Positions 1 through 37,898 of a stretch of 37,898 nt of DNA are shown piece after piece. Origin of the DNA: Pseudomonadota bacterium (GTDB lineage: Bacteria > Pseudomonadota > Gammaproteobacteria > Xanthomonadales > Xanthomonadaceae); assembly GCA_018242465.1 (NCBI GenBank), contig JAFEBY010000022.1:1-37898 (forward strand), in the 5' to 3' direction. The translations under genes were made by a program, and so were the position numbers. The notes beneath the pieces were generated by a model. That model was not told the DNA's origin and did not search any database. It saw only the letters and a list, made by a program, of their open reading frames with translations. Within the stretch, counting starts at the first letter, position 1; every line of letters starts with the position of its first letter.

Positions 1-1268
1 AGGCCGTCCCAGCTGCGCCAGTGGTCCGGGTAACCGATCTTGGGCAGGAACGTCGACCACTTGGCGATGGCCTTGGCCTTGGTTTCATCGCTCATCCAGT
101 CGAGGTGCTCGATGCGCGCCTTGAGCGCGTTGCGGACGTTGTCCACCAGGACCTGGGCGCGGGCCTTGGATTCTGCCGGGAAGTAATCCTTGACGTAGAG
201 CTGGCCAAGGCCTTCGCCCATCGCACCGTTGACGGCGCCGATCACGCGCTTCCAGCGGACTTCCTGTTGCGGCTGGCCGTTGAGCGTCTTGCCGTAGAAG
301 TCGAAGCGTGCGTTCTGGAACGCTTCGGAGAGGTAGGGAGAGGCCGAATCGATGACGTGCGCCGAGAGGTAGTCACGCCATTGTGCGGCGGGGACATCGG
401 CCAGCATCTTGTCGAATTCGGCAAAGAACTTCGGTTGCGACAGCGAGAAGCCGTCACGCGGCTTGACATCGATCGCCTTGAAGTAGGCCGCCCAGTCGAA
501 ATGCGGGGTGATCTTGTTGGCTTCGGCAATCGTGACGAAGTGGTACTGGTTCTTGGGATCGCGCAGCTCGACGCGCGACAGCGAGGCTTTGGCCAGACGC
601 GTTTCGAAAGCGAGTACGTTGTCCGCCTTGTGGGTGGCGTCGGCGGCCTTGGTGCCGGTCATGGTGAACAGCTTGGCCAAGTGGTCGCGATAGGCGGTGC
701 GCAGTGCGGCGTACTCGTCCTTGGTGTAGTAGTCCGGCGTCGGCAAGCCAAGCCCGCCCTGGTTGGCGTAGGCGATCTGGCGGCTGGCGTTCTTGAAGTC
801 AGCTTCGGCGCCAAAACGGAATACCTGTCCGGTGCCCTGCGCGGTCGCCTTGCCCAGCCAATGGGCGATGTCGGCCGGCGACTTCAGCTTGGCGATGGCG
901 GCGAGGTCGGGCTTGATCGGCGACCAGCCTGCCTTCTCGATCGCGGCGTTGTCCATGCCGCTGCGATACAGCCAGCCGACCTTCTGGTCGATCGATCCGG
1001 ACTTGGCCTGGTTGGCACCACCGGCGGCCTTGTTGAGGATGTCGTGCTGGGCGTTGAGGCTCTGCTCGCGCAGGGCATCGAAGGCGCCCCAGCGGGTCTT
1101 GTCGGCCGGGATCGGGTTGGCCTTGACCCATTTGCCGTTGGCGAAGCCGTTGAAGTCCTGGCAGGCCGAGATCGTGTGATCGAGATCGTTGGCATCGAAG
1201 ACGGACTGGGCCAGCGCCAGCGATGGCAGCAGGGCAAGGGCGAGCAGGGTGGGGCTGATGCGCTTCAT
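1..1268 (-). CDS. M13 family metallopeptidase, N-terminal part (cut by window start)
   Basis: Reading the minus strand from the ATG at 1268 gives 422 codons before the window edge. It begins with a Sec signal peptide (MKRISPTLLALALLPSLALA, cleavage before QS), so the product is exported. After it comes the typical start of the neprilysin/PepO family, CQDFNGFANGKWVKANPIP, then the helical N-terminal M13 region including GLPTPDYY. M13 enzymes are zinc endopeptidases that cut oligopeptides. The zinc site (HExxH and a distal Glu) lies in the C-terminal half, outside the window, so catalytic competence cannot be judged. No clear Shine-Dalgarno precedes the ATG. A TATAGT hexamer at 1304-1309 (minus) could be its -10. 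Family assignment is firm; substrate is unknown. Confidence 0.88.
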   Translation of the reverse strand, partial: MKRISPTLLALALLPSLALAQSVFDANDLDHTISACQDFNGFANGKWVKANPIPADKTRWGAFDALREQSLNAQHDILNKAAGGANQAKSGSIDQKVGWLYRSGMDNAAIEKAGWSPIKPDLAAIAKLKSPADIAHWLGKATAQGTGQVFRFGAEADFKNASRQIAYANQGGLGLPTPDYYTKDEYAALRTAYRDHLAKLFTMTGTKAADATHKADNVLAFETRLAKASLSRVELRDPKNQYHFVTIAEANKITPHFDWAAYFKAIDVKPRDGFSLSQPKFFAEFDKMLADVPAAQWRDYLSAHVIDSASPYLSEAFQNARFDFYGKTLNGQPQQEVRWKRVIGAVNGAMGEGLGQLYVKDYFPAESKARAQVLVDNVRNALKARIEHLDWMSDETKAKAIAKWSTFLPKIGYPDHWRSWDG

Positions 1269-1303
1269 GTGGGAGGCCGTCGTGGCAGTGGAGTCAGTCC
1301 CCG

Positions 1304-1309
1304 ACTATA
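1304..1309 (-). promoter_or_regulatory. Possible -10 element for the M13 peptidase gene
   Basis: TATAGT on the minus strand, 35 nt upstream of the peptidase ATG. No good -35 is visible at 16-18 nt spacing, so this is weak. The divergent gap 1269-1424 holds nothing else I can name. Confidence 0.3.
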
Positions 1310-1424
1310 GGCCGAACGTCATGGTTGGAGGTGTGTGGAAAGTCATGGGTCACGCCGTGGCAAGGACTTGCGTGCTAGCGTCCGGGGCTTGGGTCGCCTG
1401 GCCGACAATGACGGGAGATGGCTG

Positions 1425-2798
1425 ATGGATGTCCGCTTCGATGGTGCCGCCGGGCGCGTGACTGGATCGCTGCACCAGGTGCAGGCCGCCGGCAAGCGCC
1501 TTCTGCTGGATTGCGGGATGGTCCAAGGCTCCGACGAGGAGGAGGCGATCAACACGCAGCCGTTCAATTTCGATGTCGCGGCCATCGATGCCGTGGTGAT
1601 CAGCCACGCTCACATCGACCACATCGGCCGTTTGCCGCTGCTGGTCGCGCGCGGCTACAAGGGGCCGATTTACGCCCAGAACGCCACCGCCGAGTTGATG
1701 CCGATCATGCTGATGGACGCGGCGTCTCTGCAGGAAAGCGATGCCGAACGCAGCAACAGGCAACGCCGCGATGGCGAGCCCGAAGTGGTGCCGCTCTATA
1801 CCAAGGATGACGTCCAGAAGATGATGCCGTTGGTGCGCACGATCGACTACCACCAGCGCACGCAGATCCTGCCGGGCATCGAGGTCAACCTGCTCGATGC
1901 AGGCCACATCCTCGGCTCGTCGATCATCGAGGTGTATGCGGATGGCCGCAAGCTGGTGTTCTCCGGCGACCTCGGGCCGAAAGGCACGCCGATCCTGCGC
2001 GATGCCGAGAACCCGCAGGTCGCCGACCTGCTGATGATGGAAAGCACCTACGGCGATCGCGACCACAAGGATCGCGCCGAAACCATCCAGGAACTCGGCG
2101 ACATCCTGACCGCAGCGTGGAATGATGGCGGCAACCTGCTGATTCCCGCCTTCGCGGTCGGCCGCAGCCAGGAATTGTTGTATTTCTTCGCACGCCACTG
2201 GGATGAGTGGCAGATGTCGCGCTGGCAGATCTTCCTCGACAGCCCGATGGCGGGGAAGGTGGTGCAAGTCTACGACCACCACCACGAACTGTTCGATGCC
2301 GAGGCGCAGGATGCGTGGAAAGGCACGCCCAATCCGTTCCGGCTGCCCAACCTGCGCGTCACCGATTCGGTGGAAGATTCGATGGCGATCAACAAGATCG
2401 ATCGCGGCGCGATCATCATCGCTGGCAACGGCATGGCCAGCGGTGGGCGCATCCTCCACCACTTCAAGCAGAACCTCGGGCGGCCGCAGGCGCATGTCAT
2501 GTTCGTCGGTTACCAGGCACAGAACACGCTTGGTCGGCGGATGGTGAACGGCGCCAGGTCGGTACGCATCCACGGAGAGGAAATTCAGGTCAACGCGAAG
2601 GTCCACACCGTCGGCGGATTGTCCGCACACATGGGGCAGACCGAATTGCTGGAATGGTATGGCGCGTTCAAGCCGTCGCCGCCGGTCGCCCTGCTGCACG
2701 GCGAGGACGATGCGCGCACGGCGCTGGCGGGCGAAATCAAGCAGCGTTATGGCGTGGACGCCCAATTGGTGAAGCCGGGCGATACCGCAAAAGTCTGA
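1425..2798 (+). CDS. MBL-fold beta-CASP RNase family protein (YSH1/CPSF73-like)
   Basis: A 457-residue cytoplasmic protein. The metallo-beta-lactamase signature HAHIDHIGRLP is near residue 60, followed by DAGHILGSS and the Asp of FSGDLG. The beta-CASP insertion and its motifs follow (MESTYGDRDH, IPAFAVGRSQE, GMASGGRI), and the C-terminal His motif VHTVGGLSAHMGQ ends the RNA-specificity domain. This set of motifs defines the bacterial relatives of mRNA 3'-end processing nucleases, so it is probably a zinc-dependent ribonuclease; the target RNA is unknown. I chose the ATG at 1425 because GGGAGA at 1413-1418 is a well-spaced ribosome site and family homology starts at MDVRFDGAAG. An upstream in-frame ATG at 1335 would add unconserved residues. 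It converges on phoU with only 3 nt between the stops. Confidence 0.9.
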   Translation: MDVRFDGAAGRVTGSLHQVQAAGKRLLLDCGMVQGSDEEEAINTQPFNFDVAAIDAVVISHAHIDHIGRLPLLVARGYKGPIYAQNATAELMPIMLMDAASLQESDAERSNRQRRDGEPEVVPLYTKDDVQKMMPLVRTIDYHQRTQILPGIEVNLLDAGHILGSSIIEVYADGRKLVFSGDLGPKGTPILRDAENPQVADLLMMESTYGDRDHKDRAETIQELGDILTAAWNDGGNLLIPAFAVGRSQELLYFFARHWDEWQMSRWQIFLDSPMAGKVVQVYDHHHELFDAEAQDAWKGTPNPFRLPNLRVTDSVEDSMAINKIDRGAIIIAGNGMASGGRILHHFKQNLGRPQAHVMFVGYQAQNTLGRRMVNGARSVRIHGEEIQVNAKVHTVGGLSAHMGQTELLEWYGAFKPSPPVALLHGEDDARTALAGEIKQRYGVDAQLVKPGDTAKV

Positions 2799-2801
2799 CG
2801 A

Positions 2802-3515
2802 TCAACTCGCGGTATTGGAATCGTCCTTCTTGACCCGTGGCGGCAGCGGGTTGTTCTGTCCCTGCTCGCTGTACCAGATGCCTTCGGCGATGTTGGTGGC
2901 GTGGTCACCGATGCGCTCGAGGTTCTTGGCCATGAACAGCAGGTGCGTGCACGGCGTGATGTTGCGCGGGTCTTCCATCATGTAGGTGAGGAGTTCGCGG
3001 AACAGGCTGGTGTAGCTCAGGTCGAGTTCGGCATCGTTGTCGCGCACTTGCTGGGCGAGCGCCAGATCGTTGTTGCGATAAGCGCGCAGCACGTCGCGCA
3101 TCTGGCGCACCGCAAGGCGTCCGAGCGAGGTGAGTCCGGTGACATGCGACACCGGCAGCGGTGGTGCCTTGTTGAGGGCGATCGAACGCTTGGCGAGGTT
3201 GGCGGCGTAATCGCCGACACGCTCGATGTCGGAGGCGGTGCGCAGGGCAGTGAGGATGTAGCGCAGGTCGCGCGCCAGCGGGCCGCCGGTGGCGAGCTTC
3301 ATCACGTCCTGGCTGATTTCGTTTTCGAGCGCGTCGATGGCGTCGTCGTTGGCGATGATGCGTTCGGCGGCGCGATCGTCGCGGCGGTCGATTACGTCGA
3401 GCGCAGCCTCGAGCTGGGCCACCGCCATTTCGCCCATGTCCAGCAGTTCGCCTTCCAGGCGGTGCTGTTCGACGTCGATGCTCTTGAGGATGTGGTGTTC
3501 GTGGTCGTTGGGCAT
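2802..3515 (-). CDS. phoU: Phosphate transport system regulator PhoU
   Basis: 237 residues, usual PhoU length. Two three-helix PhoU repeats are visible, each with the metal-binding style motif: ERVGDYAANLAKR in the first and ERIGDHATNIAEG in the second. PhoU links the PstSCAB transporter to the PhoR/PhoB system and shuts off the Pho response when phosphate is plentiful. The start at 3515 has a strong ribosome site (GGGAGAA, about 6 nt upstream). It is the last gene of the pst operon, 29 nt after pstB. The open frame continues upstream through pstB in another frame, but without homology. Confidence 0.95.
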   Translation of the reverse strand: MPNDHEHHILKSIDVEQHRLEGELLDMGEMAVAQLEAALDVIDRRDDRAAERIIANDDAIDALENEISQDVMKLATGGPLARDLRYILTALRTASDIERVGDYAANLAKRSIALNKAPPLPVSHVTGLTSLGRLAVRQMRDVLRAYRNNDLALAQQVRDNDAELDLSYTSLFRELLTYMMEDPRNITPCTHLLFMAKNLERIGDHATNIAEGIWYSEQGQNNPLPPRVKKDDSNTAS

Positions 3516-3544
3516 GTCGGTTCTCCCGTGATCAGCCGGATTTC

Positions 3545-4390
3545 TTAGCCAAACCGGCCAGTGATGTAGTCCTCGGTCTGTTTCTGCGAGGGTGCGCTGA
3601 AGATGTTCGAGGTGGTGTCGTGCTCGATCAGGTCGCCGAGGTACATGAAGGCGGTGTAGTCGGACACGCGCGCCGCCTGCTGCATGTTGTGGGTGACGAT
3701 CGCGATGGTGAAGTCCCGCTTCAACTCTTCGATCAGTTGCTCGATGCGGCTGGTCGAGATCGGGTCGAGCGCCGAGGTCGGCTCGTCGAGCAGCAGCACT
3801 TCCGGGCGCAGCGCCACCGCGCGCGCGATGCACAGCCGCTGTTGCTGTCCACCCGACAGGCCGAGCGCGTTCTGCGTCAGCTTGTCCTTCACCTCGTCCC
3901 ACAACGCGCCTTGGCGTAGCGCCTGTTCGACGCGGTCGTTCATTTCCGGCTTCGACAGTTTCTCGTGGTGGCGGATGCCATAGGCCACGTTGTCGTAGAT
4001 CGTCATCGGGAACGGCACCGGTTTCTGGAACACCATGCCGACCTTGCTGCGCAGGCGGTTCATCGAATACTTCGGATCGAGGATGTTCTCGCCGTCGAGC
4101 AGCACCTCGCCCCTGGCTTCCAAGCCCGGGTACAGCGCGTAGATGCGGTTGAAGATGCGCAGCAGGGTCGATTTGCCGCAACCGGACGGACCGATCAGCG
4201 CGGTCACGCGCTTTTCCGGGATCTCCAGCGTGATGTTCTTCAGCGCGTGGAACTTGTTGTAGTAGAAGTCGAGGCCGCGAGCCGCCAGTTTCGGGGCCGC
4301 CGCCGGGATGGCTTGCGTCGCGTTGGCCACGATTGGCTTGATGGTGGATCGGGCGTCGTTCATGTCGGGAATCCAGCTCAAGTCAGTCAT
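3545..4390 (-). CDS. pstB: Phosphate ABC transporter ATP-binding protein PstB
   Basis: 281 residues from the ATG at 4390. All ABC ATPase motifs are intact: Walker [11 protein letters not shown]-loop [11 protein letters not shown], signature LSGGQQQR, Walker [14 protein letters not shown] and the switch His in VTHNM. It powers high-affinity phosphate import through PstA/PstC. The chosen start overlaps the pstA stop as ATGACTGA, which suggests translational coupling. A second in-frame ATG at 4363 (MNDARS) is also plausible because the first 40 or so residues are an unconserved Ala-rich extension. Neither ATG has a clear Shine-Dalgarno. Confidence 0.95.
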
Positions 4391-5273
4391 TGGGGACGTG
4401 TTTGCGGAACAGGAAGGTGCGTGCTGCAAGGCTGATCGCAAGCACGAACAGCGTTACCGCCAGCGCACCTGCCCAAGCGAGGTGCTGCCAGTTGTCGTCC
4501 GGCGCGCCGGCGAACTTGTACATCACCTGCGGCACGCCCGACATCGGATGGAAGATGTCGAGGGTGAAGAAGTCGTTGCCGAGCGCGGTGAACAGCAACG
4601 GCGCGGTTTCACCGGAGATGCGCGCGATCGAGAGCAGGATGCCGGTGACGATGCCGGCGCGCGCCGAGCGATACAGCACCTGCATGATCACTTTCCACTG
4701 CGGCACGCCCAGCGACAGCGCGGCTTCGCGCATCTGCGTCGGTACCAAGCGCAGCATTTCATCGGTGGTGCGGACCACCACGGGCAACACGATGAAGGCC
4801 AGTGCAATCGCGCCGGCGACCGCGGAAAACTGGCCACCGGTCTGCAGCACGTACATGGCATAGACGAACAGGCCGAGCACGATCGACGGTGCCGACATCA
4901 GAATGTCGTTGACGAAACGCACGGCGGTGCCGAGCTTGCTGCGATCGCCGTATTCGGCCAGCCAGGTGCCGGCGGCAATCCCGATCGGCGTGCCGATCAG
5001 CACGGCCATGCCGCACATGATCAGGCTGCCGACGAAGGCATTGCGCAAGCCGCCGCTGGTTTCACCCGGTGGTGGCTGATCCTGCGTAAACAGGTGGAAC
5101 GATAGTCCGGGGATGCCGTTTTTGATGAGCGTCCACAGGATCCAGGCGAGGAAGATCAGGCCGAATACGGCGGTGGCGCAGGCCAGCGCGACCGAAATCA
5201 CGTTGACGATGCTGCGGCGGCGATACAGCGACTGGCGGGCGCGATCCTGCGCGGTCAGAACGGCGGACATCAT
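4383..5273 (-). CDS. pstA: Phosphate ABC transporter permease PstA
   Basis: 296 residues with about six hydrophobic segments, the first at roughly residues 25-50. The ABC permease coupling (EAA) region is visible as [19 protein letters not shown] near residue 195, and the PstA-typical [12 protein letters not shown] follows. It forms the inner-membrane phosphate channel with PstC. Its ATG overlaps the pstC stop as ATGA, and a strong GGGAGGG ribosome site lies just upstream within the pstC end. The 3' end overlaps pstB by 8 nt. Confidence 0.95.
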
Positions 5274-6241
5274 TTGCCCTCCCTGCGGGCCAGCTGCGCG
5301 AGCATCAGGCGCGCCAGCGCCAGCACCACGAAGGTGACGATGAACAGCACGAAGCCGAGCAGCAGCAGCGCGCCGCGTTCCTGTTCGCCGGCCTCACCGA
5401 AGTTGTTGGCGATCAGCGCGGCGATCGTGGTCGACGGTTCCAGCAGCGACTTGGTGAAGTTGACGCTGTTGCCGATCACGAAGGCGACCGCCATCGTTTC
5501 ACCCAATGCGCGACCGAGGCCGAGGAAGACGCCGCCGATCACTGCCGAGCGGGTGTAGGGCAGGACGATGTCCCAGGTCACTTCCCATTTGGTCGAGCCG
5601 AGCGCATAGGCCGATTCCTTCAGGCGCTGTGGCACCGTCAGGAAGACGTCACGCATCACCGAGGCGATGAACGGGATCACCATGATCGACAACACGAAGC
5701 CCGCGGTCAGCATGCCGGCGCCGATCGGTGGACCCTGGAACAAGGCGCCGATCACCGGCCAGCTGCCCATGTGTTCCGTCATCCACGGGATGAAGCTGTC
5801 GCGCATCACCGGCATCAGCACGAAGAAGCCCCACATGCCATAGATGATCGAGGGGATGCCGGCGAGCAGTTCGATGGCCAAACCGATCGGCGTGCGCAAT
5901 TTGCGTGGTGCGACTTCGGTGAGGAAGAAGGCGATGCCGAAGCTCACCGGGACCGCGATCAGCATCGCGATGATGGCGGTGACGATCGTGCCGTAGATCG
6001 GTACCAGTGCACCGAACTTGCCGGCGGGCGGATTCCATTCGGTGGTGGTGAAGAATTCGACGCCGTGCGATTGCAGCACCGCGCGGCCGCCCCACAGCAT
6101 CGACAGCGCGGCGCCGGCCAGTGTCAGCAGCACGAATACCGCCATCGCCGTCAGCAGCCAGCGGAACAGCTTGTCGTTGCGGGCGTCGATGACGCCCCGG
6201 CTGCCCGTCGTCTCCGGGCGGGTCATGGCGGTCGAGTTCAT
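5270..6241 (-). CDS. pstC: Phosphate ABC transporter permease PstC
   Basis: 323 residues with six predicted membrane segments after a short cytoplasmic N-terminus. Recognisable family blocks are EWNPPAGKFGALVPIYGT, ELLAGIPSIIYGMWGFFVL, LKESAYALGSTKWEV (EAA loop) and GRALGETMAVAFVIGN. Partner of PstA in the membrane. Start at 6241 is 6 nt after the pstS stop; an alternative Met (MTRPET) lies at 6226. The pstC-pstA-pstB junctions all overlap, so the three are almost certainly cotranslated. Confidence 0.95.
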   Translation of the reverse strand: MNSTAMTRPETTGSRGVIDARNDKLFRWLLTAMAVFVLLTLAGAALSMLWGGRAVLQSHGVEFFTTTEWNPPAGKFGALVPIYGTIVTAIIAMLIAVPVSFGIAFFLTEVAPRKLRTPIGLAIELLAGIPSIIYGMWGFFVLMPVMRDSFIPWMTEHMGSWPVIGALFQGPPIGAGMLTAGFVLSIMVIPFIASVMRDVFLTVPQRLKESAYALGSTKWEVTWDIVLPYTRSAVIGGVFLGLGRALGETMAVAFVIGNSVNFTKSLLEPSTTIAALIANNFGEAGEQERGALLLLGFVLFIVTFVVLALARLMLAQLARREGK

Positions 6242-6247
6242 GCGCGC

Positions 6248-7264
6248 TTACTTGATGTTCTGCGCCCAATAGGCCTCGATCTTCTTGGCTAGCGAATCCG
6301 GCAGCGGCACGTAGGCCAGCGACTCCGCCTGCGACTGGCCGTTGTCCAGTGCCCACTTGAAGAAATCGATCGCGGTCTTGGACTGCGGCGCGCGCTTCGG
6401 CTTCTTGTACATGATCACCCAGGTGGTCGCGGTGATCGGCCACGCCTCGCCACCCTTGGCATTGGTCATGATGACGTTGAAGTCCGGTGCCGAATTCCAG
6501 TCGGCGGTATCGGCGGCTGCCGAGAAGGTCGAGGCGCGCGGCTGCACCCAGTTGCCGGCGGCGTTCTTCATGCGGGTGAAGGACAGCTTGTTCTGCAGCG
6601 CGTAGGCGTATTCGACGTAGCCGATGCCACCGTTGACTTGCTTCACGTAGGCGGCGACGCCTTCGTTGCCCTTGCCGCCGATGCCGGTCGGCCAGTTGAC
6701 GGTGGTGCCTTCGCCGACCTTGCCCTTCCACTCGGCGTCGACCTTCGACAGGTAGTTGGTGAAGTTGAACGAGGTGCCCGAACCGTCCGAACGATGGACG
6801 ACGGTGATCTTCATGTCGGGCAGTTCGAGGCCGCCGTTGAGGGCGACGATCGCCGGATCGTTCCACTTGGTGATCTTGCCCATGAAGATGTCGGCGAGCA
6901 CGGCGCCGTCAAGCTTCATCGCCCCGGCCTTGACACCCGGGATGTGCACGACCGGCACGATGCCGCCGACCACGACCGGGAACTGGGCGAAACCGAACTG
7001 GCGCAGTTCGGCCGCGGCGAGCGGCTTGTCCGATGCGCCGAAATCGACGGTGCCGGCCTTGATCTGGGCGATGCCGCCACCGGAACCGATCGACTGGTAG
7101 TTGATCCTGTTGCCGGTGGACTGCGCGTACGCCGCCGACCACTTCGACAGGACCGGGTAGACGAAGCTGGAACCGGCGCCGGTGACGTCGGTGGCCTGGG
7201 CCGAGAAGGCGCAGGCGGCGATGGCCAGGCCAGCGGCCAGGCGGACTTGCGAGGTGAACTTCAC
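6248..7264 (-). CDS. pstS: Periplasmic phosphate-binding protein PstS
   Basis: 338 residues with a clear signal peptide (MKFTSQVRLAAGLAIAACAFSAQA, cleavage before TDV). The mature protein starts with TGAGSSFVYPVLSKW and contains NYQSIGSGGGIAQI and HRSDGSGTSFNFTNYLS, the segments that ligate phosphate in PstS. It captures phosphate in the periplasm and delivers it to PstCA. First gene of pstSCAB-phoU; ribosome site GGGAGCACC is just upstream. Two Pho-box-like sites lie 70-120 nt upstream on the same strand, which suggests PhoB activation under phosphate starvation. Confidence 0.96.
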   Translation of the reverse strand: MKFTSQVRLAAGLAIAACAFSAQATDVTGAGSSFVYPVLSKWSAAYAQSTGNRINYQSIGSGGGIAQIKAGTVDFGASDKPLAAAELRQFGFAQFPVVVGGIVPVVHIPGVKAGAMKLDGAVLADIFMGKITKWNDPAIVALNGGLELPDMKITVVHRSDGSGTSFNFTNYLSKVDAEWKGKVGEGTTVNWPTGIGGKGNEGVAAYVKQVNGGIGYVEYAYALQNKLSFTRMKNAAGNWVQPRASTFSAAADTADWNSAPDFNVIMTNAKGGEAWPITATTWVIMYKKPKRAPQSKTAIDFFKWALDNGQSQAESLAYVPLPDSLAKKIEAYWAQNIK

Positions 7265-7333
7265 GTGGTGCTCCCTTGGGTTTGGAACTGGATGAGTGCG
7301 GCCGGAGTTGTCGCGATCGAACGACGCGATTTC

Positions 7334-7351
7334 ATGATGAAAAGATGACAG
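7334..7351 (-). promoter_or_regulatory. Candidate Pho box, proximal to pstS
   Basis: Minus strand CTGTCAT-CTTT-TCATCAT. The first 7-mer matches the PhoB half-site CTGTCAT exactly; the second matches 4 of 7. Spacing of the halves (7-4-7) fits the consensus. Its first half-site is exactly 33 bp from that of the distal box, three DNA turns at 11 bp. Confidence 0.5.
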
Positions 7352-7366
7352 CCGCGCGTCGTGAAT

Positions 7367-7384
7367 ATTTCATCCGGATGACAG
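7367..7384 (-). promoter_or_regulatory. Candidate Pho box, distal to pstS
   Basis: Minus strand CTGTCAT-CCGG-ATGAAAT. First half-site exact, second 4 of 7, with the correct 4-nt gap. Likely PhoB site for pstSCAB-phoU, inferred from the gene downstream and the consensus. Confidence 0.5.
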
Positions 7385-7441
7385 CGTGATGCCGCATGCA
7401 GATTGATTGCATGACGACATGAAAAAACATCGATTCCGTTC

Positions 7442-7459
7442 CTGACTCAAATTTGTCAC
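7442..7459 (+). promoter_or_regulatory. Candidate Pho box for the divergent porin
   Basis: Plus strand CTGACTC-AAAT-TTGTCAC, with half-sites matching CTGTCAT at 4 and 5 of 7 positions and correct spacing, about 90 nt before the porin ATG. It partly overlaps an inverted repeat, GTCAC-AACA-GTGAC (7455-7468), that could be another operator. Weaker than the pstS boxes. Confidence 0.35.
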
Positions 7460-7549
7460 AACAGTGACGGATCCTTGACGCCGCTCGCCGAGCCGGAGCT
7501 TCGCCGCGGCGCACGCCATTCGCCAATCTCTCCAATGAGGAAGTTGTCC

Positions 7550-8929
7550 ATGCGTACCAACCTGCTTGCGGCGATGATCGCCGTCAGTCTCTTCGGCGCG
7601 GCCACCGCGGCTCATGCCGATCCCGATCCGCGTACGAAGCATTCGAGCAAGCGCCATGTGGTGAAGAAGAAGGCCGCCGCTCCGGTCGCCACCGAATCCG
7701 TCGCGCCGACCGCCGCGTCCGACCGCGCCGAAATCGATACGCTGAAGGCGCAGCTCGCCGCCATGCAGGAGAAGCTGGCGAATCTCGAAGAGCGCACCGA
7801 TGCGCAATCCGAGGTCAACACGCAGCAGGCCAAGACCAACGAAGACGTTGCCAAGAGCTCGGCCAAGACCGACAAGCTCGAGAAGCTGGTCAACGACACC
7901 AGCGTCACCGGCGCCGTGTTCGCCGACCTGACCAGCCAGGCCATCAAGGACCATGGCATCAAGAAGGCCGGCACCAATGGCTTTGGCTTCGACGTCAAGC
8001 GCGCCTACATCGGCGTCAACCACAAGTTCAACGATACCTACTCGGCGAACATCACCACCGACTTCCAGTACAGCAGTGCCGTCGGCGCGACCGAGTTGTA
8101 CATCAAGAAGGCCTACGTGCAGGGCAAGTACAGCGATGCCCTGACCGTGCGCCTGGGCGCAGCCGACATGCCGTGGGTGCCGTACGCCGAAAGCAACTAT
8201 GGCTACCGCTATGTCGAGAACACCCTGGCCGACCGCCTGAAGACGGGTACTTCGTCGGATTGGGGCCTGCACGTCTTCGGTACCTTCAACAACAGCATGT
8301 TCAACTACGCCGTGTCGGCGGTGAACGGCGGCGGTTACAAGAACCCGAGCCGCAGCAAGGGCGTCGATCTTGAAGCGCGCGTCGGCGTGACGCCGATCGA
8401 AGGCCTGAACATCGCCATTGGCGGTTACCACGGCAAGCTCGGCAAGGAAGCCTATCCTTCCAACACGCCGGCCGAACACAGCGCCAATCGCCTCGATGGC
8501 CTGGTGTCCTACGGCAACAGCCGCTTCCGCATCGGGGGTGAATACTTCGCGGCCAACAACTGGAACCGCGTGCTGCTCGGCGCCGCCGTGCCGCCGTCGA
8601 CGGTCGGTGGGTATGGCCTGCCGGTCTATGCCCCGACCGTGCCGTCCAACCTCAAGACCTACGTCGGTGATCGCGCCCGCGGCTGGTCGCTGTTCGGAAA
8701 CGTCAACTTCACCGACAAGGTGTCGCTGTTCGGTCGCTACGACCAGGCTGATGTGAGTCGCTGGCTGGATCCAGGCCTGAAGGACAAGTACTACAACGTC
8801 GGCGTCGATTACGTGCTGGCCAAGGGCGTGAAGGTTGCCGCGGTCTACAAGCACGAAGACATCAAGGATGGCCAGAAGACCGATGCCAAGGCTGACGAGT
8901 TCGGCGTCTTCACCGAGATCAAGTGGTAA
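7550..8929 (+). CDS. Outer-membrane porin, likely phosphate-selective (OprO/OprP type)
   Basis: 459 residues. Signal peptide MRTNLLAAMIAVSLFGAATA with cleavage after AHA. A very basic linker follows (RTKHSSKRHVVKKK), then a coiled coil of about 60 residues (roughly 55-115; heptad-like DTLKAQLAAMQEKLANLEER), then a beta-barrel with alternating pattern (for example GFDVKRAYIGVNHKFNDTY) ending in an aromatic residue (TEIKW), as outer-membrane barrels do. The coiled coil probably helps trimerise or contact peptidoglycan. Phosphate selectivity is inferred from family resemblance and position opposite pstS. I chose the ATG at 7550 because GAGGAAG at 7537-7543 is a good ribosome site and the signal peptide begins there; earlier in-frame ATGs at 7475 and 7535 are less likely. 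A terminator follows. Confidence 0.85.
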   Translation: MRTNLLAAMIAVSLFGAATAAHADPDPRTKHSSKRHVVKKKAAAPVATESVAPTAASDRAEIDTLKAQLAAMQEKLANLEERTDAQSEVNTQQAKTNEDVAKSSAKTDKLEKLVNDTSVTGAVFADLTSQAIKDHGIKKAGTNGFGFDVKRAYIGVNHKFNDTYSANITTDFQYSSAVGATELYIKKAYVQGKYSDALTVRLGAADMPWVPYAESNYGYRYVENTLADRLKTGTSSDWGLHVFGTFNNSMFNYAVSAVNGGGYKNPSRSKGVDLEARVGVTPIEGLNIAIGGYHGKLGKEAYPSNTPAEHSANRLDGLVSYGNSRFRIGGEYFAANNWNRVLLGAAVPPSTVGGYGLPVYAPTVPSNLKTYVGDRARGWSLFGNVNFTDKVSLFGRYDQADVSRWLDPGLKDKYYNVGVDYVLAKGVKVAAVYKHEDIKDGQKTDAKADEFGVFTEIKW

Positions 8930-8956
8930 TCGATCCGGCTTGATGCATGGGGATGG

Positions 8957-8984
8957 AAAACGGCGGCCACGTGCCGCCGTTTTC
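8957..8984. terminator. Bidirectional intrinsic terminator between porin and nth
   Basis: 11-bp perfect stem (8957-8967 with 8973-8983) with a 5-nt CACGT loop. A-tract and T-tract flank the GC core, so it can serve both the porin (plus) and nth (minus), whose coding ends converge here. Confidence 0.85.
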
Positions 8985-8990
8985 TTGTGC

Positions 8991-9635
8991 TCAACCCGCG
9001 GTCTTGTCCTTGAACTTGCAGAGATCGCGGATCGGGCATTGCGGGCATTTCGGCGTGCGCGCCACGCAGGTGTAGCGCCCGTGCAGGATCAACCAGTGGT
9101 GCGCGTGCGCCATGAACTCCTCCGGCACGCGCTTCAGCAACCCCAGTTCCACCGCAAGCGGCGTCTTGCCCGGTGCCATGCCGGTGCGATTGGCGACGCG
9201 GAAGATGTGCGTGTCCACCGCCATCGTCGGTTCGCCGAAGACGACGTTCATCACCACGTTGGCGGTCTTGCGGCCGACACCCGGCAACGCTTCCAGCGCG
9301 TCGTGATCCGCCGGAATCTCGCCGTCGTGCCGTTCGATCAACAGCTGCGACAGCGCGACCACGTTCGCGGCCTTGGCGTTGTACAGGCCGAGCGTGGCGA
9401 TATGCGATTTCACTCCGTCCACGCCCAGCGCGACCATTGTCTGAGGCGTCGGTGCCGCCTTGAACAATGTACGGGTCGCGCGATTGACGCCGGCATCGGT
9501 GCTCTGCGCCGACAGCACGACCGCCACCAGCAACTGGAACGACGTCTGGTAGAGCAATTCGGTCTTCGGCTCGGGATCGAGTTGCCGCCAGCGCTCGAAG
9601 GCTTCGCGGATCTCGGCACGCGTCATCTGTGCCAT
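8991..9635 (-). CDS. nth: Endonuclease III (DNA glycosylase/AP lyase)
   Basis: 214 residues, normal for Nth. The helix-hairpin-helix LPGVGRKTANVV carries the catalytic Lys123, and the catalytic Asp141 is in VDTHIFRV. The [4Fe-4S] ligands are Cys190, Cys197, Cys200 and Cys206 (C-x6-C-x2-C-x5-C). It removes oxidised pyrimidines and nicks the abasic site in base-excision repair. It starts 4 nt after the small unknown gene, so it is probably cotranscribed with it and with the enoyl-CoA hydratase gene. A second in-frame Met at position 4 is an alternative start. Confidence 0.96.
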   Translation of the reverse strand: MAQMTRAEIREAFERWRQLDPEPKTELLYQTSFQLLVAVVLSAQSTDAGVNRATRTLFKAAPTPQTMVALGVDGVKSHIATLGLYNAKAANVVALSQLLIERHDGEIPADHDALEALPGVGRKTANVVMNVVFGEPTMAVDTHIFRVANRTGMAPGKTPLAVELGLLKRVPEEFMAHAHHWLILHGRYTCVARTPKCPQCPIRDLCKFKDKTAG

Positions 9636-9639
9636 CGAT

Positions 9640-9978
9640 CTATTTCCCTTGTGCGCGGGCGAGCGCTTTCGCCAATGCGTTCGCCGCGGCAGCGGGCAAG
9701 GCGGGGTTCACTGTGCCATCAGCGGATGGCGCGTGGGCGCGGCGTGCATCGCGCTTGCGTGCGCGTTCATCCAGTCGCTGCTGGCGCGCGTGGTAGCGTT
9801 CGCGCGCGTCCCAGGCGAAGCGCAGTTTCGCGGCAGCCGCGAGGATGCGTTCGCGATCGTTATCCGATACATCGGCACGGGCGAAATCGTCGCTACAGGC
9901 GAGTTCCATCAGCCCGGAGTCCAATGCAGCGTCGACATCACCACGATCCAGCGCGGCGATCACCTCATGCGCACGCAT
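9640..9978 (-). CDS. Small conserved-looking protein of unknown function
   Basis: 112 residues, not recognised. The N-terminal half is predicted helical and acidic (MRAHEVIAALDRGDVDAAL), the middle is strongly basic and helical (REYHARQQ-like: ERYHARQQRLDERARKRDARR), and the C-terminus is Ala-rich (ALAKALARAQGK). No signal peptide or membrane segment. The ATG shares one base with the stop of the enoyl-CoA hydratase gene (TAATG) and the stop lies 4 nt before nth, so translation is probably coupled and the frame is likely real. No function is assigned; a nucleic-acid or ribosome contact would fit the basic helix but is a guess. Confidence 0.65.
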   Translation of the reverse strand: MRAHEVIAALDRGDVDAALDSGLMELACSDDFARADVSDNDRERILAAAAKLRFAWDARERYHARQQRLDERARKRDARRAHAPSADGTVNPALPAAAANALAKALARAQGK

Positions 9979-10760
9979 TAACGACCCTTGAACTCCGCGG
10001 GGCGTTTTTCCAGGAAAGCCGAGGTGCCTTCGCGCATGTCGTCGGTGGAGAACACCAGGCCGAATTGCGCGGATTCGTATTCCAGCCCCTCTTCCAGCGC
10101 ACAGTCTTCCCCGATGTTGACGCAGTCGAGCATGCCGCGCAGCGCCAGCGGAGCCGCCTTTGCCAGCTGCTGCGCCAATTTCATGGTTTCGGCCTCGAGT
10201 TCGGCTGCTGGCACCACGCGATTGACGATGCCGAGCTGCATCGCGCGTTCGGCATTCACGGGGGCACCAGTCAGGCACAGTTCCAGCGTCGTCGCGCGTC
10301 CGGCCAAACGCAGCAGGCGCTGGCTGCCGCCAAAGCCCGGGATCAGGCCGAGATTGATTTCCGGCTGCCCGACCTTGGCGCTGTCGGCGGCGATGCGCAG
10401 GTGGCAGCTCATCGCCAATTCCAGGCCGCCACCCAGGGCGAAACCGTTCACCATCGCGATCACCGGCTTGGGCGCGCGTTCGATCCGCCGCATCATCCGC
10501 GTCCCGCGCAGCGAGAAGTCGCGGCCCTCGGTCGGGGTCAGGCCGTTCATTTCGGAGATGTCGGCGCCGGCCACGAAGGCCTTGGCGCCCGACCCGGTCA
10601 GCACGATCACCCGGACCGCCGGGTCGGCGATCGCCTCGGCGAAAGCCGCGTCCAGCGCGGAAATCGTGGCGGAATTCAGCGCATTCAGCTTGTCGGGCCG
10701 GTCGATCCGGATCAGGCGGACTGCGTCCTGGTCGGTGATCAGGAGGGGAGAAGTGGTCAT
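9978..10760 (-). CDS. Enoyl-CoA hydratase/isomerase family protein (crotonase)
   Basis: 260 residues, full crotonase length. Oxyanion-hole segments AFVAGADISEM and NGFALGGGLELAM are intact. Both catalytic glutamates of true hydratases are present: Glu114 in GGGLELAM and Glu134 in GQPEINLGLIPGFGGSQRL. It should hydrate trans-2-enoyl-CoA in fatty-acid beta-oxidation or a related pathway. The start at 10760 (MTTSPLLI) is where homology begins; an in-frame ATG at 10814 would add an unconserved Pro/Arg-rich stretch. No Shine-Dalgarno is visible. Confidence 0.92.
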   Translation of the reverse strand: MTTSPLLITDQDAVRLIRIDRPDKLNALNSATISALDAAFAEAIADPAVRVIVLTGSGAKAFVAGADISEMNGLTPTEGRDFSLRGTRMMRRIERAPKPVIAMVNGFALGGGLELAMSCHLRIAADSAKVGQPEINLGLIPGFGGSQRLLRLAGRATTLELCLTGAPVNAERAMQLGIVNRVVPAAELEAETMKLAQQLAKAAPLALRGMLDCVNIGEDCALEEGLEYESAQFGLVFSTDDMREGTSAFLEKRPAEFKGR

Positions 10761-10843
10761 GGGGCGGGGCCTGCGGGGCTGAATGGGAACTTTCCGGCTG
10801 AATCCGCTGTCCATCCACAGTCGCGGTTCAGGCCGTAGGCGAT

Positions 10844-10849
10844 TATGCT
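10844..10849 (+). promoter_or_regulatory. Possible -10 element for the FKBP gene
   Basis: TATGCT, 57 nt before the ATG, with no convincing -35. A small hairpin (CGTCC 10866-10870 with GGACG 10875-10879) lies in the presumed 5' leader. Confidence 0.3.
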
Positions 10850-10906
10850 ACCCCGCGCTTCCTGACGTCCGTCGGGACGCCAGACCATTCTAGGAGTGTT
10901 GTTTCG

Positions 10907-11608
10907 ATGAAGATGCGTACCCTGGCCGCCGTTCTTGCGGCCTTGACGATGACGGCCGGGGCAGCCAGCGCCCAGGATATGACCAGCGAAAAGGGCAAGC
11001 TCAGCTATATCTTCGGATATCAGCTCGGCGGCCAGCTGCAGCAGGTCCAGGAAGCCGGCGAGCAGATTGACATCAATACGGCGATCAAGGGCGTCCAGGA
11101 CGCTTACGCGAAGAAGGATCCCGCGCTCGCAGAAGCCCAGGCCAAGCCGGTGATGGAAGCTTTCCAGCGCCGCCAGCAGGCCCGTGCCCAGCAGGCCAAG
11201 GCCGAGTATGACAAGGCCGCTGCCGCCAACCTGACCAAGAGCAACCAGTTCCTGGCTGCCAACAAGGCCAAGCCGGGCGTCAAGACCCTGGCGTCGGGCG
11301 TCCAGTACAAGGTCGTCACCGCCGGTACCGGCGCGCGTCCGGCCCTGGGCAGCACGATCTCCGTGGCCTTTGCCGGCCCGTTCTTCATGGGCGAGCGTCC
11401 GGCCGACGCCAAGATGGAAGACGCACCGGCGATGAAGCTGAGCGAAGTCCAGGTCGAAGGCCTGCGCGAAGCCATCACCCAGATGCCGGCCGGTTCGCAG
11501 TGGGAAATCACCCTGCCGCCGAGCAAGGCTTTCGGCGCTGATCCGCGCACCGGCATGCCGCCGAATGCTGCCGTGCAGTTCGACGTCAAGCTCAACAGCG
11601 TCAAGTAA
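10907..11608 (+). CDS. FKBP-type peptidyl-prolyl isomerase, Mip/FklB-like, periplasmic
   Basis: 233 residues. Signal peptide MKMRTLAAVLAALTMTAGAASA, cleavage before QDM. Residues about 25-110 are the helical dimerisation domain of Mip/FkpA proteins (LSYIFGYQLGGQL then a long charged helix), followed by an FKBP domain from about 125. The FKBP core is diverged. The usual Tyr-x-Gly...Phe-Asp stretch reads VAFAGPFFMGERPADAK, and the segment that normally carries VIPGW reads VQVEGLREAI, lacking the pocket Trp. It may act as a chaperone more than as a prolyl isomerase. AGGAG at 10892-10896 supports the start. A strong terminator follows. Confidence 0.88.
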   Translation: MKMRTLAAVLAALTMTAGAASAQDMTSEKGKLSYIFGYQLGGQLQQVQEAGEQIDINTAIKGVQDAYAKKDPALAEAQAKPVMEAFQRRQQARAQQAKAEYDKAAAANLTKSNQFLAANKAKPGVKTLASGVQYKVVTAGTGARPALGSTISVAFAGPFFMGERPADAKMEDAPAMKLSEVQVEGLREAITQMPAGSQWEITLPPSKAFGADPRTGMPPNAAVQFDVKLNSVK

Positions 11609-11627
11609 TCGACGTTGCAGCAGTTGG

Positions 11628-11653
11628 AAACGCCGGCCCAGTGCCGGCGTTTT
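11628..11653 (+). terminator. Intrinsic terminator after the FKBP gene
   Basis: GC-rich stem AAACGCCGGC/GCCGGCGTTT (11628-11637 with 11643-11652), 5-nt loop, then T-rich sequence. It ends just before the -10-like GAGAAT of the next gene. Confidence 0.85.
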
Positions 11654-11673
11654 CGTTTGTGGGGATGGGATGG

Positions 11674-11679
11674 GAGAAT
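11674..11679 (+). promoter_or_regulatory. Possible -10 (TGG-GAGAAT) for DUF1289-nudL-sulfurtransferase
   Basis: GAGAAT preceded by TGG (extended -10 style), exactly 6 nt before the ATG at 11686, so the transcript would be leaderless. The same bases include GGGAG, which could instead be a ribosome site; sequence alone does not decide. Confidence 0.4.
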
Positions 11680-11685
11680 GTCGGG

Positions 11686-11874
11686 ATGAATGCCGCATTG
11701 CCCCTGCCGATCCTGTCTCCTTGCGTGAACGTGTGCGAGATGGGCGATGACGGCCTGTGCGAAGGCTGCCTGCGCACACTCGACGAGATTGCCGCGTGGG
11801 GCGTGATGTCGCCGCAGTTGCGCCTGCATGTGATCGATGTGCTGATCCCGGCGCGCGCGATGGACCGCGCATGA
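11686..11874 (+). CDS. DUF1289 family protein
   Basis: 62 residues. Matches the DUF1289 pattern SPC-x3-C-x2-GDDGLCEGCLRTLDEIAAWG, with four cysteines arranged to bind one metal, probably zinc or an iron-sulfur cluster. Function of the family is not established. The stop overlaps the nudL start as ATGA, so the two are coupled. The ATG at 11686 is chosen because homology begins there; a longer in-frame reading would run back into the terminator. Confidence 0.85.
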   Translation: MNAALPLPILSPCVNVCEMGDDGLCEGCLRTLDEIAAWGVMSPQLRLHVIDVLIPARAMDRA

Positions 11875-12500
11875 CTTTCAATGCGGACAATAATGCCTTG
11901 TTGCGTCGGTTGCGCCGCGTGTTGCATCCGCTCGATGCCTTGCCGATGGGCGAGGGCGCGAATGCGCCGCTGATGCGCGCGTGGTTCGGGATCGAGCGCT
12001 TTCGTGAAGCAGCGGTCCTGATTGGCCTCGTACCGCGTGGCGACGACTGGAAGGTACTCCTCACGCTGCGTCATGGCGGCTTGCGCCATCATGGTGGCCA
12101 GGTAGCATTTCCGGGTGGTGCGCGTGATCCCGACGATGCAGATGCGATCGCGGTCGCTCTGCGCGAAACACGCGAAGAACTCGATATTGCCGCCACACTG
12201 GTCCGTCCGTTGGGCGCGCTTGATCCGATGGCGACGGTCAGCGGGTTCCGGGTGACCCCGATCGTCGCCTGGCTCGATCCCGGCTATGTCGCGAAACCCG
12301 ATCCGCATGAAGTCGCCGATGCCTTCGAGGTATCGCTGGGTGCGTTGCGTGACCCGGCCAACCTCGGGCAGGTGGAAATGACGATGGGCGGCGATGTCCG
12401 CCACGTTCTTGAATACCGATTGCCGTCATCGGTGTCGCCGCATCGCATCTGGGGTGCGAGCGCGATGATGCTGGATGACCTGCGGCAACGACTGGAGTAA
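11871..12500 (+). CDS. nudL: CoA pyrophosphatase, Nudix hydrolase NudL
   Basis: 209 residues. The CoA-pyrophosphatase signature LTLRHGGLRHHGGQVAFPGG (residues about 64-83) is followed by the Nudix helix with RETREELDI (98-106), which supplies the metal-binding glutamates. The enzyme splits CoA and its derivatives into 4'-phosphopantetheine and 3',5'-ADP. Start overlaps the DUF1289 stop; the sulfurtransferase gene begins 3 nt after the nudL stop, so all three likely form one operon. Confidence 0.93.
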   Translation: MTFNADNNALLRRLRRVLHPLDALPMGEGANAPLMRAWFGIERFREAAVLIGLVPRGDDWKVLLTLRHGGLRHHGGQVAFPGGARDPDDADAIAVALRETREELDIAATLVRPLGALDPMATVSGFRVTPIVAWLDPGYVAKPDPHEVADAFEVSLGALRDPANLGQVEMTMGGDVRHVLEYRLPSSVSPHRIWGASAMMLDDLRQRLE

Positions 12501-12503
12501 GCG

Positions 12504-13352
12504 ATGTTCTCGACGCTGATCGATTGCGAAACCCTGTTGCAGCATCTCGATGATCCGGCGTGGATCGTGCTGGATGCGCGCGTGAACCTGGCCGATCGCG
12601 CCGCCGGCGAAGCGATGTATCGCCGGGGACACATCCCCGGTGCGCGTTACGCCGATCTCGAGCGCGACCTCTCCGATATGCGCGTACAGGGCGAGGGCCG
12701 CCACCCGTGGCCGCGCGATGATGACTTCGCTCGCACGCTGGGCGCGTGGGGCATCACGCCGGGCACGCAGGTCGTGGTCTACGACGCTGAGCAGGGCATG
12801 TTCGCGGCACGCGCGTGGTGGCTGTTGCGGACGTTCGGCCACCAGAGCATCGCCGTGCTCGATGGCGGCTTCGCGCGCTGGAACGCATTGGGTTGTCCAG
12901 AGACGCAGGAATTGCCCGGAGTGCGCGCTGCTGCGCCATATCCGGCAACGTTCGATCGTTCCCTGTTGTTCTCGCACGACGACGTGATCGCGCATCTCGC
13001 GCACGGCGGATTGCTGGTGGATGCGCGCGCGGCGGAACGCTTTCGCGGCGATGTCGAACCGCTGGATCGCAAGGCCGGGCACGTGCTCGGTGCGGTAAAT
13101 CGTCCGTTCGCGCGCAATCTCGCTGGCGATGGGCGCTTCAAGTCGCCGCAGGAACTGTTCGCCGAATTCGCCGTGCTGCTGTCGGGGCGCACGCCATCGG
13201 ACCTGGTGTCGATGTGCGGCTCCGGCGTCACCGCGACCCACAACCTGCTGGCGATGGCGCACGCCGGACTGGTCGGCGCCAAGCTCTATCCCGGATCGTG
13301 GAGTGGCTGGATCAGCGATGATGCGCGCCCGGTCGCGACCGGCGATGCCTGA
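12504..13352 (+). CDS. sseA: Sulfurtransferase, 3-mercaptopyruvate type (two rhodanese domains)
   Basis: 282 residues with two rhodanese domains. The N-terminal one (about 1-130) is structural, with RGHIPGARYADLERDLSD. The C-terminal one carries the catalytic Cys238 in the loop CGSGVTA, the form typical of mercaptopyruvate sulfurtransferases, not thiosulfate sulfurtransferases. It moves sulfur from 3-mercaptopyruvate to an acceptor thiol or cyanide. Starts 3 nt after nudL, with GGAG overlapping the nudL end. The true donor is inferred from the loop. Confidence 0.9.
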   Translation: MFSTLIDCETLLQHLDDPAWIVLDARVNLADRAAGEAMYRRGHIPGARYADLERDLSDMRVQGEGRHPWPRDDDFARTLGAWGITPGTQVVVYDAEQGMFAARAWWLLRTFGHQSIAVLDGGFARWNALGCPETQELPGVRAAAPYPATFDRSLLFSHDDVIAHLAHGGLLVDARAAERFRGDVEPLDRKAGHVLGAVNRPFARNLAGDGRFKSPQELFAEFAVLLSGRTPSDLVSMCGSGVTATHNLLAMAHAGLVGAKLYPGSWSGWISDDARPVATGDA

Positions 13353-13362
13353 AGACTGAGCT

Positions 13363-14115
13363 TTACTTCCCGAGCTTCGCCATCAATGCCTTGAGCGCAG
13401 TTTGCGCGTCCGGGTGCTCCCAAAGGTCAAGCATCGCGTCGAGATCGACATGGCGCGGCGACAGCGCTTCGGCCAGGTCGGCGCGCGCGATCGCACGCGT
13501 GCGCAACATCGGCGTGCGCGGCAATCCGTGCAGGCTGGACAGCCAGACGTGCGCGGCGGCAACGACTTCGCCGTGCGCGGCGAGTTCATCCACCAGGCCG
13601 ATCGCCAATGCCGTCTCGGCATCCACCATCGCGCCGCGGATCAGCAGCTGTTCCGCGCGATGGCGGCCGACGGCGCGGCGCAGCAGGCGCTGGATGCCTT
13701 CCGGCACCGCGATCCCCACCTGGGTTTCGTTGAGGCCGATCTGGAACGGCCCGCGCGCCATGACGCGATGGTCGCAGCACAACGCCAGCACGCAGCCACC
13801 CGCGGGCGAATGGCCGGTGATGGCGGCGACAACCGGAATCGGGCATTCGGCGATCGCGCGCGCGGCCGCGAAGAACGATTCCCAGGCCGCGTGCAGGGCG
13901 ACGCGATCCCTGCCGAGCGACATCAGGTGCGGCACGTCGAGCCCGGCCGTGAACACTTTCTCGCCACCGGCCAGCACGATGCCGTCGCAGCCATCGGCGA
14001 CCGCTTGCACGAAGGCGCCGACCAGGGTTTCGCACAGTTCCGGGTTCAGCGCGTTGACCGGCGCGCGCTTGAGCGTGATGGTGCGAATGGTGGCGGTGTC
14101 GTGGTGCTCGAGCAT
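13363..14115 (-). CDS. Enoyl-CoA delta-isomerase-like crotonase
   Basis: 250 residues, crotonase fold. Oxyanion-hole segments KVFTAGLDVPHL and GHSPAGGCVLAL are present. The first hydratase glutamate is replaced (GGCV at 106-109), while the second is kept as Glu130 in IGLNETQVGI. A single catalytic Glu in this GLNET context is the pattern of delta3-delta2-enoyl-CoA isomerases, which move double bonds so unsaturated fatty acids can enter beta-oxidation. Divergent from the copper chaperone gene (39 nt apart) and convergent with the sulfurtransferase gene (10 nt). Confidence 0.85.
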   Translation of the reverse strand: MLEHHDTATIRTITLKRAPVNALNPELCETLVGAFVQAVADGCDGIVLAGGEKVFTAGLDVPHLMSLGRDRVALHAAWESFFAAARAIAECPIPVVAAITGHSPAGGCVLALCCDHRVMARGPFQIGLNETQVGIAVPEGIQRLLRRAVGRHRAEQLLIRGAMVDAETALAIGLVDELAAHGEVVAAAHVWLSSLHGLPRTPMLRTRAIARADLAEALSPRHVDLDAMLDLWEHPDAQTALKALMAKLGK

Positions 14116-14142
14116 GGAAGCGATCCGTACAGGTCAGGCACG

Positions 14143-14148
14143 TATCAT
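14143..14148 (+). promoter_or_regulatory. Possible -10 for the PCu(A)C gene, leaderless
   Basis: TATCAT followed by 6 nt and then the ATG at 14155. No Shine-Dalgarno is possible in such a short leader, and the -35 region is weak. Confidence 0.4.
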
Positions 14149-14154
14149 AGGCGG

Positions 14155-14601
14155 ATGAAGACCCGCCGCCTCCTTCTTGCTGCCATCTTCGCCTGCGTCG
14201 CGCTGCCTGCATGCGCGCGGAGCAAGGGCGATGGCTGCGTCCCCGTGGTGCGCGATGCCTGGATTCGCCTGGTGCCGGGCGGCATGCCGATGCATGCGGG
14301 CTTCGCACGCATCGACAACCCCTGCGATGCCGCAGTGACGATAACGGGCGTCTCCAGCGATGCCTACGGCAGTGCCAGCTTGCACGAGAGCACACTGGTG
14401 AACGGCATCAGCCGGATGCGCGCATTGCCGCAGCTGGTGCTGCCGGCGCATGGCAGCATGGAGTTGAAGCCCGGGAGCCTGCACCTGATGCTGATGGACC
14501 CGAAGAAACCACTGAAGGCCGGCGACCACGTCGCGTTGCGCTTCAATGCCGGCAAGGGCCACGACCTTCGCGGCGATTTCGTGGTGCGTGCCGGGAATTA
14601 A
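14155..14601 (+). CDS. Copper chaperone PCu(A)C
   Basis: 148 residues. The defining motif H-x10-M-x21-H-x-M is exact: His77, Met88, His110, Met112. Proteins of this family carry Cu(I) in the periplasm and help load cytochrome oxidase. The N-terminus is a signal sequence, and LPAC (Cys20) could be a lipobox, so the protein may be a lipoprotein instead of soluble. No cytochrome or Sco gene is adjacent. Converges with the DUF3224 gene, 15 nt between stops. Confidence 0.9.
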   Translation: MKTRRLLLAAIFACVALPACARSKGDGCVPVVRDAWIRLVPGGMPMHAGFARIDNPCDAAVTITGVSSDAYGSASLHESTLVNGISRMRALPQLVLPAHGSMELKPGSLHLMLMDPKKPLKAGDHVALRFNAGKGHDLRGDFVVRAGN

Positions 14602-14616
14602 GCGGGCGCGTACGAC

Positions 14617-15006
14617 TTACAGCGAGTAATCCAGCTCGTAGTGGTGGGTGCCGGCATCGATGCGGATCGTCATCCTGCCGCGAATGCCTTCAAGCCCGTC
14701 GCTGCCCGATCCCGGGACGATCACGACCTCGAGCGAGGCATCGCCACCATCCACGATTCCGCGATGGCAGGTCATGAAGCTGCCGCTGCGGCCATCGAGC
14801 CTGCCGGCGATGCGTTCGATCGCGACGTAGGCGGCCGACCCCGTCGCCGGATTGCCGGCGGAAATCATCTGCACCACGCTGGTTGCCGCGAGTGCGCCGT
14901 CGAACTGCTTGTCGAAGCGGAAGCTGCCGGTCTGCACGCCGTCACCGAGATCGAGCCCCGGTTCAATTTTCATCTGCAGGGCGAAGGTTCCGGTGGCGAT
15001 CGGCAT
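14617..15006 (-). CDS. DUF3224 domain protein
   Basis: 129 residues, the whole protein being one DUF3224 domain: start ATGTF, FDKQFDGALAATSVVQMISAG, SAAYVAIERIAGRLDGRSGSF and end MTIRIDAGTHHYELDYSL. This is a small lipocalin/allene-oxide-cyclase-like barrel of unknown function. No signal peptide. A TATAGT -10-like element lies 28-33 nt upstream. Confidence 0.85.
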   Translation of the reverse strand: MPIATGTFALQMKIEPGLDLGDGVQTGSFRFDKQFDGALAATSVVQMISAGNPATGSAAYVAIERIAGRLDGRSGSFMTCHRGIVDGGDASLEVVIVPGSGSDGLEGIRGRMTIRIDAGTHHYELDYSL

Positions 15007-15033
15007 GGCGCGTTCCGCGAAGGGGGAAGGCGG

Positions 15034-15039
15034 ACTATA
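15034..15039 (-). promoter_or_regulatory. Possible -10 for the DUF3224 gene
   Basis: TATAGT on the minus strand, 27 nt between it and the ATG. It shares a 77-bp divergent gap with the folC promoter candidate. Confidence 0.4.
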
Positions 15040-15071
15040 CCGGCGAACTCGCTACCGACCCGTCGCAGTCC

Positions 15072-15077
15072 GATAAT
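15072..15077 (+). promoter_or_regulatory. Possible -10 for folC, leaderless
   Basis: GATAAT, 6 nt before the folC ATG at 15084. No ribosome site is present, so a leaderless transcript is the simplest reading. Confidence 0.4.
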
Positions 15078-15083
15078 GCGCGG

Positions 15084-16373
15084 ATGAGTGATTCCCTGCA
15101 GGACTGGCTGGCGCGACTGCAGCGCCAGCATCCCACCGCCATCGAACTCGGGCTCGAGCGCGTGCGCGCTGTCGCCGAACGCATGCAGCTGGGGAAGCCG
15201 GCGCCCTGCGTGATCACCGTCGGTGGCACCAACGGCAAGGGATCGACCGTCGCCTTCGTCGAAGCGATCGCGCGCGCCGCGGGCCTGCGCGTTGGCGCCT
15301 ACACCTCGCCACACCTGTTGCGCTACAACGAACGCGTGCGCATCGATGGCGCGGATGCCGACGATGCCGATCTGGTCGCCGCATTCGAGGCGGTCGAGGC
15401 TGCGCGCGGCGACATCTCCCTGACCTATTTCGAAACCGGCACGCTGGCGGCGCTGTGGCTGTTCGCACGCGCGGGGCTCGATCTCGCCGTTCTCGAAGTC
15501 GGTCTCGGCGGGCGACTGGATGCGGTGAACATCGTCGATCCCGACGTCGCCGTCATCACCACCGTCGATCTCGACCACATGGATTGGCTGGGCGCGGATC
15601 GCGAGGACATCGGCGTCGAGAAGGCCGGCATCGCGCGCGCCTGGAAGCCGCTGGTGCTGGGCGATGACGAACCGCCGTCCAGCGTGTTGAGGCGCGCCTA
15701 CGCGATCGGTGCATCCGCACTGCGGATGGGCTGCGATTTCTTCATGGATCGCCCTGCCGATGGCGATGGCTGGCAGTGGCGCGAACCCGGGTTCATCCTC
15801 GACTTGCCGATGCCCGATCTAGTCGCGCCGGTGCAGCTGCGCAATGCCGCGGTCGCGATCACCGCGTTGCGGGCGTCGCCGCTGGAGATTCCGGACGACG
15901 CATGGGCGAAGGGGATTGCATCGGCACGCGTGCCCGGTCGCCTGCAACGACTGGAGTGTGCAGGCGTTGAATATCGCCTCGATGTCGGCCACAACCCGCA
16001 GGCCGCGCAGGCGCTGGCCGAGTGGCTGGGGAACCAGCCGAAACAGGGACAGGTCCACGCGGTCTATGCCGCGCTGGCCGACAAGGACGTGAAAGGCGTC
16101 ACCCAGGCACTTGCGCCGCTGATCGACCATTGGCATCTGGCTGGACTGGACGTCGACGGGCGGGCCCAGGACGTGGAGGTATTGGCTGCACGGCTGGATC
16201 TGCCTGGCGCAACACGCCATGCCGATGTCGCCGCGGCCTTGCGCCACGTGCAATCCGTCGCTGCGTCGGGCGATCGGGTGCTGGTCTTCGGTTCCTTCCA
16301 CACCGTCGAAGCAGCGCTGCATGCACTGCATTCAGCGGGCTGCCGGGAAGTCGACGGGTCGGCACCGGTATAA
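15084..16373 (+). CDS. folC: Bifunctional folylpolyglutamate synthase/dihydrofolate synthase
   Basis: 429 residues. ATP-binding P-loop TVGGTNGKGST (about 45-55), the folate loop with YTSPHLLRYNERVRI (about 73-87), the Mur-ligase-type metal site LEVGLGGRLDAVN, and GHNPQAA in the C-terminal domain. It adds glutamate to dihydropteroate and folates. In many gammaproteobacteria folC follows accD; here it is preceded by an oppositely oriented DUF3224 gene. The stop codon lies inside a TATAAT that may start transcription of the next gene. Confidence 0.96.
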   Translation: MSDSLQDWLARLQRQHPTAIELGLERVRAVAERMQLGKPAPCVITVGGTNGKGSTVAFVEAIARAAGLRVGAYTSPHLLRYNERVRIDGADADDADLVAAFEAVEAARGDISLTYFETGTLAALWLFARAGLDLAVLEVGLGGRLDAVNIVDPDVAVITTVDLDHMDWLGADREDIGVEKAGIARAWKPLVLGDDEPPSSVLRRAYAIGASALRMGCDFFMDRPADGDGWQWREPGFILDLPMPDLVAPVQLRNAAVAITALRASPLEIPDDAWAKGIASARVPGRLQRLECAGVEYRLDVGHNPQAAQALAEWLGNQPKQGQVHAVYAALADKDVKGVTQALAPLIDHWHLAGLDVDGRAQDVEVLAARLDLPGATRHADVAAALRHVQSVAASGDRVLVFGSFHTVEAALHALHSAGCREVDGSAPV

Positions 16374-16374
16374 T
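16369..16374 (+). promoter_or_regulatory. Perfect TATAAT overlapping the folC stop
   Basis: The consensus -10 hexamer contains the folC TAA. It would give a leader of about 25-30 nt for the SPOR gene and purF. No good -35 is seen, so this may be an extra internal promoter or chance. Confidence 0.4.
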
Positions 16375-16407
16375 TGGTGAAAACTCGCTGCGAGCCCGCG
16401 CCGCCGA

Positions 16408-17511
16408 ATGGATCGTCCCGTCAAACAGCGCCTCTGGGGCGCCGCCGTCCTGATCGCATTGGCGGTCATCTTCCTGCCGATGCTGGTCAAGGGGCCTGCG
16501 CCCGATAGCGGTGTGTCCGACGTGCCGCTGGATTCGCCGAAAGCGCCCGACACAACGGTCAAGACCCAGGAATTGCAGCTCGACGTGCCCGGCGCCGTGG
16601 GCGCCAATGGCGCGACCGGCATGCCGGCTGCCCAGGCCGGCGCTGACAATCCGACGAATGCGAGCGCGGCGACCACGACGCCAGCGGCGGCAACGACTGT
16701 CGCAACGACAACCCCCGACGCCAAGCCGTCACCGGCGACGGCCGCGGGAGATTACGCAGTCAGTTTCGGCAGTTATGGCAGCAGCAGCGACGCCGATCGC
16801 GTTGTCCAGGCAGTGAACGGAATCAAGCTGCATGGCTACAGCGAGAAAGTATCGCTGGTCGGTCGCGATGCTTGGCGCGTGCGCATCGGGCCGTATCCAA
16901 CCCGCGAAGCCGCGGAAGTCGCACGCGTGCAGGCGGTGCAGTTGAATCCGCAGGTGAAGGCACAGGTGATCGCGCTTGACGCCAACGCGACGCAGGCACC
17001 GGCCCCGACTGCGTCGACATCGACGTCGAATGCCGCTCCGGCACCCGCCATCGCCACCGCGCCGATCGCCAGCAGCAAGCCGGTTGAAGCGCCGAAGCCG
17101 GCAACACCGGTCACCAAGCCCGACAAGCCGGTCGCCGCTGCGAAGCCGGCGGCCAAACCTGTGCAACCGACGGAAGCCAAGCCGGTCGTGACCCAACACC
17201 AGAATGCGCCGATGGCGCAGAAGTCCGACCAACCCAAGCCGGAACCGAAGCCCGCCGACAAGCCGGCTGCATCGGGCACCGGATTTGCGGTGCAGCTCGG
17301 TGCCTTCGCCAATACCGCCGAAGCCACCGCGCTGCGCGACAAGGCGCGCGCCGCCGGATTTTCGGCTACCACCGATACGGTCAAGACCGACAAGGGCGTG
17401 TTGACGCGCGTGCGCCTCGGCCCCGTGGTCGGTCGCGACGAAGCCAACGCGTTGAAAGCGCGGGCGCAGGCCACTCTTGGCGTGAGCGGAATCGTCCGCG
17501 CCAGCCCCTGA
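16408..17511 (+). CDS. SPOR-domain cell-division protein (DedD position) with two SPOR domains
   Basis: 367 residues. A short cytoplasmic N-terminus, one membrane helix (about 10-27, [19 protein letters not shown]), an Ala/Thr/Pro-rich periplasmic linker, a first SPOR domain (about 115-190, starting [19 protein letters not shown]), a second linker rich in Lys-Pro and Ala (about 195-285), and a second SPOR domain at the C-terminus ([20 protein letters not shown]). SPOR domains bind denuded peptidoglycan at the division site. E. coli DedD in the same folC-dedD-cvpA-purF order has one SPOR domain, so the duplication is notable. The two copies differ clearly from each other. Confidence 0.9.
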
Positions 17512-17522
17512 GGGAAAGGAAC

Positions 17523-18989
17523 ATGTGCGGAATCATGGGCATCGTCGGGACGCAGGACGTCGCGGCGGAACTGTATGACGGCCTGACGGTGCTGCAGCAT
17601 CGTGGGCAGGACGCGGCCGGCATCGCCACCAGCAACGGCAATGTGTTGCGGGTCGACAAGGGCAAGGGCCTGGTCAGTGATGTCTTCGATGCCGCTTCGA
17701 TGTTGCAGTTGCGCGGTCGCATGGGCATCGCGCATTGCCGCTATCCGACTGCCGGAAGCGAGGGCAGCGACGAAGCGCAACCGTTCTACGTCAACGCGCC
17801 TTACGGCATCGCACTGGCGCACAACGGCAACCTGATCAACACCGAAGCGCTGCGCCGCGAAGTGATCGAACAGGATCGTCGTGGCCTCAACACGTCGTCC
17901 GACTCCGAAGTGCTGCTCAACGTGTTCGCCCACGAACTCGATGCGCAGGATGGCGTATCGCCGGAATCGGCGTTCCGCGCGGTGGAAGGCGTGATGCGTC
18001 GGGCAAAGGGCGGTTATGCCGTGGTGTGCATGGTGATGGAGTTGGGCCTGGTCGCCTTCCGCGATCCCAATGCCATTCGCCCGCTGGTGATCGGCAAGCG
18101 CGAGTCGGCGACCGGTACCGAATATGCGGTGGCGTCGGAATCGGTGGCGCTCGATCTCACCGGGTTCGAGCGCGTGCGCGATGTTGCGCCGGGCGAGTGC
18201 GTGGTGATCACCCAGGACGGCAAGTTGCATGCTCGGATCACCGCGAAAGACGTGCTGGCGCGGCCGTGCGTGTTCGAGTACGTGTATTTGGCGCGTCCCG
18301 ATTCGATGATGGACAACATCTCGGTGCACAAGGCGCGCATGCGCATGGGCGTGTCGCTGGGGGAGAAAATCCTGCGCGAACGCCCGGGCCACGATATCGA
18401 CGTGGTGATCCCGATTCCCGACACCAGCCGCGACGCTGCGCTTGAAATCGCCCATGTGCTCGGGGTGAAGTATCGCGAAGGCTTCATCAAGAACCGCTAC
18501 GTTGGTCGCACCTTCATCATGCCGGGGCAGGGCGAACGCCGGAAATCGGTGCGCCGCAAGCTCAACCCGATTCCGCTCGAATTCAAGGATCGCGTCGTGC
18601 TGCTGGTTGATGATTCGATCGTGCGCGGCACGACCTCGCAGCAGATCGTGCAGATGGCGCGCGATGCCGGCGCCAAGAAAGTCTATCTGGCCTCTGCGGC
18701 GCCACCGGTGCGCTATCCGAACATCTACGGCATCGACATGCCGAATCCGGAAGAACTGATCGCACACGGACGCAACGAGAAGGAAATCGAAGCGCTGATC
18801 GGCTGCGACTGGCTGGTTTACCAGGATCTCGAAGATCTCGAGGCCGCGGTCGCCGGACCCAAGAACGCCGGCATGCACTTCGATACATCGTGCTTCAGCG
18901 GCGAATACGTCACTGGCGTCGCCGATGGGTATTTCGAGGCGTTGCAGGCGCAACGCTCCGACGAGGCCAAGGCCAAGCGCCGGGCCTGA
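17523..18989 (+). CDS. purF: Amidophosphoribosyltransferase
   Basis: 488 residues. The N-terminal glutaminase domain starts MCGIMGIVG, with Cys2 as nucleophile after Met removal and [11 protein letters not shown] and NGNLIN in the glutamine site. The C-terminal phosphoribosyltransferase domain has the PRPP loop [16 protein letters not shown] (about 358-373). It makes 5-phosphoribosylamine, the first committed step of purine synthesis. Strong ribosome site GGAAAGGA upstream. It begins 11 nt after the SPOR gene, with no cvpA in between. The DUF455 gene follows after 10 nt. Confidence 0.97.
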
Positions 18990-18999
18990 AGCTCGCGTC

Positions 19000-19815
19000 A
19001 TGGCTGATCTCCACGCAGCGGCGAAGGCAGTCCTCGACTGCGGCGACGTCGTGGGCAAGCCGAACGCGGCGCGTGCACTGGCGGCGGCATTCCGCGCTGG
19101 CGAACTTGCAGCGGACGAGGCATCGCCGCCACCGCAAGCGATCGCGATGCCGGGACGTCCGGCCACGCCGATGCTGGTGCACCCGCGCGACCTGCCGCGG
19201 CGCGGTTTCGGATCAACGGAGGGGCGCGCTGCCTTCATCCATGCCGTCGCCCATATCGAATTCAACGCCATCGATCTCGCCTGCGATGCCGTCTATCGCT
19301 TTCGCGGCCTGCCCGCCGACTACTACGCCGATTGGGTAAAGGTCGCCGACGACGAGGCGCGCCATTTCACGATGATGCGCGAACGCCTGCTGGCGTTCGG
19401 CCACGATTACGGCGATTTCGACGCCCACAACGGCTTGTGGGAGATGGCGGAGAAGACCACCCGCGATGGCCTTGCGCGGATGGCGCTGGTGCCGCGCGTG
19501 CTCGAGGCGCGCGGTCTCGATGTGACGCCGGGGATGATCGTGAAGCTGCGCGCACTCGGTGACGATGAAACCGCGGATATCCTCGAAGTCATCTTGCGCG
19601 AGGAAGTCGCGCACGTCGCCGCGGGCTCGCGCTGGTATCGCTGGCATTGCGAGCGAGCCGGCATCGAACCGCGGACGCGCTTCCGCGAATTGCTGAAGGA
19701 ATACGCCAGCGGCGTGCTGCACAAACCGTTCAACATCGAGGCGCGGATGGCGGCGGGATTCAGTGAGGCGGAGCTTGAGGAGCTGGTGCTGGCGGCTGCG
19801 CCAGGAAATTCCTGA
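19000..19815 (+). CDS. DUF455 ferritin-like protein
   Basis: 271 residues. Contains the ferritin-like Glu/His set of the family: AHIEFNAIDLACDAVYRF, ADDEARHFTMMRERL, and EEVAHVAAGSRWYRW, suggesting a di-iron or di-manganese centre in a four-helix bundle. The reaction is unknown; relatives include tRNA-hydroxylating MiaE-like proteins, which is a family comparison, not a claim. Likely cotranscribed with purF. Its last 56 bp overlap the opposite-strand hydrolase gene. Confidence 0.85.
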   Translation: MADLHAAAKAVLDCGDVVGKPNAARALAAAFRAGELAADEASPPPQAIAMPGRPATPMLVHPRDLPRRGFGSTEGRAAFIHAVAHIEFNAIDLACDAVYRFRGLPADYYADWVKVADDEARHFTMMRERLLAFGHDYGDFDAHNGLWEMAEKTTRDGLARMALVPRVLEARGLDVTPGMIVKLRALGDDETADILEVILREEVAHVAAGSRWYRWHCERAGIEPRTRFRELLKEYASGVLHKPFNIEARMAAGFSEAELEELVLAAAPGNS

Positions 19816-20578
19816 TCGAGGTCGAATAGACCACGCTGTTTGAAAGGTTGTTGTGATCCGAATGCGGGATGACGACAACGGTTTTCGACGAGCGGAAATG
19901 AGTCAGCAATGCGTCGGAGTTCGTGCGCGGAACCGCCTCGTCGTTGGATGCAAGGATGGCCAGGGTGTGCGTCGATATCGCGTCGGCGTTGCGCCACGAT
20001 TCGTAGCGATCCTTCAGCAGCAGGAATACCGGGAACGCACGGTAACGAGCGCGCGCGACGTTGAGGATGCTGTCATAGGGAGTGATCAGCACCAGCCCGT
20101 CGACCGGACGATGGGCGGCCACATGGGTCGCGATGCCGCTGCCGAGGCTGCGCCCCATCACCGCGATATCCGCATGGCTTGCATGCACGAGATCGAACAC
20201 CGCGAGTGCATCCGCTTCGATTCCTGCTTCCGATGGCGTCCCCGTATTTGGCCCGTATCCGCGATAGGGCGCCAGGTAGACGCTGCGTTCGGGAAGCAGC
20301 TCGCGGAAGAACGCAACATCGCGTTCCACCGATTCGCCGTTGCCACCGAAATAGACCAGGGCATCGGATTGTCCGGGATTCACCACCCAGCCGCGCAGTG
20401 CACCGGTTTTCCCGGCAATCGAAATGGACTGGGCATCGGGCTCGAACAACAGTGGCGACGGATGGTAGAGGATGATGCCCTGCGCCGAATAAAGAATCCC
20501 GCACATGCCTGCATAGGCCAGGATCGCTGCGACGAGCACAGCGACGGCTACGACACGCGGCAAGCGCATTCGGCGCAC
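19760..20578 (-). CDS. Membrane-anchored alpha/beta hydrolase
   Basis: 272 residues. An N-terminal membrane anchor (about 8-30) is followed by an alpha/beta hydrolase domain like the BEM46/YfhR group: oxyanion region YFGGNGES, YRGYGPNTGTPSE, nucleophile Ser144 in GRSLGSG, likely Asp213 in SNDEAVPR and His242 in HSDHNN. The substrate is unknown. The domain ends at SIRNFL; the last 15 or so residues are a Pro/Ala tail encoded inside the 3' end of the convergent DUF455 gene, so the tail is probably a read-on into foreign frame. It starts 3 nt after the lpxH stop. Confidence 0.85.
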   Translation of the reverse strand: MRRMRLPRVVAVAVLVAAILAYAGMCGILYSAQGIILYHPSPLLFEPDAQSISIAGKTGALRGWVVNPGQSDALVYFGGNGESVERDVAFFRELLPERSVYLAPYRGYGPNTGTPSEAGIEADALAVFDLVHASHADIAVMGRSLGSGIATHVAAHRPVDGLVLITPYDSILNVARARYRAFPVFLLLKDRYESWRNADAISTHTLAILASNDEAVPRTNSDALLTHFRSSKTVVVIPHSDHNNLSNSVVYSTSIRNFLAQPPAPAPQAPPH

Positions 20579-20581
20579 GAC

Positions 20582-21304
20582 CTACAGCCTCTCCAGTTTC
20601 GCGCCGCCGCGATCCACCCGCAGTACCGAACCCTGCTCATACCAGTCACCGAGGACGATGCGCGTGTTGCCGCCGCCTTCGTCGTGGACCGCCGGACGAT
20701 GGGTATGGCCATGGATCATGCGACGGATGCCGTAGCGCTTGAACCATTCCTGCACGGTGGCGGGGGAAACGTCGCCGATGGTTTCCGCCATCCCGCTCGA
20801 CACCAGTTCGCCGTAGCGCGCCTTGCTTGCCGCGCGCGCCTGTTCCGCGAAGGCCAGGCGATCCGCCAGCGATTGGGCGAGGAATTGCGCCTGCCAGCGC
20901 GGGTCGCGGGTTTGTGCGCGGAACTGCTGGTAGGCGCTGTCGTCGCTGCACAGCAGGTCGCCGTGCAGCAGCAGCGTCGGTTCGCCATGGAGATCGATCA
21001 CCGCGGGATCGGGCAGGATCGCCATGCCGGCGGCGCGGGCGTAAGCGTCGCCAACGAGAAAGTCGCGATTGCCGCGGATGAATGACACCGGGACGCCGCT
21101 TTCGTGCAGCGCGTGCAGTTTCCCGGCTACGAATGTGCCAGCGGACGAGGGATCGTCGTCGCCGACCCAGGTCTCGAAGAGGTCGCCGAGGATGTAGAGC
21201 GCATCGGCGTCGCGTGCCTCGCCATCGATGAATTCGCCGAACAGCGTGGTGATGTCGGGGCGCTCGGGATCGAGATGGAGATCGGAGATGAACAGCGTGG
21301 TCAT
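20582..21304 (-). CDS. lpxH: UDP-2,3-diacylglucosamine diphosphatase LpxH
   Basis: 240 residues. All calcineurin-like metal motifs are present in order: SDLHL (7-11), [24 protein letters not shown] and GHTHRP near 195-200. It removes UMP from UDP-2,3-diacylglucosamine to give lipid X in lipid A synthesis, at the cytoplasmic face of the inner membrane. A TAAACT hexamer 6 nt before the ATG may make the transcript leaderless. Divergent from gltX. Confidence 0.95.
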
Positions 21305-21310
21305 TGCAGG

Positions 21311-21316
21311 AGTTTA
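21311..21316 (-). promoter_or_regulatory. Possible -10 for lpxH, leaderless
   Basis: TAAACT on the minus strand, then CCTGCA, then the ATG: again a 6-nt spacer. AGGAG on the plus strand here is not a ribosome site for lpxH. Confidence 0.4.
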
Positions 21317-21383
21317 TTCCCCCGGATCCCGATGTGGCTGGGGGGCGCCGGATCGGCAAGGGCAGGGGCTGGGCGCGACGCGT

Positions 21384-21389
21384 TAAAAT
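21384..21389 (+). promoter_or_regulatory. -10 element of gltX
   Basis: TAAAAT, 27 nt before the gltX ATG, giving a leader of about 20 nt without an evident ribosome site. No clear -35. Confidence 0.45.
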
Positions 21390-21416
21390 GCACGGGTTTC
21401 GCACACACTCGCCCCC

Positions 21417-22835
21417 ATGACCGTCCGCACCCGTTTCGCCCCCAGTCCTACCGGCTATCTCCACATTGGTGGCGCGCGCACCGCGCTGTACTGCTGGCTG
21501 GCCTCGCGTCATTCCGGCGGCCAGTTCGTCCTGCGCATCGAGGACACCGATCGCGAACGCAGCACCCAGGCCGCGATTGACGCGATCCTCGAGGCGATGG
21601 ATTGGCTCGGACTGGGCTACGACGAAGGTCCGATCTACCAGACCGATCGCCTGGCGCGTTATCGCGAAGTGGCCGAGCAGATGGTTGCCGCCGGCACTGC
21701 CTATTACGCCTATGAAACCAAGGAAGAGCTCGAGGCGATGCGCGAGGCGGCCATGGCTGCCGGCGAGAAGCCGCGTTACAGCGGCCGCTATCGCGACGAG
21801 AAGGACGCAGCACTTGATGAGCAACGCCGCGACGACCCCAACCGCGTGATCCGCTTCCGCAATCCGCGCGAGGGCAGCGTGGTGTTCGACGATCTGGTCA
21901 AGGGCCGCATCGAGTGGCAGAACGCCGAGCTGGATGATCTGGTGATCTTCCGCAGCGACGGGTATCCGACCTACAACTTTGCCGTGGTGGTCGACGATCT
22001 CGACATGGGCATCACCGATGTCGTGCGCGGAGACGACCACGTCAACAATACGCCGCGCCAGATCAACATCTATCGCGCGCTGGGCGCGGAGCCGCCGCGC
22101 TTCGCCCACCTGCCGATGATCCTCGACGAGCAGGGCGCCAAGCTCAGCAAGCGTACCGGTGCCGCCGACGTCATGCAGTACCGCGACGCCGGCTATCTGC
22201 CGCACGCGCTGCTCAACTATCTCGCGCGCCTCGGCTGGTCGCATGGCGACCAGGAGATCTTCTCGATCGCCGAGCTCATCGAACTGTTCGACCTGAAGGA
22301 CGTCAACGCCAAGGCCGCGCGTCTCGACATGGCCAAGCTCGGTTGGCTCAACCAGCAATACCTGAAAAGCGATGATCCCGATGCCGTTGCCAAACACCTT
22401 GTCTGGCATCTGCAGCAGGCCGGTCACGACCTCTCGCGCGGGCCGAAGCCGGCCGACATCGTGGTTGCGCTGCGCGAGCGCGTGCAGACGCTGAAGGAAA
22501 TGGCGGAGAAGTCAGCGGTGTGGTTCGGGCCGCTGGAACACTACGACGAAGCCGCGGTCGCCAAGCATCTCAAGCCGGAAGCACGCCCGGCGCTGGAGGA
22601 GGCTCGTCGCCGCCTGGCTGCATTGACGGAGTGGACCACCGTATCCGTCGGAGAAGCGCTGCACCAGGTCGCCGAGGCCTGTGGTGTCGGCATGGGCAAG
22701 GTTGCGCAGCCGTTGCGCGTCGCGGTGACCGGCACCCAGGTCAGCCCGGACATCAGCCATACCGTCTATTTGTGCGGCCAGGCCGAGGCTTTGGCCCGCA
22801 TCGACGCGGCGCTGGGGGAAATCCCGGAGGCTTGA
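21417..22835 (+). CDS. gltX: Glutamyl-tRNA synthetase
   Basis: 472 residues. Class I motifs are intact: HIGH region [16 protein letters not shown] (9-24) and KMSKS-equivalent KLSKRTG (about 241-247), with [15 protein letters not shown] between. It charges tRNA-Glu. The family sequence fits the standard GltX type. zur follows after 47 nt. Confidence 0.97.
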
Positions 22836-22870
22836 GCCAGGGTCGGCTTGAGGGCAGCGCATTTCGGCCC

Positions 22871-22876
22871 CATCAT
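22871..22876 (+). promoter_or_regulatory. Weak possible -10 for zur
   Basis: CATCAT, 6 nt before the zur ATG. A poor match to TATAAT; listed because its spacing equals that of other leaderless candidates here. Confidence 0.2.
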
Positions 22877-22882
22877 TCCGCC

Positions 22883-23389
22883 ATGGGCCGCCACGACCAC
22901 CACGATCACCACGACTGCACCGATCCCTCGCATCATGTCGATGATGCCGGCAGTTTTGTCTCGGCTGTTCAGCACGCTTGCAACCAGCGCGGACTGCGGC
23001 TGACGCCGATCCGCGAACGCGTGCTGGCGCTGATCGCCGATGCCGGCCAACCGATCAAGGCCTACGACCTGCTCGACAAGGTGCGCGATGGCGATGGCCC
23101 GGGCTCCGCCGCGCCGCCGACCATCTATCGGGCGCTCGATTTCCTGCTCGCCAACGGCTTCATCCACAAGCTGGAATCGGTGAATGCTTTCGTCGCCTGC
23201 CATCATCCGAATTCGGCGCAGCATTCGGTGCCGTTCCTGATCTGTAGCCGCTGCCACAGCGCGGTCGAGCTGGAAGACCGGGCCATCGTCGAACTGCTTG
23301 ACGGCAAGGCCCGCGAACTGGGGTTCAGTCCGCAGGCGCAAACGCTGGAAGTGCACGGCCTGTGCGCCGCCTGCAGCGGTCAGAAGTAG
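22883..23389 (+). CDS. zur: Fur-family zinc uptake regulator Zur
   Basis: 168 residues. His-rich N-terminus (GRHDHHDHHDCTDPSHH), a winged-helix domain with RGLRLTPIRERVLALI and PPTIYRALDFLLANGFIHKLESVNAF, and two Cys pairs, CSRCH and CAAC, for the structural zinc. FVACHHPNSAQHS matches Zur-type sensor sites better than Fur. With zinc bound it should repress uptake genes. The adjacent TonB receptor and merC are likely targets. Start supported by homology; no ribosome site. Confidence 0.88.
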   Translation: MGRHDHHDHHDCTDPSHHVDDAGSFVSAVQHACNQRGLRLTPIRERVLALIADAGQPIKAYDLLDKVRDGDGPGSAAPPTIYRALDFLLANGFIHKLESVNAFVACHHPNSAQHSVPFLICSRCHSAVELEDRAIVELLDGKARELGFSPQAQTLEVHGLCAACSGQK

Positions 23390-23432
23390 GCGCGGAAGTC
23401 GTACAGATCTTGCCCCGGCAATTTCTCGCGCC

Positions 23433-25631
23433 TCAGAACGCCTTGCTCAGTCCCAGATAGGCGCCGGCACGCGGTCCCCACTGCGGGGCGCCGACGCCGA
23501 TGCCGGATCCATCGCGCAGCTGATAGCGCGCGTCCGCTGCATTGATCACGGCGAAGCGCGTGTTGATCTTGCCGATTCCCGGCAGGTTGAACATGCGCGC
23601 GACGGACAGGTTGAGCTGCCAGTATTCCGGCAAGTGCGCCGAGTTGGCGAACTCGTTGCGCAGGCCCGAGCCGTAGAGGAAATCCACTCCGAATTTGGTG
23701 CCGTTCCAGTTGTAGCTGATGCCGCCGGAGCCGGTCAGGCGCTGGTCGTGGTCGAGATGCACCCAATGTGAGGCGATGTAGTCGAGTTCGTCCTGCCCGA
23801 AGTTGTACTGGCCGGTGACGATCTCCTTGCCCATGGCGCGGCTCTGGGAGAGATTGAAGTAGCCGTTGAGATTGCCCTTGGCGTAGTTCGCAGTGAATTC
23901 ATAGCCGCGGACACGGCCGTAGTTGTAGTTGAACGGGGAATAGACCAGTGCCGCACCGAATTGGCCTTCATCCATCAGATTGCGCACGCGGCGGTAATAG
24001 GCGTCGAGGCCGAACGTCCACGCATCGCCGAGTTTTTGGGTGACGCCAAGATCGTAATAGTGCGAGCGTTCCGAACGGACATTGGTGTTGGCGTTGGTCG
24101 GGAGCTGGTTGGTGGTGCCTTGGAACAATGCGATGTCGGTGGGCGAAATCAATTCGTCCGCAGGCGGGGTGAAATAACGCGCGTAACCGGCGTGCAAGGT
24201 GGTGCCGGTCGACGCCTTGTAGACGAAGCCGATGCGCGGGCTGGTCTGGCTTTCCTTGACGTAGGCGTTCACCTTGTCGGCGCGCACGCCGTAATTCAGC
24301 GTGAAGCGATCGGTGATGCTCCATTCGTCCTGCAAGTACACGCCATAAGTCCTGGCGTTGATGCGCGGCGCGTTGTCGACGATGGTGATCGGCGTCGTGC
24401 TGGTCTGGTTGCCATTGGCATCGGCAGGAAACACCAGTGAGGAATTGTTGCTGACCGGGCGCTCGCTGCTTGCATACAGCCCATAACGCAGCGTGTGGCG
24501 TCCGCCCGCCAACGGCGTCGACAGATCCGCCTGCAATGTGTTGGCGCGATTGCTGCGATGGATGGTTCCGGCCACGCCGTTGAAGACGAGGTCGCCGATC
24601 GGGTCGGGATGGTAGTCGACGCTGGTGTAACGCTGCCCCAGCGAGACCTGGTAGTCGGTGTCGCCGAAGCCGCCTTGCAGGGCGACGATCCCGAAGCGGT
24701 TGGTTTCGCGCTGGCGCTGGTCGAGCTTCGCGGAATCGGCCGTGGTTACGCCGGCGAGCGAATAATTCGGTGTCTGCCCGGGATTGTTCGGGATCTCGAA
24801 GCGGTTGTTGGCGACTCCGAACATGAAATTGATGCGGGCGTTCTCGTTGAGGAGGTAGGAGAGATAGCCGAAGCCTTTCAGCTGCTGGCTGTGGTCGTGG
24901 ATGGCTTGGTACGACTTCGTCGGGTTCTCGATGCCAATGTTGTTCTTCTCATAATCGGCGGTGAGGAACCAGCTCCACTTGTTCGTGCTGCCGTGGAAGG
25001 AGAGTTCCGGATTGAAGGTGCCGTGCGAGCCGAGGGTCACGCCGGCTCGACCACCGAAATCGCCATCTCCGTCGCCATCCTCCTTGTCGTCATGATGGCG
25101 ATGCGCGCCGCTTTCGGTGATGATCTCGACCACGCCTGCGGTGCGATAGCCGTATTGCGCCGGGAGCGCGCCGGTCAGCAACTGGACGCGTTCGATGATG
25201 TCGGGATCGATCATCTGGCCAAAACCGGAAATGCTCTCGGGCAGGGTCACGCCGTTGATCCGGTATTGCATGTCGCCATGATCGCCACGCACGTGCATTT
25301 CACCGTAGGAGTCCTGCACCACGCCCGGCGCCTGCAGCAGGATCTGGTTGACCGGTGTGTTGTCGCCGAGCGGCAGGCGGTCGATCGCCGCCGCGTCCAT
25401 CACGTACTGGCTGGCGCCGATGCTGGTCGAGATCTGGTTGCGGGACTTGTCCAGCTTGGCGCTGACCTCCACCGAGCCCAAAACATTGGATGCCGGGACT
25501 TGTGCGCCTGTTGCGGCCTGCTGTGGATCAGTGGCGGTGGAGCCGGTTGCCTGCTGGGCCAGCGTAAGTGGGCTGGCGAGGGCCAAGGACAGGGCAAGAA
25601 CGAGATGGCGGCGAACCGGGAAGCCGGGCAT
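23433..25631 (-). CDS. TonB-dependent outer-membrane receptor, probable zinc/metal uptake
   Basis: 732 residues. Signal peptide to about residue 25 (LALSLALASPLTLA), a TonB-box-like VLGSVEVSAK near 50, a plug domain (VNQILLQAPGVVQDSYGEMHVRG, YRINGVTLPE), then a beta-barrel ending in Phe (YLGLSKAF). At the plug-barrel boundary is a metal-binding-looking stretch GAHRHHDDKEDGDGDGD. Its place next to zur and divergent from merC suggests zinc as cargo; no siderophore genes are near. It has diverged enough that the exact substrate is inference. Converges with zur (43-bp gap, no terminator seen). Confidence 0.87.
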   Translation of the reverse strand: MPGFPVRRHLVLALSLALASPLTLAQQATGSTATDPQQAATGAQVPASNVLGSVEVSAKLDKSRNQISTSIGASQYVMDAAAIDRLPLGDNTPVNQILLQAPGVVQDSYGEMHVRGDHGDMQYRINGVTLPESISGFGQMIDPDIIERVQLLTGALPAQYGYRTAGVVEIITESGAHRHHDDKEDGDGDGDFGGRAGVTLGSHGTFNPELSFHGSTNKWSWFLTADYEKNNIGIENPTKSYQAIHDHSQQLKGFGYLSYLLNENARINFMFGVANNRFEIPNNPGQTPNYSLAGVTTADSAKLDQRQRETNRFGIVALQGGFGDTDYQVSLGQRYTSVDYHPDPIGDLVFNGVAGTIHRSNRANTLQADLSTPLAGGRHTLRYGLYASSERPVSNNSSLVFPADANGNQTSTTPITIVDNAPRINARTYGVYLQDEWSITDRFTLNYGVRADKVNAYVKESQTSPRIGFVYKASTGTTLHAGYARYFTPPADELISPTDIALFQGTTNQLPTNANTNVRSERSHYYDLGVTQKLGDAWTFGLDAYYRRVRNLMDEGQFGAALVYSPFNYNYGRVRGYEFTANYAKGNLNGYFNLSQSRAMGKEIVTGQYNFGQDELDYIASHWVHLDHDQRLTGSGGISYNWNGTKFGVDFLYGSGLRNEFANSAHLPEYWQLNLSVARMFNLPGIGKINTRFAVINAADARYQLRDGSGIGVGAPQWGPRAGAYLGLSKAF

Positions 25632-25663
25632 GGAGTAGCATTCACAGTAGGTAAGGTTGGAAC

Positions 25664-25681
25664 GTTATATTGTTTCAAACA
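25664..25681. promoter_or_regulatory. Shared promoter/operator between the TonB receptor and merC
   Basis: The whole divergent gap is only 49 bp. An AT-rich core reads TATATT on the plus strand (25666-25671) and TATAAC on the minus strand (25664-25669), so one element may be the -10 for both genes. GTTATA matches a Zur-type half-site, and a perfect inverted repeat TGTTT-C-AAACA spans 25671-25681. A repressor bound here would close both promoters. The right half does not match the enterobacterial Zur consensus, so binding is a hypothesis. Confidence 0.35.
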
Positions 25682-26118
25682 TGAACCGCGCCATAGCCAG
25701 AATTCACGGGGACAGAAGCGGCTGGATCGACCGTATCGGTGCGACCGGCTCGTTCCTGTGCGCGATCCACTGCCTGGCTGCGCCGTTGGTCCTGGCGTTG
25801 ATCCCGACGCTGGGCGCCGCGGCCTGGTTCGGGGACCGCATCGAAATCGGCTTCGTCCTGTTCGTTTCGGTGGTGGGCCTGCTCAGCACGCTGTCGTCGT
25901 GGCGGCGCCATCGCCGCCACCACATCCCCGCGACCATGGTGCTGGGCATCGCCGTCCTCTGGACCGGCATCCTGGTGCCGCGCATCCACCACCAGCTGAC
26001 CTGGCACGTGCTGGCGATGGGAACGGGCGGCTTGCTGGTCGCCTCGGCGCACCTGGCCAACCTGCGCGCGAGCCGCCGTCACGACGCCGGCCTGTGCTGC
26101 GCGGCCGAAGCGCGCTAA
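25681..26118 (+). CDS. MerC domain membrane protein
   Basis: 145 residues with four hydrophobic segments. The MerC pattern is GSFLCAIHCLAAPLVLALIP, with the Cys-x3-Cys pair at the edge of helix 1, and a terminal LCC. MerC proteins move Hg(II), but chromosomal copies beside zur are more likely linked to zinc or other metals; no merA or merR is present. The ATG at 25681 is chosen because family homology starts soon after; an in-frame TTG at 25657 would lie inside the promoter. The stop TAA is inside a TAAAAT that may serve the next gene. Confidence 0.82.
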   Translation: MNRAIARIHGDRSGWIDRIGATGSFLCAIHCLAAPLVLALIPTLGAAAWFGDRIEIGFVLFVSVVGLLSTLSSWRRHRRHHIPATMVLGIAVLWTGILVPRIHHQLTWHVLAMGTGGLLVASAHLANLRASRRHDAGLCCAAEAR

Positions 26119-26121
26119 AAT
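26116..26121 (+). promoter_or_regulatory. -10 element for the THX gene overlapping the merC stop
   Basis: TAAAAT contains the merC stop codon and would give a leader of about 60 nt to the THX ATG. No clear -35. Confidence 0.4.
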
Positions 26122-26188
26122 CACCGGTCATTCCACACACGCCGCGGGCACGTCGAGTCTCCGGGCACCACAAAACGGGAGAAACACG

Positions 26189-26359
26189 ATGGGCAAGGGC
26201 GACCGCAAGACCGCCAAGGGCAAGCGTTACAGCAGCAGCTACGGCAATGCCCGCAGCGCGAAGGCCGTCACCAAGAGCGCCGGCACCTCCGCCGCGCCGG
26301 TGGCGAAGAAGGCTGCCGCCAAGAAAGTGGTCGCGAAGAAGGCAGCCAAGTCGGCCTGA
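26189..26359 (+). CDS. 30S ribosomal protein THX with Lys/Ala-rich tail
   Basis: 56 residues. Begins MGKGDRKTAKGKRYSSSYGN, the signature of bacterial THX, a small basic protein of the 30S head. After residue 22 comes a tail rich in Ala, Lys and Val (KKAAAKKVVAKKAAKSA) that resembles histone-H1-like tails. Ribosome site GGGAGA lies 8-13 nt upstream. An intrinsic terminator follows. Too small for routine gene finding but the family match is clear. Confidence 0.88.
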   Translation: MGKGDRKTAKGKRYSSSYGNARSAKAVTKSAGTSAAPVAKKAAAKKVVAKKAAKSA

Positions 26360-26386
26360 TTCAGGCGACATGCTGCAGACACGAAG

Positions 26387-26409
26387 CCCCGCAGAGATGC
26401 GGGGTTTTG
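26387..26409 (+). terminator. Intrinsic terminator after the THX gene
   Basis: CCCCGC/GCGGGG stem (26387-26392 with 26399-26404), 6-nt loop, then a T-rich run. Confidence 0.8.
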
Positions 26410-26540
26410 TTTTTTCCGCAAGGGTTCCTGCTTTGCCGGCATTCCGGCTCACTCGGACCTGAACGCGCCGCGGGTATCGTGTCAACACGCATGGCGAGCT
26501 GGCGTTGTATCCGACATCACGTCAAGCCAAGGAAATCCGG

Positions 26541-26906
26541 ATGTCTTCACGCATTGCAGGTCTGCTGATCGTCGCCACTCTCACTTCGGTCGCGTCGGGC
26601 TGCGTCGAGGAGCGCCCGGTTTATCGTCATCCGCGTCCAGTGGTCGTGGAACGGCGGGCTCCGCCGCCGGAAGTGGTGGAAGTGATCGCTCCGCTGCCGC
26701 CACCGCCACGCATCGTGGAAGAACTGCCGCCGCCGCGCCCCGGCTTCATCTGGGCACGCGGATACTGGCATTGGGACGGTCGGCGCTATGTCGGCATGCC
26801 AGGTCACTGGGAGGCTGTCCGTCCCGGCTATCACTACGTGCATCCGCACTGGGAACAGCGCAATGACGGATGGCATCTCCGCGTAGGCGTGTGGGTGGGT
26901 GACTGA
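26541..26906 (+). CDS. YXWXX/WXXGXW-repeat lipoprotein
   Basis: 121 residues. Signal sequence with a lipobox (SVASGC, Cys21), then a Pro/Val-rich stretch (PPPEVVEVIAPLPPPPR), then repeats of the type GFIWARGYWHWDGRRYVGMPGHW and YVHPHWEQRNDGWHL. Such repeats occur in small envelope proteins of unknown function. AAGGAAA at 26529-26535 supports the start. The upstream gap 26410-26540 has an inverted repeat CGTGT-CA-ACACG (26478-26489) but no clear promoter. Converges on the dipeptidase gene with 2 nt between stops. Confidence 0.8.
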   Translation: MSSRIAGLLIVATLTSVASGCVEERPVYRHPRPVVVERRAPPPEVVEVIAPLPPPPRIVEELPPPRPGFIWARGYWHWDGRRYVGMPGHWEAVRPGYHYVHPHWEQRNDGWHLRVGVWVGD

Positions 26907-26908
26907 AC

Positions 26909-28108
26909 TCAGCGCTTCGCGCCGTTCTCCACCGCCGTCCACACTCTCAGCAGGTTGCCGCCGAGGATCTTGCGGATGTCGCCATCGCGCAGCCCACGTG
27001 CTTGCAGGCCCGCGACCAGGTTCGGATAGTCGGCGACGCTTTGCAGTTGCACCGGCAGCGCACCATCCACGCCGTCGAAGTCGGAACCGATGCCGACATG
27101 GTCGATGCCGATCAGCTTGACCGCGTAGACGATCTGGTCGATGACCGCGGAAATATCAGTCTTGGGTACCGGATGTCCGCGATCCCAGCGCGCGGCGAAT
27201 TCGGCCTCGTCCTCGATCGGCTTGCCTGCAACTTTGGCGGCGAGATTGCGCAAGCGCAGGTCTTCGCGTGCACGGAAGCTGTCCTGCATGTCGGCGGCGG
27301 CCTTGGGATTGACGAAGCCGCTGCCGAAGGTGATTTGCACCACGCCGCCTTTTGCGGCGATCGCCTTGGCTACCTCGTCACTGGCGTTGCGTTCGAAACC
27401 GGGGGTGAAATGGCGCATGCCGGAATGGCTGGCGATCACCGGTACGCGGCTCAGCTTGATCGCTTCCAGTGCCGATTCGTCGGAGAGATGCGAGACATCG
27501 ACCATGATGCCGAGGCGATTCATTTCCTTCACCACGTCGCGCCCAAACGGGCTCAGGCCATGCCATTTGCGTTCAACGCCGTAGGAGGAATCGGCGATGC
27601 GGTTGGCGGCACTGTGGGCAAGGGTGATGTAACGCACGCCACGGTCGTAAAAGAATGCCAGGCGACGCAGATCGCTGCCGATCGGCGCGCCGTTTTCCAT
27701 GCCGAAGGGCAGCAGCACGACGCCGGGCTTGCGACGGGCGAGATCGTGCGGCGAACGCATCAGCGCGAACTTGTCGGGATGGCGTTGCACCAAGGCTTCG
27801 ATCGAGTCGATCATCGCGTTGGCGACCTGATAGGCCTTGTCTTGGGCGTCCTGCCCGGGCGAGGTGTAGATCGACATGAAGGCGACCTTGAGTCCGCCTT
27901 GCTGTGCCTTCGGCCAGTCGAATTCGCGATCGGTACGCCGGCCCAGGTCGCGCCAGGCATCCTGCAGCATCTCGGGGCCGTCGATGTGGGTGTCGACGAT
28001 GATCGCGTCGTGTGCCAGCTTGCGCGCGGCGGGCGTGGCCTGCGCCAGGGCGAGTGCAGGCATTGCGGCGAGCAGGGCGGCGGCGAACAGGGAATGCAGA
28101 GACTTCAT
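26909..28108 (-). CDS. Membrane dipeptidase, peptidase family M19
   Basis: 399 residues. Signal peptide MKSLHSLFAAALLAAMPALA, so periplasmic. Zinc-site motifs of renal-dipeptidase relatives: His41 and Asp43 in VDTHID, the bridging Glu in GMENG, VIASHSGMRHF, and HVGIGSDFDG near the C-terminus. It cleaves dipeptides, possibly ones with D-residues; the native substrate is unknown. Ribosome site GGAGAT upstream. It is 32 nt downstream of hutI and may be last in a ClC-hutI-dipeptidase operon. Confidence 0.92.
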   Translation of the reverse strand: MKSLHSLFAAALLAAMPALALAQATPAARKLAHDAIIVDTHIDGPEMLQDAWRDLGRRTDREFDWPKAQQGGLKVAFMSIYTSPGQDAQDKAYQVANAMIDSIEALVQRHPDKFALMRSPHDLARRKPGVVLLPFGMENGAPIGSDLRRLAFFYDRGVRYITLAHSAANRIADSSYGVERKWHGLSPFGRDVVKEMNRLGIMVDVSHLSDESALEAIKLSRVPVIASHSGMRHFTPGFERNASDEVAKAIAAKGGVVQITFGSGFVNPKAAADMQDSFRAREDLRLRNLAAKVAGKPIEDEAEFAARWDRGHPVPKTDISAVIDQIVYAVKLIGIDHVGIGSDFDGVDGALPVQLQSVADYPNLVAGLQARGLRDGDIRKILGGNLLRVWTAVENGAKR

Positions 28109-28140
28109 GGTGCGATCTCCATCAAGTTTGGAAAAAACGG

Positions 28141-29376
28141 TCAGGTGATTTGCTTGCCATTGCAATACACGGAGCGTGCAAGACGTCCGCCCAGCCAATA
28201 ACAAAGCTCGGCCGGTTGCGCGACATTCCACAGCACGAAGTCGGCGCGTTGGCCGATGCGCAGCGTGCCGCGATCGTGCAGGGCGAGTGCGCGCGCCGCG
28301 TGCACGGTTGCACCGCGCAGGGCTTCTTCTGGCGTCATGCGGAAATGCATGGTGGCGAGTTGCATGGCCTGGCGCAGCGAACGCAGCGGCGAGGTGCCGG
28401 GATTGCAGTCGGTCGCGACCGCCATCGCCACGCTGTGCCGGCGCAGCAGGTCGAGTGGTGGCAGTTTGGTCTCGCGCAGGACATGGAAGGCGCCGGGCAA
28501 CAACACCGCGACGGTTCCGGATTCCGCCATCGCGCGCACGCCGGCTTCGGACGTGTGTTCGATGTGGTCGGCGGAGAGGCCGGAGAATTCCGCAGCCAGC
28601 GCCGCGCCGCCGAGATCGCTCAATTGATCGGCGTGCAGCTTCACCGGGAGGCCCAATGCGCGCGCGGCCTCGAACACGCGCCGGGTCTGAGCCGGCGAGA
28701 AGCCGATACCTTCGCAGAAGGCGTCGACGGCGTCGATCAGCCCTTCCGCATGCAGGCGCGGCAGCCATTCGATCACCGCGTCGATGTAGTCGTCGGCGCG
28801 TCCGGTGTATTCCGGCGGCAAGGCGTGGGCGGCGAGGCAGGTCGTGCGCACGGTGATGCCGGTGCGTTCGCCGACTGCACGCGCAACTCGCAGCATCTTG
28901 CGTTCGTTGTCGAAGTCGAGGCCGTAGCCGGACTTGATTTCGAGCGTCGTCACGCCATCGGCGATCAGGTCGAGCACGCGTGGCAATGATGCCTGCAGCA
29001 ATTCTTCTTCGCTGGCGGCGCGCACCGCGCGCACGCTGGACAGGATGCCGCCGCCGGCACGCGCGATGTCCTCGTAACTCGCGCCTTGCAGGCGCAACTC
29101 GAATTCATGGGCACGGTCGCCTGCGAAGACGACATGGGTGTGGCAGTCGATCAGTCCCGGGGTGATGAGGCCACTGACTTCGACAGGCATGGCGATGGTG
29201 GCGATGTCCTGCGGCATCCCCGTGCGTGGACCGACATAGGTGATGCGGCCGTCGCGCCAGGCCAACGCGCCGTCTTCGATCAGGCCGTAGCCTGTTCGTG
29301 TCTGATTGAAGCCGGCATCCAGCGTGGCCAGGGTCGGCCCGAGCAGGAGTCCGCTGTCGGGGGAAGGTTCAGCCAT
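28141..29376 (-). CDS. hutI: Imidazolonepropionase
   Basis: 411 residues. Amidohydrolase metal site HTH (79-81) in [22 protein letters not shown], the HutI block [30 protein letters not shown] and the Asp of [10 protein letters not shown]. It opens the imidazolone ring to give N-formimino-L-glutamate, the third step of histidine breakdown. The ATG overlaps the ClC stop (ATGGCTGA), so translation is coupled to the channel gene. The product is the substrate of HutF encoded nearby. hutH and hutU are not in the window. Confidence 0.96.
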
Positions 29377-30688
29377 GGGAAGCGGCCGTGGGGGCGGGGG
29401 ACGATTGTTGCAGCAATCGCAGCGCCAGCGCCTTGTAGACCGGCATCTTGCACACCAGCATCGATGTCGTGCGCGCAAAGAGCGCCACCGCGAGAATCGG
29501 CAGCAACATGTCGCTGCTGTCGGTCATCTCCATGGTGATGATGGCCGAGGTAAGTGGCGCCTGGGTCACGCCGGATAGATAGCCGCACATGCCCAGCAGC
29601 ACGACGGCCGATGCGGGGGCTGCCGGGAACAATGGCGCCAGGTTCTGGCCGAGGCCCGCGCCAGCAGACAGTGCCGGGGAGAACAGGCCGCCGGGAATGC
29701 CGGCAAGGTAGGACACGAGATTGGCGAGCAGCTTGGCGATGCCGAAGCCCTGTCCGGGAATGTCCTGTTGCAACAACGCGCCTCGCGCCTGTGCGTAGCC
29801 GGTGCCGAAGACGCCATCGCCGAAGGCATATCCCAGCAACGACAATGCAATGCCGCAGGCAATCGCCAGCAGGACCGGGTGGCGCCGGCGCAACGGGCCG
29901 ATCACCGGCATGTCGGGCGCAGTCAACGCAAGCAAGGCACGACTGAAGACACCCCCGGCAAGCCCGCACAGGATTCCGCAAACGGGAACCGCAAGCCAGC
30001 CGCTGCCGAAGGTGATGTGCGTCGAGACGTGGCCGAAGTAGACGTAATCCCCCAGAAGACCCAACGACACCACGCCACCGATGATGACGGCCGTCAGCAA
30101 CGTGCCCGAGAAGCGATGCTCGAAGGCGCCGCCGAGTTCCTCGATGGCGAATACCACGCCCGCCAGTGGCGTGTTGAACGCTGCCGCGATCCCCGCTGCG
30201 CCGCCGGCCAGCAGGAAGCGTGCGCCTTGCTGCGGATCGGCGAATCCGAAACGCCGCCCGATCCAGTGCATCAGGCCGGCACCGATATGGACGGTTGGGC
30301 CTTCGCGGCCGATCGAAGCGCCGCCCAGCAATCCGGCCAGTGTCAGCCCCAATTTGGCGAAGGCGATCTTCGGGGAGAGTTGCGCTTCGCGCCATTCGAC
30401 CGGTTGATCGAGCGCGGCGATGACCTGGGGAATGCCGCTGCCGCGCGTGGCTTGCATGCCGCGAGCGGTGAGCCACGACAGAACACCGAACATCAGGGGC
30501 GGCAACGCCAGCGATGCCAGCGGCCATTGGCGATGCAGCCACATGAAGCCCCGGAAGGCGGCGTCGCTGCCCTTGGCGAACAGGATCGAGGCCAGGGCAA
30601 CCACGACCGCACCGCACCACAGCGCCATTCGCCGACGCCAACTCTCGGATGAAGCGAGCAGGATGGGAGCGTGCGAGTGCGGATCCAT
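29369..30688 (-). CDS. ClC-family chloride/proton antiporter
   Basis: 439 residues with 10 or more membrane segments. Selectivity motifs: GSGIPQ (83-88), GREGP with the gating Glu129, and GGLFSPAL. Glu184 in [11 protein letters not shown] aligns with the internal proton glutamate of exchange-type ClCs, so Cl-/H+ antiport is more likely than a channel. No CBS domains. I chose the ATG at 30688 (MDPHSHAP); an in-frame ATG at 30805 would run through the hutF gene. TGC-GAGAAT lies 8 nt upstream as a possible -10. Confidence 0.9.
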
Positions 30689-30696
30689 GACGCGCC

Positions 30697-30702
30697 ATTC
30701 TC
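30697..30702 (-). promoter_or_regulatory. Possible extended -10 for the ClC-hutI operon
   Basis: GAGAAT preceded by TGC on the minus strand, 8 nt from the ATG. The same 9-mer TGCGAGAAT occurs before the arginine leader (32002-32010). Confidence 0.35.
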
Positions 30703-30724
30703 GCACGCGCGCGCAGGCATCCGG

Positions 30725-30730
30725 CACAAT
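30725..30730 (+). promoter_or_regulatory. Possible -10 for hutF, leaderless
   Basis: CACAAT, 6 nt before the ATG at 30737. Divergent from the ClC candidate within a 48-bp gap. Confidence 0.35.
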
Positions 30731-30736
30731 GACCAG

Positions 30737-31975
30737 ATGGCGCACGCACCCCTCATGCAACGCACCCACGCCGGTTGGCAGACGCCGGGCATCGCCAATC
30801 TCCATTCACACGCCTTCCAGCGCGCGATGGCGGGGTTGAGCGAACGGCAAACCCATCCCGAGGATTCGTTCTGGACTTGGCGTGAAACGATGTATGCGCT
30901 GGCAGCGCGCTTCGATCCGGAGTCGCTGCATGCGGTGGCGTCGCAGTTGTATGCGGAGATGCTGGAAGCCGGCTACACCACCGTCTGCGAATTCCACTAT
31001 CTGCATCATCAGCCCGATGGTCGTCCCTACGATGACGCTGCGGCGATGTCGCGGGCGTTGATCGAAGCGGCGCGTGAAACGGGGATCCGCCTGACCTTGT
31101 TGCCGGTGCTCTACATGACCGGCGGGTTCGATGGCCGACCGTTGTCGGAACGCCAGCGCCGTTTCGGCCATGAGGTTGATGCATATCTGCGCTTGATCGA
31201 AGTCCTGCGCAAGGAAGTGAACGAATCGCTGCGCGTCGGTTGCGCGCTGCACAGTCTTCGCGCAGTGCCGGAAGCAGCGATGCAGGAAGTGATTGCCGGA
31301 TTGCCGCACGGTGCCCGCATCCATGTCCATATCGCCGAGCAGATCCCGGAAGTGGAGGAGTGCATGGCGTTGCGTGGAGCGCGCCCGGTACGCTGGTTGC
31401 TGGATCACGCCGATGTCGATGCACGCTGGACGCTGGTGCATGCAACCCATCTCGACGCCGGCGAAGTGCGCGATCTCGCCGCCTCCGGCGCGACCGCGGC
31501 GATCTGCACCACGACCGAGGGCAATCTCGGTGATGGGTTCTTCCCGTTTCGCGACTATCTCGACCACGGCGGTTGCTGGGGCATCGGTTCCGACTCGCAC
31601 ATCTCGGTGTCGCCGATCGAGGAGCTGCGCTGGCTGGAGTACGGCCAGCGCCTGCAGCGCCAGCGCCGCAACATCGCCACCACGCCGGAATCGCCCAGCG
31701 TTGGCGAGACCCTGCTGGCCGGCGTCGCTGCCAGCGCCGCGCAATCGACCGGCTTCGCGCAACAGGACAGGATGGTGCTGGATGCCGACGCGCCGATCCT
31801 GGCCGCTGCCACCGACGTTGACGTCGCCGATCGCTGGATCTTTTCGGGCAACCGGCCGGTGGTGAGAGGCGTCGAGGTGGCAGGTCGGGAGGTGGTTGCC
31901 GAAGGGCGGCACCTTGCCCACGAGGCCATCGAAGCACGCTACCGGCGGGCGCTGCCCCGGCTGTTGCAGTCGTAA
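30737..31975 (+). CDS. hutF: Formimidoylglutamate deiminase, short N-terminus
   Basis: 412 residues from the ATG at 30737. Amidohydrolase motifs: HSH (23-25) in GIANLHSHAFQRAMAGLSER, HVHIAEQ, VHATHL and SDSHISVSP. HutF turns formiminoglutamate into formylglutamate and ammonia. Usual HutF proteins have roughly 45-50 residues of beta-sandwich before the HSH motif; here only about 20 precede it, while the C-terminal half of that sandwich is present. In-frame ATGs at 30671 (longer, overlaps ClC) and 30752 are alternatives, but none restores the missing part. Confidence 0.9.
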   Translation: MAHAPLMQRTHAGWQTPGIANLHSHAFQRAMAGLSERQTHPEDSFWTWRETMYALAARFDPESLHAVASQLYAEMLEAGYTTVCEFHYLHHQPDGRPYDDAAAMSRALIEAARETGIRLTLLPVLYMTGGFDGRPLSERQRRFGHEVDAYLRLIEVLRKEVNESLRVGCALHSLRAVPEAAMQEVIAGLPHGARIHVHIAEQIPEVEECMALRGARPVRWLLDHADVDARWTLVHATHLDAGEVRDLAASGATAAICTTTEGNLGDGFFPFRDYLDHGGCWGIGSDSHISVSPIEELRWLEYGQRLQRQRRNIATTPESPSVGETLLAGVAASAAQSTGFAQQDRMVLDADAPILAAATDVDVADRWIFSGNRPVVRGVEVAGREVVAEGRHLAHEAIEARYRRALPRLLQS

Positions 31976-31981
31976 CCATGG

Positions 31982-32010
31982 TTGCAGTGCACAACGGAGG
32001 GTGCGAGAAT
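31982..32010 (+). promoter_or_regulatory. Candidate promoter of the arginine operon
   Basis: TTGCAG (31982-31987), 17-bp spacer, GAGAAT (32005-32010) preceded by TGC. Predicted start falls at or near 32017, the A of the leader ATG. No ArgR-type AT-rich box is seen here. Confidence 0.5.
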
Positions 32011-32016
32011 CGCCGG

Positions 32017-32106
32017 ATGCGCACCTGCACCGACGCCATCTACCTGTCTGCCGCAGCCATGGCCACCGGCATGACGTCGCGCGCGCGCCGACCGTACGAG
32101 CACTGA
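32017..32106 (+). CDS. Arginine-rich leader peptide (putative)
   Basis: 29 codons ending in TGA. Arg codons at positions 2, 22, 24 and 25, giving S-R-A-R-R-P-Y-E-H at the end. The stop is 5 nt before the proposed antiterminator arm and about 40 nt before the terminator hairpin. GGAGGG at 31996-32001 is too far (15 nt) to be a good ribosome site and lies upstream of the predicted transcript start, so translation would be leaderless. As a ribosome-stalling sensor it would report charged tRNA-Arg. Confidence 0.5.
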   Translation: MRTCTDAIYLSAAAMATGMTSRARRPYEH

Positions 32107-32172
32107 CTCCGGCCGGTTCGAATCGCTGCGCGTGTGCAGCCAAGTGAAGCCCGGCCCAGCGCCGGGCTTTTT
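32107..32172 (+). promoter_or_regulatory. Putative arginine attenuator (antiterminator/terminator switch)
   Basis: GGCCGG (32111-32116) can pair with CCGGCC (32151-32156), enclosing a small hairpin GCTGC/GCAGC (32125-32129 with 32136-32140). That pairing uses the 5' arm of the terminator (32147-32155), so the two structures exclude each other. A ribosome stalled at the Arg codons (32080-32091) leaves 32111-32116 free; one that reaches the stop covers it. Confidence 0.5.
32147..32172 (+). terminator. Intrinsic terminator 41 nt before argF'
   Basis: AAGCCCGGC/GCCGGGCTT (32147-32155 with 32161-32169), 5-nt loop CCAGC, then a run of T. It sits between the candidate promoter and argF', and no promoter is visible in 32173-32212, so it must be passed to express the operon. 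Confidence 0.85.
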
Positions 32173-32212
32173 CGTTTTCCTCCCATCCCCTTCTTCCCCA
32201 TTGAATCCACCG

Positions 32213-33217
32213 ATGAAACATTTCCTCAATACCCAGGACTGGACCCGCGCCGAACTCGATGCGGTGCTCGCCGACGCTGCCCGTTACAAGCAGCACAAGT
32301 TCGGCGACGTGTTGAAAGGCCAGGGGGTGGCGCTGGTGTTCTTCAATCCTTCGTTGCGCACCCGCACCAGTTTCGAGCTGGGCACGTTCCAGTTGGGTGG
32401 CCATGCCGTGGTGCTGCAACCGGGCAAGGACGCCTGGCCGATCGAATTCGATCTGGGGACGGTGATGGACGGCGAGGCAGAGGAACACATCGCCGAAGTG
32501 GCGAAGGTGTTGTCGCGCTATGTCGACCTGATTGGCGTGCGTGCCTTCCCCAAGTTCATCGATTGGTCGGTCGATCGCCAGGATCGCGTGTTGAAGGGCT
32601 TCGCAAAGTATTCGACGGTACCGGTGATCAACATGGAAACGATCACCCATCCCTGCCAGGAACTGGCGCATGCGCTGGCGCTGCAGGAACACTTCGGCAC
32701 CACGGATCTGCGTGGCAAGAAGTACGTGCTGACCTGGACCTATCATCCGAAGGCGCTGAACACCGCGGTCGCCAATTCCGCGCTGACCATCGCCACGCGC
32801 ATGGGCATGGACGTGACCCTGCTGTGCCCGACGCCGGAATACGTGCTGGATGAGCGTTACATGGGCTGGGCGGCGCAGAACGTCGCCGAGAGCGGCGGTT
32901 CGCTCGCGATCAGCCACGACATCGACAGCGCCTACCGCGATGCCGACGTGGTCTATGCCAAGAGCTGGGGCGCGCTGCCGTACTTCGGCAACTGGGAGCA
33001 GGAAAAACCCATTCGCGACCAGTTCAAGCACTTCATCGTCGACGAACGCAAGATGGGCCTGACCAACAACGGCGTGTTCTCGCACTGCCTGCCGCTGCGC
33101 CGCAACGTCAAGGCCACCGATGGCGTGATGGATTCGCCCAACTGCATCGCCATCGACGAAGCCGAGAACCGCCTGCATGTGCAGAAGGCGGTGATGGCCG
33201 CGCTGGCCAGGCAATAA
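32213..33217 (+). CDS. argF': N-acetylornithine carbamoyltransferase
   Basis: 334 residues. Carbamoyl-phosphate motif [13 protein letters not shown] and [10 protein letters not shown], plus blocks specific to the acetylornithine enzyme of Xanthomonas: [31 protein letters not shown] and [15 protein letters not shown], where Lys300 matches the carboxylated lysine reported for that enzyme. It makes N-acetylcitrulline, so ordinary ornithine transcarbamylase is not used here. First gene of the operon, 107 nt after the leader peptide stop; no strong ribosome site before the ATG at 32213. Confidence 0.96.
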
Positions 33218-33243
33218 CTCTCAATTTTCACGGATATTCCCAG

Positions 33244-34458
33244 ATGACCGCTTCAGAATCGAAAGACATCGTCCTCGCCTTTTCCGGCGGACTCGACACC
33301 AGTTTTTGCGTGCCCTACCTGAAGGAACGCGGCTGGAACGTGCACACCGTCTTTGCCGATACCGGTGGCGTGGATGCGGACGAGCGTGCCTTCATCGAGG
33401 CGCGCGCGGCGGAACTCGGCGTGGCTTCGCACATCACCGTCGATGGCGGTCCGGCGATCTGGGACGGCTTCGTCAAGCCGTTCGTGTGGGCAGGCGAGGG
33501 CTACCAGGGTCAGTATCCGTTGCTGGTGTCTGACCGCTACCTGATCGTTGATGCCGCGCTGGCGCGCGCGCATGCGCTCGGCACGAATGCCATCGCGCAT
33601 GGCTGCACCGGCATGGGCAATGACCAGGTGCGTTTCGACCTGGCGGTCAAGGCCAGCGGTGATTACCGCATCGTCGCGCCGATCCGTGAAATCCAGAAGG
33701 AACACACCCAGACCCGCGCCTATGAGCAGAAATATCTGGAAGAGCGTGGCTTCGGCGTGCGCGCCAAGCAGCAGCAGTACACCATCAACGAGAACCTGCT
33801 GGGCGTGACGCTGTCCGGCGGCGAGATTGATGCCTGGAAGGCGCCTGGCGAAGGCGCGCGTGGCTGGTGCAAGCCGCGTTCGGAATGGCCGGCACAGCCG
33901 CTGCGGGTCACGCTGAAGTTCATCGAAGGTGAAGCCGTCGCAATCGATGGCGAAGCGCTGCATGGCGCGCAATTGCTGGCGAAGCTCAACGCGCTGTTCG
34001 CGCCGTATGGTGTCGGTCGTGGCATGTACACCGGCGACACCACCATCGGGCTGAAGGGTCGCATCGTGTACGAAGCGCCGGGCCTCATCACATTGCTGGC
34101 CGCCCATCGCGCGCTGGAAGAAGCGGTGTTGTCCAAGCAGCAGAATCGTTTCAAGCCCGAGATCGCCCGCAAGTGGGTCGAGCTGGTCTACGAAGGCTTC
34201 TATTCCGATCCGCTCAAGGCCGATCTTGAAGACTTCCTCAAGTCGAGCCAGCGCAAGGTCAATGGTGAAGTGGTGGTGGAAACCTCCGGCGCGCGCGTCG
34301 ATGCGGTGGAAGTGCGTTCGCCGCATATCCTCCACGCCAAGGGCGCGACCTATGCGCAGTCGGCCGACTGGGGCGTGGAAGAAGCGGAAGGCTTCATCAA
34401 GCTGTTCGGCATGAGCAGCACCCTGTGGGCCGAGGTCAACCAAGACGGCAATGACTGA
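33244..34458 (+). CDS. argG: Argininosuccinate synthase
   Basis: 404 residues. ATP loop AFSGGLDTS (12-20), citrulline/aspartate segments [13 protein letters not shown] and ENLLG, and the C-terminal tail VNQDGND. It joins citrulline and aspartate using ATP. Sequence and order fit the Xanthomonas-type enzyme. 26 nt after argF'; the stop overlaps the argE start (ATGACTGA). Confidence 0.97.
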
Positions 34459-35542
34459 CCTGCTCGCCGCCACCCTGAAGCACCTCGCCGCACTGGTGTC
34501 GTTCGACACCCGCAATCCGCCGCGCGCGATCGCCATCGAGGACAGCATCTTCGGCTACCTGCGTGCGCAGTTGCCCGGCTTTGATGTCGAGGTGATCGAC
34601 CACGGTGCCGGCGCAGTGTCGTTCTTCGCGGTGCGCGGCAAGCCGAAGTTCCTGTTCAACGTGCACCTCGACACGGTGCCGGATTCGCCGCACTGGAGCG
34701 CCGATCCCCATGTGTTGCGGGTGACGGAAGATCGTGCGATCGGCCTCGGTGCCTGCGACATCAAGGGCGCGGCTGCCGGTCTGGTTGCCGCCGCGAATGC
34801 GGGCGATGGGGATGCGGCGTTCCTTTTCACCACGGATGAGGAAGCGAACGACGCGCGTTGCATCGCCGCGTTCCTGCAACGCGACCACGGTTTCCGCGAT
34901 GTCGTCGTGGCCGAACCGACCAAGGGCGCGGCCGTGCTGGCGCATCGTGGCATCAGTTCGGTGCGCATGCAGTTCCACGGCACGGCGGGACATGCCTCTG
35001 GCGCGCAGGCGATGCAGGCGAGCGCCTTGCACCAGGCGATTCGCTGGGGATCGCAGGCGCTCGATTTCGTGCAGTCACACGATTCCCAGGAATTCGGCGG
35101 GTTGCACGGGCTGCGCTTCAACATCGGGCGCGTCGAGGGCGGCATCAAGGCCAACGTGATCGCGCCCGAAGCGGAATTGCGTTTCGGCTTTCGCCCGCTG
35201 CCTTCGCAGGACATGGACGCACTGCACGCGCGGTTCCGTGGATTCGCGAATGCCGGCGTCGACTACGAGGAAACCTTCCTCGGTCCGTCGCTGCCGGGTG
35301 GCGCGGCGAATGCGGCGGAAGCACGCCGCCATGCTGCGCAGGCGTTCGCCGAATCGTTGCAATTGCCGATTGGCCCCGCCGTCGATTTCTGGACCGAGGC
35401 CTCGCTGTTCTCGCAGGCCGGCATGAACGCCATCGTCTACGGTCCCGGCGATATCGCCCAGGCGCACAGTGCCGACGAGTGGGTGTCGCTGCAGCAACTG
35501 TCCGATGTCACAACCCGTTACCACCAACTGATGGAGCAATGA
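34451..35542 (+). CDS. argE: N-acetylcitrulline (acetylornithine) deacetylase, M20 family
   Basis: 363 residues. M20 metal site: His72 and Asp74 in NVHLDTVP, the bridging Asp in [12 protein letters not shown] (about 103), the catalytic Glu pair in TTDEEAND (about 130), and a dimerisation domain with [11 protein letters not shown]. In this lineage the substrate is acetylcitrulline because carbamoylation comes first; this is inferred from the argF' type. Start overlaps argG by 8 nt. Confidence 0.94.
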
Positions 35543-35543
35543 A

Positions 35544-35612
35544 ATGAACGCCATCGCCTTGCCTTCGACCGTCCTGCGTGGCGATCGGGGGGCTCTTCCG
35601 GAAGCATCCTGA
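35544..35612 (+). other. 22-codon reading frame between argE and the fused argB
   Basis: Begins 1 nt after the argE stop, with GGAG at 35533-35536, and encodes [20 protein letters not shown] plus two residues. It is not recognised. It contains a run of six G (35587-35592); with one G fewer the frame would continue without a stop into the fused argB. It may be a coupling mini-frame, a gene remnant, or the true 5' end of argB interrupted by an indel or base-calling error. Confidence 0.35.
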
Positions 35613-35628
35613 TCTTGCCCTGCTCACC

Positions 35629-36942
35629 ATGACCGATCTGCGCACCACCATCGTCCGACTGTTGTCCAGCATGGGCAGCACCAAGGAAATCCAGCAGTAC
35701 CTCAAGCGCTTCTCGCAACTCGACGCGGCGCGTTTCGCCGTGGTCAAGGTCGGCGGAGCGGTGTTGCGCGACGACCTCGAGGCACTCACTTCGTCACTGG
35801 CATTCCTGCAGCAGGTCGGCCTGACGCCGATCGTGGTGCACGGCGCCGGTCCGCAGCTTGACGCCGAGATGCAGGCCGCCGGCATCGAGAAGGTCACCAT
35901 CGACGGGCTGCGCCATACTGATGCGCCGGTGCTGGCCGTCGTGCGCAAAGTGATGCGCCAGGAAAACCTCAAGCTGGTCGAGGCGCTGCAGGCCGAGGGC
36001 GTGCGTGCGACGTCGATCCAGTCGGGCATCTTCGAGACGGCATTCCTCGACCAGGCGCGTTACGGGCTGGTCGGCAAGGTCACGCACGTCGATACCGACG
36101 GCATCCTCGCCGCGATCAAGGTCGGTTCGATCCCGGTGATCGCGTCGCTGGGCGAAACCGCCGACGGCCAGATCGTCAATGTCAACGCCGACTGGGCCGC
36201 GAACGAGCTGATCAAGACGCTGCAGCCGTACAAGATCGTGTTCCTGACCGGGACCGGTGGCCTGCTCGACGGCAACGACCGCGTCATCGATTCGATCAAC
36301 CTGTCGACCGAATACGAACACTTGCTGGCGCAGCCGTGGATTCACGGCGGAATGCGGGTGAAGATCGAACAGATCAAGGACTTGCTCGATGCGCTGCCGC
36401 TGTCGTCGTCGGTGTCGATCACGCGGCCGTCCGAACTGGCGAAGGAGTTGTTCACCCACAAGGGTTCGGGCACGCTGGTGCGTCGTGGCGAACGCGTGCT
36501 GCACGCGAATCGCTGGGACGAACTCGACCTGCCGCGCCTGCGCGAGCTGATCGATTCGGCGTTCGGTCGCAAGTTGCTTCCGGATTATTTCGAGCGCACA
36601 AAACTGCTGCGCGCCTATGTCAGCGAGAACTATCGCGCCGCGGTGATCCTCACCGACGATGGTGGCCGCCCCTATCTCGACAAGTTCGCGGTGCTCGATG
36701 ACGCGCAGGGCGAGGGCCTCGGTCGCGCCGTGTGGCAGCAGATGCGCGCGGAAACGCCGGCGCTGTACTGGCGTTCGCGCCGCCACAATCCGATCAATGC
36801 CTTTTATGACTCGGAAGCCGACGGCAGCCTGAAGAACGGTGTGTGGAAGTGCTACTGGTACGGCGTGAACGACTTCACCACCATCCGCGAGTGCGTGGAG
36901 CAGGCGATGGCGCGTCCGGCGACGCTGGAAGAACCGGCATGA
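35629..36942 (+). CDS. argB: Fused N-acetylglutamate kinase/N-acetylglutamate synthase
   Basis: 437 residues. Amino-acid-kinase domain about 1-285: [49 protein letters not shown] domain follows about 290-437: [37 protein letters not shown] (acetyl-CoA loop), [19 protein letters not shown]. One chain makes acetylglutamate and phosphorylates it, as in Xanthomonas NAGS-K and the mitochondrial enzymes. The start at 35629 ([14 protein letters not shown]) is where homology begins; it lacks a ribosome site, and an ATG at 35578 is in frame. The stop overlaps argC as ATGA. Confidence 0.93.
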
Positions 36943-37889
36943 CCAGGATCGGGCTCGTTGGCGCGCGCGGCCATGTCGGCGAGGAGATGATCCGACTGGT
37001 CGCCGCGCATCCGCATTTCGAACTCGGTTTCGTGTCGTCGCGCGAACGCGATGGTCAGCGCGTGGCTGATCACGTTTCCGGATTCGATGGCGATTTGCAT
37101 TATCGCAATCTGTCGCACGAAGCCTTGCCGGGCGAGGACGTCGATGCCTATGTGCTGGCATTGCCCAATGGCAAGGCCGCGCAGTGCGTCGCAGAGATCG
37201 ACACGCGTGGCGACGAGCCGGTGGTCATTGATCTCTCCGCCGACTATCGCTTCGACAATGGCTGGTTTTACGGCCTGCCGGAACTCACCCGTGACAGCTA
37301 TGCGGGGCAGCGTCGCATCAGCAATCCCGGTTGCTATGCCACGGCAATGCAGCTGGCGATCGCGCCATTGCGCGAGCACCTGGTCGGCCCGGTGCAGTGC
37401 TTCGGTGTATCCGGCTATTCCGGCGCCGGCACCACGCCCAGCGACAAGAACGATCCGGCCAAGCTGCATGACAACCTGATGCCGTATGCGCTGGCCGGTC
37501 ATCTGCACGAGCGCGAAGTGACGCGCCACTGCGCGACGGTCGAGTTCATGCCGCACGTGGCACCGCATTTTCGCGGACTGACCATTACCGCCAACCTGCA
37601 TCTGGATCGTGCCTTCGGACGCGACGAGATGCTGGCGCTGTATCGCGATCGTTATGGCCACGAATCGCTGGTCGACGTCTTCGATGACGCGCCATGGGTC
37701 AGCCGCATCGCACACGCGCACGGCGTGCACGTAGGCGGTTTCACGCCTGCTGATGACGGCAAGCGCTGGGTGGTCGTGTCGACGCTCGACAACCTGCTCA
37801 AGGGTGCGGCGACGCAGGCCCTGCAGAATCTCAATCTCGCCTTCGGATTCGATGAGCTCGAGGGCATTCCCCATGAGGCGCGGACATGA
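36939..37889 (+). CDS. argC: N-acetyl-gamma-glutamyl-phosphate reductase
   Basis: 316 residues. NADP-binding start [14 protein letters not shown], catalytic Cys in [12 protein letters not shown] (about 128), [14 protein letters not shown] and the His motif near [13 protein letters not shown]. It reduces acetylglutamyl phosphate to the semialdehyde. Overlaps argB at its start and the next gene at its stop, both as ATGA. Confidence 0.96.
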
Positions 37890-37898
37890 GCGATCTTC
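37886..37898 (+). CDS. argH: Start of the next gene, probably argininosuccinate lyase
   Basis: ATG overlapping the argC stop (ATGA), followed by Ser-Asp-Leu before the window ends. Position and these few residues fit argH of related species; nothing more can be seen. Confidence 0.5.

Follow-up and report, generated by a model that had tools for sequence, protein, structure and literature searches.

A probable ribosome-mediated arginine attenuator, with a putatively leaderless mRNA, in front of the argF′ operon of Xanthomonadaceae and their relatives

The argF′ operon and its leader region

The window analysed here is the whole 37,898-nucleotide stretch of contig JAFEBY010000022.1 (assembly GCA_018242465.1), from a member of the Xanthomonadaceae. 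Towards its end it carries a run of arginine genes beginning with argF′, preceded by hutF on the same strand. The region between hutF and argF′ contains the elements of a leader, which are collected with the genes in Table 1.

Table 1. Coordinates of the leader elements and genes in the window
Feature	Position	Strand	Basis or remark
hutF, formimidoylglutamate deiminase, directly upstream of the leader	30671-31975	+	profile match
-35 element TTGCAG	31982-31987	+	TTG 16-18 nt from a -10-like box in the window and 80/80 best loci
extended -10 element TGC-GAGAAT	32002-32010	+	TG before the box in 80/81 loci; box GANNAT in 74/81
leader ORF, 29 codons, probably leaderless	32017-32106	+	start codon coincides with the expected +1
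conserved peptide core GMTSRARR, codons 18-25	32068-32091	+	81 loci not chosen by the core
Arg codon 22 (CGC), proposed sensor	32080-32082	+	CGC 48, CGT 33 of 81 loci
Arg codon 24 (CGC), proposed sensor	32086-32088	+	CGC 57, CGT 24 of 81 loci
CGA-CCG (Arg 25-Pro 26), probable main stall site	32089-32094	+	CGA in 78/81 and 113/119 loci
antiterminator 5′ strand GGCCGG	32111-32116	+	reachable by a ribosome at the stop codon
predicted antiterminator hairpin	32111-32156	+	folding, -23.1 kcal/mol, for a ribosome at codon 25 before synthesis of the terminator 3′ arm
intrinsic terminator	32146-32172	+	arms 32146-32155 and 32161-32170, then a T run
argF′, N-acetylornithine carbamoyltransferase, first structural gene	32213-33217	+	NF003384, 619 bits (cut-off 288)
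argG, argininosuccinate synthase	33244-34458	+	NF003385
argE′, acetylornithine deacetylase	34451-35542	+	NF006439
acetylglutamate kinase, long type, 454-aa ORF	35578-36942	+	NF003386; ORF bounds, predicted start
argC, N-acetyl-gamma-glutamyl-phosphate reductase	36939-37889	+	TIGR01850

The peptide encoded by the leader ORF, read directly from the window sequence, is MRTCTDAIYLSAAAMATGMTSRARRPYEH; its C-terminal part includes GMTSRARRP. Arginine is specified by codons 22, 24 and 25 and, near the other end, by codon 2. The spacer between TTGCAG and GAGAAT (32005-32010) is 17 nt, the latter box is directly preceded by TGC, and 6 nt separate it from the leader ATG. This promoter is absent from the list produced by our consensus scan, since it falls short of the scan threshold. 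The same scan places the terminator at 32146-32170, 42 nt before the argF′ ATG. The strings GGCCGG and CCGGCC (32151-32156) are both present, and no Shine-Dalgarno sequence was seen by eye in front of the leader ORF in the window. An earlier sequence-only reading of this DNA had picked out the promoter-like TTGCAG-17-GAGAAT, the 29-codon frame with its three Arg codons, the intrinsic terminator 41 nt before argF′ and the two hexamers able to pair, and each of these elements lies where it had been described. There is also an earlier in-frame ATG at 31978, upstream of the promoter (frame 31978-32106), which would serve only transcripts begun further upstream.

The arrangement exceeds chance expectation. 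Our attenuator search rule, which was drawn up after the leader had been seen, demands an intrinsic terminator, the stop codon of a 15-60-codon ORF some 10-60 nt before it, and at least three Arg in six codons near the end of that ORF. Applied to both strands of the whole window, it returned this leader as the single case; applied to 80 related loci, it returned a case before argF′ in 79 of the 80, and 10 elsewhere in 783 kb.

Distribution of the leader and of ArgR

Two sets of loci were compared. The first consists of the window and the best 80 of 433 ArgF′ relatives in the genome collection (L002-L081), which similarity and titles place in the window's family; these 81 loci were selected by ArgF′ and not by the core. 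Taking as core any in-frame sequence with at most three differences from SGMTSRARR shortly before argF′, we found it in the window and in all 80. The second set, of 119 loci, adds 38 of 40 further loci fetched with a DNA pattern for MTSRARR, all 38 with argF′ adjoining. The other two, L122 (the second G224 match) and L133 (G114), have neither argF′ nor argG nearby and were excluded as chance hits. In the 38 pattern-fetched loci the residues M, T, S, R, A, R and R and the absence of AGA and AGG hold by construction, while the absence of CGG, the third bases of the codons, the Gly and two upstream Ala residues are unforced by the pattern. From one further fetched group only L164, L165 and L169 were used.

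Run on 250 sampled genomes of the order, the MTSRARR pattern gave 119 matches in 117 genomes, against one match for the reversed pattern used as control; outside the order, 2 of 364 genomes had a match. Coordinates relative to argF′ place the core 95-400 nt before that gene in 115 of the 250 genomes, namely 54/54 in the window's family, 51/51 in family f12, 3/3 in f2 and 7/10 in f3. Of the three f3 genomes outside this count, one (G062) carries the leader upstream of a split argF′, and in the other two (G055 and G076) the contig stops short of the leader position. Apart from the matches in the 115 genomes, there are four other pattern matches; the extra match on contig C59 of G199 does not lie before argF′. 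The attenuator arrangement is strongly conserved: the terminator and the competing pairing described below are kept, and both ends of the peptide are not. Alignment with relatives had been put forward as a check in the sequence-only reading, and the Arg cluster, the stop position and the competing pairing indeed recur in the 119 loci examined.

In families f4-f10, argF′ is present in most sampled genomes and the core is not found before it. We took 20 regions, a non-random sample drawn from the better-scoring listed argF′ matches; one of them, L152, has no upstream sequence, which leaves 19 loci. Using a rule written after the first leaders of this kind had been seen, a different Arg-rich leader followed by a terminator was found in 16 of the 19, with peptides ending, for example, in NPRRRRVSQSTAG, FVRRLRRPGYH and ALRRRRRSSQRRAG. 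The leader peptide differs in f4, f6, f7, f8, f9 and f10, where the Arg cluster alone remains. A competing pairing of 7-9 bp is present in 12 of the 16 leaders; no strong competing pair was found in the other four (L137, L138, L140 and L151). One of these families supplies an independent compensated variant: in L144 (f8), TGCCAGGTT pairs with AACCTGGCA, both the terminator and the antiterminator strand being changed. In the chosen C-terminal portions of these 16 leaders, 75 of 81 Arg codons belong to the set predicted to be read by the ACG tRNA; the corresponding figure for the fetched argF′ segments is 50 of 69 (p 0.002). CGA accounts for 29 of 81 compared to 10 of 69 (p 0.005). The six exceptions to the codon set sit, by eye, near the stop codon and outside the cluster. 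No Arg leader was found before argF′ in the remaining three of the 19 loci, L134 (f5) and L148 and L150 (f9). At these three, argF′ has no visible Arg leader or terminator, and their families gave no ArgR match.

The arginine repressor ArgR is treated as conserved in many gammaproteobacterial groups (PMC5343134); the string 'Xanthomonad' does not occur in the text of that paper. The sequence-only reading had likewise stated that arginine genes of gammaproteobacteria are usually repressed by ArgR, a generalization that fails here, ArgR not having been found in the window's family. A search with the ArgR N-terminal domain (PF01316) detected 9 of the 14 genomes used as controls, including E. coli. 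In the order, 8 of 250 genomes gave a match, and each of these belongs to f11, a family of 9 sampled genomes. No match was obtained in the 118 genomes of the four core families f1, f12, f2 and f3, which include the 54 of the window's family and with them the window's own genome (87% complete). We therefore rejected control of the operon by ArgR. The core pattern is absent from the f11 genomes, and an exchange of ArgR for the leader in f11 is seen only as this absence.

Promoter, start of the leader mRNA and correspondence to Xoo5

A TTG, a spacer of 16-18 nt, a NANNNT box and, 5-10 nt further on, an in-frame start codon are found in this order in the window and in 80/80 of the best loci, compared to 2 of 1620 mononucleotide shuffles. 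The spacer is 17 nt long in 75 of the 81 loci and the start codon lies 6-10 nt past the box throughout. A Shine-Dalgarno-like string occurs in 14 of the 81.

The window carries a match to RF02242 (Xoo5) at 32059-32091; its score, 25.7 bits (E 0.0025-0.0056), falls short of the 50-bit gathering score. A cmscan of 31600-32500 at E up to 1 returned Xoo5 as the sole match and no known riboswitch or T-box; a T-box or other known riboswitch was rejected on this ground. Within the order, RF02242 matches 69 of 250 genomes, 42 of them at or over the cut-off. Under stricter filters no match is listed for G000 or for G054, a genome of the window's genus. Second RF02242 hits in G207 and G136 were discarded, nothing leader-like being seen by eye in the portions inspected. 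The model itself stops short of the terminator and represents the coding region as a hairpin.

sRNA-Xoo5 was described in Xanthomonas oryzae as an RNA of 124 nt, with a 5′ end mapped by 5′ RACE, between PXO_00354 and PXO_00353 (PMC3039613). Table 4 of that paper names PXO_00353 as N-acetylornithine carbamoyltransferase and PXO_00352 as argininosuccinate synthase (PMC3039613), so that Xoo5 and the window leader share an orthologous position before argF′. In the best-scoring match (G243, L169), positions 3 and 57 of the 124-position model fall on the leader AUG and on the ATG of MTSRARR, respectively, so that the model begins 2 nt ahead of the leader AUG. Since the length of the model equals that of Xoo5, model position 1 should correspond to the mapped 5′ end. 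Xoo5 is thus probably the leader RNA of the arginine operon. It was described as a non-coding sRNA, whereas here the same genomic place, with the AUG 2 nt past the 5′ end, holds the leader ORF of that operon; a search of the main text of the paper for words beginning with 'arginine' or 'leader peptide' returned neither (PMC3039613). Two observations speak against a simple picture. By comparison with the best match, the 3′ end cloned for Xoo5 falls some 30 nt short of the terminator's end. The Northern bands of about 130 and 100 nt, the longer of which is lost in later growth (PMC3039613), are smaller than a fully terminated RNA, which would have about 155 nt.

A start codon at the expected +1, together with an Xoo5 5′ end 2 nt before the AUG, points to a leaderless leader. 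In the window's family the leader mRNA is probably leaderless, its start being placed here from the Xanthomonas 5′ RACE. That mapped end precedes the terminator and does not lie downstream of the position equivalent to 32172, the outcome that the sequence-only reading had named as counting against itself. The start codon at the expected +1, the published sRNA counterpart and the lack of an ArgR match in the window's family go beyond what that reading contained. In f12 (L102-L129 without L122) the promoter looks shifted by eye, with TTGC, 17 nt and a CATGAT-like box, and a short 5′ UTR containing GGAA seems to precede the ATG; leaderlessness may therefore be a particular trait of the window's family.

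Competing structures, codon choice and proposed mechanism

A terminator follows the leader in all 119 loci, 22-48 nt past the leader stop codon. The best 10-mer complementary to the first arm of this terminator is centred between -12 and +18 of the stop in 109 of the 119 (31% expected), and 95 of the 119, compared to 8% of shuffles, can form an uninterrupted pairing of 7 bp or more when G-U pairs are counted. The mean duplex energy is -13.8 kcal/mol for native loci, -12.7 when the arms are swapped between loci and -8.7 when the strands are shuffled; the native duplex is stronger than the swapped one in only 83 of 119 loci. Arms with CCCAGC go with GCTGGG-type strands (56:3) and arms with CCCGGC with GCCGG-type strands (43:13; Fisher 4e-16), in a table which leaves out 4 of the 119 loci and in which related sequences inflate the association. 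Covariation corrected for relatedness with a quick tree gave 3 supported independent pairs (median p 0.5), which is not significant. For f12, an antiterminator CGGG/TGTCG was considered and rejected, the computed pairing being that of GCCGGGT at the stop with ACCCGGC.

The ribosome was placed in our folding calculations using known footprint sizes. With a ribosome on codon 25 and the second terminator arm unmade, the antiterminator is predicted in the window and in six other loci; with a ribosome at the stop codon, the first terminator arm pairs only within the terminator. For the full RNA at equilibrium the terminator wins in 7/7 loci, even with a ribosome on codon 25. As the full-length RNA prefers the terminator, the switch must be kinetic, and known attenuators do fold kinetically.

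Sequence comparison also reveals selection on the leader at the level of both peptide and codons. In the 81 loci, the core residues are conserved as G 74, M 80, T 80, S 81, R 81, A 80, R 81 and R 81, with several synonymous codons or third-position changes at most positions. In the 119 loci, Ala at -6 and at -3 from the M is invariant, each being encoded by four different codons, a Pro follows the core in 88%, and the N- and C-terminal parts of the peptide vary. The 243 core Arg codons of the 81 loci selected by ArgF′ include no CGG, AGA or AGG, and CGG is likewise missing from the 357 of the 119 loci. In the argF′ genes of the 119 loci (n=2216 Arg codons), CGG makes up 10%, AGG 2.8% and AGA 0.1%, together 13%, and CGA 1.2%; the third core Arg codon is CGA in nearly all loci (Table 1) and is directly followed by CCG in 102 of 119. 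The same-genus genome G054, estimated to be 100% complete, has 44 tRNA matches, which include one Arg tRNA gene each with anticodons ACG, CCG, CCT and TCT and none with TCG. An ACG tRNA is modified to carry inosine, which reads CGA through an I:A wobble. With a single tRNA-Arg(ACG) and none with TCG, one tRNA should read all three core Arg codons. CGA-CCG, an inhibitory codon pair in yeast (PMC6755093), is probably the main stall site here.

We propose that the region is, very probably, a ribosome-mediated transcription attenuator coupling the argF′ operon to the charging of tRNA-Arg on a leaderless mRNA. From observations at the sequence level, namely the anatomy, the conservation, the competing pairings, the codon choice and the lack of an ArgR match, we infer translation, stalling, an arginine response and a role of the peptide. 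The transcription start would coincide with the leader AUG or narrowly precede it, and ribosomes would load on the leaderless mRNA. With tRNA-Arg(ICG) charged, the ribosome would run through CGC-GCG-CGC-CGA-CCG to the stop codon and cover the antiterminator 5′ strand, so that the terminator would form and the operon would be off; termination would leave a short RNA, which in Xanthomonas would be Xoo5 or its precursor. Under arginine shortage, the ribosome would stall at the Arg codons, CGA before CCG being the likeliest place; the 5′ strand would then pair with the first terminator arm and RNA polymerase would continue into argF′. During the stall A..A.GMTSRARR would lie in the upper exit tunnel, probably strengthening or timing it. 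Weighing against the proposal are the equilibrium preference for the terminator, the non-significant corrected covariation, the 3′ end and band sizes of Xoo5 and, in the other families, the three loci lacking such a leader and the four leaders lacking a strong competing pair.

Attenuators of the trp/his type are found in Proteobacteria, and the sequence-only reading had assigned the leader to this type, an assignment to which the conserved Arg cluster, stop position and competing pairing lend support. Like the trp and his attenuators, the leader combines an ORF containing codons for the end product, a competing antiterminator and an intrinsic terminator before the operon. It differs from them in responding, as proposed, to arginine, in its leaderless start, in its conserved peptide core and in having, in place of a codon run, three mixed Arg codons with the rare one last. 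That A..A.GMTSRARR is kept next to the proposed stall codons, a conservation which the sequence-only reading had missed, suggests selection on the peptide, which codon counting does not need; counting of codons may thus explain the mechanism only in part. A tentative extension, which we consider possible though less likely than not to be correct, is that the leader encodes an arrest peptide gated by tRNA: A..A.GMTSRARR in the nascent chain, together with the slow CGA-CCG pair, would impose a pause, and charging of the single tRNA-Arg(ICG) would gate the escape. If true, the mechanism would unite attenuation by codon counting with an arrest programmed by the peptide, both on a leaderless mRNA, and such a leader would take the place of ArgR in entire families of the order.

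The conserved peptide could also be read as an arrest peptide which senses free arginine (or ornithine) in the tunnel, high arginine being the signal and the terminator being kept on. The fungal arginine attenuator peptide senses free arginine in the ribosome tunnel, and the selection on the core described above, with invariant Ala residues, synonymous third-position changes and variable peptide ends, speaks for such a reading. The conserved peptide before the stall site is seen in the core families and not in the others, where the Arg cluster stays while the peptides differ, a pattern which a ligand-binding peptide would not explain; moreover the codon choice is itself selected (CGA in 113/119, CGG in 0/357), which points to decoding. 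We regard sensing of free arginine as unlikely. Still less probable is that Xoo5-type RNA acts mainly in trans, as an sRNA or a free peptide, its place before argF′ mattering little. Xoo5 was indeed published as an sRNA detected by Northern blot (PMC3039613), and trans roles are known for an attenuator RNA and its peptide, rnTrpL and peTrpL of Sinorhizobium (PMC7298713). Against this, the element lies before argF′ in 115 genomes by coordinates and the competing pairing requires the cis order; in addition, Xoo5 expression is reported to be Hfq-independent, and seven sRNA deletions, that of Xoo5 included, had no obvious phenotype (PMC3039613). The same deletions were stated to leave flanking genes unaffected (PMC3039613), and both outcomes also count against the attenuator reading.

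The least probable reading, to which we give almost no weight, takes the element for the ordinary terminator of hutF with a chance ORF in front of it. The terminator does follow the end of hutF (31975) by about 170 nt on the same strand, and the consensus scan shows no other terminator-like site between 31700 and the leader terminator, from which it follows that hutF transcripts may run into the leader. Yet a promoter with counterparts in the 80 best loci stands between the two, on account of which the reading was rejected, and a chance ORF would not keep the core in every sampled genome of two families (54/54 and 51/51). Read-through RNAs from hutF would not give a leaderless start.

Attenuation of the kind preferred here has partial counterparts. 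For Sinorhizobium meliloti trpL, the mRNA likewise begins with the leader ATG, the terminated RNA is known as an sRNA and the operon is not under transcription repression; it differs in sensing tryptophan, in belonging to an alphaproteobacterium and in its 14-aa peptide (PMC7298713). orf34, before Salmonella speF, has two consecutive Arg codons and a conserved leader peptide, and arginine is sensed through pausing; it precedes an ornithine decarboxylase gene and works through Rho, RNA folding and RNase G rather than an intrinsic terminator of an arginine-making operon (PMC6386406). Pseudomonas aeruginosa carA likewise has a leader peptide and a stem-loop before an arginine-related operon, but there the stem-loop serves pyrimidine control and ArgR represses carA (PMC4997734). 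Among the matches listed from the open-access literature there was no description of an arginine attenuator for a bacterial arginine-making operon. The attenuator would explain how Xanthomonas, Stenotrophomonas, Lysobacter and their relatives could control arginine synthesis without ArgR, and the orphan Rfam sRNA family RF02242 gains a likely function. Leaderless leader peptides, peptide-assisted stalling and the slow codon CGA could all be studied in this natural system.

A further observation in Xanthomonas concerns a different sRNA. When sRNA-Xoo1 was deleted, argininosuccinate synthase reportedly fell 3.25-fold, N-acetylornithine carbamoyltransferase fell 1.7-fold and leucine enzymes were lowered as well (PMC3039613), and it is conceivable that this effect on the arginine enzymes acts indirectly through the attenuator.
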